NCBI RefSeq assembly: GCF_024435355.1
Contig: NZ_JAMJWG010000015.1
Location: 186,001 to 250,000 of the forward strand
Length of the DNA stretch: 64,000 nt
Source: Streptomyces odontomachi
GTDB taxonomy: Bacteria > Actinomycetota > Actinomycetes > Streptomycetales > Streptomycetaceae
Direction of reading: 5' to 3'
In this document: piece after piece, positions 1 to 64,000 of the stretch
Layout: every line of letters starts with the position of its first letter
Position numbering within the stretch: position 1 is the first letter of the stretch
Notes under the pieces: model-generated
Told to the model about the DNA's origin: nothing
The model's input: only the letters and a program-made list of their open reading frames with translations
Database searches by the model: none
Program-made: the position numbers and the translations under genes

Positions 1-551
1 GAGTCCGTCGGCTTGAGATGGAGGATGACGGAGGTGCCCTGCGGGGCCTCGTCGACGGTCTCCAGCGTGTAGGTGCCCTCGCCCTGCGACGACCAACGGG
101 TGCCGTGGGCCTCGCCGGCCCGCCGGGTGATCAGGGTGACCTCGTCGGCGACCATGAAACTGGAGTAGAAGCCGACGCCGAACTGGCCGATCAGACCCTC
201 GGCCCCGGCCGCGTCCTGCGCCTCGCGCAGCTCCTTGAGGAAGGTGGCCGTACCGGAGTGCGCGATGGTGCCGATGAGCTGTGTGACCTCGTCGTACGAC
301 ATCCCGATGCCGTTGTCCCGCACGATGAGGGTGCGGGCGTCCTTGTCGATCTCGATCTCGACGTGGAGGTCGGACGTGTCGGCGTCCAGGGAGTCGTCCC
401 GCAGCGTCGCCAGACGCAGCTTGTCCAGCGCGTCGGAGGCGTTGGAGACGAGCTCTCTCAGGAAGACGTCCTTGTTCGAGTAGACCGAGTGGATCATCAG
501 CTGGAGAAGCTGACGGGCTTCTACCTGGAACTCGAAGGTTTCGGTCGACAT
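1..551 (-). CDS. htpG: Hsp90 chaperone HtpG, N-terminal part
   Basis: About 183 N-terminal residues of the ATP-dependent cytosolic chaperone HtpG are visible; the rest lies left of the window. The start is the ATG at 551, giving [16 protein letters not shown], a typical HtpG beginning. The GHKL ATPase pocket is intact: the N-box helix [14 protein letters not shown], the RDNGIGM motif and the lid motif GQFGVGFYS are all present. The ATPase domain is collinear with the family. Upstream (552-704) is a short leader holding two direct copies of CCTGAACTGG (571-602) and a possible -10 TAAAAT at 615-610; neither is proven to be regulatory. The neighbours show no functional link. Confidence 0.95.
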
Positions 552-704
552 GGTCAGCGAGTACCTCACCGGTGCGCTAGCGCCTGAACTGGCCTGAACT
601 GGTGAGGGCATTTTAGAACCCTTGCCTAGTTTGACGTACACCTGGCGCCGGGCGGCCGGGCACCTGGGCTGGGCCCGCTGACCGGGGCCCCACGCTCCCA
701 CGCC

Positions 705-2675
705 TCACGGCAGGCGGACGGAAAACCGGTACACGCGGGTGGACCGGTCGACGGCACCGTTGTCGTCGGACACCAGGTACAGGACGCGGCGCTTCGGGTG
801 GGGTTCTCCCGGTGGTGCGGGAGCGAGCGCCATACCCTCCGTGTTCTCCACTATGCCCTCCGACCGGTGCCCCTCTGCCTCCGGCCGCCTCTGGGGGCAG
901 TCGGCCAGGTCGAAAAGAGGCATCTTGAGGTGCCCGTAGCCCTCGTCCGTCCCTTCGCCGATCGACTTCCCGCTCACGTCGTCCGCGCCGTCGAGATTCA
1001 CGCGGTAGACATGGATGGTGTTCCCCTTGCCAGCCATCCCGCCGCGTTCCAGGGCCAGGAGGTGGTCCTGGTCGAGCGCCACCAGTTCCGTGAGGAAGAG
1101 ACCTTCGTCCGCCTCGTAGGCGTACTGGTGATCGGGGTGGTAGGCACCGCCGGCGTTCCCCCTGTACCGCTGGATGCGCAGTGCCTGTTTCCCGTGGATG
1201 TCGTCGTCGGTCGCCAGGGTGGCCTCCAGGCCCACGAAGAGGAACCTGCCGTCCGCGGTGGCCGTCAACGACTCGACGTTCCGCGAGAGTGCCGCCTCAC
1301 CCACCGGGGGGAGATGGAACGCCCGGGGAAGTTCGATCTCGCCCAGCTCGTTCCCGGTGGCGAGGTCGAACCTGCGGACCGCCGGAGGGGCCTCACTGCT
1401 GACCAGGATGGTCTTCCCGCCCCTCTCCAGCACCAGGCCCTCACCGTCGAAGTGCCGGGGGTACGCAGTGCCGTCCTTCCGGTGCAGGTACCTCACCCGG
1501 TCGATCGAGGGCGCGAGGCTGTCCGAGTCGCCCAGCGATATGGGATAGACGCGCCCGGGATCGTCGTCTCCGAGGACGTAGCCTGCCGAACGCCCGCTCA
1601 GCGCGAGCGCGGACAGCCCCTTTATCTGCTCGCCGTTCAGCTCCTTGCCGTCGAGGGCGGCGGAGGTGTCCTGAAGGATGACGTCGTCGTTGCCGCAGGG
1701 ACCTGGCGCGGACGTCTCTTCGACGGTGAGTCGTGCGTCCCGCTTCCCGTACCAGTCCCCGGCGGCGAACGACGACACCACGAGCACCGAGGCCAGCGAC
1801 AGCGCGATCAGCGACCTCGACCGCGTCCACAGGCGCGCCGTCACCTGAACGGGGCCCGCCTTCGACAACCTCGGATTCCGGATGAAGGGGAGATCCCCCA
1901 CACCGTTGGTGTCCGCCCGCTGCGGTACCGGAAGCTTGCGCGCCCGCATCGCCCGGACGAGTTCCTGGTGCAGCTCATTGAGCGTGAGCATCGGCTGTTG
2001 GGCGAGGCCCGCGCAGCCTTCCCTGAGCACCTTGATGAGTTCACCGGTGAACGCGGTGTACTTCTCGCCGCGCGGGGCGAGGGCGAGTTGGTTGCTGGGG
2101 GTCGACGTCAGGACGTACGAGCCCTCGATGGCGATGATGTCGCCGGTCACCACGTCCGCCGCCGACATCTCACCCAACGCTCGGCCGCTGTAGCAGCAGT
2201 CCAGGACCAACACGCTGCGCCTGACAGCCTGCCTGCTGCGGACCAGGGTGCGCCGCACCAGTTCGTACTGGAGCGCCCGGGCCGGCCTGTTCGGTTGCGA
2301 CACCGGCAGGGTGAGGTAGAGCTCTCCGTCGTGCATGTCGAGCAAACCGTGCCCGGCGTAGTAGACGAGCAGGGTGTCCTCGGCCGCCTCGGCCGCCTTC
2401 TCGATCGCCTCGGTGATCTCCCACTGGTTCCTCGGGTTCCGCAGAACCGTGCACCGGCCCTTGGGAATGCCCCACACGGACTCGTCCCGCAGCACCTCGA
2501 ACAACGAGGTGAGGTTGTTCGCGACGCCGGGCAGGGGAGCGAGGTGCCGGTACTCGTCGACGCCGATGAGTACACAGGCAGAGCGCGCGGGGTCCACCCG
2601 CTGGGTCGGCGCCACGTTCCCGTTCCGGCCGGAGGCCTCTTCGGCGGGCATGGCGTCCCCCTCGGCCGCCGTCAT
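705..2675 (-). CDS. Caspase-family protease with membrane anchor and phytase-like domain
   Basis: A 656-residue protein. Residues ~32-270 form a caspase/peptidase C14 domain: the catalytic His lies in YYAGHG (about H109) and the Cys in DCCYSG (about C161). A hydrophobic segment at ~288-306 (SLIALSLASVLVVSSFAAG) is a single membrane anchor. The C-terminal ~300 residues resemble the esterase-like-activity-of-phytase beta-propeller (for example FDGEGLVLERGG, NVESLTATADGRFLFVG), presumably outside the membrane. The start ATG at 2675 overlaps the stop of the upstream EACC1 gene (ATGA), so the two are translationally coupled; longer in-frame starts are poorer. By analogy with EACC1-linked caspases of actinobacterial conflict systems it may be a proteolytic effector; the propeller would be a sensor (inference). 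Confidence 0.85.
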   Translation of the reverse strand: MTAAEGDAMPAEEASGRNGNVAPTQRVDPARSACVLIGVDEYRHLAPLPGVANNLTSLFEVLRDESVWGIPKGRCTVLRNPRNQWEITEAIEKAAEAAEDTLLVYYAGHGLLDMHDGELYLTLPVSQPNRPARALQYELVRRTLVRSRQAVRRSVLVLDCCYSGRALGEMSAADVVTGDIIAIEGSYVLTSTPSNQLALAPRGEKYTAFTGELIKVLREGCAGLAQQPMLTLNELHQELVRAMRARKLPVPQRADTNGVGDLPFIRNPRLSKAGPVQVTARLWTRSRSLIALSLASVLVVSSFAAGDWYGKRDARLTVEETSAPGPCGNDDVILQDTSAALDGKELNGEQIKGLSALALSGRSAGYVLGDDDPGRVYPISLGDSDSLAPSIDRVRYLHRKDGTAYPRHFDGEGLVLERGGKTILVSSEAPPAVRRFDLATGNELGEIELPRAFHLPPVGEAALSRNVESLTATADGRFLFVGLEATLATDDDIHGKQALRIQRYRGNAGGAYHPDHQYAYEADEGLFLTELVALDQDHLLALERGGMAGKGNTIHVYRVNLDGADDVSGKSIGEGTDEGYGHLKMPLFDLADCPQRRPEAEGHRSEGIVENTEGMALAPAPPGEPHPKRRVLYLVSDDNGAVDRSTRVYRFSVRLP

Positions 2676-3058
2676 TCCCCGCCCTCCGGGTCCGCGCTTG
2701 CTTCCAGCCCCTCCAGAGCCCTCAGGACCATGCTGAGGTCGTCCGGATCGGCAGCAGGCAGCGTGACCTTCACACCGTCGCGCTCCACGGTGATCGAGGA
2801 GCGGGAGCCATGTGCGGCGCGCCAGGCCGTGATCGACACGGCCAGTGCGCCCCATTGCGGCACGGCGTCGACGACGAGCTGGATGACGTCGAAGGCACCG
2901 GCGCCCATCGCGTACTCATGGCCTTCGGACTCGGCAACCGGTGGTGCCAACGCCGTTCCGTGCGCCGCCAGTTCGCGTCGCCCGCGTTCCAGCCACCTGT
3001 ACAACGATCTCAACTCGACACCGTCGTGCGTTCCTTGCAAGGAGATCTCGATCTTCAT
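2672..3058 (-). CDS. EACC1-like effector-associated protein
   Basis: A 128-residue protein starting MKIEISLQGT, with a WLERGRRELA segment and a C-terminal SITVERDGVKVTL strand pair. This pattern matches the effector-associated constant component EACC1 family, which accompanies caspase, trypsin or TIR effectors in actinobacterial conflict systems. The start ATG at 3058 is preceded by TGAGG about 7 nt upstream; a GTG at 3070 is in frame but lacks a ribosome site. It overlaps the caspase gene by 4 bp (ATGA). It likely acts as an adaptor bringing the caspase into a larger complex. The family assignment is by motif recognition only. Confidence 0.75.
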   Translation of the reverse strand: MKIEISLQGTHDGVELRSLYRWLERGRRELAAHGTALAPPVAESEGHEYAMGAGAFDVIQLVVDAVPQWGALAVSITAWRAAHGSRSSITVERDGVKVTLPAADPDDLSMVLRALEGLEASADPEGGE

Positions 3059-3454
3059 TGGTCGCCTCACTCACTTGCACGGCCTGTCAGCCGACCCGTG
3101 CTGTTCCCGGCGGGCACTCGACGAGGACGTGCGGACCCGGGGTGACGGAGAGCCTCTCGTCAGCAGGCTGCCACACCGGACACCGACCCCTCCCCGGTCA
3201 CCGCACTCGTCCGGTCCTGTCGAGTTTGGCACCGACGCCCCGGCCGGACGAGGCGGCGCGTGGCGCCGGTGCGACCGCCGCGTTGGGCGGGCGTCGGGTT
3301 CCCCTGCTCGGGGGACGGGCGGTGATGTCCGCGTCCCCGGAGCCGGGGGCTTGCCGGTCAGGGCGGGTATCGGCGTCGAGCCGGGACCGTGGCCGGCCCG
3401 CGGCTTGCGTCACCGGCGCGCACCTGTGGATGTGACCCGGGCACGGCCGATCTT
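3059..3454. other. Intergenic stretch without recognised feature
   Basis: About 400 bp between the EACC1 gene start and the 3' end of the lyase gene. It must hold the promoter of the EACC1-caspase operon. I see no convincing coding frame, repeat or hairpin; the open frames there lack ribosome sites and family similarity. Confidence 0.5.
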
Positions 3455-4966
3455 TCAGCGCCCGAGGTCCGACGCGTCCGCATCAGGGCCGACGTCGGTC
3501 GCGGTCAGCGGGCCACGGGTCACCGCTTCGGTGGTGTACTCGTCGGCGCCGGTGTCCGGCACTCCGGCCCTGGCCTGGCCGTCCATGTCGTCGGTGACGA
3601 AGTCGTAGGGTCCGGTGCCGGCGTCGACCGCGGGGCTGTCCGCGGCGATCCGGTACAGGGTGCCGTCCTCGGCGAGCAGCGGGTCGGTGACCTGGACGCC
3701 GTCGTCCGGCACGTCGCCGACGGTGGCGGAGCCGGTGGGCCAGGCGATGTTGCCTGCGTACGTCATGTTCTTCGGCGCCATCAGCTCGTTGAACAGCTTC
3801 CCCTCGCCGCCGGTCACCACGTTGTCCGCGATCACCGAGTCGACCGGGGCGAGGTCGTAGTCGGCGCCGACCTCGATGTTCGACACGTCGTTCACGAAGG
3901 TGTTGTGCACGATCGTCGCCCGGTACACCCGAAAGTGCGAGCTGAGGGCGCCGGAGGTGTCCACGTCGCCGCCGTCCACCTGGAGTGCCGCGTCGTAACC
4001 CGAGCCGGTCAGGCCCTCGAAGTAGTTGTTGTAGATCTTGTGGTCCTGGCCGTAGATCCGGATGCCGCCGGTGCCCGCCTTCCCGCGGCCGAGGAAGAAG
4101 TTGCCGTAGAACTCACCCCGGTTGCCGTGCCGCTGGGACAGCACGCCCTGCGAGGTGAGGAACGTGTTGTACCGCACCACGTTCTCGTTGCTCTTGACGG
4201 AGACGATCTCGGGATCGCCGTCGCAGTCCTCGAAGAGGTTGGACTCGATGACCGTGTGCCCGTCCGACCGGGAGATGTCGCTCTGGCCGACCCGGATCGC
4301 CTCCATCTCGTTCTCGGCGCGCGGCCCGATGTCCCGGAAGTAGTTGTGGTCGATCCGGTCGTACTGGGACTGCTGGGTCTCCGAGCCGTCGATGGTGATG
4401 AAGTTGCCCAGCTGGTGCTTGTCCTCGAAGAGGTTGTGGTCGATCCGGTTGTGGTTGCTCTCCTCACCCTGGATGATCACCCACTTCAACGATTCCTCTT
4501 CGGTGAGGTGGAAGTGGTTCCGGGTCAGCCGTACGTGGTTCGAACCGTCGATCTTGAGCGTGTCGCTGTTCGTCCAGGTGAGGCCCTCGAACGTCACGTA
4601 CGACGAGTCGCTGACCTCCAGCTGCCCCTCGGTGATGGTCGCCTCGCCGCGGTGCTCGGCCACGATCTCGATGGGGGCCGACTCGGTGCCGTGCCGGCCG
4701 CTCAGCTTGCCGATCTCGTACTCGCCGTCCGCCAGGACGATGCGGTCGCCCGCCCCGGCGTCCGCCATGGCCTCCGCCAGTTCGTCGGAGTCCTGGACGA
4801 CGACCTCGTCCTGCGTGGCGGCCTCGTCCTGCGTGGCGGCCTCGTCCTGCGTGGCGGCCTCGCCCCTGGTGTCGGCTGCGCTGGCGTTACCGGTGAGGCC
4901 TAATCCGGCCACCACCGCGGCGGCAACGCCCGCCGCGATCAGCCGGCCGTGCCCGATCCGCTTCAT
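3455..4966 (-). CDS. Secreted PL6 polysaccharide lyase (alginate/chondroitin lyase type)
   Basis: A 503-residue secreted right-handed beta-helix enzyme. The ATG at 4966 (MKRIGHGRLIAAG) follows GGAGGG at a 5-nt spacing; upstream in-frame starts lack this and a signal peptide. Residues 1-30 are a Sec signal peptide ending at ASA. Then comes a short acidic linker of three AATQDE repeats, encoded by an 18-bp tandem repeat. The beta-helix has recurring HN-F turns (IDHNLFEDK, IDHNYFRDIG, IESNLFEDC, IVHNTFVND), and LSQRHGNRGEFYGNFF matches the conserved RHGNR catalytic region of family PL6. It should cleave an alginate- or chondroitin-like uronic polymer by beta-elimination. Codon 22, in the signal peptide, is TTA, so expression may depend on the bldA tRNA. 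Confidence 0.88.
   Translation of the reverse strand: MKRIGHGRLIAAGVAAAVVAGLGLTGNASAADTRGEAATQDEAATQDEAATQDEVVVQDSDELAEAMADAGAGDRIVLADGEYEIGKLSGRHGTESAPIEIVAEHRGEATITEGQLEVSDSSYVTFEGLTWTNSDTLKIDGSNHVRLTRNHFHLTEEESLKWVIIQGEESNHNRIDHNLFEDKHQLGNFITIDGSETQQSQYDRIDHNYFRDIGPRAENEMEAIRVGQSDISRSDGHTVIESNLFEDCDGDPEIVSVKSNENVVRYNTFLTSQGVLSQRHGNRGEFYGNFFLGRGKAGTGGIRIYGQDHKIYNNYFEGLTGSGYDAALQVDGGDVDTSGALSSHFRVYRATIVHNTFVNDVSNIEVGADYDLAPVDSVIADNVVTGGEGKLFNELMAPKNMTYAGNIAWPTGSATVGDVPDDGVQVTDPLLAEDGTLYRIAADSPAVDAGTGPYDFVTDDMDGQARAGVPDTGADEYTTEAVTRGPLTATDVGPDADASDLGR
4804..4857. repeat. Three perfect 18-bp tandem repeats in lyase linker
   Basis: The unit CCTCGTCCTGCGTGGCGG is present three times head to tail and encodes AATQDE repeats just after the signal peptide of the PL6 lyase. 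Perfect identity points to recent slippage; copy number is probably variable between strains. Confidence 0.9.
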
Positions 4967-5228
4967 TCGACCCTCCACCTCGTCATTCGCTTTCGTGACG
5001 CGTCGTTCGTCATGCGTCGTCCGTGGTCCGTTGCCCGTCATTTGTCATGCGTCGGGCGCCACCCTGCCCCGGGCGTCTCGAGACCTCTCCCGAAGCTCGC
5101 CCGCTACGGTCCGCCCGATGTGCCTCACGACCTTGAACGAGCCACCCGAAATCGGGCGACGACCAGCGTGACGCGGGGGTCTACTGGGTCCTTTCCCGGC
5201 CACTCCCACCGTGTGGAGGTCGTTTCAC

Positions 5229-5822
5229 GTGACTCGGGACCTGCGTGTGTGCTTCGTCGGTGACTCCTACGTCGCCGGGTTCGGCGATCCGCTCTGCCTC
5301 GGGTGGACGGGCCGGCTGACCGCACGGGCGCTCGCTGAGGGGCAGCCGCTGACCTGCTACAACCTGGGCGTGCGGCGCCAGACGTCCTCCGATGTCCTCG
5401 CCCGCTGGTACGGCGAATGCGATCAGCGGCTCAGGGACGGCACCGATCTGCGGGTCGTGGTGTCGTTCGGCGTCAACGACGCCACGGAAGAGAACGGCCG
5501 GCCACGCGTGGCCCCGGACGAGTCGTCGGCCAACCTGGCCCGGCTGCTCGGCCGGGCGGCCGACCGGGGGTGGCGGGTCCTGGTGGTCGGCCCGCCACCC
5601 GTCGACGAGGCCGAGCACGCTTCCCGTACGGCACGGCTCGACGAGCGGTTCGCCGATGTCTGCCGTGCCGCAGCGGTCCCTTACGTGTCCGTCCACCGGC
5701 CGTTGCTGGCCAGTGCCGTGTGGATGGACGAAGTACGCACCGGCGACGGTGCACACCCGGGCAGCGGCGGTTACGACGAACTGGCCGCCCTCATCGCACC
5801 CCGCTGGCGTGACTGGATCTGA
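5229..5822 (+). CDS. SGNH/GDSL-family hydrolase
   Basis: A 197-residue cytosolic esterase/lipase-like protein. Block I is FVGDSYVAGFGDP with the nucleophilic Ser. The Gly of block II is in YNLGVRRQTS, block III Asn in VVSFGVNDAT, and block V Asp-His in GDGAHPGSGGY, so the catalytic set is complete. The GTG at 5229 is chosen because GGAGGT lies 8 nt upstream; another GTG at 5211 has no site. No signal peptide is seen. Substrate unknown; small SGNH hydrolases act on acyl esters or acetylated sugars. It is convergent with the XRE gene, separated by a palindrome. Confidence 0.85.
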   Translation: MTRDLRVCFVGDSYVAGFGDPLCLGWTGRLTARALAEGQPLTCYNLGVRRQTSSDVLARWYGECDQRLRDGTDLRVVVSFGVNDATEENGRPRVAPDESSANLARLLGRAADRGWRVLVVGPPPVDEAEHASRTARLDERFADVCRAAAVPYVSVHRPLLASAVWMDEVRTGDGAHPGSGGYDELAALIAPRWRDWI

Positions 5823-5836
5823 TCGCGCGCGATCAG
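5819..5836. terminator. 18-bp palindrome between convergent genes
   Basis: CTGATCGCGCGCGATCAG is a perfect palindrome covering the stop codon of the SGNH gene and facing the 3' end of the XRE gene. It can form the same hairpin on both strands and is probably a bidirectional terminator. There is no U-tract, as is common in Streptomyces. Confidence 0.5.
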
Positions 5837-5868
5837 TCTCGCGGCCATCACGCCCGCCCTGGGGCACG

Positions 5869-6090
5869 TCATCCGCCCGCCGCGTCCCCCGCCTCCCAGC
5901 GCAGCAGGTCGCCCGGCTGGCACTCGAGCACCTCGCAGAGCGCGGCGAGCGTCGCGAAGCGCACCGCCTTGGCGCGGCCGTTCTTGAGGACCGCCAGGTT
6001 GGCGGGGGTGATCCCTATGCGGTCCGCGAGCTCACCCACGGACATCTTCCGCTTGGCCAGCATCACGTCGATGTCGACGGCGATCGGCAT
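5869..6090 (-). CDS. Small XRE-family regulator (YozG-like)
   Basis: A 73-residue protein that is almost entirely a helix-turn-helix domain: LAKRKMSVGELADRIG, then TPANLAVLKNGRAK, then FATLAALCEVLECQPGDLL. This is the compact XRE class found downstream of DUF2975 membrane proteins. Its ATG overlaps the stop of the upstream gene (TGATG), so it is translationally coupled. It probably binds the inverted repeats upstream of the pair and autoregulates it; the membrane partner may sequester it (inference). Confidence 0.88.
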   Translation of the reverse strand: MPIAVDIDVMLAKRKMSVGELADRIGITPANLAVLKNGRAKAVRFATLAALCEVLECQPGDLLRWEAGDAAGG

Positions 6091-6581
6091 CAGATCACCT
6101 CGTCCAACTCGGCCTGCATCTGCGCCGCCTCGACGTCGCGCGCGACGGCCTGGGCGAGCAGCATCCGCAACACGAGGACGATGAGCGCGACCCCCAGGAT
6201 GGCCACGCCGATGCCGCCCATGATGACGGTGACGCCCGGGTCGTCCCGCTGGCCCGGCGCGTTGACGGCCGTGACCACGAACCACATGAGGGCAGCCGCC
6301 ACGATCGCGCCGATGACGCCGTCCACGTACCGGAAGGCGGCGTGGGAGAACACGGTTCCGCGTCGCACCATCGCCACCAGCCGCCATACGCAGACCACGG
6401 CGACCTGGACCGACACCATGCCCAGGATCGTGATCACGCGAAACGCGGTCAGCGGGAGTGACCCGTCCTCCGGGTCGTTCCCGCTGGCCAGCGTCCACAC
6501 CATCCCCGCCTGTATGCACACGGTGCCGGCGAGCACCACCGCGAGCACGGCGCGCAGCGCACGCACTGCCAGCTTTCCCAT
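6090..6581 (-). CDS. DUF2975-family membrane protein
   Basis: A 163-residue protein with four predicted membrane segments (ALRAVLAVVLAGTVCIQAG; FRVITILGMVSVQVAVVCVW; YVDGVIGAIVAAALMWFVV; GVAILGVALIVLVLRMLLA), matching the DUF2975 layout. It starts at the ATG at 6581 after a GAGGGG-type site. The downstream XRE gene is coupled to it. DUF2975/XRE pairs are widespread two-gene modules of unknown physiological signal. Confidence 0.8.
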   Translation of the reverse strand: MGKLAVRALRAVLAVVLAGTVCIQAGMVWTLASGNDPEDGSLPLTAFRVITILGMVSVQVAVVCVWRLVAMVRRGTVFSHAAFRYVDGVIGAIVAAALMWFVVTAVNAPGQRDDPGVTVIMGGIGVAILGVALIVLVLRMLLAQAVARDVEAAQMQAELDEVI

Positions 6582-6600
6582 GACCCACCCCTCTACCACT

Positions 6601-6639
6601 CCATCGAATAACGATGGGAATCTATCGAAAATCGATAGA
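6601..6639. promoter_or_regulatory. Two inverted repeats upstream of DUF2975/XRE pair
   Basis: CCATCG-AATAA-CGATGG (6601-6617) is followed 3 bp later by TCTATCGA-AAA-TCGATAGA (6621-6639). Both are perfect dyads sharing an ATCG half-site core, and they sit 20-58 bp upstream of the DUF2975 start. They are locally AT-rich in GC-rich DNA. The most economical reading is a pair of operators for the small XRE protein. Confidence 0.6.
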
Positions 6640-6788
6640 TGAAGCAAGGGTTGGGTCTGGGGCCGGGTCCGGGGTGGAGGGTGGGTGCGCGGGGCAGGTC
6701 GGGCTTCGCGGAAAAAGGTTGGCGGGGACGGCGTGCGAGTTGGTAGCTTGCCGGCCAGCCGTGAACGTCGTGCAAGGAGGTGAGACCC

Positions 6789-6848
6789 GTGAACGCTGTA
6801 TCGCTGTGGGTGCTCCCCTCTTCTTCACGGTTGCTCATGCGCATGTGA
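6789..6848 (+). CDS. Possible 19-residue leader peptide
   Basis: A GTG at 6789 is preceded by AAGGAGGTGAG, the best ribosome site in this neighbourhood, and opens a frame encoding MNAVSLWVLPSSSRLLMRM that ends at TGA 6846-6848. It lies 56 bp upstream of the hydrolase start in another frame. Such a strong site on a tiny frame suggests a translated leader that could control the downstream gene, but no regulated amino-acid run or attenuator hairpin was identified. It could also be a chance frame. Confidence 0.35.
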   Translation: MNAVSLWVLPSSSRLLMRM

Positions 6849-6904
6849 CACAGGTGTCGCTGGGAGCGCCTCGACAACAAGGCACTCCCGAAAGGCAACC
6901 ACCT

Positions 6905-7762
6905 ATGTACTCTTCAGCTCGTTCCGAGCACTCCGAGCACTCCGAGCACTCCGAGTATTCTGCGCATCCCATCCATTTCACCGCGGAGACGTCGTCGAAC
7001 GGTGTCCTCACGCGCGACTTCACCGTGGGCGAGGTCCCCGGCGTGCTCTGGTCGCCGGCGCCCGGCTCCGATCGTGCGCCCCTGGTGCTGATGGGGCACG
7101 GCGGCGGCACGCACAAGAAGGCACCGGCGATGTCGGGCCGGGCAGAGCGCCTCGTGACCGGTTGCGGGTTCCACGTCGCCTGCATCGACGTGCGCGGGCA
7201 CGGCGACCGGCCACGTACGGCGCACGACGAGAAAGAGATCGCCGAGCTGTTCCGGGCGCGGGAGGCGGGCGAGCCGGAAGGGCCGATCGTCGTCCGCTAC
7301 AACGCCCACCTGGCGGAGCACACCGTTCCCGAGTGGAGGGCGACGCTGGACGCCCTCCAGGGACTGCCGGAGATCGGCGCCGACGGACCGGTCGGCTACT
7401 TCGGCCTGAACATGGGCACCGCGATCGGGGTGCCGCTGACGGTGGCCGACTCCAGGATCACCGCCGCGGTCTTCGGCCTGCACTGGCCCGATGCCCTGGC
7501 CGAGCTGGCGAAGCAGATCACCATCCCGGTCGAGTACACGCTCCAGTGGGACGACGAGCACATCCCGCGCCAGTCCGGCCTGGCACTGTTCGACGCCTTC
7601 TCCTCGAAGGAGAAGACGTTGCACGCCAATGCGGGCAGGCACAAGGAACTGCCCAGGTTCGAGGCCGACAGCGCGGTACGGTTCTTCGCCCGGCATCTCG
7701 GCCAGCCGGTCCAGCCGGTCCAGCCGCGCCAGCCGGTTCAGACGGTCACCTCACCGGTCTGA
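6905..7762 (+). CDS. Alpha/beta-hydrolase with Asn at the nucleophile position
   Basis: A 285-residue protein of the dienelactone-hydrolase-like alpha/beta-hydrolase superfamily. The oxyanion region is LVLMGHGGGTHK; the nucleophile elbow reads GYFGLNMGTA (codon AAC), where the fold normally has G-x-S-x-G. The Asp strand (YTLQWDDEH) and a late His (AGRHKELPRFE) are retained. The N-terminus carries a SEHSEHSEHSE run from a 9-bp tandem repeat, and the C-terminus a QPVQPVQP run. The ATG at 6905 follows GAAAGG at about 9 nt. With Ser replaced by Asn it is either a non-catalytic member or uses another residue; a GLSMGT elbow is what I would expect in relatives. Confidence 0.75.
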   Translation: MYSSARSEHSEHSEHSEYSAHPIHFTAETSSNGVLTRDFTVGEVPGVLWSPAPGSDRAPLVLMGHGGGTHKKAPAMSGRAERLVTGCGFHVACIDVRGHGDRPRTAHDEKEIAELFRAREAGEPEGPIVVRYNAHLAEHTVPEWRATLDALQGLPEIGADGPVGYFGLNMGTAIGVPLTVADSRITAAVFGLHWPDALAELAKQITIPVEYTLQWDDEHIPRQSGLALFDAFSSKEKTLHANAGRHKELPRFEADSAVRFFARHLGQPVQPVQPRQPVQTVTSPV

Positions 7763-7790
7763 CGGCCGTCACCTCACCGGTCTGACGGCC
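7745..7790. repeat. Two 23-bp direct repeats across hydrolase stop codon
   Basis: Two perfect adjacent copies of a 23-bp unit beginning GTCACCTCACCGG and including TCTGACGG. The first contains the stop codon of the alpha/beta-hydrolase, so the duplication repeats the 3' end of the gene. Confidence 0.85.
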
Positions 7791-8074
7791 GTCACGGCAT
7801 CCGCCTGATCTGACGTGTGTCGGCGCCCGGCCACCAGCCGGGCGCCGACATGCGTCGGTGCGCGTCGGACCCCGTCTCACCTGGCCATTCAAGATTTCCC
7901 CAAGGTCTCTTCCAGCTCCCGCTGGCACGGTCGTGTCCGACCGAGCCCCTCCCTGGGACGGACATCGGCTGTCCGTGACCGCCGGAGGCAAGCACGCAGA
8001 CGCACCGCCTGCCGGCTTGCGGCACCGACGCCCCGGGAGCGGGCCACAGCCGAGTCCGATCGGGGGAGCAGTCG
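7763..8074. other. 312-bp gap before the toxin operon
   Basis: It holds the direct repeat copy, the terminator hairpin at 7818-7850 and, downstream of that, the presumed promoter of the SseB-RHS operon. No further features were recognised. Confidence 0.5.
7818..7850. terminator. 14-bp perfect stem hairpin
   Basis: TGTCGGCGCCCGGC, loop CACCA, then the exact complement GCCGGGCGCCGACA. It is located 55 bp after the hydrolase stop. A strong GC hairpin without a U-tract, typical of streptomycete terminators. Confidence 0.8.
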
Positions 8075-8923
8075 ATGGCTGACCATGGGGGACGGCCGGC
8101 CTCTCGATCGGGCGTCGCACGGTCCCGGCTCGCGGACTACGTGGACATGGTCGCTGCGGGCCGGGAGCCGGCGCCGGAACCCGGGGCTACAGGGGCCCCG
8201 CGCGCGAGCCGTCTGATCGGCCTGGCGGATCTGGGCGGCAGCGGTCCGTCCTCCTCGGGTGCTACGGGGGATACGGGCACTTCGAGGGCTCAAGTGCCGG
8301 CCACGCCGGTGAAGGCGCCGGCAGGACCGCCACCGCCGCGGCCTGCCGCGCCGCCGGCCGACGGCATCGAGGGCCCGGACGAAGCCCGGCGCCGGCTTGG
8401 GTTCGCGGCGCTGCTGGGTGAGTTCCGTCGCAGAGCGGTGCTGGTGCCCGTGGGCGTCGAGCCGGACAGGAACCGTCCTCGCGACGAGGACGACAGCGGG
8501 GACGACGGCGGGGATGACAGCGGGGACGACGGTGGGGACGGCAGCAAGGACGGCAGCGAGGGCGGCGGTGGCCTGCTGAGCGCCGATCTGAACGGTGTCC
8601 GCTGGATCCTCGCCTTCTCCGACGAGGCGGCGCTGGCACGGTTCGCGCTGGCGCGCGGCGAGGGGGACCGGGCCTGGCCGTACCGGCGGATCTTGGGCGC
8701 ACTGCTGTTGGACGTGGCGGTGGGTGCCGCGGGGGTGCCGTGCGGGGTGGCGCTGGATGCCGCCGACGGGGTGGACGGAATGGTGTTCCCGCCCGTACGG
8801 GGCATCGTGCCGGACGCCGTCGCGGTGGACCGACCCACCGCAACCGCAACCGGAACCCCCACCGCAACCGCTGGCACCGGCACCGGCACCGGCACCGGCA
8901 CTGGCACCGGCACCGGCACTTGA
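8075..8923 (+). CDS. SseB-like domain protein, first gene of RHS toxin operon
   Basis: A 282-residue protein starting at the ATG at 8075 behind GGGGGAG. Residues ~1-105 are Pro/Ala-rich and disordered. Residues ~108-250 resemble the SseB N-terminal domain: RRAVLVPVGVE, an acidic linker, then VRWILAFSDEAALARFA and the terminal VPCGVALDAAD strand. An internal DDSGDDGG repeat and a C-terminal Thr/Gly/Ala tail (ACCGGC-type dinucleotide-like repeat) flank it. SseB-like proteins recur beside T7SS substrates and polymorphic toxins in Streptomyces; the role is probably accessory to secretion or chaperoning. The next gene begins 33 bp downstream. Confidence 0.65.
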   Translation: MADHGGRPASRSGVARSRLADYVDMVAAGREPAPEPGATGAPRASRLIGLADLGGSGPSSSGATGDTGTSRAQVPATPVKAPAGPPPPRPAAPPADGIEGPDEARRRLGFAALLGEFRRRAVLVPVGVEPDRNRPRDEDDSGDDGGDDSGDDGGDGSKDGSEGGGGLLSADLNGVRWILAFSDEAALARFALARGEGDRAWPYRRILGALLLDVAVGAAGVPCGVALDAADGVDGMVFPPVRGIVPDAVAVDRPTATATGTPTATAGTGTGTGTGTGTGTGT

Positions 8924-8956
8924 AGGAAATGTCGCTGATGGACGGGGGAATCTGCG

Positions 8957-9613
8957 GTGACGACCAACGACGGGGACAAGGATCTCGCCACCGGTGGCCT
9001 TGATCTGATCGTGAAAGGGCTGAACGACGCGCTGGGCGAGCTGAGAGCACTCGGCATGGTCGGTATGGCCGAAGCGGGACGTGGGTTCGGCAACATCGCG
9101 CTGTCCGGCGTCGAGCTGGGGCACGCGGGTCTGACGACGGCGTTCGCGTCGTTCTGCGACCGCTGGGACTGGGGAGTGCGCTCGCTGGTCGACGAGGGCA
9201 ACGACCTCGCGGAGGGGGTGGGCCTGGCCGCGGGCACGTTCCACGACACCGACGAGTACCAGGAGAACTCGCTGAAGGCCCTGGTGAACTCGGTGATCGG
9301 CAATCCGCACGCCACCGAGGACCAGGTCTCCGCCATGAGCTGGGGCGAGATGGCGAGCCAGAGCCTGCAATCGGACTACAGCCCCGAGTCCTTCCAGAAG
9401 GCGCTGGACAACAGCGAGCAGGCCGGCAAGGACGCCCTCCGGTCCATGCTGACCTCGCCCACCTCGGGGCTCGGGCAGGCGGTGAACCTGGTCGAGTCGG
9501 CCCTGGGGGCGTCGGACGAGTGGATCGACGACGCCTTCGGCCCCGGGCCCGAAGCCCGCGCCGCCGCCACTGAGCAGCAGGCCGAGGCAGCCGGTGGCGG
9601 GGGTGAGAACTGA
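8957..9613 (+). CDS. ESX/WXG100-like helical partner protein
   Basis: A 218-residue, largely helical protein starting at the GTG at 8957 (GGGGGAA upstream). It contains a long predicted helix pair around ALGELRALGMVGMAEAGRGF and a DRWDWGVRSLV segment, resembling extended WXG100-type partners of T7SS substrates. Its TGA overlaps the ATG of the RHS gene (TGATG), so the pair is made together. It probably forms a co-secreted complex with the N-terminal helical domain of the RHS protein. The family assignment rests on context and pattern. Confidence 0.6.
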   Translation: MTTNDGDKDLATGGLDLIVKGLNDALGELRALGMVGMAEAGRGFGNIALSGVELGHAGLTTAFASFCDRWDWGVRSLVDEGNDLAEGVGLAAGTFHDTDEYQENSLKALVNSVIGNPHATEDQVSAMSWGEMASQSLQSDYSPESFQKALDNSEQAGKDALRSMLTSPTSGLGQAVNLVESALGASDEWIDDAFGPGPEARAAATEQQAEAAGGGGEN

Positions 9614-12600
9614 TGGGCGTCTTCGACGACATCGGCCAGGGCCTGAGCAGAGCCGGTGACAGCATCAGGGAGGGCGTCGACGACTCGGTTCGCAGCGGAA
9701 TGCAGCACGTCGCCGAGGCGGGACGGGCGGTGGGCCAGGGCCTGGACCGGGCCACCGACAACGCCGGCGGGCTGCTGGCGCGGACCGGCTTCACCGACGC
9801 CGCCGACGCGGTGCGGGGCTGGGGCGACGAGGCCGCCTCCGACCTGGGAGCCACCCCTGCCGAACGGCAACTCGGCCAGACGGAGGACCCCAAGGAACTC
9901 ATCCACGGTGGCCCGGAGCGGATCCGGGCGAGCAGTCAACATCTGCGGGACTTCCACAAGGCCTTCGACAACGTCGGCCAGGGCATGCGCAAGGTGAACT
10001 CCAGCCACTGGAAGGGCTGGGCCGGCGAGACCTTCCGGGAGAAGTTCCAGACCCACCCCACGAAGTGGCTCGAGGCGGCCGACGCCTGCGAGCGGGCCGC
10101 CGGGGCGCTGGAGGCCTACGCGGACACCGTCAAGTGGGCGCAGGCCAAGGCGCAGGAAGCCATCGACCTGTACAAGTCGGGCGCGCAGGCGTCACGGACG
10201 GCGACGGACGCGTACAACGCCCGTGTCGACGCCTACAACGCGAAGGTGCGGTCCCGGCAGGACCCCGGGCCCCGGCCCGAGTCGTTCACGGATCCCGGCA
10301 CGGCGGACATGCAGCGGGCCCAGGAGTTGCTGGCCGACGCGCGCCGCGGCCGTGACGAGGCCGCGTCGCGGGCGGAGTCCGCGGTACAGGGGGCCCTGGC
10401 GCACGCCCCTGCCGCGCCGCCGCCGGCCAGCCGGCTCGGCAACCAGTTCCTTGACGTCCTCAAAGCGACCAGCACCGAGCTCAACCGCGTCCCCGGCGGC
10501 ACCATCAGGGGCGCGGCGGGGCTGGTGGGCTTCGTGACCGGGCTCAACCCAACAACCCCCTACAACCTCGGCCACCCGGCGGAGTGGTTCCAGGGCGTCA
10601 GCACGACCCTCGCCGGCCTGGTCTCCACCGCCTCCCACCCCGAACGCGCCGTCAAGACAGCCCTCGACAGCCTCGCCAAGTCTCCCGGCGACTTCGGCGG
10701 CCGGCTCATCTTCGAGGCCCTCGGTACCAAAGGCGCCGGATTCGCCCGCACCGGGCTGCGCCTGGGCGTCGACGGCCTGCGGGACGGCGTCAACAGGCTC
10801 CTGGGACGTGGGGTCCGCAAGGAGGTGGAGACCAGGCCGGAGGTCGGCGCCCGCCAGACGTGCCAGAAGACCTGCGTCAAGGACCCGATCGACGTCGCCA
10901 CCGGCCACATGCTGCTGCCGCAGGTCGACATCCGGCTGCCGGGAAGCCTGCCGCTGGAGTTCAGGCGGCAGTTCGAGTCGTCGTACCGGATCGGGCGATG
11001 GTTCGGCCCGACGTGGTCGTCCACGATCGACCAGCGCCTGGAGATCGACGCCATCGGGGTCGTGTTCGTGGGCGAGGACGGGCTGCTGCTCTCCTACCCG
11101 CACCCCGCCCCCGGTGTGCCCACGCTGCCGCACCACGGCTCACCATGGCCCCTGGACCGAACCGAGGACGGCTACACCCTCACCGACCCGGACACGGGGC
11201 AGGTCCGTCACTTCGTCGACCAGGGCGACGGCCTGGCGATCCTGGAGCAGATCGACGACCGCAACGGCCACTGGGTCACCATCGCCCACGACCCCGACGG
11301 CACGCCGCTCTCCATGACCCACAGCGGCGGCTACCGCCTGTCGTTCACCACCGCCGACGGCCATGTCACCGCGCTGCACCTGGCCGGTGCGGCCCCTGAC
11401 GGCACCGACCAGGAACTCGTCCGTTACGGATACTCGGCGGAGGGCCATCTCGCGGAGGTCACGACGTCGTCCGGCCTCCCCACCCGCTTCGGCTACGACG
11501 ACCAGGGCCGCCTCACCTCCTGGACCGACACCAACGACACCCACTTCACCTACGCCTACGACGACCAGGACCGCTGCACCCACCAGTCGGGCAGCGCCGG
11601 CCACATGCAGGCGACCTTCGCCTACGGCGCCACCGACCCCGCCACCGGCCACCACACGGTGACCGTCACGGACTCCCACGGGCACCGGACCCGGTACCTG
11701 ATCAACGAGCGCTGCCAGGTCATCGCCGAGTCCGACCCGCTCGGCGCGGTCACCCGCTACACCCGTGACGGCCGCCACCGCCTGCTGTCCGTCACCGACC
11801 CGCTCGGCCACACCACGCAGGTCGAACACGACGAGGCCGGTCAACCGGTGACCGTCGTCCGCCCCGACGGACGTGCCACCGGAGCCGGGTACAACGATCT
11901 GGGCCTGCCCGTGAAGATCGTGCACCCGGACGGCACGGTCGTACGCCAGACCTACGACGAGCGCGGCAACCGCACCTCCGTGACGGACCCTTCGGGCGGC
12001 ACCACCCGGTACGCCTACGACGAGGCGGGCCATCTCGCCTCGGTCACCGACGCCGCCGGCCACCGCACCCTGGTCCGCTGCGACCGCGCGGGCCTCCCGG
12101 TCGAGATCACCGACCCGCTCGGTGCCGTCACACGCTACGACCGTGACGCCTTCGGCCGCCCGAGCCTGATCACCGACCCGCTCGGCGCGACGACCCGCCT
12201 GGAGTGGACGGTGGAAGGCCACCTGGCCCGCCGGACCGCTCCGGACGGCGCGGTGGAGTCCTGGACGTACGACGGCGAGGGCAACTGCACCACCCACACC
12301 GACGCGGCCGGCGCCGTCACCCGCTTCGACTACGGCGACTTCGACCTGCTCACCGCCCGCACCGACCCCGACGGCGTCCGCTACACCTTCGACCACGACA
12401 CCGAGTCACGCCTCACCCGCGTCACCAACCCGCAGGGCCTGACCTGGGACTACACCTACGACCCGGCCGGGCGCCCGATAGCGGAGACGGACTTCGACGA
12501 CCGCACGCTGACGTACCGGTACGACGCCGCAGGGCGCCTGGCCTCCCGCACCAACGTCCTCGACGAAACGGTCACCTTCGAACGCGACGTGCTGGGCCGG

Positions 12601-14439
12601 GTCACCCGCAAGGACGCCGCGGGCCGGGTCACCACGTACGCCTACGACTTCACCGGCCGCCTCGCGCAGACCACCGGCCCGGACAGCAGCCTCACCGTCT
12701 TGCGCGACCACCTCGGGCGGGTCCAGTCGGAGACGGTCGACGGCCGGGTCCTGACGTACACCTACGACCAGCTGGGCCGCCGCACGGGCCGGGTGACGCC
12801 GTCCGGCGCCGCGTCCACCTGGACCTACGACGCAGCGGGCCGCCCCGAGCGGCTGACGGTCGGGGACCGCACCCTCGACTTCGGCTACGACGCGGCGGGC
12901 CGCGAGGTGGCCCGCCGGCTCGGCGAGGCGGTGCGCCTGGAGCAGTCCTTCGACCCGGCCGGCCGCCTCACCGCCCAACTGCTCACCGCGCCCGACCACC
13001 CCTCCCGCCCACTGCGCAGCCGCGCCTACCGCTACCGCCCCGACGGCCACCTCACCGGCATCGAGGACCGCCTGGCGGGCACCACCCGCAGTTTCGACCT
13101 CGACCCGACCGGCCGGGTCACCGCCGTGCACGCCGCCGGCTGGACCGAGCGGTACGCCTACGACGAGGCCGGCAACCAGACCAGCGCGTCCTGGCCGGAC
13201 CGCCACCCCGGCCACGAGGCCACCGGCGAGCGCACCTACGAGGGCACCCGCATCACCCGCGCGGGCCGGGTCCGCTACGCACACGACGCCCTCGGCCGCA
13301 TCACCCTGCGCCAACGCACCCGCCTGTCCCGCAGGCCCGACACCTGGCGCTACGAGTGGGACCCGGAGGACCGCCTCATCGCGGTCGTCACCCCCGACGG
13401 CACCCGCTGGCGCTACACGTACGACGCCCTGGGCCGCCGCACCGGCAAGCAACGCCTCGCCGCCGACGGCGAAACGGTCGTCGAGCGCACCGACTTCACC
13501 TGGGACGGCAGCACGCTGTGCGAACAGACCACGACGAGCGAAGCCGTGCCGCAGGCGGTCACCCTCACCTGGGACCACCGCGGCCTGACACCCCTGGCCC
13601 AGACCGAACGCATCGCCCGCGCCGTCCGGCCCACACCCGACGGAACCCTGCCCGCCCCCCGGCCGGCCTCCGGCCTCTCCCTCCTCGCCGAGGACGAGGA
13701 CGACCCCATCGCCCCGGTCGAGGACGACGAGACGGCGTCCCGCTTCTTCGCCATCGTCACCGACCTCATCGGCACCCCGACGGAACTCGTCGCCGACGAC
13801 GGCACGGTGGCCTGGCACACCCGCGCCACCCTGTGGGGCACGACCACATGGAACCGCACGGCCACGGCGTACACCCCGTTACGTTTCCCGGGCCAGTACT
13901 ACGACCCGGAGACGGGCCTGCACTACAACCACTTCCGCACGTACGACCCGGAGACGGGGCGGTATCTTTCGGCGGATCCGTTGGGGCTGGCACCGGCGCC
14001 CAACCCGACGCTTTATGTGGGCAATCCGCATAGGTGGGCTGACCCGCTCGGCCTCACCGCTACAGGTTGCCCTCCTGGTTACTCCGGCAAAAAAGGGAAG
14101 GAGGGTGAAGCAAGAGCTATCCAAGAGCTTCAGGATCGAGGTTACACGATCATGGGTGAGCACGTGAAGCTTGAAGCGAAAGACGGAACCACATCATACG
14201 TTGACATAGTCGCTACCGGAAATGGGCCCGGTCTTGGCGCACCCGAATTTTTCGAGGTCAAGAATGGTCCGGGAGCTACGCTATCGCGACCCCAGAAGAT
14301 TGTGTATGGACAGCTTGCGGATGCCGGGGGTGTGATTTTGCGGAGCGACAAGCTGACTGATTGGGGCCTGGAGCCTGGTGATCTACTTGGGCCGTCCGAC
14401 GTCAAGATGATTCTTTATGGTGGGGCGAAGGCGTGGTGA
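9613..14439 (+). CDS. RHS-repeat polymorphic toxin with REase-fold-like tip
   Basis: A 1608-residue protein. Residues 1-~230 are a helical T7SS-type targeting domain with WKGWAGETFREKF (WxG-like). Around 415-490 is the DUF6531-type pretoxin segment (CVKDPIDVATGHMLLPQVDI). About 25 YD repeats (YDxxGR) follow. The RHS core near 1400-1490 has RFPGQYYDPETGLHYN, RYLSADPLGL and the terminal WADPLGL boundary. The last ~115 residues are a different tip of much lower GC: SYVDIV with FFEVKNG fits the D-(E)xK pattern of PD-(D/E)XK nucleases. Codon 1423 (13879-13881) is TTA, just before the core. The likely role is contact-dependent killing of competitors, with immunity from the next gene. Confidence 0.9.
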   Translation: MGVFDDIGQGLSRAGDSIREGVDDSVRSGMQHVAEAGRAVGQGLDRATDNAGGLLARTGFTDAADAVRGWGDEAASDLGATPAERQLGQTEDPKELIHGGPERIRASSQHLRDFHKAFDNVGQGMRKVNSSHWKGWAGETFREKFQTHPTKWLEAADACERAAGALEAYADTVKWAQAKAQEAIDLYKSGAQASRTATDAYNARVDAYNAKVRSRQDPGPRPESFTDPGTADMQRAQELLADARRGRDEAASRAESAVQGALAHAPAAPPPASRLGNQFLDVLKATSTELNRVPGGTIRGAAGLVGFVTGLNPTTPYNLGHPAEWFQGVSTTLAGLVSTASHPERAVKTALDSLAKSPGDFGGRLIFEALGTKGAGFARTGLRLGVDGLRDGVNRLLGRGVRKEVETRPEVGARQTCQKTCVKDPIDVATGHMLLPQVDIRLPGSLPLEFRRQFESSYRIGRWFGPTWSSTIDQRLEIDAIGVVFVGEDGLLLSYPHPAPGVPTLPHHGSPWPLDRTEDGYTLTDPDTGQVRHFVDQGDGLAILEQIDDRNGHWVTIAHDPDGTPLSMTHSGGYRLSFTTADGHVTALHLAGAAPDGTDQELVRYGYSAEGHLAEVTTSSGLPTRFGYDDQGRLTSWTDTNDTHFTYAYDDQDRCTHQSGSAGHMQATFAYGATDPATGHHTVTVTDSHGHRTRYLINERCQVIAESDPLGAVTRYTRDGRHRLLSVTDPLGHTTQVEHDEAGQPVTVVRPDGRATGAGYNDLGLPVKIVHPDGTVVRQTYDERGNRTSVTDPSGGTTRYAYDEAGHLASVTDAAGHRTLVRCDRAGLPVEITDPLGAVTRYDRDAFGRPSLITDPLGATTRLEWTVEGHLARRTAPDGAVESWTYDGEGNCTTHTDAAGAVTRFDYGDFDLLTARTDPDGVRYTFDHDTESRLTRVTNPQGLTWDYTYDPAGRPIAETDFDDRTLTYRYDAAGRLASRTNVLDETVTFERDVLGRVTRKDAAGRVTTYAYDFTGRLAQTTGPDSSLTVLRDHLGRVQSETVDGRVLTYTYDQLGRRTGRVTPSGAASTWTYDAAGRPERLTVGDRTLDFGYDAAGREVARRLGEAVRLEQSFDPAGRLTAQLLTAPDHPSRPLRSRAYRYRPDGHLTGIEDRLAGTTRSFDLDPTGRVTAVHAAGWTERYAYDEAGNQTSASWPDRHPGHEATGERTYEGTRITRAGRVRYAHDALGRITLRQRTRLSRRPDTWRYEWDPEDRLIAVVTPDGTRWRYTYDALGRRTGKQRLAADGETVVERTDFTWDGSTLCEQTTTSEAVPQAVTLTWDHRGLTPLAQTERIARAVRPTPDGTLPAPRPASGLSLLAEDEDDPIAPVEDDETASRFFAIVTDLIGTPTELVADDGTVAWHTRATLWGTTTWNRTATAYTPLRFPGQYYDPETGLHYNHFRTYDPETGRYLSADPLGLAPAPNPTLYVGNPHRWADPLGLTATGCPPGYSGKKGKEGEARAIQELQDRGYTIMGEHVKLEAKDGTTSYVDIVATGNGPGLGAPEFFEVKNGPGATLSRPQKIVYGQLADAGGVILRSDKLTDWGLEPGDLLGPSDVKMILYGGAKAW

Positions 14440-14497
14440 CAGGGGCCGGCATGTATGTGTTGACAGCGTAGAGATCCGCTTGTTCGCGAGGTGAGGG

Positions 14498-14851
14498 ATG
14501 AGCTACGACCTGGCGGTCTGGCAAGGGAACGTACCGTCAAGCAATCGTGAAGCAGTCAAGATGCACGAAGACCTGTACCGTAAATATCTCGACGACGGCG
14601 AGGTGTGTCCTACGGTAAGCGCTATCGCCGAACTTTTGGCCATCCTTAGTGATCGCTGGCCCGACAGGGATGCTGGGGAAGACACGCCCTGGGCTTCCAC
14701 GCCACTTTCTGGTGGAGCGAGTGGGCCATACGTTTACATCACGCTTGCGTGGAGTGGTGCGGACGTGGCGTCTGCCTATATAGCGCAGGTGGCCAACAGG
14801 CTGGGCCTGGTCTGCTTCGACCCGCAGCTGAAGGCGCTTCGGTTGGGTTAG
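14498..14851 (+). CDS. Putative immunity protein to the RHS toxin
   Basis: A 117-residue acidic cytosolic protein beginning MSYDLAVWQGNVPSSN, with a C-terminal VYITLAWSGADVASAYI segment. The ATG at 14498 follows GAGGTGAGGG. It sits 58 bp after the RHS toxin stop and shares the depressed GC of the toxin tip, as expected for a toxin/immunity cassette exchanged as a unit. Small proteins starting YDLAVW are found beside toxins in diverse bacteria. The immunity function is inferred from position. Confidence 0.7.
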   Translation: MSYDLAVWQGNVPSSNREAVKMHEDLYRKYLDDGEVCPTVSAIAELLAILSDRWPDRDAGEDTPWASTPLSGGASGPYVYITLAWSGADVASAYIAQVANRLGLVCFDPQLKALRLG

Positions 14852-15000
14852 GAAATGCTGCGGCGGCATTTTCGTCAGAATTGCCGGTCGGGCTGGTGCG
14901 GTCTGGTGGCGCAGCCGGACCAGCGCCGTAGTGCCCCACCAGGTTCCCTCACCGCCCGGACAACCGCAGCATCACCACTCCTCTGCACCCGGCTCCCGGA

Positions 15001-16053
15001 TCAACGGGCCCCGTGGCACCCCCCGTACGTCTCACCCGACCCGCACCAGCACCCGTCCCCCTCCGCCGGCGGCCACGCCACCGCCAACCCGCGGGCCGCG
15101 AGGGTGGTGGCGTACTGGGGGAGGAGGGAGGTGTCCGCCGGGGTGGAGGACTCCGAGGCGGCGAAGGCCTCGTAGGAAGGGACCGTCGCGGAGACGATGC
15201 CCAGGTTCGGGGTGCCCGAGGCGGCGAGCTCGCGCAGGGAGGACTCTATGGTCGCCAGGTGCTCCTGGTGGGAGGGGTACTCGGCGGCGAGGGTCGGGTA
15301 CGCCGTGACGAGTTCGTGGAGTTCGTCCTCGGGCCAGTGCAGGACGGCCACCGGGAAGGGGCGGGAGAGCGCCGCGCGGAAGGCGCCGAGCTCGGCGCGC
15401 AGGCGGGAGATCTCGGCGCGGAGTTCCGCCGGGTTGTCGGAGCCGAGCGCCCAGATGCGTTTGGGGTCGTGGAGCTCGTCCAGGGAGACGGGCGCGGTGT
15501 GCAGCTCGTCGGCGAGCAGGTCCCAGGCGTCGTGGTCGGCGCCCAGCATGCGCCGGACGCGGTGGCGGCCGAAGAGGAGCGGGTGGGTCTCGGGGACGGG
15601 CGATGCATCGGCCGCCTCCACCAGCAGGGCCACGGCCTGCGTGAACGTCTCGTGGGCCGCATCGAGTTCGTCGTGGGCCTCCAGGGCCTCGGCGACGATC
15701 ACCCACGGTGCGGGGTTGCTGGGCGCGGCGGCCCGTACCCCCTCGATGATGGCGCGGGCCTCGGCCTCGTGGCCGTACTCCCACAGGTTGGCCGCCTTGA
15801 GCGCCTTCACCAGCTGGGGCTGTTCCAGCTCGGCCGGCGCTTCGGGGGAGAGCAGCCGGTCGTAGAGGGCCGTGGCGCGGTCACGGGCGCCGGCCAGTTC
15901 CAGATGGGCGCCGGCCTGGAGCAGCAGGCGCTCGGTGTCTTCGGGGTAGAGCCCGGCGGTGCGCTCCAGGCGTTCGGCTTCGGCGATGTGGTCGATGTGG
16001 TCGCTGGGGTCGATGCGATCGGCGTGGTCGTCGGCAGGCATGTCGGGGCGCAT
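15001..16053 (-). CDS. Tetratricopeptide-like protein with C-terminal SEC-C zinc motif
   Basis: A 350-residue protein beginning MRPDMPADD (ATG at 16053). The first ~150 residues are TPR-like helical repeats (RTAGLYPEDTERLLLQAGAH; AEARAIIEGVRAAAPSNPAPW). The last 16 residues form a zinc-binding SEC-C motif, CWCGSGETYGGCHG. SEC-C motifs mediate protein or nucleic-acid contacts, as in SecA. The exact role is unknown. It is divergent from the DUF6412-like gene. Confidence 0.8.
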   Translation of the reverse strand: MRPDMPADDHADRIDPSDHIDHIAEAERLERTAGLYPEDTERLLLQAGAHLELAGARDRATALYDRLLSPEAPAELEQPQLVKALKAANLWEYGHEAEARAIIEGVRAAAPSNPAPWVIVAEALEAHDELDAAHETFTQAVALLVEAADASPVPETHPLLFGRHRVRRMLGADHDAWDLLADELHTAPVSLDELHDPKRIWALGSDNPAELRAEISRLRAELGAFRAALSRPFPVAVLHWPEDELHELVTAYPTLAAEYPSHQEHLATIESSLRELAASGTPNLGIVSATVPSYEAFAASESSTPADTSLLPQYATTLAARGLAVAWPPAEGDGCWCGSGETYGGCHGAR

Positions 16054-16282
16054 GGGGAAACCGTACTGCCGGATGGGTGCGGCTTTGCCTGAACGGGGGT
16101 GTGGGGAATCTGCGAGGGGTGCGGGTGCCATGCGACTCGGCCGGTCCCGACCCCCCGGGGCTTCTCGACGGGACCGCGATCTCCACCGTGAGCATGACGA
16201 CCGAGCCCGTCCTCAGGAGTACGGTGACCGGACGTCTCGTGCGACCGGTGGCGAGCGGCGAGTGGCGAAAGGGGGAGCCGGC

Positions 16283-16633
16283 ATGACGTGGACGCTGCGG
16301 ACGCTGGTGCGTTCCCAGATCGCGGCGCGTTCGCTGCTGCGCCCCGCCGCGCTGCTGCTGTTCCTGCTCGCCGAGACCGTCCTGGTCGCGTGGGCCGACT
16401 CCGGTGCCCTCCAGGTCGCCGTGGCGCTTGCCGCCACCGCAGCGGCCGGTTCGGCGCTCGCCCTGTGCGTCGTGCTGACCGCACGCTGCGCCCCGGTCGT
16501 GCCGCAGGCCCTGGTACGCACCGCCATACGCGACCGTGAACAGCGCACCGCCTTCCTTCCGCAGCGCGATCCCGACGCCGCCGGGCGCCCCCGGCCGCGA
16601 GCGCCAGGCCGCCTCTTCCTGACGGCCGCGTAA
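16283..16633 (+). CDS. DUF6412-like small membrane protein
   Basis: A 116-residue protein with two membrane segments (LLRPAALLLFLLAETVLVAWA and VAVALAATAAAGSALALCVVL) and a basic C-terminal tail. The ATG at 16283 follows GGGGGAG. Its position just upstream of a YidC-like gene matches the DUF6412/YidC pairing I recall from Streptomyces; the function is unknown. Confidence 0.7.
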   Translation: MTWTLRTLVRSQIAARSLLRPAALLLFLLAETVLVAWADSGALQVAVALAATAAAGSALALCVVLTARCAPVVPQALVRTAIRDREQRTAFLPQRDPDAAGRPRPRAPGRLFLTAA

Positions 16634-16977
16634 GGGCGCTTTCCCGCTGTCCACTGCCTGAAGGGCTCCCCCCACTGCCCTGAGCGCGTGGGTGGGTCCC
16701 TCAAGGTGCCCCCACGGATACGCCCCGGGCCGCGCCCGGGACCGCACCCGGTCCACCCCGGACCGCGCCCGGTCTCCTTCGCGCCCAACTCACCGACGTC
16801 CAGCAGGACGTCCAGCCCCGTGCGCAGCCGTCACACCGGTGCATCACCTGTCACTCGTGTCACCCATGTCACCTGTGTCACCCATGTCACCCGTGCCCTT
16901 CGCGTTGTTCGTGCCGCCGTGTCCTTCGGGTCACCTGCCGCGAGCCCGAAGGGGAACCCCAGGGAGGGGCTGCGCTC
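16634..16977. other. 344-bp gap with short TGTCACC repeats
   Basis: Between the DUF6412-like and YidC-like genes. It contains five spaced copies of TGTCACC(C/T) at 16849-16893, including two copies of TGTCACCCATGTCACC. It may carry a promoter for the YidC paralogue, but the repeats have no assigned role. Confidence 0.5.
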
Positions 16978-17772
16978 ATGTCCGTCTTCGCCACCGTCCT
17001 CGCCGGCTTCGCCGGCCTGGTCGGGCACCTTGCCGACCTTCTGGAGCCGCTGTCCGGCTCGTCCGCGACCGCGGTCGCGATCGTCCTGTTCACCGCCTTG
17101 ATACGGCTCCTGGTGCATCCGCTGGCCCGGGCCGCCGCCCGTGGCCAGCGGGCCAAGGCCGCCCTGGCGCCGCGGATCGCCGAGCTGCGCAAGGTCCACC
17201 GTCGCAACCCCGAGCGGCTCCAGCGGGACATGCTGGAGCTGTACGCGAAGGAACGGGTGTCGCCGCTCGCCGGCTGCCTGCCGAGCCTGCTCCAGATCCC
17301 GGCGTTCCTCCTGCTCTACCAGCTGTTCTCGCGGACCAGCATCGACGGCGAGGCCAACGCCCTGCTGAGCCACCGGCTCCTCACCGCGCCGCTCGGCGCA
17401 CGCTGGACCGACGCGCTGGGCGACTCGGGTCCGTTCGGGACATGGGGTCTGGTGTACGTCGTGCTGTTCGCGATCGTCGCCGCGGTGGCGACGTTCACCT
17501 ACCGCCGGGCGCGCCGCACCATGGCGGCGGACGGCGCGGGCACGACGGTGCCGGCGCCGCAGTCCGGCACCCCCGGTCTGGCCGCGGTGACGAAGTTCAT
17601 GCCGCTCACCGGATACCTGACCCTGGTCACGGTGGCCGTGGTACCGCTCGCCGCCGCGCTGTACGTGGTCACCAGCAGCACCTGGACGGCGGCGGAACGG
17701 GCCCTGCTGTACCGGGACACGCCCGACGCGGCGGACGGTACGGCCGCCGCGTCGGCGCCGCGTGCGACGTGA
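16978..17772 (+). CDS. YidC/Oxa1-family membrane protein insertase (paralogue)
   Basis: A 264-residue membrane protein with the Oxa1/YidC core: an N-terminal segment, a long basic cytoplasmic hairpin (IAELRKVHRRNPERLQRDMLELY), then LAGCLPSLLQIPAFLLLYQLF, which is the family hallmark, and two further segments. It lacks the C-terminal extension of the main actinobacterial YidC, so it is likely the second paralogue, inserting a subset of membrane proteins. The ATG at 16978 has AGGGAGGGG upstream. Confidence 0.85.
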   Translation: MSVFATVLAGFAGLVGHLADLLEPLSGSSATAVAIVLFTALIRLLVHPLARAAARGQRAKAALAPRIAELRKVHRRNPERLQRDMLELYAKERVSPLAGCLPSLLQIPAFLLLYQLFSRTSIDGEANALLSHRLLTAPLGARWTDALGDSGPFGTWGLVYVVLFAIVAAVATFTYRRARRTMAADGAGTTVPAPQSGTPGLAAVTKFMPLTGYLTLVTVAVVPLAAALYVVTSSTWTAAERALLYRDTPDAADGTAAASAPRAT

Positions 17773-17896
17773 GGCCGGGCGCCGGGCGCCGGGCGGACGT
17801 TCCAGCCCGTGGGCGGGGTATTGCGGAGGGGGACGTCCACCTTGGAGGATCGGCCAAACATCGGATCGCCGGGGGAATCGAAGCGAGGAGAAGATC

Positions 17897-18766
17897 ATGA
17901 AGTTGCTGCGTGTCGGTGCGGTGGGCGAGGAGCGTCCGGCGCTCGTCGACGCCGACGGCACCCTGCGCGATCTGTCCGGGGTCGTTCCGGACATCAGCGC
18001 CGCGCTGCTCGCCGAGGACGGCGGGCTGGCACGCGTCCGGGCCGCCGCCGACGGCGGTGGGCTGCCGGTGCTCGCGGCCGGCGACGCGGACGCGGAGGTG
18101 CGGATCGGGGCGCCGCTGACCGGCATCGGCAAGGTCGTGTGCATCGGTCTGAACTACCACGACCACGCTGCCGAGACGGGCGCCGAGCCGCCCGCGGAAC
18201 CGGTGATCTTCTTCAAGGCCGCGGACACCGTCGTCGGCCCGAACGACACCGTGCTGGTGCCGCGTGGCTCCAAGAAGACCGACTGGGAGGTGGAACTGGC
18301 GATCGTCATCGGTCGTACGGCCCGCTACCTTCCGTCCCACGAGGAGGCACTCGCGCACATCGCCGGTTATGCGGTGTCCAACGACGTCTCCGAGCGCGAG
18401 TTCCAGATCGAGCGCGGCGGGACCTGGGACAAGGGCAAGAACTGCGAGACGTTCAACCCGCTCGGCCCGTGGTTCGTGACGGCCGACGAGGTGCCCGACC
18501 CGCAGGCGCTGGCGCTGAGGACCTGGGTCAACGGAGCGCTGAAGCAGGACGGCAGCACCGCGGACCAGATCTTCCCGGTCGCCGAGATCGTGCGGTACGT
18601 CAGCCAGTACATGACGCTGTACCCCGGCGACGTCATCAACACCGGAACCCCGGCGGGCGTGGCGATGGGCCAGCCGGAGCCGAAGCCGTACCTGCGCGCC
18701 GGTGACGTGGTGGAGCTGGAGATCGGCGGCCTCGGACGGCAGCGGCAGGTGTTCGGCCAGGCCTAG
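17897..18766 (+). CDS. Fumarylacetoacetate hydrolase-family enzyme
   Basis: A 289-residue enzyme beginning MKLLRVGAVG at the ATG at 17897 (GAGGAGA upstream). Hallmarks are KVVCIGLNYHDHA, IFFKAADT, the metal ligands in DWEVELAIVIG, GYAVSNDVSERE, WDKGKNCETFNPLGPW and NTGTPAGVAMG. Members hydrolyse or decarboxylate beta-keto acids in aromatic or sugar catabolism, for example 2,4-diketo-3-deoxy sugar acids. The stop codon TAG is formed by the TA target site plus the first G of a MITE-like element, so the original 3' end of the gene may have been replaced. Confidence 0.9.
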   Translation: MKLLRVGAVGEERPALVDADGTLRDLSGVVPDISAALLAEDGGLARVRAAADGGGLPVLAAGDADAEVRIGAPLTGIGKVVCIGLNYHDHAAETGAEPPAEPVIFFKAADTVVGPNDTVLVPRGSKKTDWEVELAIVIGRTARYLPSHEEALAHIAGYAVSNDVSEREFQIERGGTWDKGKNCETFNPLGPWFVTADEVPDPQALALRTWVNGALKQDGSTADQIFPVAEIVRYVSQYMTLYPGDVINTGTPAGVAMGQPEPKPYLRAGDVVELEIGGLGRQRQVFGQA

Positions 18767-19000
18767 GCCCTGTCGTCAAACTCCCGTCGTTGCCCGAAGG
18801 GCGGCCCGGCGGCGTCAGGTGCGTGCTCTGGGGGTCCCCCCTGCTCGAAGAGCTTGGGGGAGTGCCGGGCGCGAGTCCGCGTACGCATGGGGGCACCTCC
18901 CACGCCGTTCAGGCAGTGGGGGAGTACGTGGGCTTGTGCCCGGTGCGGCGAGAGTGCGTGCATGACGCCGCCGGGCAGACGGGAGTTTGACGACAGGACC
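18766..19000. mobile_element. MITE-like element with terminal inverted repeats and TA duplication
   Basis: A 235-bp element. The left end reads GGCCCTGTCGTCAAACTCCC and the right end is its inverted copy, ending GGGAGTTTGACGACAGGACC. The repeat extends 23 bp with one mismatch (C/T at position 3). It is flanked by TA at 18764-18765 and 19001-19002, as expected for Tc/mariner-IS630-type insertion. No transposase frame fits inside. A second, one-ended copy lies at 31351. It ends the FAH gene exactly at its stop codon. Confidence 0.8.
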
Positions 19001-19027
19001 TAGGAGACAGGAGTGGCGGCTCGGCCG

Positions 19028-20197
19028 TCACTCCCGCGTCGGCAGTTCGACGACCGTGTTCGTCTCGGCCGAGCGGCGGGCCGCCTGGAGCACCTCCAGC
19101 GCGGCCGCCGCCTCCAGCGGCGGTACCGGATTGGGCGCGCCGGTGCGGAGCGCGGCGGCGAGCAGGGCGTAGTACTCGGGGTATGCGCCGGGGAGCGTGG
19201 GGTACGGGCGGCCCGGGTCCGTCAGGAGGGAGCCGGGCGAGCCGACGTAACCCCACTGGGACTCGGGTTCCGTGCCCCAGCCGGGGAGGTCGGACGTGGC
19301 GTCGGACGTGGCGTCGGACGAGGTGTCGGACGAGGTGTCGGACGCCGCGGCGAGGCCGGCCGCGGCGGGGCGCCGGCCCGCCCGCAGGGCGTCCTCCTGG
19401 GGGTCGAGTCCGAACTTGACGTAGCCCGCGCGTGACCCGAGCACCCGGAACCGCGGGCCGAGCTGTGCGGTCGTGGACGAAGCGAACAGCTGGGAACGGA
19501 CGCCGTTCACATGGGTCAGCGCGATGAACGTGTCGTCGTCGGCCTCCGCCCACGGCCGCCGTGCCTGCGACTCCGCGTACACCCGCGCCACGGGCCCGAA
19601 CAGCACCAGCGCCTGGTCGACGAGATGGCTGCCCAGATCGTAGAGCAGACCTCCGATGTCTTCGGGGTCGCCGGACTCGCGCCAGCCGCCCTTGGGCTCG
19701 GGCCGCCAGCGTTCGAAACGGGACTCGAAGCGCCACACGTCGCCCAGGGCACCGTCGGCGATCAGGCTCTGGACGGTGCGGAAGTCGCCGTCCCAGCGAC
19801 GGTTCTGGAAGACCGAGAGCAGCAGCCCGCGCTGCTCGGCGAACGCGGCCAGCTCGCGGGCCTCGGCGGCGGTGGCGGCGAGCGGCTTGTCCACGACGAC
19901 GTTCAGGCCGGCCCGGAGCGCGGCGGTGGCGTGCGTGACATGGGTCCGGTTCGGGGACGCGATCACGGCCAGGTCGAGTTCGTCCGCGCGGGCGAAGAGA
20001 TCGTCGACCGAGTCGGCGAAGCGCACGTCGGGGAATTCCGCGCGGGCCTGCTGGCGCCGCTCCGGGCTGGTCGTGACGATCGTGTCGAGGACGAGGCCGT
20101 CGGTGGCGGCGATCAGCGGGGCGTGGAAGACGGAGCCCGCGAGACCGTAGCCCACGAGGGCGACGCGCAGCGGAGAGCCGGAGTCGGTACGTGCCAT
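19028..20197 (-). CDS. Gfo/Idh/MocA-family NAD(P)-dependent oxidoreductase
   Basis: A 389-residue enzyme starting MARTDSG at the ATG at 20197 (GGGGGAC upstream). The N-terminal Rossmann fold is seen in VALVGYGLAGSVFH, the DKPLA motif supplies the conserved Lys-Pro, and GGLLYDLGSHLVDQ carries the catalytic-region His. The C-terminal beta-sheet domain is interrupted near residue 285-305 by a low-complexity SDTSSDATSD linker from 12-bp tandem repeats. It probably oxidises a sugar or inositol derivative; the substrate is unknown. Confidence 0.9.
   Translation of the reverse strand: MARTDSGSPLRVALVGYGLAGSVFHAPLIAATDGLVLDTIVTTSPERRQQARAEFPDVRFADSVDDLFARADELDLAVIASPNRTHVTHATAALRAGLNVVVDKPLAATAAEARELAAFAEQRGLLLSVFQNRRWDGDFRTVQSLIADGALGDVWRFESRFERWRPEPKGGWRESGDPEDIGGLLYDLGSHLVDQALVLFGPVARVYAESQARRPWAEADDDTFIALTHVNGVRSQLFASSTTAQLGPRFRVLGSRAGYVKFGLDPQEDALRAGRRPAAAGLAAASDTSSDTSSDATSDATSDLPGWGTEPESQWGYVGSPGSLLTDPGRPYPTLPGAYPEYYALLAAALRTGAPNPVPPLEAAAALEVLQAARRSAETNTVVELPTRE
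19290..19345. repeat. 12-bp tandem repeats inside oxidoreductase gene
   Basis: TCGGACGTGGCG twice, then TCGGACGAGGTG twice and a partial fifth unit. They encode a Ser/Asp/Thr-rich loop absent from typical family members. Confidence 0.8.
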
Positions 20198-20374
20198 GTC
20201 CCCCACTTAAACAGGTGGTGGGACGCGGAGCGGGGCGGGGGTGTCACGACCTCGGCGGAGGGTGCCGCCCGCACCGCCGAACGGACGCACCCCACGCGCG
20301 GCGCCGCCGGGAGCGGAGGAGCGTGGGGCCAGGGGAGTCCGCTCCCAGCCTCCAGCGAAGGCCAGGCCCAGCAG

Positions 20375-21187
20375 GTGAACACGGATCCGCGAGCGCCGTC
20401 GGGAGGGCCCGCACGGCTGCCTCCGCACCGCGCGCCGGGGCCCGCGCGCCGGTCGTCCGGGCGGCACCCCGCGCTTCCGCCACGGCTGTCGGCACGGCAG
20501 CGCCGGGGCCTCGCCGTCGCCGTCGGTGCCGCCGTGCTCGCCGCGATCAGCGTCGTGTCGGTGCTGCTGGCGCCGGACGCCGGGGGCCCGCACGGTGCCG
20601 CCCCGGCGCGACCCGCTGCACCACGGCTGGCCTCCTGCGCACGGGCCGGAGGACAGGCGAAGGGCTTCCCGGTCGACGCCCGGATCCATGGCGGAGCCGA
20701 CACCTACGAGGCGGGTGGCCCGTTCCGCACCTGGGCCATCGACCTGGTGAACCGCACGTCGGCCGTCTGCCGGAACATCCACCCGGTCGTCGTCCTGGTC
20801 GACGGGGCGCGGGCGCTCCGTGCCGAGCAGGTGCGGTTGGAGTTCCACGACGGGACGCGGTGGCGCGCGGTGCCGGTGACGCACACCGATCGGGACGAGA
20901 ACGTGGCCCCTTTCGGCGCGGTGGACCCCGGTGGCCCCGGGCCCTCGGGCCCGAGCCCGGCGGCGTCCGGTCCGCCGGCGCCCCCGCCCCCCGCGTCCGT
21001 CGCCTTCGCCGGATTCGCGCTGCGGCCGGGTGCCACGGTCACCGTGCGGGTGCGGCTGGAGCTGGCCGCCGGCACCGAGCCCACCGACGTGACGGCCGTG
21101 GCGGCGGTCGTCCAGCGGCACGGCGACGACGGGGACTGGGTGGGCGAGTCGGCCCGGTACCGGTTCGAGGTCGTCGCCGGCTCGTGA
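20375..21187 (+). CDS. Membrane-anchored extracellular protein of unknown function
   Basis: About 270 residues if the GTG at 20375 is the start; there is no good ribosome site, so the start is uncertain. Residues 1-45 are Pro/Arg-rich. A single membrane segment (GLAVAVGAAVLAAISVVSVLLAP) follows, then an extracellular domain with two Cys (LASCAR and SAVCRN), a VTVRVRLELAAGTEP strand and a Pro-rich insert. The pattern is of a secreted beta-sandwich, loosely like DUF4232-type domains. Not recognised further. Confidence 0.6.
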   Translation: MNTDPRAPSGGPARLPPHRAPGPARRSSGRHPALPPRLSARQRRGLAVAVGAAVLAAISVVSVLLAPDAGGPHGAAPARPAAPRLASCARAGGQAKGFPVDARIHGGADTYEAGGPFRTWAIDLVNRTSAVCRNIHPVVVLVDGARALRAEQVRLEFHDGTRWRAVPVTHTDRDENVAPFGAVDPGGPGPSGPSPAASGPPAPPPPASVAFAGFALRPGATVTVRVRLELAAGTEPTDVTAVAAVVQRHGDDGDWVGESARYRFEVVAGS

Positions 21188-21206
21188 ACGCGGCCGCCGG
21201 AGCGGG

Positions 21207-21262
21207 ACCGTGCCGTCGGGCGGGGTCGTGCCGTCGGGTTGGGGTCGTGCCGTCGGGACGAG
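21207..21262. repeat. Three imperfect copies of CGTGCCGTCGGG
   Basis: Spaced copies of CGTGCCGTCGGG between the convergent 3' ends of the membrane-anchored protein gene and the HAD gene. No function is assigned. Confidence 0.55.
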
Positions 21263-21289
21263 GCCGTGCGGTTGGGGGTGTGAGCGGCG

Positions 21290-22069
21290 TCAGATGAGCT
21301 CGACGATGTCCGCGATGGATTCCTTGACGTGGGTGGGCCGGAACGGGTAGCGGTCGACGTCGTCCCTGGTGGTCAACCCGGTGAGGACGAGGAACGTCTC
21401 CATCCCGGCCTCCAGACCGGCCAGCACGTCCGTGTCCATGCGGTCGCCGATCATGGCGGAGCTCTCGGAGTGCGCTCCGATGGTGTTCAGCGCGCTGCGC
21501 ATCATCAGGGGGTTCGGCTTGCCGATGAAGTACGGCTCCCGGCCGGTCGCCTTGGTGATCAGCGCGGCGACGGAACCGGTGGCGGGCAGCGGCCCCTCGT
21601 TCGACGGGCCGGTGTTGTCCGGGTTGGTGGCGATGAACCGCGCACCGCCGCTGATCAGCCGGATCGCCTTCGTCAGCGCCTCGAAGGAGTAGGTACGGGT
21701 CTCGCCCAGGACCACGAAGTCCGGTTCGGCGTCGGTCATCACGTAGCCCACGTCGTGCAGCGCCGTGGTCATGCCGGCCTCGCCGATGACGTAGGCGGTG
21801 CCGCCGGGGTGCTGCTTGTCCAGGAAGTCGGCGGTGGCCAGCGCCGAGGTCCAGATGTTCTCGACCGGTACGTCGAGTCCGATGCGGTTCAGCCGTGCGT
21901 GCAGATCACGCGCCGTGTAGATGGAGTTGTTCGTGAGCACCAGGAAGGGCCGTTCCGACTCGCGGAGCCGCTTGACGAAGGCGTCGGCCCCGGGCACCGG
22001 GACGCCCTCGCGCATCAGCACCCCATCCATGTCGGTGAGCCACGATTCGATGGGCTTGCGCTCTGTCAT
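21290..22069 (-). CDS. HAD-IIA family phosphatase (NagD-like)
   Basis: A 259-residue cytosolic phosphatase. Motif I is SWLTDMDGVLM with both catalytic Asp residues, motif II is LVLTNNS, and motifs III/IV are FIGKPNPLMM and MIGDRMDTDVLAGLEAG. A C2b-type cap lies between II and III. NagD relatives dephosphorylate nucleotide monophosphates or sugar phosphates. Monocistronic, divergent from the kinase pair. Confidence 0.92.
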   Translation of the reverse strand: MTERKPIESWLTDMDGVLMREGVPVPGADAFVKRLRESERPFLVLTNNSIYTARDLHARLNRIGLDVPVENIWTSALATADFLDKQHPGGTAYVIGEAGMTTALHDVGYVMTDAEPDFVVLGETRTYSFEALTKAIRLISGGARFIATNPDNTGPSNEGPLPATGSVAALITKATGREPYFIGKPNPLMMRSALNTIGAHSESSAMIGDRMDTDVLAGLEAGMETFLVLTGLTTRDDVDRYPFRPTHVKESIADIVELI

Positions 22070-22333
22070 GGGTGCGGACTCCAGCCGTTCGCAGAAACGT
22101 TCGCGGAAACTACGCAGCCCATGCTATTCGCCTCCCCAGCAGGCCCGACCGGCGATGAACGGCCTCGTCTGACCGACCGCGCGGGAGCGGGGCCGCTCCC
22201 GCCGTCCCGGGGCGTCGACGGCTGGCTCCGACCGGTGTTCCGGCGCTCAGTAGGCTGTGCCCGGCACGAAGCCGTGCCGGCATGCTGTGCCGAGCGCACG
22301 GTGGCGAGCGAGGGCGTTGGGGGGGGGAACGCT

Positions 22334-24235
22334 ATGCCGAAGGTCACCGCTTTACGGGCGGAGGATCCCGAGGCGGTCGGCGGGTACCGGCTGACGGGCA
22401 GGATCGGCGAGGGCGGTCAGGGCAGCGTCTTCCTCGGCTTGCGCCCGTCCGGTGAACGCGTCGCCGTCAAACTGCTGCACGCCCGGCTCGCGGGGGACGA
22501 GGCGGCGCGGGCGCGCTTCCTGCGGGAGGTCGCGGCGGCGCAGCGGGTGGCCAGGTTCAGTACCGCACGGGTGCTGGACGCCGACGTGGTGGGCGACCGC
22601 CCGTACGTGGTGACCGAGTACGTCGACGGGCCGTCGCTCCAGTCGGCGGTCGCCACGGACGGCCCCCGCTCGGACGGCTCGCTGGAGCGGCTGGCCGTCG
22701 GTACCGCGGCGGCGCTGGTCGCGATCCATCAGGCCGGGATCGTGCACCGTGACTTCAAGCCGGGCAACGTGTTGCTGGGCCCCGACGGTCCGCGGGTGAT
22801 CGACTTCGGGATCGCCCGGCTCTCGGACGGCGCCGACCCGGTCACGCGCACGGCGCACTCCGTGGGCACCCCCTCCTACATGGCGCCCGAGCAACTCCGC
22901 CGCGGCCCCGTCGGACCGCCGGCCGACCTGTTCGCGTGGGGCGTCACGATGGTCTACGCGGCCGTCGGCACGCCCGCGTTCGGCAGTGACGCGGTGCCGG
23001 CGGTGATCGGGCGCATCCTGCGCGCGGAACCCGACCTGTCCGGGGTGCCACGGCCGCTGCGCGATCTGGTCGCGGAGTGCCTGGCCAAGGACCCGGCCGC
23101 CCGGCCCACCGCCCGGCAGGTGCTCGACCGGCTGGTCGGTCCCACCGGCGCCACCGTCCCCACCGGACAAGTCGACGCCGGGCAAGCTGACGCCGGGCAA
23201 GCTGACGCCGGGCAAGCCGGCGCCGCGCAGGCGACGACGCCCGGGGCGCACACCACCCCGCCCGCACGCCCTCCGCTGACCGTCGTCGACCCGGCGCCGC
23301 CCGACCCGCACGCCGCAGCGGCCACCCTGACCGCCGTGCCGCGGCCGGCCGGCGCACCGGCGGCGACCGGCGCACCGGCGGCGACCGGCGCACCGGCGGC
23401 CGGCGGGCCGACGGCCGGCGCACCGGCGCACGGAGCCGAGGCCGGGACCCGCCGGCCGGTGCCCGGCCGGCTGCGCCGCCGCTGGACCGACGGGACCCGG
23501 CGGCAACGGCTGTTGCTCGCCGGCACCGCACTGGTGACCGCCCTGGTGGTGGGCGCCGGCGTGGCACTCGGCGCCGTGTGGCTGTTCGCTGACGAGCCGA
23601 AGAAGTTCGCCACCGTGGCGCACGGCTGCGACATGGTGTCCGCGGCCACCTTGGGGAAGTGGGTGCCCGACGCCAAGGTCCGCCTCGGCGACGACGATGC
23701 GATCGAGAGCAAGAAGACCCTGTTCTACGACAGCACCGGGTGCGAGTGGGGTTCGCAGGGCCAGCCCCGGATCCGGGGCACGCTGAACGTCTCCGTGAGC
23801 GTGGACCACGACGTGTCGCAGGAGGTGGCCGACGAACTGGGCGACGGCGGCGCGCCCGACGGCGTGGACCGGGCGGCGGACGCCCAGCGCGAGAGACTGG
23901 ACAGCGCGCGCAAGAACGCCAGGACCCCGGGCCAGGGCTCGTACCCGGTCGTCGACGGCACCCCGGTCACGGTGCGGGGGATCGGCGACGAGGCGTTCGC
24001 CTACTCCATCGTCGGCAAGGACAGCGACACGTCCGACGTGATGACGGTGAAGCTCGAGGGGCGCTGGGGCAACGCCGCGATCACGGTGGAGTACGACGCC
24101 ACCCGGTACGACGCCGCACACCACGGCTCCGCCGTGTCCGAGTCGACCGCGCGCGCCGCTGCCGAGGCCGCGGCCCGCGACGTCGTGCGCTACCTCACCG
24201 ACTGCACCACGTGCACGCGAGGAACGGGGACATGA
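22334..24235 (+). CDS. Transmembrane Ser/Thr protein kinase (kinase 1 of coupled pair)
   Basis: A 633-residue PknB-like kinase. The kinase domain (~17-285) has GEGGQGSVFLG, the VAVKLL lysine, HRDFKPGN, DFGIARL and MAPEQL, so all catalytic elements are present, with Phe for the usual Leu in HRDLKP. A Pro/Ala/Gly juxtamembrane region carries DAGQA and APAATG tandem repeats. A membrane helix (RLLLAGTALVTALVVGAGVALG) follows, then an extracellular ~200-residue domain with CDMVSAATLG and DSTGCEWGS, resembling DUF3558-type sensor domains. Codon 7 is TTA (22352-22354), a likely bldA control point. The stop overlaps the next kinase's start (ATGA). Confidence 0.9.
   Translation: MPKVTALRAEDPEAVGGYRLTGRIGEGGQGSVFLGLRPSGERVAVKLLHARLAGDEAARARFLREVAAAQRVARFSTARVLDADVVGDRPYVVTEYVDGPSLQSAVATDGPRSDGSLERLAVGTAAALVAIHQAGIVHRDFKPGNVLLGPDGPRVIDFGIARLSDGADPVTRTAHSVGTPSYMAPEQLRRGPVGPPADLFAWGVTMVYAAVGTPAFGSDAVPAVIGRILRAEPDLSGVPRPLRDLVAECLAKDPAARPTARQVLDRLVGPTGATVPTGQVDAGQADAGQADAGQAGAAQATTPGAHTTPPARPPLTVVDPAPPDPHAAAATLTAVPRPAGAPAATGAPAATGAPAAGGPTAGAPAHGAEAGTRRPVPGRLRRRWTDGTRRQRLLLAGTALVTALVVGAGVALGAVWLFADEPKKFATVAHGCDMVSAATLGKWVPDAKVRLGDDDAIESKKTLFYDSTGCEWGSQGQPRIRGTLNVSVSVDHDVSQEVADELGDGGAPDGVDRAADAQRERLDSARKNARTPGQGSYPVVDGTPVTVRGIGDEAFAYSIVGKDSDTSDVMTVKLEGRWGNAAITVEYDATRYDAAHHGSAVSESTARAAAEAAARDVVRYLTDCTTCTRGTGT
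23174..23405. repeat. Two short tandem-repeat tracts in kinase 1 linker
   Basis: GACGCCGGGCAAGCT three times at 23174-23218 (DAGQA) and an 18-bp unit GGCGCACCGGCGGCGACC twice plus a partial copy from 23351. Both encode flexible juxtamembrane linker. Confidence 0.85.
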
Positions 24236-26595
24236 CCGCACACACCACGCCCTCCGTCGCACCGCTCGGGTCCGGCGATCCGCAGTGGCTCGCGGGCCGT
24301 CGGGTGCTGGGCAGGTTGGGCTCGGGCGGTCAGGGCAGCGTGTTCCTGGCCGCGGGGACCGACGGCGAGCGGGTGGCCGTCAAGGTGCTGCACGCCCGCT
24401 TCGGCGCCGATCCCAAGGCCCGCGCCCGGTTCATCAGGGAGGCCGAGGCCGCCCGCCGGGTCGCCGGGTTCTGCACGGCCCGGGTGCTCGCCGCCGATCT
24501 CGACGGCGACGTGCCGTACATCGTCAGCGAGTTCATCGACGGCCCGTCACTCCACGACCATCTCACCCGGCACGGCCCGCAGTCGGGCGGTGGGCTGGAG
24601 CGGCTGGCGATCGGCACGCTGACCGCGCTGGCGGCCATCCACCACGCGGGGATCGTGCACCGGGACTTCAAGCCGGCCAACGTCCTGCTGTCGCCCGAGG
24701 GCCCGCGGGTGGTCGACTTCGGCATCGCCCGTCTCCTGGACGCCACGGTGACGCTCACCAGCCAGGTGATCGGCACACCTGCCTACATGGCACCCGAGCA
24801 GCTGGGCGGCTCGGAGGTCGGCCCGGCCGCCGACCTGTTCGCCTGGGCCGCCACCCTGGCCTGTGCGGCGACCGGCCGTCCGCCGTTCGGGACCGGCGAC
24901 ATCGCGGAGATCGTCACCGCCGTCCTGGACGACGAGCCGGACCTGACCGGGCTGGCCGGTCCGCTGCGCCCCGTCGTCGAGGTCTGCCTGGCCAAGGACC
25001 CGGCCGCCCGGCCCACCGCGGCGGCACTGCTCACGCACCTGCTCACCGACCTGCCCCCGTCCGGCGACGACCCCGCCGACGCCTTCCGCGGCGGCGCCGG
25101 TACCGGTGTGCCCGCCGCACCCGGTGGCCCGGACCACCGCGACCCCACCCGCGCCGCGGCCGACCGGTTGCTGACCGAGCTGCTGCCCACCGTGACGGCG
25201 CCCGTGGCGACGCCACCGCCCGGATCGGGGCGGTCGGCAACCAGGTCGGCGACCGTCGCGTCCGCGCACCCTGGCAGCGCAGGCAGCGCAGGCAGCGCAG
25301 GCAGCGCAGGCAGCGCAGGCAGCGCAGGCACCGCCCCATCCGGACGCCCCGCGACCACCGCACCCGGCGGGCCGGAGGCCGTGTCCGGGCGCCCCGGCAC
25401 CGCCCCGCCCACGGTGCCGGACCGCCCGGCCACCGCGACGGCGCCGGTGCCCGAGCCCGCCGGGCCGAGCCGTCGCGGCCTGCTCGTCGGGGCGGGCGCC
25501 GCCGTGCTGCTCGCCGGCGCAGGTGCCGTCGGCGTGCCGTACCTGCTGCGCCAGGACGACAAGGCGAACGCCCTGGACGAACGGACGCGGTGGAGCCACG
25601 ACCTGCACGGCAACCCCGTGGCCGGCATGCGGGCGGCCGGCGGCGCGGTCGCCGTCGTCCTCGACGCGGGCCCCTGCCTCGCCCTGGACGCGAAGACGGG
25701 AAAGCAGCGCTGGGCGCACGACGGCTCGTTCAGCGACCTGGCGCACTCCGCGCACGGGCTGTTCGCCGCCGGCAAGGAACGCGTCGTGGGCGTCGACCCG
25801 GCCAAGGGCACCCTCCTGTGGTCCGTGCCGGGGGACTCGGCGGGCCGCGTCACGGCCATCGGCGACCTCGTCCTGACCGCCACCGCCGACGTCGCCGGCG
25901 AGGAGTCCGACCACGTCACCGTCACCGCACGGGCCGCCGCCGACGGGAGCCGGCGGTGGAGCCGCCGGCTGCCCGTCACCCATGCGTCCGCGGCGGCGGG
26001 CGTCCCGGACCGGGGGACCCTGGCGGCCTCCGCCGACACGGTGGTCGTCACCGTCGGCCTCTCCGTGCACGGGTTGTCGACCGGGAGCGGCGAGCACCGC
26101 TGGCGGTTCGACCTGCGCAAGGAGAACGAGCTGGGCCGCCGCCTCCCCGGCGCCCTGGCCGGTACCGTCTTCGCCGTCAACAGCGGCGCCGACCAGCCGG
26201 TCTACGGCATCGACACGGTCACCGGGAAGGTCGGCTGGCGGTACTCCAAGGGCGGGGAGACCAATGAACGGTCCCTGGCGGCCGATGGCCGGCACATCTA
26301 CCTCGTCGGCTACTACCTCACCGCCGTCGACGCCCGTACCGGACGTGAGAGCTGGCTCGTGGACTCCGGTCTCGGGGAGACGTGGGGACCGTTCGACGGC
26401 GTGCTGTACTCGAGCGGCATGGCCGACGACCGCGCCACCGTGGCGGCACTCGACCCCGCGAAGGGCACGGCCCTGTGGAAGGGCGAGACCGACGGCGAGG
26501 TGACCGCGCTCGCCGCCGACGACTCGACGGTGTTCCTGGCGGCGGGCGGCACCGAGGAGAACAGGAACCAGACGGTGCGCGCGCTGCGCGCCTGA
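24232..26595 (+). CDS. Ser/Thr protein kinase with extracellular PQQ-type propeller (kinase 2)
   Basis: 787 residues. The kinase domain (~22-285) has GSGGQGSVFLA, the VAVKVL lysine, HRDFKPAN, DFGIARLL and MAPEQL. A Thr/Pro/Ala linker includes six GSA repeats from a 9-bp tandem repeat. Then come a membrane segment (GLLVGAGAAVLLAGAGAVGV) and ~330 residues of PQQ-like beta-propeller (GKQRWAHDGS, GTLLWSVPGD, GEHRWRFDLR, GKVGWRYSKG, GRESWLVDSG). The propeller presumably senses an envelope ligand. The ATG overlaps the kinase 1 stop, so its expression inherits kinase 1 translation and its TTA codon. Confidence 0.92.
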   Translation: MTAHTTPSVAPLGSGDPQWLAGRRVLGRLGSGGQGSVFLAAGTDGERVAVKVLHARFGADPKARARFIREAEAARRVAGFCTARVLAADLDGDVPYIVSEFIDGPSLHDHLTRHGPQSGGGLERLAIGTLTALAAIHHAGIVHRDFKPANVLLSPEGPRVVDFGIARLLDATVTLTSQVIGTPAYMAPEQLGGSEVGPAADLFAWAATLACAATGRPPFGTGDIAEIVTAVLDDEPDLTGLAGPLRPVVEVCLAKDPAARPTAAALLTHLLTDLPPSGDDPADAFRGGAGTGVPAAPGGPDHRDPTRAAADRLLTELLPTVTAPVATPPPGSGRSATRSATVASAHPGSAGSAGSAGSAGSAGSAGTAPSGRPATTAPGGPEAVSGRPGTAPPTVPDRPATATAPVPEPAGPSRRGLLVGAGAAVLLAGAGAVGVPYLLRQDDKANALDERTRWSHDLHGNPVAGMRAAGGAVAVVLDAGPCLALDAKTGKQRWAHDGSFSDLAHSAHGLFAAGKERVVGVDPAKGTLLWSVPGDSAGRVTAIGDLVLTATADVAGEESDHVTVTARAAADGSRRWSRRLPVTHASAAAGVPDRGTLAASADTVVVTVGLSVHGLSTGSGEHRWRFDLRKENELGRRLPGALAGTVFAVNSGADQPVYGIDTVTGKVGWRYSKGGETNERSLAADGRHIYLVGYYLTAVDARTGRESWLVDSGLGETWGPFDGVLYSSGMADDRATVAALDPAKGTALWKGETDGEVTALAADDSTVFLAAGGTEENRNQTVRALRA
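25273..25326. repeat. Six perfect 9-bp tandem repeats in kinase 2 linker
   Basis: Six perfect copies of GGCAGCGCA encode a Gly-Ser-Ala run in the juxtamembrane linker. Slippage-prone and in frame, so linker length can vary without loss of function. Confidence 0.92.
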
Positions 26596-26685
26596 CGGTG
26601 GTGCGCGCGGGGAGGCCCGCTCGAGGAGGCGCACCGGAGACGACGCGCCCCCCGAACGCGCCCCCGGGCCCGGCCGGCGGCCGCA

Positions 26686-28332
26686 TCACGTTCCGCCGCG
26701 CGCCTCGCCCACCTCCGCCTGCCCGTTCCGCGCCCGCCACACGTCGTGTCCCTCCAGCGGGGGCGCCCCCACCGGGCAGGTGTGCCGGCACTGCGGCCTG
26801 ACCCGGGCCTCCGCCTCCACCGGCACACCGGGCTCGGCCGCAGCAGGCGGTCCCGGTGCCCGCACCCGCCACGCCGCGATCAACGACCCCACCACCAGGA
26901 TTCCCGCACAGACCGGCATGGCCCGGCGGAAGACGCTGTCGAACTTGTCGGCCGACCGGTACGCCTCCGGGCTCGCCCCCGCGATCAGCGGCAGGGCGGC
27001 CACCGCGAGCAGGCCGGCCGCGCGGGCCACCGCGTTGTTGATGCCGCTGGCGATACCGGCCCGTGCGGTGTCGACGGACGACAGGACCGTCGCGGTCAGC
27101 GGGGCCACCAGGGCCACCAGGCCGAGGCCCATCACCAGCAGCCCCGGCAGCACGTCGGCGAAGTAGGCGGCGTGCCGGCCGATGCGCAGCATCATCAGCA
27201 GCGCGACGGCGCAGATCAGCGGCCCCACGGTGAGCGGGATACGCGGCCCGATGCGCTCGCCCAGCTCGCCGGACTTCGCGGAGAACAGCAGCATCAGCAC
27301 GGTGGTCGGCAGCAGCGCGAGCCCGGCGGCCAGCGCGGAGTAGCCCGCCACCACCTGGAGTTGCAGGGCGACCAGGAAGAAGAACCCGCCGAAGGCGGCG
27401 TACACGCAGACCGTCACCAGGTTGACCGAGGTGAACAGCCGGGAGCGGAAGATCGACAGCGGCAGCATCGGGTCCGGGCTGCGCCGTTCCACCAGGATGA
27501 ACGCCACCCCGGCGACCACGCCGCCGACCCCGGCCCACACCTGCCCCGCGATCAGCGCATACGTCACCAGCGTGAGCGCCAGCGCGCAGAGTAGCGCGCC
27601 GAGCACGTCGAAGCGCCGCCGGTGCGCCGTCGGGTCGCGTGACTCCGGTACATGGCGCAGGGCGATCGGCACGCAGATCAGCGCGAACGGCACGTTCAGC
27701 CAGAACACCCAGCGCCAGCCCGGCCCGTCCACCAGCCAGCCGCCGACGAACGGCCCGATCGCCGCGCCCACCCCGCCGAACCCGGACCACAGCCCCACCG
27801 ACCGCGCCCGGTCGTCCGGATGGAAGCTGGCCTGGATCAGGGCGAGCGAGCCCGGGGTGAGCAGGGCACCGCCGATGCCCTGGAGGGCGCGGGAGAGCAC
27901 CAGCACCGTGATGTTCGGGCTCAGCCCGCACAGCAGCGACCCGATGGCGAACCACACCACCCCGACCACGAAGATCCTGCGCCGCCCCATGCGGTCCCCG
28001 AGCGCCCCGCCCAGCAGGATCAGCCCGGCCAGGGTCACCGTGTAGGCGTTGACGGTCCACTGGAGCGCCCCGAACCGCGCGTTCAGGTCCCGACCGATGT
28101 GTGGCAGCGCGACATTGACGACCGTCGAGTCCAGCAGCGCCATGCTGGAGCCGAGCACGGTCGTCACGATCAGCCAGCGGCCGGTGCGGCTGGCCAGGCG
28201 GACGGTGCCGGGGGCGGCGAAGGACCCGGGCCCGGTGGAGGCCTCTGCCGTGGCTCCGGGACGGCGGGCGGCGTCCCGGTCGGTGGCTCCCCCGACGCCC
28301 CGATGGGCGTTTTCGGAGCTTTTGTCTTCCAT
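26686..28332 (-). CDS. MFS drug exporter, DHA2 (14-TMS, EmrB/QacA) family
   Basis: A 548-residue membrane protein. The ATG at 28332 (MEDKSSENAH) gives a ~50-residue cytoplasmic tail before TMS1; a much longer upstream open frame is not supported. Motif A is GDRMGRRR, motif D/1 is LDSTVVNVALPHIG, and motif C-like GGVGAAIGPFVGGWLVD marks TMS5 of antiporters. The 14-TMS layout fits proton-driven multidrug or antibiotic export. The C-terminal tail is unusually long and contains CRHTC. No adjacent TetR regulator was found. Confidence 0.92.
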   Translation of the reverse strand: MEDKSSENAHRGVGGATDRDAARRPGATAEASTGPGSFAAPGTVRLASRTGRWLIVTTVLGSSMALLDSTVVNVALPHIGRDLNARFGALQWTVNAYTVTLAGLILLGGALGDRMGRRRIFVVGVVWFAIGSLLCGLSPNITVLVLSRALQGIGGALLTPGSLALIQASFHPDDRARSVGLWSGFGGVGAAIGPFVGGWLVDGPGWRWVFWLNVPFALICVPIALRHVPESRDPTAHRRRFDVLGALLCALALTLVTYALIAGQVWAGVGGVVAGVAFILVERRSPDPMLPLSIFRSRLFTSVNLVTVCVYAAFGGFFFLVALQLQVVAGYSALAAGLALLPTTVLMLLFSAKSGELGERIGPRIPLTVGPLICAVALLMMLRIGRHAAYFADVLPGLLVMGLGLVALVAPLTATVLSSVDTARAGIASGINNAVARAAGLLAVAALPLIAGASPEAYRSADKFDSVFRRAMPVCAGILVVGSLIAAWRVRAPGPPAAAEPGVPVEAEARVRPQCRHTCPVGAPPLEGHDVWRARNGQAEVGEARGGT

Positions 28333-28581
28333 GACTGGATCATCCCAGGCGGTCGAGGTGCCGCGACCGACCGTCGCCACCCCGGCGCCGGAGCGAAGCC
28401 CCCGCTCTGGCGCCCCTCTGGCGCCCCGCTCGGGCGGCGTCCTCTGGCGTCGTTCCTCGTTCCGGCGGGCGCGATGCGCGGGGATGAATGGAAAGGTCGC
28501 AAACGGAAACGCGGAACAAGGGGAGCAAAGGCGACATAAGGCGCACGGCGTGGACGTGCGAATGCGACGCGGAGGCCCAGG

Positions 28582-29535
28582 ATGACCGACACCCGGCAGC
28601 CCGCCATGCAAGGCGTCGAGGAGTGGCCGACCCTTCCGCTCGACGAGTGGGCCGACACTCGCGACACCCTGCACATGTGGACCCAGATCGTGGGAAAGGT
28701 CCGGCTGGCGCTGGCGCCGATGACCAATCACTGGTGGCAGGTGCCGCTGTACGTGTCCACACGCGGCCTGACCACCTCGGCGATCCCCTACGGCGACCAT
28801 AGTTTCGAACTGGAATTCGACTTCCATGATCACCAGCTGTACCTGCGGTGCAGCACCGGCGAACACCGCCAGGTGGCCCTGGAGCCGAAGCCCGTCGCCA
28901 CCTTCTACCGGGAGACCATGGACGCGCTCGACTCGCTCGGCATCGACGTCCCGCTGTGGCCGCACCCGGTCGAGATCGAGCACGCGATCCCCTTCGCCGA
29001 GGACACCGAGCACGCCTCCTACGACCCGGAGCACGCTTACCGTTTCTGGTTGCAGCTCAGTGACGCGGACCGGGTCCTGCACGAGTTCAGGTCCCGGTTC
29101 ATCGGCAAGGTCAGTCCCGTGCACTTCTTCTGGGGCGCGATGGACCTCGCGGTCACCCGGTTCTCCGGGCGCACGGCACCCCGCCATCCCGGCGGCGCCC
29201 CCAACGTCGGCGACTGGGTCATGGTCGAGGCCTACTCCCACGAGCTGTCCAGCTGCGGCTTCTGGCCCGGCGGCTCGGCCGAGGGCACCTTCTACTCGTA
29301 CGCCTACCCCGAGCCCGAGGGCTACGCACGGCACTCGGTGTCCCCGGCCGCCGCCGGCTACAGCCGCGACGCGGGCGAGTTCCTGCTCCCGTACCAGGCG
29401 GTGCGCACGGCCGCGGACCCGAACCGTGCCCTGCTGGACTTCTGCCAGAGCAGCTACGAGGCCGCCGCCGACGCGGGGAGTTGGGACCGCGGGGCGCTGG
29501 AAGACCGGCCGGAGCGGCGGGCGGCGCCGCGCTGA
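28582..29535 (+). CDS. DUF5996-family protein
   Basis: A 317-residue cytosolic protein matching the DUF5996 family: WPTLPLDEWADTRDTLHMWTQ at the start, NHWWQVPLYVSTRGLTT, then FDLAV-like RFSGRTAPRHPG and a HELSSCGFWPGG segment. ATG at 28582 with GAGGCCCAGG upstream. Function unknown. It is divergent from the MFS exporter across a 249-bp region. Confidence 0.85.
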   Translation: MTDTRQPAMQGVEEWPTLPLDEWADTRDTLHMWTQIVGKVRLALAPMTNHWWQVPLYVSTRGLTTSAIPYGDHSFELEFDFHDHQLYLRCSTGEHRQVALEPKPVATFYRETMDALDSLGIDVPLWPHPVEIEHAIPFAEDTEHASYDPEHAYRFWLQLSDADRVLHEFRSRFIGKVSPVHFFWGAMDLAVTRFSGRTAPRHPGGAPNVGDWVMVEAYSHELSSCGFWPGGSAEGTFYSYAYPEPEGYARHSVSPAAAGYSRDAGEFLLPYQAVRTAADPNRALLDFCQSSYEAAADAGSWDRGALEDRPERRAAPR

Positions 29536-29606
29536 GCCGGAACCAGGACCGCGACCGGGACCGGAGCCAGAACCGGAACCGGAACCGGAGCCGGAACCGA
29601 TCGCCT
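29534..29606. repeat. Degenerate 6-bp GGAACC repeats
   Basis: About ten copies of GGAACC/GGAGCC/GGGACC follow the DUF5996 stop codon. No hairpin or coding role is evident. Confidence 0.8.
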
Positions 29607-29665
29607 GCGGCGCCTGATCGACCGGACGGCACCTGTGCCAGAGGTGGATCTGAAAGACTTCCGGC

Positions 29666-31351
29666 GTGCTTATTCCACAGGCGTTGGGGGCGTTGGGGGC
29701 ATTGGGGGCGCAGGGAGGCGTGGACTCGAGCGGGGGCGGATTCGGGATAAGCGTGTCGCTCGTCGTCCTGATCGTCCTGGGAGTGCTTGCCGTCCTCCTC
29801 CTTTTCAAGTCGATCCATGTCGTCCCGCAGGCCAGCTCGGCCATCGTGGAGCGCTTCGGGCGCTACATCCGCACGCTCCACTCCGGTTTCCACATCCTCG
29901 TCCCGTTCGTCGACTCCGTCCGCAACCGCATCGACCTGCGGGAACAGGTCGTGGCGTTCCCACCGCAGCCGGTGGCCACCGAGGAGAACCTGCTCGTCGA
30001 CATCGACACGGTCGTCTACGTGCAGGTCACCGACGCACGAGCCGTGACCTACGAGGTCGCCAACTACATCCAGGCCATCGAGCAGCTCGTCCTCGTCACG
30101 ATGCGGAACGTCGTCGGCGGAATGGACCTGGTACGAACCCTCGCCTCCCGCGAAGAGATCAGCGCGGCCCTGCACGGGAATCTCGACGAGGCCACCGGCA
30201 GGTGGGGGATCCGGATCAACCGTGTCCATGTGAAGGGGATCGAGCCGCCGGCCTCCGTCCGGGACGCCGCAGGTGTCCGGCAGTCCGCGATCCTCCGGGC
30301 CGAGGGCGAGAAGCAGGCCGCGCTGCTGAAGGCGGAGACGGAACGTGCCGTGGCCGCCATCCTCGACGGCGACGGCGACGGCGACGGGGGCGACCACAGT
30401 GTGGGCGGTGGCGGGCGCCATGCAGGGCAGCGCGTGCCGACGCCGCGCGCCGCGGCGGACGCGCAACCCGTTCACGAGCCCCTGCGGAAGGACGACCCGC
30501 GTCGCATCGGCCGCTACCAGCTGACGGCTCGACTGGGCCAGGGCGGGATGGGCACGGTCTACCTCGGCCGGTCCCCGGGGGAACGCCTGGTCGCGGTCAA
30601 GGTCGTCCAGGCGGAGTTGGCCGCCGACGCCACGTTCCGGCAGCGGTTCACCCGCGAAATCGAAGCCGCCCGGCTCGTCGGCGGGTTCCACACCGCACCC
30701 GTGGTCGACGCGGACCCCTCCGGCGACCCGCCCTGGCTGGCCACCGAGTACATCCCGGGGCCCGCACTGCACGACGTCCTCAGGCAGCACGGCGCCCTGC
30801 CCGTCCGGACCCTGCACACCCTCGCCGCGGGTGTCGCCGAGGCGCTGGAGGGCATCCACGGGCGCGGCATCATCCACCGCGACCTCAAACCCAGCAACAT
30901 CATCATCTCCGGCGCGGGACCGCGCGTCATCGACTTCGGCATCGCCCGTGCCGTCGACAGCACCGCACTCACCCGCACCCACCACGTCGTCGGCACGCAG
31001 GGTTTCCTCGCCCCCGAGCAGTTCACCGGCGCGGGGGTCACCCCCGCAACGGACCTGTACGCCTTCGGCATGGTGCTCTGCCATGCCGCCGGAGCGGCGC
31101 CGTTCGCGGACGGCGAGCCCCTTGAGAGGGCGCTCGGCCTCATGCCGGCGTTCCTCCAGGAGATCGTCAAACGGTGCCTGGACCCTGATCCCACACGCCG
31201 TCCGACCCCCACCCAGGTCCTGGAACACCTCTCCCGGAACGCCTCGTCGTCGGAGAGCTGGCTGCCGCCCTACGTACGCACGATGGTCGACCTGCACAAC
31301 GACCCGACCGTCACCACACCGAACCGGCCGGCGCCGCGGCGGCGGCACTAG
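29666..31351 (+). CDS. SPFH (band 7/stomatin) domain fused to Ser/Thr protein kinase
   Basis: A 561-residue fusion in one uninterrupted frame. After a membrane helix (~28-46) lies an SPFH domain (~50-225): VVPQASSAIVERFGRYI, SVRNRIDLREQVVAFPP, YVQVTDARAVTYEVANYI and LDEATGRWGIRINRV are typical. The coiled-coil tail is short and retains only SAILRAEGEKQAALLKAE. After a DGDGDG/Gly linker, residues ~282-525 are a complete kinase: GQGGMGTVYLG, VAVKVV, HRDLKPSN, DFGIARA and LAPEQF. SPFH proteins oligomerise in membrane microdomains, so this could cluster the kinase. The GTG start has a weak ribosome site; GTGs further in are possible. The stop codon is formed at a MITE boundary. Confidence 0.85.
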   Translation: MLIPQALGALGALGAQGGVDSSGGGFGISVSLVVLIVLGVLAVLLLFKSIHVVPQASSAIVERFGRYIRTLHSGFHILVPFVDSVRNRIDLREQVVAFPPQPVATEENLLVDIDTVVYVQVTDARAVTYEVANYIQAIEQLVLVTMRNVVGGMDLVRTLASREEISAALHGNLDEATGRWGIRINRVHVKGIEPPASVRDAAGVRQSAILRAEGEKQAALLKAETERAVAAILDGDGDGDGGDHSVGGGGRHAGQRVPTPRAAADAQPVHEPLRKDDPRRIGRYQLTARLGQGGMGTVYLGRSPGERLVAVKVVQAELAADATFRQRFTREIEAARLVGGFHTAPVVDADPSGDPPWLATEYIPGPALHDVLRQHGALPVRTLHTLAAGVAEALEGIHGRGIIHRDLKPSNIIISGAGPRVIDFGIARAVDSTALTRTHHVVGTQGFLAPEQFTGAGVTPATDLYAFGMVLCHAAGAAPFADGEPLERALGLMPAFLQEIVKRCLDPDPTRRPTPTQVLEHLSRNASSSESWLPPYVRTMVDLHNDPTVTTPNRPAPRRRH

Positions 31352-32024
31352 GTCCTGTCGTCAAACTCCCGTCGTTGCCCGAAGGGCGGCCCGGCGGCGT
31401 CAGGTGCGGCGAGTGGGGGTACCTCCCACTCCCGGTCGTGGTGCAGCTCGACGACCTCCGCCAGTTCGAACCACGGATGCCGGTCGAGCAGGCCGAGCGA
31501 GTCGTCACCGTCCGCCACGCGGTAGAGAGCCCGCAGGTCGTCCGGCAGTGGCACCCCGATCTCCTGCTCCAGCTCCTCGAACTCGTCGTCGTCGAGCGGC
31601 GCGGGCAGCACGTCGCCGAAGGCGGTGAGCCGGCCCTCTTCCCAGCCGAACGCCCCGGCACGCAACTCCAGCAGCCGCCACAGCAGCCGCACCGCCTCCT
31701 CGGGGTCACCGGCCTGGGTCGGGTCGGCCGGACCGAGCTGGGCGTCTCCGGGGTCGGCGGGGAGGCGGTCCGGGTCCAGCAGGTAGCGGTGGGCGCGCTG
31801 GTCGAACCGGTTCTCCGGGCGGATCACACGGCTGACGAACGCCTCCACGTGGCCGTCCGCCATCACATGCAGCCGGACGCTCAGCGAGTGGCTCTCCCCG
31901 TAGCCGTTCTCGTACGGGTCCTCCTACGGACGCCCGTAAGGGTTCTCGTACGGACGCTCCCCATCGGCCCGCAGGGTGTGGACCTCGGCGTGGTGCAGCT
32001 CGCGCTCAAAGGTGTCCAGGCGGT
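31348..32024 (-). pseudogene. Decayed SMI1/KNR4 (SUKH) family gene
   Basis: The frame from 31866 down encodes a SUKH-like domain (ELEQEIGVPLPDDLRALYRVADG and HPWFELAEVVELHH), but its last ~20 residues and stop come from the solo MITE end. Upstream of 31866 the same frame continues (NGYGESHSLSVRLHV) until TAG at 31926-31924, where the context GRP-TAG-EDPYEN suggests TAC (Tyr) mutated to TAG. Beyond it the frame resumes (RLDTFERELHHAEVHTLRAD). A nonsense mutation plus 3' truncation make a functional product unlikely, although a 172-residue internal product is possible. SUKH proteins are often immunity proteins. Confidence 0.65.
31351..31408. mobile_element. One-ended copy of the MITE-like element
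   Basis: From 31351 the sequence matches the left end of the 18766-19000 element (GG[T/C]CCTGTCGTC onward) for about 58 bp with one mismatch, preceded by TA. No right terminal repeat was found downstream, so it is a solo end or deletion derivative. It supplies the stop of the SPFH-kinase gene on the plus strand and the last codons and stop of the decayed SUKH gene on the minus strand. Confidence 0.8.
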
Positions 32025-32204
32025 TCAGGGGGCGGCAGGGAGATGCCCGTTCCTGACCGCCGGTTCCCGGTCCGCGAACTCGTACGCCAACCCATGGCCG
32101 CCGTAGCCTCCGTCACCGAAGACCTCAAGACCGCCGACAACGGAAGGCCCGGAGGCGCACCGCAGCGTCAGGCACGTCGTGCCGGCGACCGGCGTCGACC
32201 TGCG
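32025..32204 (-). pseudogene. Fragment of an unrecognised gene
   Basis: An open frame without a start reads CLTLRCASGPSVV, GGLEVFGDGGYGGHG and LAYEFADREP before a TGA at 32027-32025. It resembles the C-terminal end of a real protein more than random sequence but has no visible beginning. It probably belongs to the same decayed locus as the SUKH pseudogene. Confidence 0.35.
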
Positions 32205-32279
32205 CGGTCGCCGCCCGCGGTGTGCCGTCGACGTGCGCAGAAGCGGTGACGTGCGCGGAAGCGGTGCCGCGGCCCGGGG

Positions 32280-33248
32280 TCAGGTCGAGTGTCTGACGGA
32301 GCGCTCGGCGGCGGACTCCGGCCGGCCTTGCCTGAGGCGTCGGATCTCCGCGGGGCTGTGGCCGAAGCGCGACCTGAACGCACGGCTGAGGTGGCCTGGG
32401 TCGTGCAGGCCCCAGCCGGCTGCGATGGCGGCGACGGTGCGCCGGGCGAGGGCAGGATCCAACAGGTCACGGCGGATCCTGCGGAGTCGTTCCTCTCGGA
32501 GCCAGACGGTGAAGGTGCAGTCCCGATCCGCGAAGAGCCGGTGCAGCGTGCGGGGTGAGATTCCGAAACGGCGCGCCACGGATTCCACACACAGTCTCGG
32601 ATCGGCGAGGTTGGCCAGTGCGTACGCGGCGATCCGATCGGTCAGTCCGACGGGCGCGTCAACGCGTTCGGGGCTGGTCTCGGTGAGGGCGGCGACGAGC
32701 AGTGACGTTAGGGCGTCGCCGAACCGGACACCGGAGGGGCCCGGCAGATCGGCCAGCTGATCGCCGAGTCCGGTGAAGAACGCGCTCACTATGGCCCGAA
32801 TTCCGCTGTCGCCGGGGACCGGGGTGGCCGTCAGGCGGCCGAGCGCTTTCGCCCGTGGACCCAGTAACGTCCACGGCATCGTGAGGACCACGATGTCGCA
32901 CGGATCGTCATACCGGGCCCCATAGGGCCGGGTGGTGTCGAAGAACACCAGCTCACCGGGGCCCGCCTGATGCCGGCGGCCGTCCTGTTCCACGAGCACC
33001 GTCCCGCGACGGTGCAGCGTGACCTTGAAAAGGTCGGGATCGGTCGAGGTGATCAGCCTATTTCGCCGGTCGACCCGCCCCTGCGCGCCGTGGATATGGG
33101 TGACCAGTACCTCTCCTGCCTGCGCCGACCTGACATGCGTTTCAAAAGGCACGTCGACGCGCGGTGTGAGCTGTAACGGCACCATGATCGAAGAAACCGC
33201 GACCTGCATACTCTCCGCGCTCGTGAAAACGGCTTTCGTGCTGCCCAT
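32280..33248 (-). CDS. AraC-family transcriptional regulator with AraC-binding-like sensor domain
   Basis: A 322-residue regulator. Residues ~25-190 match the AraC-type ligand-binding-like domain (HIHGAQGRVDRR, FDTTRPYGARYDDPCDIVVL). Residues ~215-315 contain two helix-turn-helix motifs of the AraC class, including VESVARRFGISPRTLHRLF and GWGLHDPGHLSRAFRSRFG. Codon 128 (32867-32865) is TTA, so translation probably depends on bldA. It is divergent from the small secreted protein gene, with 286 bp between, and may control it. Confidence 0.9.
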   Translation of the reverse strand: MGSTKAVFTSAESMQVAVSSIMVPLQLTPRVDVPFETHVRSAQAGEVLVTHIHGAQGRVDRRNRLITSTDPDLFKVTLHRRGTVLVEQDGRRHQAGPGELVFFDTTRPYGARYDDPCDIVVLTMPWTLLGPRAKALGRLTATPVPGDSGIRAIVSAFFTGLGDQLADLPGPSGVRFGDALTSLLVAALTETSPERVDAPVGLTDRIAAYALANLADPRLCVESVARRFGISPRTLHRLFADRDCTFTVWLREERLRRIRRDLLDPALARRTVAAIAAGWGLHDPGHLSRAFRSRFGHSPAEIRRLRQGRPESAAERSVRHST

Positions 33249-33534
33249 TCCAACGCCCCCCCCGGCGCTCTGGAATCACGTGACGTCCCCCCGTGCCCCG
33301 CTACTCACTCTGCACCGTACGGACGGATGGATACGGAATCCGGCGTGATCAGGCGCGGAACGGCGAATGGGGTGACGCATTCTGGCGACTCTCGGCTGAC
33401 ACCGTAATTTACGGTCATTCCGTTGAGAAGCCCACCAGCACGGCACGATCCGGTGGATCCGCCGTGCGGCTTCGAGCGAACTCGTCACCACCAGCAGGAA
33501 AGACAACGGCAATGCATTCCCGAACGGAGAGACA

Positions 33535-33918
33535 ATGAAGATCGCCCACAAGCTCGCCACCGCAGGACTGCTGTTGGCCTCCCTCGCCGTCGTGCCGGCC
33601 ACGTCCGCCAGCGCGCACGCACCGCATGGCAGCAGCTCCCTGGCAGCTGACTGCTGGGACTTCACCGACACGACCAACAACTCCGACGCCTACTACACCG
33701 TCACCGGGACCTTCGGCCTCAAGACGGGTATCGGCGCCGGCTGCTCGAACGTCACCGTGGTCACTGCGGGCCAGGGCTTCTACGCCTGGTGCGAGATGCA
33801 CAACCCGTCCTCCGGCTACACCTGGGTCTACGGGCGACTGGAGGGCACCCAGACCATGGGCTGGTTCTCGCGGGCCAGCCTCCACAAGGTGTCCGGCACG
33901 CTGCACAGCTGCGTCTGA
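33535..33918 (+). CDS. Small secreted Cys-containing protein
   Basis: A 127-residue protein. MKIAHKLATAGLLLASLAVVPATSASA is a Sec signal peptide cleaved about residue 27. The mature ~100 residues are beta-rich with four Cys (ADCWDF, GAGCSN, AWCEMH, HSCV), probably two disulfides, and resemble secreted SH3-like domains (GQGFYAWCEM, TWVYGRLEG, GWFSRASL). The ATG at 33535 follows GGAGAGACA. Function unknown; possibly controlled by the divergent AraC gene. Confidence 0.75.
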   Translation: MKIAHKLATAGLLLASLAVVPATSASAHAPHGSSSLAADCWDFTDTTNNSDAYYTVTGTFGLKTGIGAGCSNVTVVTAGQGFYAWCEMHNPSSGYTWVYGRLEGTQTMGWFSRASLHKVSGTLHSCV

Positions 33919-34015
33919 GGTCCTCCAGACGGGCGTGCGCGTGCTGCTCGGGGCACCCGCACGGGTGCGAGGGCCTGCGCGGATGCGGGGGCCTGCGCGG
34001 ATGCGCACACGTGGC

Positions 34016-34049
34016 GGGGCCCGGGAGTCGTATCCAGCTCCCGGGCCCC
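34016..34049. terminator. 12-bp stem hairpin between secreted-protein gene and tRNA-like cluster
   Basis: GGGGCCCGGGAG, a 10-nt loop, then the exact complement CTCCCGGGCCCC. It can terminate the secreted-protein gene from the left and the minus-strand tRNA-like RNAs from the right. Confidence 0.75.
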
Positions 34050-34084
34050 TGGGGATGCCACCCAATTGCGCACGCCGGTGGCGT

Positions 34085-34453
34085 TTAAGAGGGCGGATCA
34101 GTCGTCAGGCCGTCGTGTTCTTCCTTTGAACTACCGCGCCAGGGTAGAGGCGCAGGCGAGAGTCGAACTCGCATCCGACGGCGGTCGTCCGTCCCCGCTT
34201 GATCCGGCGATCGGCGGCGATGCTGAAGCTTGAGCGAGAGTCTGAGTGTGATCGCGGGTGCCTCTGCCGTGTTGGGCTACCCCGGCCCGTGGTGCCGGGG
34301 GAAGGACTCGAACCTTCACCGTGACCGCGTCGTCAGGCTGAACCTCAGTTTCAGCTTGTGCTCACGCGGACCGGTCCTCAATCCGGACCGCGCTTTCTGC
34401 GTACCCCCGCGTTAGCAGGCGGGGGCGATCATGGATGCTACCCGTGGGCCCCG
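34085..34453 (-). ncRNA. Tandem tRNA-like RNA modules (Y-RNA-like candidates)
   Basis: The minus strand carries at least three successive tRNA-like pieces. Module 1 (~34453-34290) has a T-arm GAAGG-TTCGAGT-CCTTC (34317-34301), a 3' end reading CCGGCACCA, and an upstream hairpin whose loop CTGCTAAC looks like a tRNA-Ser(GCU) anticodon loop (34425-34404). Module 2 (34286-34138) is closed by a 10-bp stem GCCGGGGTAG/CTACCCTGGC, with D-arm-like TAGCCCAACACGGCAGAGGC and T-arm GCGAG-TTCGACT-CTCGC (34172-34156). Module 3 starts with D-arm-like TAGTTCAAAGGAAGAACA (34133-34116). D- and T-arms are ~100 nt apart, too far for ordinary tRNAs, and acceptor strands do not pair canonically. Bacterial Y RNAs mimic tRNA this way; pseudo-tRNAs are the alternative. 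Confidence 0.5.
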
Positions 34454-35185
34454 TCAGCCGAACAGGTAGCCGAACACCGCGTCGCCGACGCGCTGGTCGG
34501 TGACCTCGGCGCCGTTGGCCTCCTCGCGGGCGAACTTCACCGCCTGCTGGAGCTTCTCGACCCGCTCCAGCAGCTCGTTCACCCGCCGCGCGGGGAGCGC
34601 GCCGGAGAACTTCACCGTCGTCCAGTAGCCGATGGGCACGTCCTCGTAGTACACCTCGACCTGGGCCGGGTGCTTCTCGGTCGCCTCGGCCTTGACGTGG
34701 TTGCGCGGGACCTTCTTCGTGCGGATCGTGCGCACCGGGTCCGTCTTCCACCAGTCCGTGGACGGGTCGAGGGACCAGGACTCGGCGGCGTCGAGCACGG
34801 GGAGCTTCTTCACGAAGGTGTGCAGGTCAGTGAGCTGCTTCTCCAGGAAGAGCAGATAGCTGACGGGGACGTCGGCGACGATCGTCCGTCCGTCGACGGT
34901 GACGTCCGCACGGGCCGTGCAGTTGGCCCAGTCCTTGGTGGCGGTCACGTCGAACAGCCGGGTCAGCGACGTGGACATCTCGCGCAGCACGTCCTCGGCC
35001 TGGATCTGTACCCGCGTGGACTCGGGCGGCAGCTGCTCGCCCTCCTCGTCCTTCGGCTGGTACGTCCGCGCGATGCCGGCCAGCAGCGCGGGCTTCTGCA
35101 CCTTGTGGTGCGCCGCGGTGATGTCCTGGAACGACTTGCTCTTGACGCCCTTTTCCACCGCGATGATCTGATTGAGCTTCGCCAC
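34454..35185 (-). CDS. DUF7873-type protein next to tRNA-like RNAs
   Basis: A 243-residue conserved actinobacterial protein starting (V/M)AKLNQIIAVEKGVKSK at the GTG at 35185 with AAGGGGGA seven nt upstream. It is mixed alpha/beta and basic, without membrane segments: TAAHHKVQKPALLAGI, RVQIQAEDVLREM, YLLFLEKQLTDLHTFV, a strongly conserved-looking RTKKVPRNHVKAEATEKHPAQV stretch broken by acidic residues, and a C-terminal helical RRVNELLERVEKL. I associate it with DUF7873 from memory. The tRNA-like RNAs start immediately after its stop on the same strand, suggesting co-transcription and an RNA-binding role (inference). Confidence 0.7.
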   Translation of the reverse strand: MAKLNQIIAVEKGVKSKSFQDITAAHHKVQKPALLAGIARTYQPKDEEGEQLPPESTRVQIQAEDVLREMSTSLTRLFDVTATKDWANCTARADVTVDGRTIVADVPVSYLLFLEKQLTDLHTFVKKLPVLDAAESWSLDPSTDWWKTDPVRTIRTKKVPRNHVKAEATEKHPAQVEVYYEDVPIGYWTTVKFSGALPARRVNELLERVEKLQQAVKFAREEANGAEVTDQRVGDAVFGYLFG

Positions 35186-35305
35186 TTCGGTCCCCCTTCG
35201 AACAGCAGGGAACATACCTCACGGCACGCGGCACGCTCGTACGATTTTCCGCCCGTGGACCGGGCCGCGGCCGACCACTCCTCGGCGCGCCCCGCTGCCG
35301 GGACC

Positions 35306-37294
35306 TCAGCACGACGACGTGAGTTCCGGCACCCTGGGCGCCGACTGTCCCGTGATCGGCTTCAGGTGGCGGTCGTAGATCTCGGCCCACTGCGAGGTCC
35401 GTCCCGGGGACTTCATGACGGCCGCCAGCGCCGTGCACACCTCCCGGTGCAGCCCCCGCTCCTCGGGGTCCATCGCCACGCCGTAGTTCTCCGAGCCGCC
35501 GAGGCTGGACAGCGCCTTGGTCTTGTCGGCGTACTTGTGGGCGAGTCCGGCGACGATGACATCGTCGGTGGCCACCGCGTAGACGTGGGACTTCGGGTCC
35601 AGCAGCGCCGACACGCACTTCTCGTAGCCGTCCCTGACCTCCGTCCGGTCGCCCAGCCCCTCGTCCTCGAGCCACGACACGTAGGCGGAATTCCTCGCGG
35701 TGCACACCGTCGTGCTGTCGTCGTTCTGGAGGTCGCTGAGGTCGTTGTACCGCCGGTTCTTCCGCACCAGCAGGCCCTTGAGAGCCTCGTAGTAGGAGCC
35801 GGCGAACTTCACCCCGTCCGTCTTCTCGCGCTCTTTGCTCATGCTGTACGTGGCCAGTACGAGATCGACCTTGCCCTGCCGCAGGTAGTCATCGCGGTTG
35901 TCGGAGGTGACGGGGACGAACTTGACCTGCTTGCGGCTGAAGTCCAGTTCGTCGGCGATGGCATAGGCGAGGTCGACCTCGAAACCCCGATAGGTGTCGC
36001 CGGTCCGCACGCTCAACCCGGGCTGGTCGTCCTTGACGCCGACCCGCAGCTCGTCATGCGTGTCACTGAACCTGGGCCCGCCGGTCGCCGCACCCTTGTC
36101 CGAGCCGGCGGCTTCGGAGGTGCCCGCCAGCTTCACCCAGGTGAACCACGCCGCACTCGCGAGCAGCGCGGCACAGGCGACGGTCGCCGTCACCTTCCAC
36201 CGGCCCCGGCGCCGACCCGCCCCCTCGGACCTGACCCCGCCGGACACCGGCCCGCCCCGGGCGGCGCCGGCCGACTCGGCCGGCTTCGGAGGGGCGGCCC
36301 CGGCCGGCTGCACGCCAGGGGTGTCCCGAGCCGCGACCCCCTCGGTGACGGCCCGCAGCATCCGCGCCGCCTCGGCGGCGTCCGGACGCCGGCCGGGGTC
36401 CTTCCGGAGCAGCGCCTCGATCAGCCCGCCGAGCGGCCCGGCGTACTTCATGGGAGGCATCGGCGCCTCCCGTACGGCGATGAGGACCTCGAAGCTGGAG
36501 GCCCCGTCGAAGGGGCGCCGGCCCTCCACCATCTCGTACAGCGTGACGCCGAGCGCCCACAGGTCCGACGCCGCGGACGCCGGGACCGGGTTCTCCGGTG
36601 TGTGGCTGAGCAGTTCCGGCGCCAGGTACTGCGGCGTTCCGATGATCTCGTGGGACCGGGTGACCTGCGAGGCGCCCTCGAAGGTGGCGATCCCGAAATC
36701 CATCAGGAGCGCACGCCCGTTGGGGCGGAACAGCACGTTGTGGGGCTTCACATCGCGGTGCAGCACGCCGGCCTCGTGCACGGCGGCCAGCCCGCGCAGC
36801 ACCTGGAGGCCGATCCGCGCCGCGTGCGGGACGGACAGCTGCTGCTGCTCGCGCAGCAGGTCGGCCAGGGAGCGGGAGTCGAGCAGCTCCATGACGATCC
36901 AGACCTGGTTGCCGTCCTCGATCACATCGTGCACGGCGACCACGTTCTGATGCCCGATCCTGGCGATGGCCTGCGCCTCACGGCGCGCCCGGCTCACCCA
37001 CTTCGCCTGGTCGTCGGGCCCCGCGGAGCCCGGGTACAGCAGCCCCTTGACGGCCACCTTCCGGTCCAGGGTCGTGTCGAGGGCCTCCCAGACCACGCCC
37101 ATCCCACCACGCCCGAGCTGGCGCAGTAACCGGTAACGGCCCGCGATCACCGTGTCCGGTCCGTCGGCCGGTCCGTCGGCCGGCCTGTTGCCCGGCTCGT
37201 CGGCCGGTCTGTTGCCCGGTCCGTCCGGCCCGCTGTCCGGCCCGCCCTCCGGCCTGTCGTCCGGACCGCTGCCGGCCGTACCCTCGCTGCGCAT
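35306..37294 (-). CDS. Ser/Thr receptor kinase with extracellular solute-binding domain (1)
   Basis: 662 residues. A Pro/Gly/Asp-rich N-terminus (DDRPEGGPDSGPDG) precedes a PknB-like kinase domain (~53-320): GRGGMGVVWEA, VAVKGL, HRDVKPHN, MDFGIATF and LAPELL. A single membrane helix (TATVACAALLASAAWFTWV) leads to an extracellular SBP_bac_3 amino-acid-binding domain: LRVGVKDDQPGL, GFEVDLAYAIADEL, VDLVLATYSMSKERE and YGVAMDPEE. This is a direct ligand-sensing architecture, related in logic to glutamate sensing through GlnH/PknG. Codon 56 (37129-37127) is TTA. The ATG at 37294 follows GGGGG. A second gene of the same architecture lies just upstream on the same strand. Confidence 0.92.
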   Translation of the reverse strand: MRSEGTAGSGPDDRPEGGPDSGPDGPGNRPADEPGNRPADGPADGPDTVIAGRYRLLRQLGRGGMGVVWEALDTTLDRKVAVKGLLYPGSAGPDDQAKWVSRARREAQAIARIGHQNVVAVHDVIEDGNQVWIVMELLDSRSLADLLREQQQLSVPHAARIGLQVLRGLAAVHEAGVLHRDVKPHNVLFRPNGRALLMDFGIATFEGASQVTRSHEIIGTPQYLAPELLSHTPENPVPASAASDLWALGVTLYEMVEGRRPFDGASSFEVLIAVREAPMPPMKYAGPLGGLIEALLRKDPGRRPDAAEAARMLRAVTEGVAARDTPGVQPAGAAPPKPAESAGAARGGPVSGGVRSEGAGRRRGRWKVTATVACAALLASAAWFTWVKLAGTSEAAGSDKGAATGGPRFSDTHDELRVGVKDDQPGLSVRTGDTYRGFEVDLAYAIADELDFSRKQVKFVPVTSDNRDDYLRQGKVDLVLATYSMSKEREKTDGVKFAGSYYEALKGLLVRKNRRYNDLSDLQNDDSTTVCTARNSAYVSWLEDEGLGDRTEVRDGYEKCVSALLDPKSHVYAVATDDVIVAGLAHKYADKTKALSSLGGSENYGVAMDPEERGLHREVCTALAAVMKSPGRTSQWAEIYDRHLKPITGQSAPRVPELTSSC

Positions 37295-37442
37295 CCGACC
37301 CCCAGGGGTTGTCGATAGGGACAGAACATTAGACGCACCGGCGCCTATCCAGGGCTTTATCGCGTTGCCGCGCGAGGAGCCGTGCGGTTGCCACGCAAAG
37401 AGCCCGTGGGGAGTCTGGTTGACCCGCTTCCTGGACCGGCTG

Positions 37443-39350
37443 TCAGGCCAGCAGGGGCAGATACCTGTGCAGCGTCGCGGACATGGTCCCGTCCGCCACC
37501 ATCTGCTTCAGCGCCACGTCGACCTTGTCCTTGACGGGATCGCCCTTGCGTATGCCGATGGCGTAGGGCTCGTTGGTGAGTCGGAGACCGGCCAGTTTGA
37601 ACGTGCTGGGCTCCAGGAGGGCGGTGTAGGCGAGGGCCGTGTCGTCGGCCGTGACGGCGTTCACGGAGTGTTCGGTCAGGTTGTGGACACAGCGTTCGAC
37701 ACTGGTGTCCGTGTGCAGCGTCGCCTTCGGCCCGAACGTCCGCCGGAAGCCCGCAGCGGCCGAGGAGCCCCCCACCGCGCAGACCTTCTTCCCGCTCAGG
37801 TCCGTCCCCTTGTGGACGTCGGGGCCGTCCGCCGGCAGCAGCAGGTCCTGGTGACCGGTGAGATACGGGCTGGAGAAGGCGATCTGCGCCGACCGTGCGG
37901 CGGTCTGCGTCAACCCGGCGACGAGGTCCACGGTGTCGGTCTGAAGCGCCTCCAATCGGTGGCACGCGGAGACCTCCTTCCAGACGATCTCGTCGCGTGC
38001 GTACCCGAGCTTGCCGGCGACGTACGTCGCCACGTCCACGTCGAGCCCCAGGTAGTCGCCGTCGGGCTGCTTCATGGCCAGGCCGGGCCTGTCGAGGGTG
38101 ACACCGATGGTGATCTTCTTGCCGGTCACGTCCTTGGAGCCGCCTGTGGTGATGCCCTTGCCGCACGAGTCCTTGGAGCTGCTGGCGGCGTCGGTCCCGG
38201 CCCCGGAAGACGGCGAGGAGCCGGTACCGCCGGCGTGCGCGTCGTCGTTCCCGCCGCCGCCGTCATGAAGCAGGGCCCCCACCAGAACGCCGGCCAGGAC
38301 CGCCGACGAAGCGGCAATGGCCAGCGCGTATGCCGAGCTGCGTCGCAAGGCCGGCTTCTTCGGCGCGGGCCGCGGCGCAGCTTCGGGCGCCGGCCCGGCG
38401 GCTGCCCCGTACGCTTCCCCCCTTTCCCCCCTTTCCTCCCCCTGGAGCAGGGCAAGCAGTTCGGCCGGGGATGGCCGGCCGGCGGGATCCTTGAGCAGGC
38501 ACTTCCCGATGACGGAACGCAGGCCCGGGGGTACGGCGCTGAGATCCGGATCGTCGTGGACGATCTTCATCGCGACCGTGACGGGTGGGGTGCCGGTGTC
38601 CGAGTCGAACGGTCCCCGGCCCGTCGCCGCATGGGCGAGGACCCCGCCCAGCGCGAACACGTCGGCCGCCGGCCCCACCTCGCGCGGTGTGCTCAACTGC
38701 TCCGGCGCCATGAAGGACACCGTGCCGAGGATGTTGCCGGTCCGGGTGAGCGGTTCCGCGGCCAGCATCCGGGCGATGCCGAAGTCGATGACCCGGGGGC
38801 CGTCGTCGGTCAGCAGCACGTTGCTCGGTTTCAGGTCACGGTGCACCAGACCGGCCCGGTGGATGTCGCGCAGCGCCTCGGCGAGCCCCCGCCCGAGCGT
38901 CCAGACGGCGTCCTCCTCGAAGGCGCCCGCGTCGCGCACCCGCTCCGCAAGGGTCGGGGCGGCGAAGTACTGCGTGGCCATCCACGGCGGGTCCGCATCG
39001 GGATCGGCATCCACGACCGACGCGGTGAACGCCCCGCTCACCTGCCGCGCGGCGTCGATCTCCAGTCGGAAACGGGCGCGACGGTCGGGGTCGTCGACGA
39101 ACTCCCCGCGAATGATCTTGAGGGCGACCCGTCGTCCGGACGGCGACACGGCCAGGTGGACGACTCCCATGCCACCCGCACCGATACGACGCTCGATGCG
39201 GTACCCCCCGATCACCGGAGGAGTCTCCTCACCCTGCCAATCCAAGACTCCCCCTGCGCCCTTCCGCGACGGTCCCGACCCTCCTCCCGCAGTAACGCGC
39301 CCGGAGGGGCTGGCGGTTCCGCCGTCTTGCCGTCCTTGGAGCCTCTTCAC
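37443..39350 (-). CDS. Ser/Thr receptor kinase with extracellular solute-binding domain (2)
   Basis: Up to 635 residues. The kinase domain (~48-300) has GAGGMGVVHLA, VALKII, HRDLKPSN, DFGIARML and MAPEQL. The juxtamembrane region has GEERGERGEA and Pro/Ala stretches, followed by a membrane segment (AYALAIAASSAVLAGVLVGALL). The extracellular part is an SBP_bac_3 domain: KITIGVTLDRPGLAM, GLDVDVATYVAGKLG, VDLVAGLTQTAARS, DLSGKKVCAVGGSS. It contains four Cys, unlike its neighbour, so the ligand may differ. The GTG at 39350 has no clear ribosome site; a TTG at 39245 (LDWQGEE) with GGGGGAG close by is an alternative start. Two 17-bp direct repeats sit just upstream. Confidence 0.88.
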   Translation of the reverse strand: MKRLQGRQDGGTASPSGRVTAGGGSGPSRKGAGGVLDWQGEETPPVIGGYRIERRIGAGGMGVVHLAVSPSGRRVALKIIRGEFVDDPDRRARFRLEIDAARQVSGAFTASVVDADPDADPPWMATQYFAAPTLAERVRDAGAFEEDAVWTLGRGLAEALRDIHRAGLVHRDLKPSNVLLTDDGPRVIDFGIARMLAAEPLTRTGNILGTVSFMAPEQLSTPREVGPAADVFALGGVLAHAATGRGPFDSDTGTPPVTVAMKIVHDDPDLSAVPPGLRSVIGKCLLKDPAGRPSPAELLALLQGEERGERGEAYGAAAGPAPEAAPRPAPKKPALRRSSAYALAIAASSAVLAGVLVGALLHDGGGGNDDAHAGGTGSSPSSGAGTDAASSSKDSCGKGITTGGSKDVTGKKITIGVTLDRPGLAMKQPDGDYLGLDVDVATYVAGKLGYARDEIVWKEVSACHRLEALQTDTVDLVAGLTQTAARSAQIAFSSPYLTGHQDLLLPADGPDVHKGTDLSGKKVCAVGGSSAAAGFRRTFGPKATLHTDTSVERCVHNLTEHSVNAVTADDTALAYTALLEPSTFKLAGLRLTNEPYAIGIRKGDPVKDKVDVALKQMVADGTMSATLHRYLPLLA

Positions 39351-39363
39351 GGAGTCGGGGTGG

Positions 39364-39398
39364 ATTCCCGGAGCGGAAATAATTCCCGGAGGGGAAAT
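39364..39398. promoter_or_regulatory. Two 17-bp direct repeats upstream of receptor kinase 2
   Basis: ATTCCCGGAGCGGAAAT and ATTCCCGGAGGGGAAAT, separated by one base (18-bp period, one mismatch). Each is itself imperfectly dyad-symmetric (ATTCCC..GGAAAT). AT-rich ends in GC-rich DNA, 14-48 bp upstream of the GTG at 39350, suggest tandem operator sites or a promoter-embedded regulator site. Confidence 0.55.
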
Positions 39399-39596
39399 CG
39401 GGTTGGTAGCTGCCCGGCCCGTGGTCGGAAAGCGATCCGGCAGGGCAGAGGAACTTGTGAAAGGCCGAATCAGGCTACTCGGGCCGACGCATCCGTGGAC
39501 GCACGGGGCTGAGAACCCCTTGGATCAACTTCAACGCTGAGCGCCCCGCAGCGGACCTGAATTGGCCCACCGGGGGCGCCCGGACACCTACAGCGT

Positions 39597-39782
39597 TCAG
39601 CCCCGCGAGGCGTACGGCAGGAACGCCGTCCAGGCCGCGGGGGAGAGGTCGATCCGGGGCCCCTGCTTGTCCTTGGAGTCCCGGACATGGACTATCTGGG
39701 GGCAGGTGGCGATTTCAACGCAGTCGTCGCCATCTTGGCCGCTGTAACTGCTCTTGAACCAGGCCAGTTCGGAGAAGTTCAT
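39597..39782 (-). CDS. DUF397 protein
   Basis: A 61-residue protein with the DUF397 signature: LAWFKSSYSGQDGDDCVEIAT, VHVRDSKDKQGP and LSPAAWTAFL. DUF397 proteins are small partners, probably antitoxin- or anti-regulator-like, of DUF5753 helix-turn-helix proteins. The ATG overlaps the regulator's stop codon (ATGA), confirming the pair. Confidence 0.92.
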   Translation of the reverse strand: MNFSELAWFKSSYSGQDGDDCVEIATCPQIVHVRDSKDKQGPRIDLSPAAWTAFLPYASRG

Positions 39783-40603
39783 AGAGATCCTCGCAGTCGT
39801 TTGAGCAACTCTGCGGACTCTATGCTGTCGAGAGCCTGCGCGCGCAGCCTGGCGTAGCGCATCTGGAGCACGCTGATCGCCTCGGGGTCTGTGACTAACT
39901 CGCCCGTGCGCTGCCCCTCCGCGTAAGCGAACCACTGGTTCTCTGGCGTTTCCAGCAGCCTGATCGGCCCGTTGACCCCAGGATGCACACCCATGCTCAT
40001 CGGAAGCACCTGGATCTCGACATTCCGCCGGGCTGAGAGATCGAGAAGGTGCTCCAGCAGTTCCCTTGTCACCTCCGGCCCGCCCGTCTGCCGTAACAGC
40101 AAGTGCTCGTCGAGGACGAAGCTGAACGACGTGTGTGGGCGCTCCAGCAGGAGCTTCTGGCGTTCTTTGCGAGCCTCGAGCTTGGTCTGAATCCCTTCGT
40201 CGCTCAATGGCGGTAGCCGATGCTCGAACAGGGTGCACGCGTACGCGTCCGTTTGAAGAAGCCCTGGCACCACCCGACACTCGTACGTGTAGAGACAGAT
40301 CGCCTCCGTCTCCAGATCCGCCCACCGTTGGAACCACATCGCCAACCCCGGACGCTTGCGCGACACCTTCTCGAACACCCGCTGCACGAGTTCCGGTTGT
40401 CCCAGGGCCTCCCCGGCCGCCGTCGCGAACTCCATGTCCGGCATCCGGCGCCCCAGTTCCACGGACGCAACCGTGTGTTTGGAGAACCGTACGAGCCGGC
40501 CGAACTCCTCGCGGCTGAGGCCCGCCTGCTCCCGTAGTCCCTGGACCATCGCGCCGAACATGCACATGCTGTCCGTCGGTTCCGGGTCCGAAGCCTTGGT
40601 CAT
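39779..40603 (-). CDS. WhiJ-like XRE regulator with DUF5753 domain
   Basis: 274 residues. An N-terminal XRE helix-turn-helix (~15-70: LREQAGLSREEFGRLVRFSKHT) is followed by the DUF5753 domain (~95-270: TYECRVVPGLLQTDAYA, the LLERP region, VLPMSMGVHPGVNGP). This is the WhiJ/BldB-associated regulator class that acts on developmental timing with a DUF397 partner. Codon 236 (39898-39896) is TTA, so the regulator is a likely bldA target. It is divergent from the gene at 40705, the usual arrangement for a third member of such loci. Confidence 0.92.
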   Translation of the reverse strand: MTKASDPEPTDSMCMFGAMVQGLREQAGLSREEFGRLVRFSKHTVASVELGRRMPDMEFATAAGEALGQPELVQRVFEKVSRKRPGLAMWFQRWADLETEAICLYTYECRVVPGLLQTDAYACTLFEHRLPPLSDEGIQTKLEARKERQKLLLERPHTSFSFVLDEHLLLRQTGGPEVTRELLEHLLDLSARRNVEIQVLPMSMGVHPGVNGPIRLLETPENQWFAYAEGQRTGELVTDPEAISVLQMRYARLRAQALDSIESAELLKRLRGSL

Positions 40604-40704
40604 ACTCCAACGCCCCTCTGGTCTGACAAACTGTCACGAACGCAAACAGCCGGTGACCGAATGGGGTTACGGAACGAGGACGGTACGGGGAGGGCATTTC
40701 GGCC

Positions 40705-41304
40705 ATGGGCACGGACGTCTTCGCTCTGATCACCGACTGGGAGCCGATGGTCGACGCGTTCCGGACGGCCGGGGACTTCGAGTTCTACTGGGACGCGAAC
40801 GCACGGCAGAACGACAGATTCCTTGCAGCGCAGGCCGCGGGCACATCGTTCGACCTGGACGCGGAGCCGGAGCTGCTGCCGTACGCCCGGGAGCACCACA
40901 TCTTCGGCGGCTTCGGATTCGTCGCCGTCGAGTGGTACTTCGACAAGCTGCGCGCGAGTCTGCCGCCCCACCTGCGTGAACCGCTGGAGACCTTCGTCCG
41001 CACCCTCTACGCCGAGGATCCGCGCGACTGCGACGACCTGGCAGCGGACGGTGCGACGGGGCGCGACTCCAGCGTGTTGTACGCGTTGCGCCCGGCGTCG
41101 GTGCGGAGGGCTGTGGAGCGGTTCGAGGCGGTGCCGTGGGACGAACTGCGGGAACTCGACCGGCGGGAGACGCTGCCGGAGCTGGACGAGGAACGGTACG
41201 TGCCGTGCTTCGGCGCGTTCGAGGCGGTGTTGCGGCAGCAGCGCGCGTGGTTGGGCGACGCGGCCGAGTGCGGCAGGGGAGTGGTCGCCGTCATCAGCCA
41301 ATGA
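40705..41304 (+). CDS. Hypothetical protein divergent from the WhiJ-like pair
   Basis: A 199-residue acidic cytosolic protein (MGTDVFALITDWEPMVDAF at its start; HHIFGGFGFVAVEWYF in the middle). No membrane segment or recognised catalytic motif. ATG at 40705, with GGGGAGGG about 10 nt upstream. Position suggests it may be controlled by the DUF5753 regulator. Family not recognised. Confidence 0.65.
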   Translation: MGTDVFALITDWEPMVDAFRTAGDFEFYWDANARQNDRFLAAQAAGTSFDLDAEPELLPYAREHHIFGGFGFVAVEWYFDKLRASLPPHLREPLETFVRTLYAEDPRDCDDLAADGATGRDSSVLYALRPASVRRAVERFEAVPWDELRELDRRETLPELDEERYVPCFGAFEAVLRQQRAWLGDAAECGRGVVAVISQ

Positions 41305-41352
41305 GGGCGGAGCCGCGGGCAGCGTCAGAGCCCCGTTCAGTCGTCCTGCGTG

Positions 41353-42087
41353 TCAGTTGCCGGCCAGTGTCCGATCCAGGAGGAGCAGCAGACGGTCCCA
41401 ATGACGCTGAAGCCCAGAGGGGCTGAATGCCGCGGTGTCGGACATGGTGAAGCCGTGGACGGTGTGGGGATAGATCTCGGAGGTGTACGTGACACCTGCG
41501 GCGTCCAGGACCTGGTTGAGCTCGCCGAGCGTATCCGGCGTCAGGTCACCTTCGGCGTGGCCGAAGTGGACCCTGGCCGTGAGCGCGGAGAGCAGATCGC
41601 GCCCTGCGGCGGCCACGGGACCGTGGAACGCTGCGACGGCGGCAACCTGCTCGGGATGGGCTGCTGCGGTGTGTACCGCGTAGAGGCCGCCGATGCAGTA
41701 ACCGGTCACCGCGACGGGCCCGGGGGCTACCTCAGGCTGGCTGGTGAGGAAGCCGAGATAAGCGTTGGCGTCTTGCAGGACACGTTCGCTGGTGTGCGCC
41801 TGGATCAACGGCATCAGCTGGTCCATGAGCTGGGGTCGGATGTCTTCTCCGATGTGCTCGGGAAGATCGATCACCGGCGACGGGCCGTGCCGGTAGAAGA
41901 CGTTCGGGACGAGTACGTAGTACCCGTGCCCGGCTAGTTCGCCGGCTATGGCGTGCAGCACGGGCCGGATGCCGAAGCCGTCGGGGTACATCAGCACTCC
42001 GGGGTGGCGCTCGCCGTGGCTGGGGAAGGCGGTGAACGCGTCGGCCGTGCCGTCCGCGGTGCGAATCTGCTGAGTCTTGACGGGCAC
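41353..42087 (-). CDS. Dienelactone hydrolase-family protein
   Basis: A 244-residue enzyme starting at the GTG at 42087, six nt after GGAGG. The catalytic Cys is in VTGYCIGGLYAV, the Asp in the GHAEGDLTPD segment and the His in HTVHGFTM, so the Cys-Asp-His triad of dienelactone hydrolases is complete. It probably opens a lactone or hydrolyses an activated ester in aromatic catabolism or detoxification. It stands alone; a dyad lies upstream. Confidence 0.88.
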   Translation of the reverse strand: MPVKTQQIRTADGTADAFTAFPSHGERHPGVLMYPDGFGIRPVLHAIAGELAGHGYYVLVPNVFYRHGPSPVIDLPEHIGEDIRPQLMDQLMPLIQAHTSERVLQDANAYLGFLTSQPEVAPGPVAVTGYCIGGLYAVHTAAAHPEQVAAVAAFHGPVAAAGRDLLSALTARVHFGHAEGDLTPDTLGELNQVLDAAGVTYTSEIYPHTVHGFTMSDTAAFSPSGLQRHWDRLLLLLDRTLAGN

Positions 42088-42463
42088 TGAATCCTCCGGT
42101 CGTAGTTGATTGGTCGAACGTGTGATCAACACGACGAAGGTGGGTGGACCTCGCGTAGCAGTGCAAGCCTCGTGACCGAGCAGAGGGCCCCCTTCGGCCC
42201 GCGTGGCGCTCAGAGGAGCACCGGGTCACCAATCCGTGTGTGGCGCAATGCCGTCCCGGTAGTCATGACCGACGAGCCTAGCCGATCTCCCACGCCGGCA
42301 CGCAGGACCACCGGGCCGCGCCTGTACTCGCCACCCCGTACAAGGCGACGTTCTGGCAGGTCACCCTGACGCCCCGCCAGATTGGCGGGCATGAGCCAAA
42401 CCGCCGCCCCGCCCACCATCCCCGACGCCTCCGACGCCCCCAACAGGCCCTAGGCTCCGCATC
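42088..42463. other. 376-bp divergent intergenic region
   Basis: Between the hydrolase and P-loop genes. Apart from the dyad at 42105-42130 no repeat, RNA or credible coding frame was seen. Confidence 0.5.
42105..42130. promoter_or_regulatory. Dyad element upstream of dienelactone hydrolase
   Basis: GTTGAT (42105-42110) and ATCAAC (42125-42130) form a 6-bp inverted repeat with a 14-bp spacer, 18 bp before the GTG start. It could be a TetR- or MarR-type operator, but no regulator gene lies adjacent. Confidence 0.35.
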
Positions 42464-43144
42464 GTGACGGTTCTGATCACGGTGTGGGGAGCATCGCCGG
42501 GCGTCGGCAAGTCGACGCTGTGTGACGGGCTGTCCCGATGGCTGGCCGGTGCCGGACTGCGCGTCGATCACTTCCGCGAAGAAGAGATCCTGACCCGACC
42601 GCAGTTCGCCGCGGTGGCCGCGGAGTTCACGGCGGACGGAACGGTGCGGCTGCCGACGTTGCTCGCGGCCACCGCGCGGTTCGTCGACGCGGTCGCCGCG
42701 AGCGGCGATGACGTGGTGGTCGCGGACGCGCTGATGCCGTACGTGCCGACGTTGCTGGCCATGGGGCACGGTGAGGAGACGATCGACGCCTTCATGGCCG
42801 ACCTCACCGAGGTACTCGCCCGGGTTCAACTGGTCATGGTCTTCCTCGACGGGAACGCCGGGTCCGCGTTGTCCAGAGCCGCCACGCGGGAAGGCGAGCA
42901 GTGGCTGGACTGGTACGTCGGGAAACTCGCCGGATACGAGGTGAGTCCGCCGGTCACCGACGTGGCCTCCGCCGTGCAGTACCTGCTGCGTGAGCGTGCG
43001 GTGACCCTTGGCGCAGTCCGTCGGAAGGGCTGGAGTCTCGTCGTGATCGAGCGGGCCGATGAACTGCCGCCTGATGGCGTGCTTCAGGTTGCGCAGCGGG
43101 GCTTGACGCCATGGCTCGGGGAGCAGACCGACACGCGCGGATAG
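42464..43144 (+). CDS. P-loop NTPase/kinase-like protein
   Basis: A 226-residue protein with a clear Walker A, WGASPGVGKSTLCDGL, at residues ~8-22, an LVMVFLDGN segment around 125 and a VVVADALMPYV Walker-B-like strand around residue 85. The shape is of nucleoside-kinase-like P-loop proteins. GTG start at 42464. Substrate unknown. Confidence 0.75.
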   Translation: MTVLITVWGASPGVGKSTLCDGLSRWLAGAGLRVDHFREEEILTRPQFAAVAAEFTADGTVRLPTLLAATARFVDAVAASGDDVVVADALMPYVPTLLAMGHGEETIDAFMADLTEVLARVQLVMVFLDGNAGSALSRAATREGEQWLDWYVGKLAGYEVSPPVTDVASAVQYLLRERAVTLGAVRRKGWSLVVIERADELPPDGVLQVAQRGLTPWLGEQTDTRG

Positions 43145-43331
43145 GGCGGTCCGGGTGCTGCGACTCGGCCGGTGCCGCCCGGCAGCCCCAACCCCCCTCA
43201 TCTCACCTGCACCGCACCGAAGTTCGTTTTGCGCCATCTGTTGGCGACCGGGGACCTGTGACAGAGTCGCTCACGATCGAATGTTCGTCCGTGCCCCGAA
43301 CGGACGGGGCATCATCGAGAGGACCCCCCAC

Positions 43332-44174
43332 ATGTCCCGAACGCCTCTCCCCATACCCCGCACGGCGACACTGGTCGCGGCCGCGGTGGCGGCCTGCGCA
43401 TCCGTCGCCCTGCTGCCGCCCCAGGCGGCACCGGCGGCACCGGCCGCCCCCGCGACGTCGGCGACGTCGTCCACGACCCCCGCCTCCGTCGTGGCCGACT
43501 ACTACGCCGACGCCGAGGGCAAGACCGGCGCCGCGCTGGCGTCGGCGCTGCACACCATCATCAGCGACCAGGACACCGTCACCTACGACGGTGTCTGGGA
43601 CGCCCTCGTGGACACCGACCGCGACCCCAACAACTCGTCGAACGTCATCGAGCTCTACACCGGCAAGTCGATCGCCGCGTCCGACCACGGCGGCAACGTG
43701 GGCCAGTGGAACCGCGAGCACGTGTGGGCCAAGTCCCACGGCGACTTCGGCACGGCCACCGGACCGGGCACCGACCTGCACCACCTGCGTCCGGCCGACG
43801 TGCAGGTCAACTCCATCCGCAACAACAAGGACTTCGACGAGGGCGGCTCCGCGGTCGACGGCGCGCCCGGCAACTACACCGACGCCGACAGCTTCGAGCC
43901 GCGCGACGCGGTCAAGGGCGACGTCGCACGCATGATCCTCTACATGGACGTCCGCTACGACGGCGGCGACGGCTTCCCCGACCTGGAGGTCAACGACAGC
44001 GTCGACAACGGCACGAACCCGAACATCGGGAAGATCTCCGTGCTGAAGAAGTGGAGCGACGAGGACCCGCCCGACGCGTTCGAGAAGAACCGCAACGACG
44101 TCATCTACAACGACTACCAGCACAACCGCAACCCGTTCATCGACCACCCGGAGTGGGTCGACAGCATCTGGTGA
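43332..44174 (+). CDS. Secreted endonuclease I (NucM/EndA family)
   Basis: 280 residues. Residues 1-~38 are a signal peptide (TATLVAAAVAACASVALLPPQAAPAA) followed by an Ala/Thr/Ser-rich stretch. The ββα-metal nuclease core is intact: NREHVWAKSHGDF with the catalytic His, and TDLHHLRPADVQVNSIRNN with the metal-binding Asn. It is a non-specific extracellular DNase/RNase, probably for nutrient scavenging. The ATG at 43332 is 8 nt after GAGAGGA. Confidence 0.93.
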   Translation: MSRTPLPIPRTATLVAAAVAACASVALLPPQAAPAAPAAPATSATSSTTPASVVADYYADAEGKTGAALASALHTIISDQDTVTYDGVWDALVDTDRDPNNSSNVIELYTGKSIAASDHGGNVGQWNREHVWAKSHGDFGTATGPGTDLHHLRPADVQVNSIRNNKDFDEGGSAVDGAPGNYTDADSFEPRDAVKGDVARMILYMDVRYDGGDGFPDLEVNDSVDNGTNPNIGKISVLKKWSDEDPPDAFEKNRNDVIYNDYQHNRNPFIDHPEWVDSIW

Positions 44175-44440
44175 CCCAGCACGGCGACGTGAGGTGAGCC
44201 CGCGGTTCCGTTCCCCGGGCTCACCCCGTCCGTCGGGTCCACCCCGTCCGCGGGGCTCACCCCAACGGGCCCAGCACACCGGCCAGAACCCTTGACGTCA
44301 CCGGCGCTCCGCCGTTGAATGCACGTCAGGCCCGTTGGAGAAATCGATTTCATGCCACGGGTTCTCGGGTATTCGGGATTTCGTACCGCCCGCATCGCAC
44401 ACGCACCCCATCCGCCCCGCCAACGGAGAGGGCCCCGCTG

Positions 44441-47400
44441 ATGGCCGGCCGCATCATGGAAGGGGACTCCGCCGACTGCTGCGGCGGATCCGCCTGCTGT
44501 ACGCCCCAGTCGACCGCACTGCCGTTGCCGAGCCCGACGGCGCCGAGCCGGCGGGGCTTCCTCGCGCTCGGCACCGCCACCGCCGTTGCCGCCGCTGCCG
44601 CCAGTCTCGGCATTCCGGCGCAGGGTGCCGTCGCGGTCCCCGCGGAGAAGGGGCTGACCCGGGGGCGGCGGGCCGCGCTCGCCGCCCGGGGTGCCGCCAC
44701 CCGGTACCGTTCGGCCGCCGCGCAGGCGAACATCGGGATGCCGGTCGGCGGGGCGAACGCAGGGCAGGTCTACCTGTCGGGGGACGGGCGGCCGTGGTTG
44801 TGGGAGGTGTTCAACCCGGACGGGTTCCCGTACGGGGGCGCCGACTGGCAGGGGCTGCACTACGCCGACCCGCTCGGGCTCGCCGCGCCCTTCCGTACCG
44901 GGTTCGCGCTGCGCTGGAGCGGCGGGACGCGCAGCCTGGACGGCGACGGCTTCCCCGACGTCACCTTCACGGGGCGGTATCCGGTCGGCACCGTCGATTT
45001 CGCCGACGGCGACGCCGACCTGCCGGTGTCGGTGCGGCTCGACGCGTTCTCGCCGTTCGTGCCCACCGCCGCGGACGACTCCTCGCTGCCGGCCACCGTC
45101 TTCGAGTACACCCTGACCAACACCTCGGACCGCACCGTCGACGTCCAGCTGGTCGGGCTGGCCGAGAACCCGGTCTGCGTGAGCAGCCGTATGACGCAGC
45201 CGATCACGCTGTCCGCGGCGGCGTTCGACACCGAGGGTGCCGTCGGGATCCAGCATTCCGCACGCGCCGGTGACCCGCCGGAGCAGCCGCGGGAGGAAAT
45301 CGTTTTCGAGGATTGGGAGCGCACGGACTACGCGGGCTGGACGGCCTCCGGCACCGCCTTCGGGTCCGGGCCGGTCACCGAGGCCGAGTGCCCGGACTAC
45401 TTCCGGCGCGAAGGTCCCCTCCAGATCACCGGCAGCCGCTTCGTCACCTCGCACGACTTCCGGGCGTCGAACGGCGACAGCGGCGCCGCCGACGACTACC
45501 AGGGCAAGCTGGTCAGCAACCCCTTCACCATCGAGCGGCGCTACGTCGTGGTCAACGTCGGCGGTGGCTCGCAGGCCGGGCGTGCCTGCGTGAACGTCGT
45601 CGTCGACGGGACGGCGGTCGCGTCGTTCACCGGCCGCAACTCGGAGACGCTGGCCGAGCGTGCCTGGGACGTCGGCCCCTACCAGGGCAAACAGGCCACC
45701 ATCGAGATCGTCGACACGGCCACCGGCGGCTGGGGCCACATCAACGTCGACCGCATCCGCTTCACCGACACCCCACCCGCCGCCAAGCCCGTCGACGAAC
45801 TGACCGACCACGGCACCTTCGCCCTGGCCGCATGCCACCCGGACGCCGTCGCCCGCCCCTCCATCGCCGCCTGGGACACCCCCGACGACTGGTTCGACGC
45901 GGCCGACGGGCCCGCGGACGCCGACGGGGTGGCACGGCGGCTGGCCGGCACCGTCACCGTCCCCGTGCGGCTGGCGCCCGGCGCGGCGCAGACCGTGCGC
46001 TACGTCCTGGCCTGGCACTTCGACCTCGTCAACCGGGAGAAGTTCAGCCTGCTGGACGGTGCGAGCGAGCTGCGGCGGCACTACGGGACCCGGTTCGCCG
46101 ACGCGCAGGCCGTCGCCGCGCTGCTCGGTCGGCGTGGCGCGGAACTCTCCGAGGCGACCCGGACGTTCGTGACCACCTGGTACGACGACTCGACGCTGCC
46201 GCACTGGTTCCTGGAGCGCACCCTGGTCCCGGCGTCGACGCTCGCCACCAGCACCTGCCACCGCTTCCAGGACGGCCGTTTCTACGCCTGGGAAGGCGTC
46301 TACTGCTGCGACGGCACCTGCACCCACGTGTGGAACTACGCCCAGTCCGTCGCCCGGCTCTTCCCCGAGCTGGAGCGCGACACCCGCGAGCGGGTCGACT
46401 TCGGCCTGGCGTTCCACGCGGACACCGGCGCCATCGACTACCGCGGCGAGTACGCACGCGAGGTCGCGCACGACGGGCAGGCCGGCACCATCCTGCGGGC
46501 CTGCCGCGAGCACCAGATGGCCCCCGACGACGCGTTCCTCACCCGCGTCTGGCCGCGCGTCAAGAAGGCCACCGAATTCCTCATCGGGGAGGACGGCGCG
46601 AACGGGCAGGCTGCCGACGGCATCCTGGAGGGCCGCCAGTACAACACCCTGGACTCCGCCTGGTACGGCGAGATCCCCTGGATCAGCGGCCTGTACGTGG
46701 CCGCGCTGCACGCCGCCGCGCTGATGGCCGACGACATGGCCGACGCGGACTTCGCCGCCCGCTGCCGCGGCCTCGCCGCCGCCGGCACCAGCCAGCTCGG
46801 CGAGCAGCTCTGGAACGCCACGTACGGCTACTTCGAGCAGCACCTCGACCCGGCGCACACCGACGCGATCAACTCCAACCGCGGCTGCCACCTTGACCAG
46901 ATGTACGGGCAGACGTACGCCTTCCAGCTCGGGCTGCCCCGGGTCTTCCCCGAGGACAGGGCGCACACCGCGCTGAAGAACATGTTCACCAACAACTTCC
47001 TGCCGGACGCCCAGTCCTACAAGGACGTCTCCGGGATCCCCGGCGGGCGCGTCTACAGCACCGAAGGGGAGGCCGGGGCGCTGCTGTGCACCTGGCCGTT
47101 CGGCGGCTCCGACATCGCGCCGGGCACCGGCGAGGCGTTCGCGATCGGCTACTTCAACGAGGTGTGGACCGGCATCGAGTACCAGTTCGCGGCCCAGCTG
47201 ATGGCCGAGGGCATGGTCGACGAGGCGCTCGCGGTGACCCGCGCCGTGCACGACCGCTACGCGGCGGACAAGCGCAACCCGTACAACGAGATCGAGTGCT
47301 CCGACCACTACGCACGCGCGATGATGAGCCACGCCGTCTACCTGGCCGCCACCGGCTACGCCTACCACGGCCCGCGCGGCCACCTCGGATTCGCGCCCAG

Positions 47401-47740
47401 GCTCACGCCGGACGACTTCGCCGCCGCGTTCACCACCGCGGAGGGCTGGGGCCGCTACCGGCAGCGGCTGACCGCAGCCGGCGGCACCGCCGCGCTGGAG
47501 CTCCGGCACGGCAGGCTACGGCTGGCCTCGTTCGCCACCGGGATCACCGTCGGCGGCGGGGAGCACGGTGAGAGCGCGGCGCGGCTCGCCGCTGCGACGG
47601 TGCGGCGGGTCACCTCCGGGGGCCGTGAGGTGACGTTGAGCGGGCACCGGGTCACCGTGTCGGAGGGCCGGGCGCTGGTCACCCTGGCCGAGCGGATCAC
47701 CCTGGAGAAGGGGGACACGCTGGTGGTGACGGTGGGGTGA
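44441..47740 (+). CDS. TAT-exported GH116-type glycosidase with inserted lectin-like domain
   Basis: 1099 residues. The N-terminus carries a Cys-rich SADCCGGSACCT cluster, then a TAT signal (SRRGFLALGTATAVAAAAASLG). The catalytic part resembles family GH116 (bile-acid/glucosyl-ceramide beta-glucosidase type): WLWEVFNPDGFPYGG at the start, GVYCCDGTCTHVWNYAQS, NTLDSAWYGEIPW, and NEIECSDHYARAM near the C-terminus with the likely acid/base Asp. Residues ~285-450 are a GH32-like beta-sandwich insert (VFEDWERTDYAGWTASG, ADDYQGKLVSNPF). The ATG at 44441 follows GGAGAGGG. Substrate is probably a beta-glucoside. Confidence 0.85.
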   Translation: MAGRIMEGDSADCCGGSACCTPQSTALPLPSPTAPSRRGFLALGTATAVAAAAASLGIPAQGAVAVPAEKGLTRGRRAALAARGAATRYRSAAAQANIGMPVGGANAGQVYLSGDGRPWLWEVFNPDGFPYGGADWQGLHYADPLGLAAPFRTGFALRWSGGTRSLDGDGFPDVTFTGRYPVGTVDFADGDADLPVSVRLDAFSPFVPTAADDSSLPATVFEYTLTNTSDRTVDVQLVGLAENPVCVSSRMTQPITLSAAAFDTEGAVGIQHSARAGDPPEQPREEIVFEDWERTDYAGWTASGTAFGSGPVTEAECPDYFRREGPLQITGSRFVTSHDFRASNGDSGAADDYQGKLVSNPFTIERRYVVVNVGGGSQAGRACVNVVVDGTAVASFTGRNSETLAERAWDVGPYQGKQATIEIVDTATGGWGHINVDRIRFTDTPPAAKPVDELTDHGTFALAACHPDAVARPSIAAWDTPDDWFDAADGPADADGVARRLAGTVTVPVRLAPGAAQTVRYVLAWHFDLVNREKFSLLDGASELRRHYGTRFADAQAVAALLGRRGAELSEATRTFVTTWYDDSTLPHWFLERTLVPASTLATSTCHRFQDGRFYAWEGVYCCDGTCTHVWNYAQSVARLFPELERDTRERVDFGLAFHADTGAIDYRGEYAREVAHDGQAGTILRACREHQMAPDDAFLTRVWPRVKKATEFLIGEDGANGQAADGILEGRQYNTLDSAWYGEIPWISGLYVAALHAAALMADDMADADFAARCRGLAAAGTSQLGEQLWNATYGYFEQHLDPAHTDAINSNRGCHLDQMYGQTYAFQLGLPRVFPEDRAHTALKNMFTNNFLPDAQSYKDVSGIPGGRVYSTEGEAGALLCTWPFGGSDIAPGTGEAFAIGYFNEVWTGIEYQFAAQLMAEGMVDEALAVTRAVHDRYAADKRNPYNEIECSDHYARAMMSHAVYLAATGYAYHGPRGHLGFAPRLTPDDFAAAFTTAEGWGRYRQRLTAAGGTAALELRHGRLRLASFATGITVGGGEHGESAARLAAATVRRVTSGGREVTLSGHRVTVSEGRALVTLAERITLEKGDTLVVTVG

Positions 47741-48177
47741 GCGGGGCGGTCCTGCCCTCCCGCTCCTGACGGCGCCCGGCGGTCGCCGCGATGGCCAGGC
47801 TTGCCGAGGCCCGCCGCCGCCCGCCACGGAGAGCGCCGCCCCGTTGCCGGCACCGACCCGTCGCCGGCACCGACCCGTCGCCGGCCGCGACCGGATGCGT
47901 CCGCACGTCCAGGTGCGTCTGCACGTCCAGGGCACCGCCCCATCACCTCGTCGCGCGTCGCGAGCCAGTCGAAGCCCCGCGATTCGTCACCGGACCCGTG
48001 CCGCAGCGGCAACCCAACGCCGGCGAGACCGACTGTCGGTGGCGTCCACTAGCGTTCCTGCAACTGCCGCGCAGGTGTCCGCACACGGATCTCCTCCCGG
48101 CGGTTCCTGGCTGCGCCGGATTCCTGAATTCCGGCGCGTTGCCACCAATCGAGGAACGGTACGAGAGGCGGGGGCCG
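47741..48177. other. 437-bp gap with tandem repeats and a VapC remnant
   Basis: It includes near-perfect 17-bp tandem copies of CCGGCACCGACCCGTCG (47847-47885) and, on the minus strand at 47936-48010, a fragment related to vapC. The promoter of the DUF4132 operon must lie at the right end, next to 48178. Confidence 0.55.
47936..48010 (-). pseudogene. vapC (PIN-domain toxin) remnant
   Basis: The minus strand encodes ESRGFDWLATRDEV, nearly identical to EMRGFDWLATPDEV in the intact VapC at 61420-61836. At the DNA level GGCTTCGACTGGCTCGCGAC is shared. No start, PIN active site or antitoxin frame remains here. Confidence 0.7.
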
Positions 48178-49056
48178 ATGGGTTGGCTACCGGCGGGTGA
48201 CGGGTACGAAGTCACCCTCGTGGAGGGGCGGGTGGCCGCCAGGAGCACGGCGGGGCGCTCAGCGGGGCGGCAGTTGAAGACGCTGCCGAAGAAGGTGCGC
48301 GAGCATCCCGAGGTGGACCGGCTGCGCCGGCTCGCCGAGTGGCTGGACCGGCACGTCGCGTCCTGCCTGGCGCAGGTGGACGCCTGGATGGTGTCCTCGT
48401 TGCCCGTGCCCACCGGGCTGCTCGCCCGGGTGTGGCCGGACGAGGCCTGGCAGTCCGTGCTGCGTGACATGGCCGTCGTCGGGGACGACCCCGACGAGGT
48501 CGGCTTCCTCCGGGACGCGACGGAATCGGGCGAGTTGCGGGTGGTCAACCTCGACGGGGAGACGGTCAGGCTGTCGCCGCACACCGTGACTCTGCCGCAT
48601 CCGGTGCTGCTGCCGGACCTGGACGACCTGCGGGAGTTCGCCGCCGAACTCGGCATCACCCAGCGGGTCGAGCAGATCCACCGGGCCACGTGGGCGAAGC
48701 CCGCGGAGGCGGAGCTGAAGAAGAACGCCACGGACGTCGACGAGTTCGCCGGGGGCCGCTTCGCGTCCCGCTTCGGCCTGGCGGCGCGCGCCACCTCGCT
48801 CGGCTACCGGGTCTCCGGTGGCTATGCGTCCTGCCAGATCCGGGAGACGGGCACCGCGGGCACGGTCGAGGCGTCGGTGTGGATCGGCGAGCCGTACTGG
48901 GACGACGAGGTGGAGACCGGCTCGCTGACCTGGCGCGACCAGGACGGGCGGGCGCTGCGGCTCCGGGCGGTCGGCCCCGTCGCCTGGTCGGAGGGGATGC
49001 GGATGGCCGCGGCGCTGTACGCCGGCCGCACGGTCGAGGAGGGGAAGGACGCATGA
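48178..49056 (+). CDS. DUF4132-domain protein
   Basis: A 292-residue protein. The central and C-terminal part (VWPDEAWQSVLRDMAVVG, LRVVNLDGETVRLSPHTV, PHPVLLPDLDDLREFAAELGI) matches DUF4132, found in E. coli YehI (MolR). E. coli YehI is much longer, so this is close to a stand-alone domain. The ATG at 48178 follows GAGAGGCGGGGG. It overlaps the next gene by 4 bp (ATGA) and is the first gene of the MoxR-VWA-SWIM block. Confidence 0.8.
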   Translation: MGWLPAGDGYEVTLVEGRVAARSTAGRSAGRQLKTLPKKVREHPEVDRLRRLAEWLDRHVASCLAQVDAWMVSSLPVPTGLLARVWPDEAWQSVLRDMAVVGDDPDEVGFLRDATESGELRVVNLDGETVRLSPHTVTLPHPVLLPDLDDLREFAAELGITQRVEQIHRATWAKPAEAELKKNATDVDEFAGGRFASRFGLAARATSLGYRVSGGYASCQIRETGTAGTVEASVWIGEPYWDDEVETGSLTWRDQDGRALRLRAVGPVAWSEGMRMAAALYAGRTVEEGKDA

Positions 49057-52000
49057 GCACGGAAACGGGCGGCGGCACCGAAGCCGAGGAACTGCTGAAG
49101 GCCGGGGCGGTCCTGCCGCCCGGCACCGACGGCGGCGACCGGGCGGTTCCCCTCACCGCCCGCACCTACCGCCATCCCGCGCTCGACGGCCGCCTGGTCG
49201 TGCGGCTGGTCGCGGGCGAGCTGGGCATGGCCGAGGACCTGGCCGCCGGCTTCCTCGGCCTGGAGCCGGACGGCGAGCCCGCCGAGGTCGGGCTCGGGCT
49301 GCGCCAGGCCCTGGGCTTCCCCGAGTGGGTCCTCGTGCACCATCCGAAGGACGGGCACCACGCGCTGGCGATGGTGCCCGAGCTGAAGAAGGCCACCCGC
49401 CAGATCAAGTCCAAGCCCAAGAACGCCATGGACGCCTGCCAGGCACTCGCCGACCGGCTGGCCGTGGCGGTGCCGCACTTCCTGCCCACGTTCTACGAGG
49501 AGGTGGGCCGGGCCTTCCTGGGCGCCGACAACGCCACGTACGCGGCACAGGTGTTCGGCAAGGCACGGGCGGCCGAGGCGTCCCACGGCCTGGCGATCGA
49601 CGAGGAGCGCCTCGACGCGGTCTTCCTGGAGTTCGCGCTGGCCGGGGCGCTGCCTGTGAAGACGCTTTCGGGATACGCGAAGGAGTTGGCGCGCCGGGTC
49701 CCTGCGGACGAGGCGCTGCGCAGGTTCCGCAGGCTGTGCGTGCGCCGTACCGCGGGAGGGCTTCAGCCGTCCGCGCAGATGGCGACCGACCTGCGCCGGC
49801 TGGCCAAGGCCGCGGGGACCGACGGCGACACGGAGGAGCAGGGCTACCTCGCCGAGCTGCTGGAGCTGCCGCCGACGATGAGCGCGGCGCTCGGCTGGTG
49901 GAAGGCACACCGCGCGGCGCTGGTGGCGCTGGCCCGCCGGGAACCGGGGATCCGCGGGAAACTGCTGGACCTGATGCCCGAGGCCAACGACAGCGATCTG
50001 TGCGCCCTGTGGCTGGAGATCCTGGAGGAGTCCGGCGCCACCGAGGGACTGGGCTCCGGCGACATCGCCGCGGAACTGCGGCCCGCGGACGGCACGGCGG
50101 GCTGGCTCCGGCGCTTCCACCGGGCCAGGCTCCTCGGATGGCGTGGCTCGGCGGCGCGGCTGCCCGCCCTGTACCCGCTGGTGGAGCGGGTGGCGGACCG
50201 GCTGCGTGCCGAGCTGACCCAGGCCGGGGAGGAGCTCGACGTCATCTCCGACCTGGACCTGCTGGACCTGCTGCTCGCCCTGGACGTCCCCGTCCGCACC
50301 CCCGGCAGGAACGAGTACCTGCCGCTGGAGCGCTGGGCGGACGGCGAGGGCCAGCGCGACCTGCTGGCGGTCTCGAAGGACGAGCGGTTCGGGCCCGCGT
50401 TCCACGGCGCCGCCGAACGGTTCGGCAACGACCGCGACGGCCAGCGGGCCATCCACCGCCTGGTCGGTTCCCCCGGCGGGCGGCCCATGCTGGCGGCGTG
50501 GGTGCGCGACGTCGCCGCGCGGCCCCTGGCGGCCGGGCTGCCGGCGCTGCCCGCCGCGATCAGCAGGCTGACCTGGCTGCCCGGCGAGGCGCTCGCGCTG
50601 GCGGAGCAGGAGGTCACCGCCGCGGCCTCCGCCGACCTCGCCACCGAGCTGGCCAGGACCCTGCGCGGCGGCCTGTTCGACGAGCTGGGCTGGCCCGAGT
50701 GGGACCAGGCGGTCGCCGACCTGGCGCCCGTACGCCACCACCACGGCCAGCGTGTCACCACCGCCGAGGCCTGGCCCCACCTGGTCGTCGCCGGTGACAC
50801 CCGGGTCCGCGTGCTCGGCCCCGAGGGCGTCGCCCTGGAACACGACCTGCGCGTCAACCGCAGGGAGCTGTCCGGCCAGCCCGGCTTCCACTACGTGGAC
50901 GGCGAGCTGCTCGTCTTCTGGCGGTACAACTACTACGGCGATCTGCACGGTTACTGGCACACCGCGGCCGGCGAGCCGCAGCGGCTGGAGGGCAGCCACG
51001 TCAACGTGTGGCAGCCCCGGGGCAACGACACGATCTCCCTGGCGCTGCCCGGCGGCGGGCGCACCACCGGCGGTGGGGTCCTGCACCGCGGCGACACCGC
51101 CCTGCCCGCGGAGCGGCCGGTGGCCACCGACGGGACCTCGTACTGGGTGTGGCTGACGTCCTCGGAATCCGGCGCTGACCGCTCCGGCTGGCACGAGTAC
51201 GACCCGGCCACCGGCAGCCACGGCCGGCCCGCAGGGCCGAGCTTCCTGGCCGACGCGGTGTCCGGCTGGCTGCGGCCCGCCCCCTCCGACACGCCGTCAC
51301 CGTTCGGCGTCCCGGTGAACGGGCTGGTCGGCTGGCGTGTCACCCACCTGCCCGACAGATCCGTCGGGGAGGACCTGTCCGGGCGCACGGTCACGGTCGG
51401 CAACGCCGAACACGGCCGCTGCACCCTCCGCGCCGCACTGACCTTCCCCGGCGACGACCGGCCCCGTGCGCTCGCCCACTCCTGGCGCAGCCTCAGCATC
51501 ATCGACCCCGACGGGGTGATCACCGCCGTCGCCGACGAGGGGTCCGACGGTCCCGGCGACTTCAGCGCGGGCACACCCCTGCTGCCGCCCACGGAGTACT
51601 GGCACTACCTGCGCCCTCGCGACCCGGATGGCTCCACCGCGCTGCGCCGTGCCGACCGCGACACCGCAGCCGCCCTGCTCAAGGGGGCCGCGGCCGTCAG
51701 GGACGACAAGGAGACCGGCCGGGACGGCGCACGCGAGATGCGCGAGCTGATCGCGGTCGTCCGTGACGTGCTGCCGCAGATCGGCGACGCAGCACTGGCG
51801 GCGGGCATCGCCGGCGTCGTGCGCTACACAGCCACCGAGCAGGACCACCTGGACCAGACGGCGGTCCGGCTGCGCCGGGCCCTGTCCGGCGAGCAGGACG
51901 AGGACGAGCAGGAGACCGGGCCCCGTGACGTGCTGCTCCAGGACGCGCTGGACGGGCTGAGCGGGCAGTACAACCGCTACCAGCGGCAGGGCGAATCCCG

Positions 52001-53978
52001 GACCGCAGCCGCCCAGTTGCGGATGATCGGCGCGGCGGTGCGCGAGCCCGCCGCGCTGCGCCCCGAAGGCCGCGTTCCGCGCTCCCACTTCGAAGGCCGC
52101 GGGCTGCCTTCGGCGCAGGCGGACTGGTCGAAGGCGGCCGGCGGGTGCGCCGCCGTCGCGTTCCGCGCCGCCTCGCAGCTCACCTCCGAGGAGCATCGCG
52201 CCGCGCTGACGGAGCTGCTGGGCGAGCTGGACGCGCTGGGCATGACGACGAACACCTCGCGGTGGCGCCGCTGCACGTTCAACCTGGACCACACCCAGAT
52301 CAGCACCCTCAACGACAACGGCAACTGGTGCGCGCTGTGGCCCACGCAGGGCGCTGACGACACCGCGTTCCTCGCCGTCATCGACACCTACTGGGAGAAC
52401 GGCGGGCGGGGTTTCACCGCGGTCCACCACGATCCGTCCGGCCGGTTCGACGTGCCGGAGCCGTACCGGATACAGACCGCCGCGCCCCTCGGCGAGGACC
52501 GGGCCGAGGGCTGGTGCGAGGCGTTCCTGAACGCGGCCGCCGAGCGCGGTCCCGCGCCCTGGCGCCCCGCGGCGGCGGAGCGGTTCGCCGAGCTGACCGG
52601 GGTGACAGCCACCATGGCGCGGCTGGTCGTGGCCGGGCTGCCGTTCGTGGACAGCTACGAGCGCAACTTCCTGCCGCCCGAGGTACGCACCGCCCTCGGG
52701 GTCAAGGCGGCCGACGCCGCCGTGGCCCGCGGCGAGCTGCGGGACCTGGCCGTCGAGGTCCGCAGGGCCCTGGTCGGCGCGTTGCTGCCGGCCGACCCGG
52801 TCCGGCTCTGGACGGAGGGGCCGGACGTGGACGCCGCGGCGGCCCTGTGGATCGAGAAGGTGGGGCGGCGCGTTCCCGTTCCCGAGGCGCTGCTCGGCGA
52901 CGCGAGCCGGACGCTGCGGATCGGCTGGCACCCGTCCCACGCGCTGCCCGCCCTGCTGGAGCCCGCGGCGTCCGCGCCGCTCAGCCGGGACCTGAACTGG
53001 GGCGTGCGGGGCGACCGGGTGGTCCCGCTGGGCGAGGACACGCGCGGCTTCACCGCGGACACGCTGGTCAGCGTCGTCGCGCTGGCCGCCTGGACGGCGC
53101 ACCGGCTGCCCGCCGGCGACCCGATCCGGGCCGCCCTCGCGCCGGCCCTCGCCGTGGTGCGCGAGCGCCTGGCCAACCCGACGCTGGCGCTCGACCTCAA
53201 CCGGTACGTGTCGCTGCCCGAGTTCCGCAAGGCGGCGGGCACCCCCACCGAGACCGGCGACGGCTTCGAGCGGTACGGCGCCGTGCTCATGGCCACCCAC
53301 GACGACCAGCCGTCCCCCGCGCTGCTCGTCCGCCATCTCGACCCCACCGGCTCCGACCCGTTCCTGCCCGCGCTGCGCGGGGCGGCCCAGCAGCCGTTCC
53401 CCGCGGAGGTGGCGCTGCGTGTCGCCCTCGATCCCGGCTTCGCCGAGCTGCTGGGGGACCCTGGCGACCCGGTCGCCGGGGAGCGCGGCAAGGACGGTTC
53501 GTGGTGGCCGCAGGACCCGTCCCGTTCGGTGCCCGGCCTGGTCGCCGAGGCGGCGGCCCGGCACCAGCTCGGCGCGGACGCGGCAGCGGTCTACCTGATG
53601 CTGCTGGCCATGCCGGACCCGGTGGACCGCAGCGTCGCCCGCTGGACCGGCTGGAAGCCGGCACGCCTCAAGGCCGCCCGCGCCGAACTGGCCGCCACCG
53701 ACCTCGTCGTCGAGGCCACCCGGACGAGGGCGGGGCGCTCCCTGTTCCTGCCGGGCGGCTGGACGGACCAGGCGAGGGGGCTGCTGCCGCTCGAGCAGTG
53801 GAAGCTGCCCCTGTTCGGGCTGACGGCCGGCCAGCCGGCTCCGCTGGGCGTGGTCGTCCCCTTCGAGCCCGCCGCCGCGCTGTACCGGCGGGCCTGGCAG
53901 CGCGTCCTCGACGGCGACCCGCCGCGCTACGCGGAGCTGAAGGTGCGCGCCGGCCGCGGGCGCGGCAGGCGCCGCTGA
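49053..53978 (+). CDS. 1641-residue protein of unknown function in MoxR-VWA block
   Basis: A very large cytosolic protein without membrane segments. The N-terminal third is helical (for example KATRQIKSKPKNAMDACQAL; TDLRRLAKAAGTDGDTEE). A beta-rich middle (~600-850) has YVDGELLVFWRYNYYGDLH and YWVWLTSSESG, reminiscent of a propeller. The C-terminal half is mixed, with WKPARLKAARAELAATDLV near the end, which looks like a winged-helix. Coupled to the DUF4132 gene by ATGA. In MoxR-VWA ternary systems a large variable component of this kind (VMAP-like) is expected; that identity is inferred from position only. Confidence 0.75.
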   Translation: MSTETGGGTEAEELLKAGAVLPPGTDGGDRAVPLTARTYRHPALDGRLVVRLVAGELGMAEDLAAGFLGLEPDGEPAEVGLGLRQALGFPEWVLVHHPKDGHHALAMVPELKKATRQIKSKPKNAMDACQALADRLAVAVPHFLPTFYEEVGRAFLGADNATYAAQVFGKARAAEASHGLAIDEERLDAVFLEFALAGALPVKTLSGYAKELARRVPADEALRRFRRLCVRRTAGGLQPSAQMATDLRRLAKAAGTDGDTEEQGYLAELLELPPTMSAALGWWKAHRAALVALARREPGIRGKLLDLMPEANDSDLCALWLEILEESGATEGLGSGDIAAELRPADGTAGWLRRFHRARLLGWRGSAARLPALYPLVERVADRLRAELTQAGEELDVISDLDLLDLLLALDVPVRTPGRNEYLPLERWADGEGQRDLLAVSKDERFGPAFHGAAERFGNDRDGQRAIHRLVGSPGGRPMLAAWVRDVAARPLAAGLPALPAAISRLTWLPGEALALAEQEVTAAASADLATELARTLRGGLFDELGWPEWDQAVADLAPVRHHHGQRVTTAEAWPHLVVAGDTRVRVLGPEGVALEHDLRVNRRELSGQPGFHYVDGELLVFWRYNYYGDLHGYWHTAAGEPQRLEGSHVNVWQPRGNDTISLALPGGGRTTGGGVLHRGDTALPAERPVATDGTSYWVWLTSSESGADRSGWHEYDPATGSHGRPAGPSFLADAVSGWLRPAPSDTPSPFGVPVNGLVGWRVTHLPDRSVGEDLSGRTVTVGNAEHGRCTLRAALTFPGDDRPRALAHSWRSLSIIDPDGVITAVADEGSDGPGDFSAGTPLLPPTEYWHYLRPRDPDGSTALRRADRDTAAALLKGAAAVRDDKETGRDGAREMRELIAVVRDVLPQIGDAALAAGIAGVVRYTATEQDHLDQTAVRLRRALSGEQDEDEQETGPRDVLLQDALDGLSGQYNRYQRQGESRTAAAQLRMIGAAVREPAALRPEGRVPRSHFEGRGLPSAQADWSKAAGGCAAVAFRAASQLTSEEHRAALTELLGELDALGMTTNTSRWRRCTFNLDHTQISTLNDNGNWCALWPTQGADDTAFLAVIDTYWENGGRGFTAVHHDPSGRFDVPEPYRIQTAAPLGEDRAEGWCEAFLNAAAERGPAPWRPAAAERFAELTGVTATMARLVVAGLPFVDSYERNFLPPEVRTALGVKAADAAVARGELRDLAVEVRRALVGALLPADPVRLWTEGPDVDAAAALWIEKVGRRVPVPEALLGDASRTLRIGWHPSHALPALLEPAASAPLSRDLNWGVRGDRVVPLGEDTRGFTADTLVSVVALAAWTAHRLPAGDPIRAALAPALAVVRERLANPTLALDLNRYVSLPEFRKAAGTPTETGDGFERYGAVLMATHDDQPSPALLVRHLDPTGSDPFLPALRGAAQQPFPAEVALRVALDPGFAELLGDPGDPVAGERGKDGSWWPQDPSRSVPGLVAEAAARHQLGADAAAVYLMLLAMPDPVDRSVARWTGWKPARLKAARAELAATDLVVEATRTRAGRSLFLPGGWTDQARGLLPLEQWKLPLFGLTAGQPAPLGVVVPFEPAAALYRRAWQRVLDGDPPRYAELKVRAGRGRGRRR

Positions 53979-54060
53979 ACCACGGGTGGTGCGGCACCGG
54001 TCCCGCCGGTGCCGCACCCCCGGCAGCGCACCACCAGGGCCACCACCACCCCCTATGACG

Positions 54061-54140
54061 ATCACGACGGCCCATGACGGCCCATGACGGCCCATGACGG
54101 CCCATGACGGCCCACGACGGGCCGTGACGGCCCGTGACGA
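54061..54140. repeat. 10-bp tandem repeats ahead of the MoxR gene
   Basis: CCCATGACGG is perfectly repeated four times at 54071-54110, followed by variants CCCACGACGG, GCCGTGACGG and CCCGTGACGA. The 10-bp period matches one DNA helical turn, so copies face the same side of the helix. The tract ends 43 bp before the MoxR ATG and could be a multi-site operator; slippage origin is also possible. Confidence 0.8.
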
Positions 54141-54183
54141 TCACGACGATCCTGACGACGGATCGAGAAGAGAGAGACACCGC

Positions 54184-55362
54184 ATGACCATCGCTGAGCA
54201 GGCACCGGCACCGCCGGCTCCCCGGCAGGTGCTGCCGGCAGAGGAACGCCACGCCACCGAGCTCGCCTTCCTCGCCGCCCACGACGACGGGGCCCGCCCG
54301 CCCGGCTGGGTGCTCACGCCGCGCGCCGTGGTGACGTTCGTGTGCGGCAGCGACGGCGAGACCCTGGAACTGCCCAGGTCCCGGGCGAAGGCCGCGGGCG
54401 CCGACCTGCCCGCCAAGCTGGCGATCACACCGAAGTTCGTCGGTGAGCGTGCCCTCGTCGAACGCTGCGTGGTCACCCTCGCCGGCGAGCGCGGCCTGCT
54501 GCTCGTCGGCGAGCCCGGCACCGCCAAGTCGATGCTGTCCGAGCTGCTGTCCGCCGGCGTCTGCGGCACCAGCGCGCTGACCGTCCAGGGCACCGCGGGC
54601 ACCACCGAGGACGCCTTCCGCTACGGCTGGAACTACGCGCTGCTGCTCGCCCAGGGCCCCACCAGCCAGGCGCTCGTCGACTCACCCGTGCTCACCGCCA
54701 TGCGCACCGGCCGCGTCGCCCGTATCGAGGAGATCACCCGCTGCCTGCCCGAGGTGCAGGACGCACTGGTCTCCATCCTCTCCGACCGGCGCGTCAGCGT
54801 GCCGGAGCTGGCGGGCGGGGACGACGCGACGGTCTCCGCCGCCGCCGGCTTCACCGTGATCGCCACGGCCAACCTGCGCGACCGGGGTGTCTCCGAGATG
54901 TCCGCCGCCCTCAAGCGGCGCTTCAACTTCGAGACGGTGCACCCCATCGCCGACGTCGACGCCGAGATGGCGCTGGTCCAGCGGCAGGCCACGGCCACCG
55001 TGGAGCGGGCCGGCGCGGCCTTCAGCGTGGACGACGCGGTGCTGGACGCACTGGTCACCGTCTTCCGCGACCTGCGCTCCGGCCGCTCGGCCGAGGGCTG
55101 GGACGTGGAGCGCCCCGGCACGGTGATGTCCACGGCGGAGGCCGTCCACGTCGCCGCCTCCCTCGGGGTCGCCGCGGCCTACCTCCCGGGCGGCGACGTT
55201 CTCGACCTCGTTCCCGGGCATCTGCTGGGCGCCGTCCGCAAGGACGACGCCGCCGACCACGAGCGGCTGCTCGGCTACTGGGACGGCCCGGTGCGGCGCC
55301 GCGCCGAGAGCGGCTCAGCGATGTGGCGGCGGCTGTGGGACCTGCGGGAGAGCCTGCGGTGA
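54184..55362 (+). CDS. MoxR-family AAA+ ATPase (YehL-like)
   Basis: A 392-residue ATPase. Walker A is VGEPGTAKSML (about residues 108-118). The Walker B region reads ARIEEITRCLPEVQDALVSILSDRR, and the sensor is FTVIATANLRDRGVSEMS with ALKRRFNFETV providing an arginine finger-like segment. MoxR ATPases act as chaperones that activate a VWA partner through metal-dependent contacts, here the next gene. The ATG at 54184 follows GAGAGAGA. The stop overlaps the GTG of the DUF5682-VWA gene (GTGA). Confidence 0.9.
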   Translation: MTIAEQAPAPPAPRQVLPAEERHATELAFLAAHDDGARPPGWVLTPRAVVTFVCGSDGETLELPRSRAKAAGADLPAKLAITPKFVGERALVERCVVTLAGERGLLLVGEPGTAKSMLSELLSAGVCGTSALTVQGTAGTTEDAFRYGWNYALLLAQGPTSQALVDSPVLTAMRTGRVARIEEITRCLPEVQDALVSILSDRRVSVPELAGGDDATVSAAAGFTVIATANLRDRGVSEMSAALKRRFNFETVHPIADVDAEMALVQRQATATVERAGAAFSVDDAVLDALVTVFRDLRSGRSAEGWDVERPGTVMSTAEAVHVAASLGVAAAYLPGGDVLDLVPGHLLGAVRKDDAADHERLLGYWDGPVRRRAESGSAMWRRLWDLRESLR

Positions 55363-58300
55363 CGACCAGCCAGGCGACGGAGCCAGCACCGGGGGACGCG
55401 GCCGACATCGGCCTGGACCCCCGGGCCGTGGTGGACGCCCTCGCCGGTGCGCAACGGCCCTTCCTGCTCGGCGTGCGCCATCACAGCCCCGCACTGGCCG
55501 CCGTGGTGCCGGCGCTGCTCGACGCGGCCGGGGCCGAGACGGTGTGCGTGGAGCTGCCCGCCGACTTCCAGCCGTGGATCGAGCACCTGGGCGACCCCGC
55601 CACCCTCGCTCCGGTGGCGCTCGCCGGGTCGGGCAACGACGGACGGCTCGGCTTCTACCCGTTCGCCGACTTCTCCCCGGAGCTGGCCGCGATCCGCTGG
55701 GCCAGGGCGCACGGGGCGGAGGTGATCTGCTGCGACCTGCCGCTGTCCGACCCTGGGTGGTCCCCGCCCGAGGCGCCCGGCGGTGCAGGGCCGGACGGTG
55801 CAGCCCCGGACGGTGCGACCGCGGGGCCGCACCGCCGGGCGCCCCGTTTCGGCGACGCGCTCGCCGCCGCGGGCACCGGCCGTGCGGGTGACGACATGTG
55901 GGACCGCTCCGTCGAGGCGCTGGCCCCCGGCTGCCCGCCGGAAGCGGTGCGGCGGGCGGCACTGGGCGTGGGCTGGGCCCTGCGCCGCGACGCCGAGACC
56001 GGCGGCGGCGTCCCCGCCACGGACCGGGCGCGTGAGGCGCACATGCGCCGCACCGTGGCCGCGGCCGCAGCCGCGGGCAGGCAGGTCGTCGCGGTGATCG
56101 GCGCGTTCCACGCGGCCGCGCTGGTCGAGCCCGCAGGGGCTGGCGGCGGATCGGCTGGCTCCGCGTCGGATGCCGCCGCGTCGGACGCCGCCGCGCGGGC
56201 CGGCGTCTCCTCGGCCGCCGGCGCGCCCGCACGGACCGGGGCGGGCCAGGGCAGCGGTTCCGAGCCGCCCGTCACCTCCCTCGTGCCGTACACGTTCGAC
56301 CTGCTCGACTCCCGGTCCGGCTACCCGGCGGGCATCCGTGACCCGCGCTGGCAGCAGGCGGTGTTCACGGCGGGCGGCGACCCGGATCGAGTCCACTCGG
56401 CCGCCGCCCGGTCGGTCACCGACATCTGCCGGGAGCTGCGGGCCGCCGGGCACACCGCGGGCACCGGGGAGGCCGCCGAGACGGTCCGCCTCGCCAACGA
56501 CCTGGCCCGGCTGCGCGGGCTGCCCGCCCCCGGCCGCGGCGAACTCCTGGAAGCGGTCGGCACCGTCCTCGGCCAGGGTGAGCCGCTGGGCCGCGGCCGA
56601 GCGCTCGCCCGCGCCCTGGAAACGGTCATGGTCGGCACCGTGCGCGGCCGGACCGCGCCCGGCACCCCGCGCTCCGGGCTCGGCCCGGCCGTGGAGGCCG
56701 AGCTGGCCGAATTGCGCATGCCCGATCCGCACGCCCCCGACCCCCGCGAGATGCGCCTCGACCCGCTACGCTCCGACCTGGACCGGCGCCGCGAGACCCT
56801 GCTGCGCCGCCTGCTGATCTGCGGCGTCGGCTACGGGCAACCGACGCAGGTCGCCGGAACGGGCGACGGCGCCGCGCTGACCACCCGCTGGCAGATGGCA
56901 TGGACCCCGTCCGTGCCCGCGCTGCTCGACCTCGCGGGCGTGCGGGGGGTCACTCCGGCCCTGGCCGCCGAGGGGACGCTGCGCGAGACGTTCCGCCGCG
57001 AGGTCGCGGAGGGCGGCCCCACCAGCCCGCAGCTCATCGGCGGGCTGCGCGCCGCCGCCGAGTGCGACCTGCCCGACCTGGTCGACGACCGGCTCGGCAG
57101 AGCCGCCGACGTGCTGCCCGCCGAGGCGTCCCTGCCCGAACTGCTCGACGCCCTCGACCTGCTGGAGTCGCTGCGCCGGCAGCACCTGCCCGGCACCACG
57201 CCGGAGAGCCGCGAGGGCACCCTCGCGCTCTCGGAGACGTTGCTGGACGCCGCAACCCGGGCCCTGCCGGGACTCGCGGGCAGCGAGGACCCGCAGGACG
57301 CCGCCGCCCTGGTCGCCTTCGCGACCCGGGCCGCCGAACAGCGGCTCGGCCTGAGCATGGACCACGTCCTCGGGCAACTCGTGCGCACCGGCTCCCCGCT
57401 CATCCAGGGCGCGGCCTCGGCGGCCCGGGTGCTCCTCGACCTCGACGGCCCCGACACCCTCGGCGCCCGCGCCGCGGGCTGGATCGACACGGCCACGCAC
57501 GCCGACGCCAGGCTGCGCCTGTGCCGCCTGCTCACCGGGCTGCTGTCCGCCGCCGGCCCGCTGCTCCAGGCGACCCCCGCGATACTCGACCCGGTCCTGG
57601 ACCGTATCGACCACCTCACCGACCAGGACTTCCTGGACCGGCTGCCCGCGCTGCGCGGTGGCTTCGACACATTGTCGCCGGCCGGGCGCGACCGGCTGCT
57701 GGCGACCGTCGACGAACGTCTCGGCGACCGCCTCGACCTCACCCTGAGCGCCCCGCCGGAACTTCTCGCCCTGTGGACCGCCGCCGACGCGGCCGGCCTC
57801 GCCGCCCTGGAGGCCATCCGGCGCGCGGCTCCGGAACCGGTCACCGTCGACGGCCATCCGGTGGCCGATGTCGCGACAGGACGGGGGACGGACGAGGCGG
57901 ACGAGGCAGGCGAGGCAGGCGGGACGGACGAGGCAGGCGGGACGGACGGGACGGACGCGAAGCCGCAGACCGAGTCGCGTGCCGGGTTCCGGCGGCTCGC
58001 CCCGGTCGACCGCTGGCGGCTGCTCCTCGGCCGCGAGAGCCAGCAGCTGCCCTCCGGCTGCCGCCGCTACGCGAGCGCGCTCGACGAGCTCTACGGCAGA
58101 GGCAGGGGCGAGGGTGCCGCCGACTTCGCCGGTGGCCACGGCGACGGCGGTGGCCGGGAGGCGTCGTTCCCCACCGCGCGCGAGTGGGGCGAGGAACTCC
58201 AGGCCCTGTTCGGCTCGGAGATCAGGGAGGAGGTGCTCGCCCGCGCCGCCGACGCCGGGCGCACAGACGTCCTGTACGAGCTGGACCCGGGCGCGGTGCG

Positions 58301-59111
58301 GCCGTCCGTCGAGCTGCTCACCTCGGTGCTGTCGCTCGCGGGCGGCATGCCCGAACAGCAGCTGGCCAAGCTGCGACCGCTCGTGCGCCGCCTGGTCGAC
58401 GAGCTGACCAAGGAGCTGGCCACCAAGCTGCGGCCCGCGATGACGGGCCTCAACACCCCCGTGCCGACCCGTCGCCCCGGAGGGCGGCTCAACCTGCCAC
58501 GCACCCTGCGGGAGAACCTCGCCCACGCCCAGCGGCTGGACGACGGCCGCACCGTCGTCGTCCCGGAACGGCCGATCTTCCACACCCGCACCAGACGGCA
58601 GGCCGACTGGCGGCTGATCCTCGTGGTCGACGTCTCCGGATCCATGGAAGCGTCGGTGATCTGGTCGGCGTTGACCGCCGCCGTCCTGGGCGGGGTGCCC
58701 ACCCTGTCCACCCACTTCCTCGCCTTCTCCACGGAGGTGATCGACCTCACGGACCGCGTCGAGGACCCGCTGTCCCTGCTGCTGGAAGTGCGGGTGGGCG
58801 GCGGCACACACATCGCCGCGGGTCTGGCGCACGCCCGTGGCCTGGTGACGGTGCCGAGCCGCACGCTCGTCGTGACGGTCAGCGACTTCGAGGAGGGCTA
58901 CCCGCTCGCCGGTCTGCTGGGCGAGGTACGCGCGCTGGCCGGGTCCGGGGTGCACCTCCTGGGCTGTGCGGCGCTGGACGACGCCGGTGCCCCGCGCTAC
59001 TCGGTGCCCGTCGCCCAGCAGCTCACCGCGGCCGGGATGCCCGTCGCCGCACTCAGCCCCCTCGCCCTCGCCCGCTGGGTGGGCGAACGCCTGCGAGGAG
59101 ACTCCCGTTGA
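55359..59111 (+). CDS. DUF5682-VWA fusion protein (YehM+YehP-like)
   Basis: 1250 residues. The N-terminal ~600 residues are DUF5682, recognisable by FLLGVRHHSPALAAVV, CVELPADFQPWIEHL, WARAHGAEVICCDLP and VAVIGAFHAAALV. An acidic GTDEAGGTDGTD repeat lies near residue 850. The C-terminal ~170 residues are a von Willebrand A domain with an intact MIDAS: LVVDVSGSMEAS, GGGTHIAAG and VSDFEEGYPL. In E. coli these are separate proteins YehM and YehP; here they are fused. GTG start coupled to the MoxR gene; the stop overlaps the TTG of the SWIM gene. It is the likely substrate or partner of the MoxR ATPase. Confidence 0.88.
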   Translation: MTTSQATEPAPGDAADIGLDPRAVVDALAGAQRPFLLGVRHHSPALAAVVPALLDAAGAETVCVELPADFQPWIEHLGDPATLAPVALAGSGNDGRLGFYPFADFSPELAAIRWARAHGAEVICCDLPLSDPGWSPPEAPGGAGPDGAAPDGATAGPHRRAPRFGDALAAAGTGRAGDDMWDRSVEALAPGCPPEAVRRAALGVGWALRRDAETGGGVPATDRAREAHMRRTVAAAAAAGRQVVAVIGAFHAAALVEPAGAGGGSAGSASDAAASDAAARAGVSSAAGAPARTGAGQGSGSEPPVTSLVPYTFDLLDSRSGYPAGIRDPRWQQAVFTAGGDPDRVHSAAARSVTDICRELRAAGHTAGTGEAAETVRLANDLARLRGLPAPGRGELLEAVGTVLGQGEPLGRGRALARALETVMVGTVRGRTAPGTPRSGLGPAVEAELAELRMPDPHAPDPREMRLDPLRSDLDRRRETLLRRLLICGVGYGQPTQVAGTGDGAALTTRWQMAWTPSVPALLDLAGVRGVTPALAAEGTLRETFRREVAEGGPTSPQLIGGLRAAAECDLPDLVDDRLGRAADVLPAEASLPELLDALDLLESLRRQHLPGTTPESREGTLALSETLLDAATRALPGLAGSEDPQDAAALVAFATRAAEQRLGLSMDHVLGQLVRTGSPLIQGAASAARVLLDLDGPDTLGARAAGWIDTATHADARLRLCRLLTGLLSAAGPLLQATPAILDPVLDRIDHLTDQDFLDRLPALRGGFDTLSPAGRDRLLATVDERLGDRLDLTLSAPPELLALWTAADAAGLAALEAIRRAAPEPVTVDGHPVADVATGRGTDEADEAGEAGGTDEAGGTDGTDAKPQTESRAGFRRLAPVDRWRLLLGRESQQLPSGCRRYASALDELYGRGRGEGAADFAGGHGDGGGREASFPTAREWGEELQALFGSEIREEVLARAADAGRTDVLYELDPGAVRPSVELLTSVLSLAGGMPEQQLAKLRPLVRRLVDELTKELATKLRPAMTGLNTPVPTRRPGGRLNLPRTLRENLAHAQRLDDGRTVVVPERPIFHTRTRRQADWRLILVVDVSGSMEASVIWSALTAAVLGGVPTLSTHFLAFSTEVIDLTDRVEDPLSLLLEVRVGGGTHIAAGLAHARGLVTVPSRTLVVTVSDFEEGYPLAGLLGEVRALAGSGVHLLGCAALDDAGAPRYSVPVAQQLTAAGMPVAALSPLALARWVGERLRGDSR

Positions 59112-61198
59112 GCACACCGATCACACCGCAGGCATCGACGACGTCAGCCCATCTGCCGCCCGCGGCGCCGCACGTGGTCGCCGCCGCCGTGGAGGCGCTC
59201 ACGTCCCGGCTCCGCAAGAAGCTGGACGCGGCGGTCGAGAGCTACGCAGCGGCGCCCACCGAGACCGGCGCCGACGGCGACGGCGTCGTCCGCGTCACCT
59301 GTGGCGCCGACGCCGTGGTCACCCTCTCCCCGGGGCCCTCGGGTGCGGTCACCGGCGAGGACGAGGCGACGTGCAGCTGCCTGCTGGCGCCGCGGTGCCT
59401 GCACCGGGCGGCCGTCCTCAGCGCCTGCCCGGTGGCCGACGCCGATGAACTCCCGCGGCCGGACGAGGGCCCAGGGCCGGAGACGACCGCCGGGGCGGGC
59501 GGCGAGCGGCAGCCCGCATCCGGCGCCGAAGCGACCACCACGTCCGAGTCCGAAGCCACCACCACGTCCGAGTCCGAAGCCAGGACCACGTCCGAGTCCG
59601 AAGCCAGGACCACGTCCGAGTCCGGATCCGAGTCCGGATCCGAGTCCGGATCCGAGTCCGGGGCCGGATCCGAGTCCGGGCCCGAGTCCGGACCGCCCGT
59701 CCGTGTCGAGCCGAACCCCGCCCAGCGGGCCGCCGCCACCGCCGTGTGGTCGGCCGCCGCTGCCGTCCTCGCCGCCGGGGTGCCCGCCGCGGGCGCCGTG
59801 GCCCAGGCCGAACTGCTCCGCGCGGCGCACGCTGCCCGGCTGGCCGGCCTGTACCGGGCGGAGGCGGCCTGCCTGCGGGTGGTGCGTGGCCTGCGTGCCG
59901 CACGTGACCGCCGCGACGACCACCGCCTCGCCCACCTGGTCGCCGCGCTCCACGAACTGCTGCTCGTCTCGGGCCTGGTCGCGGCGTCCGACGGCGACCC
60001 GGCGCTGGTGGGCGTCGCCCGCCGCGGCTACGAGGCCGGCGGCGGCCTGCGGGTGTACGGGGTCTGCCGCGAGCCGGTGATCAGCGCCACGGGCTACGGC
60101 GGCGTGGTCACCCATGTGCTGTCCGACGACGGCCGCTGGTTCTCGATCTCCGATGTGAAACCGGGCGGGCTCGCCCGCGCCAGGGGAGCGGCCACGGCCC
60201 CGGTCGCGATCAGCGGCGCTGCGATGGACCATCGCAAGCTCTCCCGAGGCGGCCTGCTGATCAGCGGGGCCACCGTCTCGCCGGACGGCCGTCTCGGCGC
60301 CGGCAGGGGAGTGCGGGCCAACGCCGTGGCCGGGCTGCCGTGGTCCGGCACCACGGGGCCGTTGGCGGAACTCTTCGGCCGCCCGCTCGCCGAGGCGGTG
60401 GCCGCGCGGCTCGCGGAGGAGGGCGCGGGGTCCGAGGACACCGGCTCCGGCCTGGTCGGCTGCGATCTGACGGTCGTGGGTGGCATGGGCGAGTACCTGC
60501 TCGCCAGGCAGACACCGGCGGCATCGGGCGACGCCCCGGACCGCGAGCCCTTCGGCCCGGTGATCCGGCTGGCCGCCGCCAACCCCCATCCGGAACTCGC
60601 CCACACCCACAACCTGCGGCAGTTGGCCGCCCGCCCCGGCCTGCGGATCAGGGCCGTCGGCAGGCTCGACCCGAGCCGCGCCGTCACCCTGTACCCGCTC
60701 GCGGTCGGCCCGGTGCCCGGCGCCGGGAACACGCTGCGGCTGCCCGACGCCTGGTCGGGGCACGCGGACCTGGGATACGACCGGCTCCAGGGCGCGCACT
60801 TCCCGCCGGGCGAAACGGGGACGCCACCGGTCACGGCCGTCGCTGACCTGCTGGCCGACTCCCCGCTGTGGCGGGCCCGGCGCCTGATCGAGCTGGCCGT
60901 TGCGGGCGGGCGGCGGCCGGTGGCGGAGTCGGCGCGCGCGGCCGGTGCCCGCGAGCACATCGCGTCGCTGCACCGGGCGGGCTTCCGTACGGCGGCGGAG
61001 CTGGCCACCGCGCTCGCGGCCGAGGCCGACCGCCGGGAGCGTGACGTCTTCGGGCGGCTCACCGACGCGGGCTCCGGCAACGACCGCTACGCCTGGGCCT
61101 GGCTCGCCGCGGTGGCCCACCTGGCGGCCACGGAGCGCGCGTTGGTGCAGTCGTCCTGGCAGGCCGCTCCGGCCGTGGCGGTGCCCGCGGCCACCTGA
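59108..61198 (+). CDS. SWIM zinc-finger protein (YehQ-like)
   Basis: A 696-residue protein starting at a TTG (59108) that overlaps the previous stop (TTGA), with GAGGAG eight nt upstream. A SWIM motif CSCLLAPRCLH lies at residues ~89-99 (CxCx5CxH). Residues ~140-205 are a Ser/Glu/Gly/Thr low-complexity tract from tandem repeats. The remaining ~490 residues are mixed alpha/beta. SWIM domains bind zinc and nucleic acid or protein. Last gene of the block; a strong hairpin follows. Confidence 0.85.
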   Translation: MSTPITPQASTTSAHLPPAAPHVVAAAVEALTSRLRKKLDAAVESYAAAPTETGADGDGVVRVTCGADAVVTLSPGPSGAVTGEDEATCSCLLAPRCLHRAAVLSACPVADADELPRPDEGPGPETTAGAGGERQPASGAEATTTSESEATTTSESEARTTSESEARTTSESGSESGSESGSESGAGSESGPESGPPVRVEPNPAQRAAATAVWSAAAAVLAAGVPAAGAVAQAELLRAAHAARLAGLYRAEAACLRVVRGLRAARDRRDDHRLAHLVAALHELLLVSGLVAASDGDPALVGVARRGYEAGGGLRVYGVCREPVISATGYGGVVTHVLSDDGRWFSISDVKPGGLARARGAATAPVAISGAAMDHRKLSRGGLLISGATVSPDGRLGAGRGVRANAVAGLPWSGTTGPLAELFGRPLAEAVAARLAEEGAGSEDTGSGLVGCDLTVVGGMGEYLLARQTPAASGDAPDREPFGPVIRLAAANPHPELAHTHNLRQLAARPGLRIRAVGRLDPSRAVTLYPLAVGPVPGAGNTLRLPDAWSGHADLGYDRLQGAHFPPGETGTPPVTAVADLLADSPLWRARRLIELAVAGGRRPVAESARAAGAREHIASLHRAGFRTAAELATALAAEADRRERDVFGRLTDAGSGNDRYAWAWLAAVAHLAATERALVQSSWQAAPAVAVPAAT
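59531..59695. repeat. 24-bp and 12-bp tandem repeats in SWIM gene
   Basis: Four copies of a 24-bp unit with core ACCACGTCCGAGTCCGAAGC, then about six copies of a 12-bp unit GAGTCCGGATCC and variants. They encode ARTTSESE and SGSE repeats in a disordered linker after the SWIM motif. Confidence 0.88.
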
Positions 61199-61204
61199 GG
61201 ACCC

Positions 61205-61233
61205 GGGTGGCCCACCCACCTGGTGGGCCACCC
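61205..61233. terminator. 12-bp stem hairpin after the SWIM gene
   Basis: GGGTGGCCCACC, loop CACCT, then the exact complement GGTGGGCCACCC, 7 bp after the stop codon. It ends the five-gene block. Confidence 0.85.
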
Positions 61234-61273
61234 CGTCAGCTCCCCGCCCGGCCGACGGGGTGCAGCCGGGGTT

Positions 61274-61419
61274 CAGTCCGACGGATGCAGCCGCAGCCAC
61301 GGGTCGGCGCGTTCGGCGTGCAGCTCGCGGCCGAGGCGCCGGTACGCGTCGCGCATCACGCCCACCGTCGCGCGGTCGTACGTCGTGAACGACTTGAGGA
61401 CGGCCAGCGCCGAGCCGGG
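61274..61419 (-). pseudogene. C-terminal gene remnant downstream of VapC
   Basis: A minus-strand open frame with no start reads LAVLKSFTTYDRATVGV, MRDAYRRLGRELHAE and DPWLRLHPSD before TGA. It looks like the C-terminal end of a real protein, truncated where vapC now ends. No family recognised. Confidence 0.4.
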
Positions 61420-61836
61420 TCAGTCGGTCGTGCCGGGGGCGACGACCCAGCGGGTGGTCTGGCCGGTGACCGTGGCGATCATGTCGTAGTCACCGTCGTA
61501 GTGCAGGACGACGGCACCGTGCCGCTCGGCGGTCGCCGCGATGACCAGGTCCGCCACCGGGAGAGCCCGCCAGTTGCCGGAGGCGATCAGCTGCGTCCGC
61601 ACCTCCAAGGCGCGGTCCCACACCTCGTCGGGCGTCGCGAGCCAGTCGAAGCCCCGCATTTCGTCACGAATGCGTTCCGCGTCGGCCTTCGAGCGCGCAC
61701 CGTGCAGAACCTCAAGCTCGACGGCGCCGCATACGGCAAGCAGGCCCGCAGCGTGCAAGGGGTCGATCACGGCGCGCACGGCAGGCTTCGGGTAACGGGC
61801 GAGGGCGGACTTGTCGATCAGGAAACGCTCGGTCAT
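61420..61836 (-). CDS. vapC: VapC-type PIN-domain ribonuclease toxin
   Basis: A 138-residue PIN-domain protein. The acidic active site is seen as FLIDKSAL (Asp ~7), the central Glu in AVELEVLHGA, and Asp residues in LPVADLVIAATA and HYDGDYDMIA. VapC toxins cleave specific RNAs, commonly tRNA or rRNA loops, when freed from VapB. Its ATG overlaps the VapB stop (ATGA). Confidence 0.92.
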   Translation of the reverse strand: MTERFLIDKSALARYPKPAVRAVIDPLHAAGLLAVCGAVELEVLHGARSKADAERIRDEMRGFDWLATPDEVWDRALEVRTQLIASGNWRALPVADLVIAATAERHGAVVLHYDGDYDMIATVTGQTTRWVVAPGTTD

Positions 61837-62048
61837 GCGGCTCGGTGGTTGTCTCCGGAGGCGTCGACGGGGCCGGTGAGGTCCGGCAGGCCTCCTTCGG
61901 CGAGCCAGCTCAGGAAGGAGGCACGCTTGCGGCGTTTGATGGCGTCCTCCAGCGCCGCGTTGACCGTGGCCACCTTGGTGGTGGTGCCGAAGATCTGCGC
62001 CGCTTCGGCCAGCATCTCGTCATCGACGTCGATCACTGTTCGCGCCAC
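61833..62048 (-). CDS. vapB: VapB-type antitoxin
   Basis: A 71-residue protein beginning with the ribbon-helix-helix pattern ARTVIDVDDEMLAEAAQIFG and TKVATVNAALEDAIKRR, ending in a flexible tail that would block VapC. GTG start at 62048 preceded by AAGGAGGA. First gene of the vapBC pair; expected to autorepress its promoter. Confidence 0.92.
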   Translation of the reverse strand: MARTVIDVDDEMLAEAAQIFGTTTKVATVNAALEDAIKRRKRASFLSWLAEGGLPDLTGPVDASGDNHRAA

Positions 62049-62101
62049 GGAGTCCTCCTTCGACCGGCACCACGGCCTCATGATGTCAAATCTTGGGGAA
62101 C

Positions 62102-62111
62102 TCGATATCGA
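62102..62111. promoter_or_regulatory. Candidate VapBC operator palindrome
   Basis: TCGATATCGA, a perfect 10-bp palindrome, 54-63 bp upstream of the vapB GTG in the region shared with the fluoride-channel genes. Ribbon-helix-helix antitoxins bind such dyads. Only weak support. Confidence 0.35.
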
Positions 62112-62261
62112 ACGGCCGCACGGTGCCGGGCGTGCGTCGGGGGCGAGGCCGTCCATGAGGAACCCGGCCGGCGCGACGAACGGGGCCGGTATCCGGAGTC
62201 GTCCGACCCTCCCGGGGCGCCGATACGGAGTGGCGGATTCCGTTCCCAGTAGGGTGAGCGC

Positions 62262-62747
62262 GTGGCCGAGGCCCGCCCCCCGACGGTGAACGATCCGCCG
62301 CAGTCCGGCGCGGGGCTGCGCGTGCCCGTGCAGCGGCGTGGCCGCCGCCGTGGACAGGGCGCGGTCGTCGCGGTGGTGTCCCTGGGCGGCGCGATCGGCG
62401 CCTGCGCACGCTACGGCGCCGCGCTGCTGTGGCCGACCGCGACCGGCACGTTCCCCTGGACGACGCTGGGAGTGAACGTCGTGGGGTGCGCCGTCATGGG
62501 CGTCTTCATGACCGTCATCAGCGAGGTGTGGGCCGCCCACCGGCTGGTGCGGCCCTTCTTCGGTACCGGGGTGCTCGGCGGGTTCACCACGTTCTCCACC
62601 TACGCGGTGGACATCCAGCGGCTGGTGGACGACGGCCACCCGCGCGTCGCCGTGGCGTACCTGGCGCTGACGCCGTGCGCCGCGCTCGCGGCCGTGTGGG
62701 GCGCAGCGGACGCCAGCCGGCGCGTCATCCAGTGGAGGCAACGATGA
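62262..62747 (+). CDS. crcB: FluC/CrcB fluoride channel subunit 1
   Basis: A 161-residue four-helix membrane protein. After a basic N-terminal tail: [37 protein letters not shown] with the conserved Asn, [19 protein letters not shown] with the GFTTFST track and a final helix. FluC channels export fluoride as dual-topology dimers; with the second gene downstream a heterodimer is likely. Stop overlaps the DUF190 ATG (ATGA). GTG start at 62262. Confidence 0.93.
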
Positions 62748-63166
62748 GCAGAATGCGACTGACGGGGCCCGCGCTGCGCCTGACGGTCTACGTCGGCGAG
62801 CACGACACCTGGCGCCACAAGCCGCTGTTCGCCGAGCTGGTGCACCGCGCCCACCAGGCCGGTCTCGCCGGCGCCTCGGTCTTCCGCGGCATCGAGGGCT
62901 TCGGCGCCTCGTCGCTCATCCACACCAGCCGGCTGCTGTCGCTGAGCGAGGACCTGCCCGTCGCCGTCGTCATCATCGACACCGCGGAACGCATCCACGC
63001 CTTCCTGCCCCAGCTCGACGAACTCGTCACCGAGGGCCTGGTCACGCTCGACGAGTGCCGGGTGATCCGCTACGCCGCACGCGGTGCGGAGCCGCCCGGC
63101 GGGGCATCCGGCGGTACGGCCCGCGACACTCCGGGCGGTCCCACCAACGGGGGAACGCCACGGTGA
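62744..63166 (+). CDS. DUF190 protein
   Basis: A 140-residue cytosolic protein of the DUF190 family, PII-like in fold: [38 protein letters not shown] and [16 protein letters not shown]190 genes recur between paired fluoride-channel genes and probably regulate the channel. A Gly/Pro-rich tail follows residue ~115. It overlaps both neighbours (ATGA and GTGA). Confidence 0.92.
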
Positions 63167-63537
63167 ACTGGCTCCTCGTGGTGGCCGGCGCCATGGTCGG
63201 CGCGCCGCTGCGCTACCTGACCGACCGCGGCGTGCAGGCCCGGCACGACACCGTCTTCCCCTGGGGCACGTTCCTCGTCAACGTGGCCGGCAGCCTGGTG
63301 CTCGGCCTGGTCACCGGCGCGGCGCTCGCGGGCGCCGCGTCCGAGCCGGTCCGCCTGCTGCTCGGCACCGGCCTGTGCGGCGCCCTGACCACGTACTCCA
63401 CCTTCTCCTACGAGACGCTGCGGCTGGCCGAGGACGGCGCCCGGCTGTTCGCCGTGCTCAACGTCGTGCTCAGCGTGGCGGCCGGGCTCGGCGCGGCGTT
63501 CGCGGGGGCGGCGCTGGCCGCGGGGGCGTGGGGCTGA
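63163..63537 (+). CDS. crcB: FluC/CrcB fluoride channel subunit 2
   Basis: A 124-residue four-helix membrane protein starting at the GTG at 63163. [38 protein letters not shown] and [20 protein letters not shown] carry the conserved Arg, Asn and TTYSTFS residues. Paired with the first CrcB, it completes the heterodimeric fluoride exporter. Confidence 0.93.
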
Positions 63538-63568
63538 GCCGGATCCCGTCCCACCGTCGGGACCCGGC
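63538..63568. terminator. Hairpin after the fluoride-export operon
   Basis: GCCGGATCCCG and CGGGACCCGGC pair over 11 bp with one mismatch across a 9-nt loop, immediately after the stop. Convergent with the gene at 63600. Confidence 0.65.
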
Positions 63569-63599
63569 CGCCCGGTCCATCTCCTGTTCCCCTACTCCG

Positions 63600-64000
63600 C
63601 TACTCCACCGCGATCTCCGCCGCCGAGCAGAACGAGCCGCCGCTCGCCGACGTCGCTTCGAGGCGGACGTAGCGGGCCGTGACGGGGTCGAAGTCGGCCG
63701 TCTTCAGGCGGGCGTCGGCCGGCCAGGTGCCGTCGGCGACCTTGGCGAAGTCCTGGCCGTCGGTGGAGACGTAGACGTTGTAGGCGGTGATGGTGCCGTT
63801 CAGGTTGCCGTCGAAGCGCGGCTGGTAGGTGAGGGCGTGGATCTGCTTCGGCGCCTTCAGGTTCACGGTGATCGACTGGGGCAGCGGGTGCGGCGGGGAG
63901 TACTCCGAGTGCCAGAAGGTGTCGATGTCGCCGTCGACGGCGTCCTCGGGCGGCCGCCCGGGGTGGTAGCTCGTCGCGATGGCCGGCGCCTCCGTGCAGT
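63600..64000 (-). CDS. C-terminal F5/8 type C (discoidin) domain of an extracellular enzyme, partial
   Basis: The C-terminal ~133 residues of a larger protein whose start lies right of the window. The frame is open to the window edge. AVDGDIDTFWHSEYSPP, SITVNLKAPKQIHALTYQPR and ARYVRLEATSASGGSFCSAAEIAVE match the F5/8 type C (CBM32) carbohydrate-binding fold. Such domains usually end secreted glycoside hydrolases; the catalytic part is not visible. Confidence 0.88.
   Translation of the reverse strand, partial: CTEAPAIATSYHPGRPPEDAVDGDIDTFWHSEYSPPHPLPQSITVNLKAPKQIHALTYQPRFDGNLNGTITAYNVYVSTDGQDFAKVADGTWPADARLKTADFDPVTARYVRLEATSASGGSFCSAAEIAVE

What the first reader, a model, noticed from the sequence alone, without database searches (positions are those of the whole stretch)
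34085..35185. Tandem tRNA-mimic RNAs directly downstream of a DUF7873-type gene
Three successive minus-strand modules contain T-arms (GAAGG-TTCGAGT-CCTTC, GCGAG-TTCGACT-CTCGC), D-arm-like hairpins, a CCA end, an anticodon-like CTGCTAAC loop and a 10-bp closing stem, yet D- and T-arms are ~100 nt apart and acceptors do not pair as in tRNAs. They start immediately after the stop of a basic conserved protein. Bacterial Y RNAs (YrlA) mimic tRNAs in this way beside their protein partner Ro, but no Ro or RtcB gene is here. This may be a distinct RNA-protein system, perhaps for RNA quality control or tRNA decoy.
Basis: partly seen in the sequence, partly recalled or inferred. Interest (0 to 1): 0.8.

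Follow-up and report, generated by a model that had tools for sequence, protein, structure and literature searches.

The report
Phage-linked twin tRNA-mimic RNA with DUF7873
Right after a gene of unknown function lies an unannotated RNA that folds into two tRNA look-alikes with their halves in swapped order, and this gene-plus-RNA pair recurs together in many Streptomyces and in large phages, which points to an undescribed RNA-protein system built on tRNA mimicry.

Summary
The RNA is real and conserved but differs from the description. On the minus strand, directly downstream of a DUF7873 gene, lies a ~350-nt RNA with two (not three) tRNA-like modules. Each is circularly permuted: T-arm, 3' acceptor strand, short loop, 5' acceptor strand, D-arm, on an anticodon-like stem without anticodon loop. 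Read this way the acceptors pair fully; it is the order of bacterial Y RNA (YrlA). Features my detector did not select for support it: the Levitt pair 15-48 is A-U or G-C in 151 of 151 distinct scorable modules, and two helices enclosing module 2 covary strongly. In 150 Streptomyces genomes a model of the module-2 half hits strongly (58-159 bits) in exactly the 70 with DUF7873; the other 80 hold only module-sized or weak (<30 bits) hits. Of 80 viral contigs chosen for DUF7873, 76 carry a match. Ro60 is not beside it and occurs independently. DUF7873 has a confident model without a recognised fold relative and is not basic. Best reading: a phage-derived two-component RNP acting by tRNA mimicry. 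Protein-RNA binding and the target are inferred, not shown.

The parts
34454..35185 (-). DUF7873 (PF25283) gene, likely GTG start at 35185, 243 aa (longest ORF 34454-35215, 253 aa)
   Evidence: Pfam 409.2 bits, E 8.4e-123; homologues start at MxKLNQ; a purine-rich stretch precedes the GTG (read)
34016..34440 (-). approximate extent of the RNA, from just after the DUF7873 stop to the 3' hairpin; ends not mapped
   Evidence: extent of conservation among relatives; inferred, no transcript data
34404..34425 (-). leader hairpin CCCCCGC-CTGCTAAC-GCGGGGG
   Evidence: read; relative L003 keeps the hairpin with another loop
34253..34328 (-). permuted tRNA-like module 1: T-arm 34317-34301, acceptor 34300-34294 with 34286-34280, loop ACCACGG, D-arm 34277-34260, anticodon-like stem at its ends
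   Evidence: YrlA 25.8 bits; detector on the window; alignment A3, 13 of 15 pairs with two-sided change
34109..34182 (-). permuted tRNA-like module 2: anticodon-like stem GCCGTC 34182-34177 with GACGGC 34114-34109, T-arm 34172-34156, acceptor 34155-34149 with 34140-34134, D-arm 34131-34117
   Evidence: YrlA 32.3 bits; alignment A4, 14 of 16 pairs with two-sided change
34089..34196 (-). inner helix enclosing module 2: 34196-34188 with 34097-34089 (8 of 9 pairs in the window)
   Evidence: not selected by the detector; 9 of 9 pairs with two-sided change, 88.8% of cells paired
34073..34209 (-). outer helix: CGCCGG 34209-34204 with CCGGCG 34078-34073; conserved unpaired AUCRA / CUUAAACG between it and the inner helix
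   Evidence: 6 of 6 pairs with two-sided change, 96.9% of cells paired
34071..34220 (-). match of covariance model R1 (module-2 half of the RNA)
   Evidence: 155.2 bits; the window is one of the 38 sequences the model was built from
34016..34059 (-). GC-rich 3' hairpin GGGGCCCGGGAG...CTCCCGGGCCCC, possible terminator without a T run
   Evidence: not flagged by the terminator scan, which needs a T run

Best explanation
The locus encodes a two-component, phage-derived ribonucleoprotein: DUF7873 plus a trans-acting ~350-nt RNA that displays two L-shaped tRNA bodies without anticodons. SHOWN (by sequence): two permuted tRNA-like modules with elbow bases (GG/TTC), Levitt pair and 7+5-bp acceptor-T stems; a covarying two-helix stem with a conserved internal loop under module 2; near-obligate linkage to DUF7873. 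INFERRED: the RNA is expressed; DUF7873 binds it, probably at the conserved stem, loop or core, as Ro60 binds Y RNA; the tRNA bodies are the effector part and engage a tRNA-handling protein. Most likely role, weakest step: in phages (half of the viral loci hold at least one tRNA) the RNP competes for or redirects a host tRNA-binding enzyme (an anticodon nuclease or an RNA-decay or processing enzyme), and Streptomyces has kept the pair as a chromosomal module.
For: Detector: 80/80, 69/80 and 12/14 downstream against 4/174 upstream. Features not selected by it: Levitt pair A-U 127, G-C 24, others 0 of 151 distinct modules (241 of 244 rows fit the search expression); anticodon-stem pairing mean 5.15 and 5.17 of 6 against 4.29 and 4.11 shuffled over 53 loci, above the maximum of 500 shuffles; helices under module 2 (0 of 500 shuffles reach any of the five measures). 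Linkage: R1 hits of 58.6-159 bits in the same 70 of 150 Streptomyces genomes as PF25283, about 133-334 nt downstream; the 80 genomes without the gene, searched again with complete lists to E 0.001, give module-sized hits up to 53.9 bits and three full-length ones of 26.9-29.7 bits. Same 6 of 296 phylum genomes. Viral loci: 76 of 80 with a match at E<=1e-4, 68 full-length, 13 of these 68 being training sequences. RNA upstream of the gene in L147 and on the opposite strand in L146, so it is not merely a 3' UTR. No other constant neighbour: gene clusters not overlapping DUF7873 reach at most 20 of 80 Streptomyces loci within 4 kb. The 15 Streptomyces proteins sampled form one clade (support 0.92) inside IMG/VR sequences. 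No significant association with Ro60: both 42, DUF7873 only 28, TROVE only 39, neither 41 of 150 (Fisher p 0.19). Analogy: YrlA couples a protein-binding stem to a tRNA-like effector domain (PMC8394870, passage), and its authors suggest competition with an anticodon nuclease (PMC7790460, passage).
Against: No expression, binding or phenotype data. DUF7873 is not basic and has no recognised RNA-binding fold. L118, L119 and L132 carry DUF7873 without a convincing RNA match in the fetched 2-3 kb flanks (L119 only with default filters); L187 is cut 127 nt past the gene; Lak phage L027 shows none, Microcoleus phage L021 only a 29.8-bit match 2 kb away. The stem under module 1 cannot be tested: it is too conserved (41 of 500 shuffles pair as well). 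The modules lack an anticodon loop, so an anticodon nuclease could not cleave them there, only bind the tRNA body. tRNAs were found in only 40 of 80 viral loci, so tRNA arrays are not the constant context.
Confidence: 0.55

Rival explanations
1. A true bacterial Y RNA: a Ro60 (TROVE) ligand that happens to sit beside DUF7873.
For: YrlA model aligns end to end to both modules; a stem-loop-stem lies under module 2; the same genome has a TROVE gene.
Against: 28 of 70 DUF7873/RNA genomes have no TROVE match and 39 TROVE genomes have no DUF7873 (the TROVE matches cover only about 60 of 442 positions, so some may be missed); the own-genome TROVE locus carries its own Y-like RNAs; scores are far under YrlA gathering.
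Confidence: 0.12
2. Permuted tRNA genes whose transcript is processed to working tRNAs, as in red algae.
For: Permuted order, 7-bp acceptors, NCCA after the acceptor in 36 of 86 first modules.
Against: No anticodon loop: the anticodon-like stem runs into conserved helices; NCCA is absent from module 2 in all 50 two-module Streptomyces and present in only 14 of 36 phage or plasmid ones. A 2014 review lists no permuted tRNA in bacteria (PMC4033280, passages).
Confidence: 0.03
3. Double tRNA mimic for the ribosome: the two bodies, joined at their anticodon ends, occupy neighbouring tRNA sites and idle or reprogramme translation, with DUF7873 as helper.
For: Two tRNA bodies joined at their anticodon ends by a conserved core; elbow bases and Levitt pair preserved.
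Against: Acceptor ends are capped by a loop in the gene; 37 of 80 viral loci show only one module in the detector; no direct evidence.
Confidence: 0.12
4. A cis-acting 3' UTR element of the DUF7873 mRNA (stability or autoregulation).
For: Directly downstream, about 133-334 nt from the Pfam match in 70 of 70 genomes, same strand (compared by eye in the listings).
Against: RNA upstream in L147 and on the other strand about 1.2 kb away in L146; size and tertiary-fold conservation exceed a UTR's usual need (judgement).
Confidence: 0.12
5. Debris of a mobile tRNA array, or an artefact of adjacent tRNAs.
For: Tandem tRNAs can fake a permuted module (L010); some phage copies sit among tRNAs.
Against: No tRNA in the window; long-range covariation; 70 of 70 linkage although ARAGORN calls a tRNA in only 10 of 80 Streptomyces loci.
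Confidence: 0.02

Closest known systems
YrlA bacterial Y RNA (RF02553) with Ro60/Rsr (TROVE)
   Same: Same permuted tRNA-like module order, two-helix stem beneath it, gene next to its protein
   Different: Partner is DUF7873, not TROVE; two modules in one RNA; an extra outer helix; score under gathering; found here in phages and Streptomyces
Ro60-Y RNA-PNPase machine RYPER (PMC8394870 passage)
   Same: Suggested layout: protein on the stem, tRNA-like domain recruiting an enzyme
   Different: No PNPase or Ro evidence here; only an analogy
Permuted tRNA genes (Cyanidioschyzon, Thermofilum; PMC4033280 passages)
   Same: 3' half precedes 5' half; acceptor strands joined by a loop, here often with CCA
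   Different: No anticodon loop; extra conserved helices; protein partner gene
Two-piece (permuted) tmRNA (recalled, no call)
   Same: tRNA-like part with swapped halves
   Different: No tmRNA match in the window; full D-arm; two modules

Membership tests
YrlA / bacterial Y RNA | tRNA-like domain with T-arm, acceptor hairpin, D-arm in this order | tested here: met
YrlA / bacterial Y RNA | reaches the Rfam gathering score (69 bits) | tested here: not met
   32.3 and 25.8 bits; the own-genome Ro-locus RNA is also under it, 46 bits
YrlA / bacterial Y RNA | gene beside Ro60/Rsr | tested here: not met
   TROVE on another contig; 28 of 70 carriers without a TROVE match
YrlA / bacterial Y RNA | two-helix stem with Ro-binding motif | tested here: inconclusive
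   two helices and internal loop found; the Ro motif itself was not tested
YrlA / bacterial Y RNA | binds Ro60 | not testable with these tools
   needs a binding assay
tRNA | cloverleaf with anticodon loop, found by tRNA finders | tested here: not met
   anticodon-like stem runs into other helices
Permuted tRNA gene | complete anticodon loop after joining the halves | tested here: not met
tmRNA | match to tmRNA models | tested here: not met
   none in the window at gathering or by ARAGORN
DUF7873 (PF25283) | Pfam match over cut-off | tested here: met
   409.2 bits against 27

The most novel reading that the evidence does not exclude
A widespread class of phage-encoded RNPs in which a new protein fold (DUF7873) carries an RNA made of two anticodon-less tRNA bodies, and uses this double tRNA mimicry to occupy a host tRNA-binding site (anticodon nuclease, decay machine or the ribosome) during infection; Streptomyces has adopted it as a chromosomal module.
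Probability: 0.35. Interest if true: 0.92.

Novelty: new variant of a known kind. Interest (0 to 1): 0.8.

Why it matters
It would show that the tRNA-mimic module of Y RNAs is a portable device used with a protein other than Ro60, and that large phages carry it widely. It gives a testable function to a protein family of unknown function found in phages from Gordonia to Klebsiella and Vibrio, and a clean genetic system (one gene, one RNA, patchy in Streptomyces) to ask what bacterial tRNA mimics are for.

Tried and rejected
Ordinary tRNA, tmRNA or known Rfam RNA: no match in the window. Three modules: rejected on reading the order. Leader GAGC with core GCUC as a kissing pair: both nearly constant, so covariation cannot test it; folds of the module-1 half often pair GCUGA with UCAGC instead, which also could not be confirmed (41 of 500 shuffles). 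Homology of the two halves (R1 hitting the module-1 half full length at 34.6-54.4 bits in L138, L151, L180, L129, L122, L141) suggests a tandem duplication but was not tested. Fold search: no PDB or BFVD match at E<=0.001; best VIA row Z 7.2 at rmsd 12.9, taken as noise. Sequence search of the PDB: best E 0.11. PHROGs and NCBIfam: none. Literature (open-licence PMC library only): DUF7873 0 papers; circularly permuted + tRNA-like + phage, 1 listed and not relevant; YrlA, 26 papers, listing only, none on this gene by title; permuted tRNA, Y RNA with Ro60 and phage, bacterial Y RNAs: listings, from which five papers were looked at by passages; tRNA-like + large noncoding RNA + phage 0; Y RNA + Streptomyces + Ro60 0. 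No promoter-like or terminator-like site was flagged near the RNA.

Caveats. R1 matches something in 148 of 150 Streptomyces genomes at E<=0.01 because module-sized hits (about positions 45-108, up to 54.8 bits) come from tandem tRNAs or Ro-linked RNAs at least in part; I counted only hits of full length (plus G305, positions 25-134). The list was cut near 4e-10, so searched the 80 gene-less genomes again down to E 0.001: three full-length hits of 26.9-29.7 bits (G337, G343, G422), none stronger. Covariation in A3 and A4 is inflated because the detector required T, acceptor and D pairing. R1 was built from 38 sequences, 23 of them Streptomyces and 13 IMG/VR, so the informative parts are the gene-less genomes and the 55 full-length viral hits outside the training set; several viral contigs are near copies. 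Shuffles do not remove relatedness. The tree is midpoint-rooted, with 15 Streptomyces tips, and IMG/VR contigs are predicted viruses. The viral loci were found by DUF7873, so they cannot show RNA without the gene. Distances assume a 150-base hit on the minus strand. Rows dropped: L127, L131, L153 from protein work (internal stop in the matched range); loci with acceptor loops over 14 nt from A3/A4, over 12 from A5, over 20 from A6; near copies removed before alignment.

Full report
What is there. The window lies in a Streptomyces-like genome: all six of 296 phylum genomes with the gene fall in the window's genus, and the 80 closest loci kept from genome contigs are all Streptomyces. On the minus strand a DUF7873 gene (34454-35185, likely GTG start) is followed at once by an unannotated RNA region down to about 34016. 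ARAGORN finds no tRNA and Rfam nothing at gathering. With a permissive search of the stretch, YrlA aligns end to end at 34195-34087 (32.3 bits) and 34340-34235 (25.8 bits), both under the gathering score of 69. Read in YrlA order the 'non-pairing' acceptors pair 7 of 7: T-arm, CCCCGGC, ACCACGG, GCCGGGG, TA, D-arm in module 1; T-arm, CTGCGCC, TCTACCCT, GGCGCGG, TA, D-arm in module 2. So there are two permuted tRNA-like modules, not three.

Relatives. DUF7873 occurs in 4 plasmid-collection records and 73 phage records (88 with a cyanophage query): Gordonia, Arthrobacter, Rhodococcus, Rhizobium, Vibrio, Klebsiella/Serratia, Pseudanabaena, Microcoleus and Prevotella Lak phages. In Mimi, Phendrix and NiceHouse it sits among tRNAs and is followed by an unannotated gap of 410-534 nt; that gap holds the same two modules.

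Counting. A simple detector (T-stem, TTCRA loop, acceptor of at least 6 of 7 pairs, T[AG], D-stem) finds at least one module within 1 kb downstream in 80 of 80 Streptomyces (50 with two), 69 of 80 viral (32 with two or more) and 12 of 14 named loci (misses: Microcoleus L021, Lak L027), and in 4 of 174 upstream stretches. Pairing in those stems is partly selected, so I looked at features it does not select. The Levitt pair 15-48 is A-U in 127 and G-C in 24 of 151 distinct scorable modules, with no exception (3 of 244 rows did not fit the search expression). The anticodon-like stem pairs above every one of 500 shuffles. Two long-range helices found in a free alignment of 53 two-module loci enclose module 2: on 38 sequences the outer has 6 of 6 and the inner 9 of 9 pairs with two-sided changes, 96.9% and 88.8% of cells paired, and no shuffle of 500 and no slid version reaches the whole structure. 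Between them lie conserved unpaired AUCRA and CUUAAACG. The anticodon stem is poorly aligned there (59% paired). The stem under module 1 could not be confirmed.

Linkage. A covariance model of the module-2 half (R1) was run over 150 Streptomyces genomes. Strong hits over the whole model (66.5-159 bits; one, G305, over positions 25-134 with 58.6 bits) occur in exactly the 70 genomes with PF25283, about 133-334 nt after the Pfam match, on the same strand by eye. The other 80, searched again with complete lists to E 0.001, give module-sized hits up to 53.9 bits and three full-length ones of 26.9-29.7 bits; I take the latter as chance. Over 296 phylum genomes R1 at E<=1e-11 hits the same six as PF25283. 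In viral loci 76 of 80 have a match at E<=1e-4, 68 of full length, 13 of these in the training set; L118, L119, L132 and L187 have none (L118, L132 and L187 also without filters). Pseudanabaena phage Pam2 gives 58 bits, Gordonia Ziko 76.4 and Rhizobium TM30 43 bits; Klebsiella, Vibrio and the other two Rhizobium phages match only over the module. In L147 the RNA lies upstream of the gene and in L146 on the other strand, so linkage does not depend on one transcript.

The protein. AlphaFold2 on 73 sequences gives pLDDT 90.4, pTM 0.75: long helices and long strands. No match in PDB or BFVD at E<=0.001. Invariant residues over 13 diverse members do not look like a known active site (my judgement). 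It is near neutral. RNA binding is therefore inferred from linkage alone. The sampled Streptomyces members form one clade within IMG/VR sequences, and no other gene is constantly beside the pair (the larger clusters there are reverse frames of DUF7873 itself, and the next ones, up to 20 of 80 loci, partly overlap the RNA): a self-contained unit, probably of phage origin.

Ro60. The own genome has a TROVE gene on contig C25 with two Y-like modules upstream. Across 150 Streptomyces, DUF7873 and TROVE show no significant association (42 both, 28 DUF7873 only, 39 TROVE only, 41 neither; Fisher p 0.19). So the RNA is not a Ro60 appendage, although the module is of the same kind.

How it may work. 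For YrlA a review states that the basal stem holds Rsr and the tRNA-like domain is the effector that binds PNPase, and that tRNA-modifying DusA and TruB act on it (PMC8394870, passage); another paper suggests its tRNA-like domain could compete for an anticodon nuclease (PMC7790460, passage); a small subset of jumbo phages encodes a TROVE protein (PMC7824862, passage). By analogy I propose that DUF7873 holds the RNA and that two anticodon-less tRNA bodies capture a tRNA-handling enzyme. The second base after the acceptor strand is C in 165 of 172 modules, a trace of CCA; full NCCA is seen in 36 of 86 first and 14 of 86 second modules. Whether RNase P opens these loops is open. Structure and linkage I hold at about 0.95, an RNP at about 0.65, a decoy role at about 0.3.

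Novelty. No paper in the held library names DUF7873, and the searches listed no description of such an RNA that I could recognise; subscription papers are not held. The module is a known kind (YrlA-like); the double RNA, its stem, its partner and its phage spread appear new.

Noticed in passing
L008:255-319 and 479-587 (own genome, contig C25): Two tandem YrlA-like modules (34.6 and 46 bits, under gathering) just upstream of a TROVE (Ro60) gene; module-only hits near TROVE genes also appear in other Streptomyces (for example G369 contig C36).
   Followed up: partly
L010:1477-1627: Two tandem tRNAs make the YrlA model report a false permuted tRNA across their junction; a warning for YrlA scans.
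   Followed up: partly
L017:3063-3591 (Gordonia phage Phendrix): A tmRNA match (89 bits, over gathering) in the phage tRNA array, not among the annotated features.
   Followed up: no
L025:4043-4126 (Klebsiella phage LPKP23); L004:2268-2357; L005:2264-2350: Parts of the RNA region are called as ordinary tRNAs (annotated 'tRNA-Stop(tta)' in LPKP23; ARAGORN tRNA-Leu and tRNA-Phe), probably misannotations.
   Followed up: partly
L016:4165-4195 (Arthrobacter phage Mimi): Near-threshold abiF RNA match (33 bits, gathering 37) inside the tRNA array.
   Followed up: no
L007 downstream of DUF7873: A Streptomyces relative whose first module seems, by reading, to have lost its T- and D-arms while the second is kept (R1 66.5 bits), so module 2 may be the more constrained.
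   Followed up: no
control genome Deinobacterium chartae: The only one of 14 control genomes with DUF7873, and also the only one with TROVE.
   Followed up: no
window 35306-37294 (-): Protein kinase domain fused to an SBP_bac_3 solute-binding domain, next to the DUF7873 gene.
   Followed up: no
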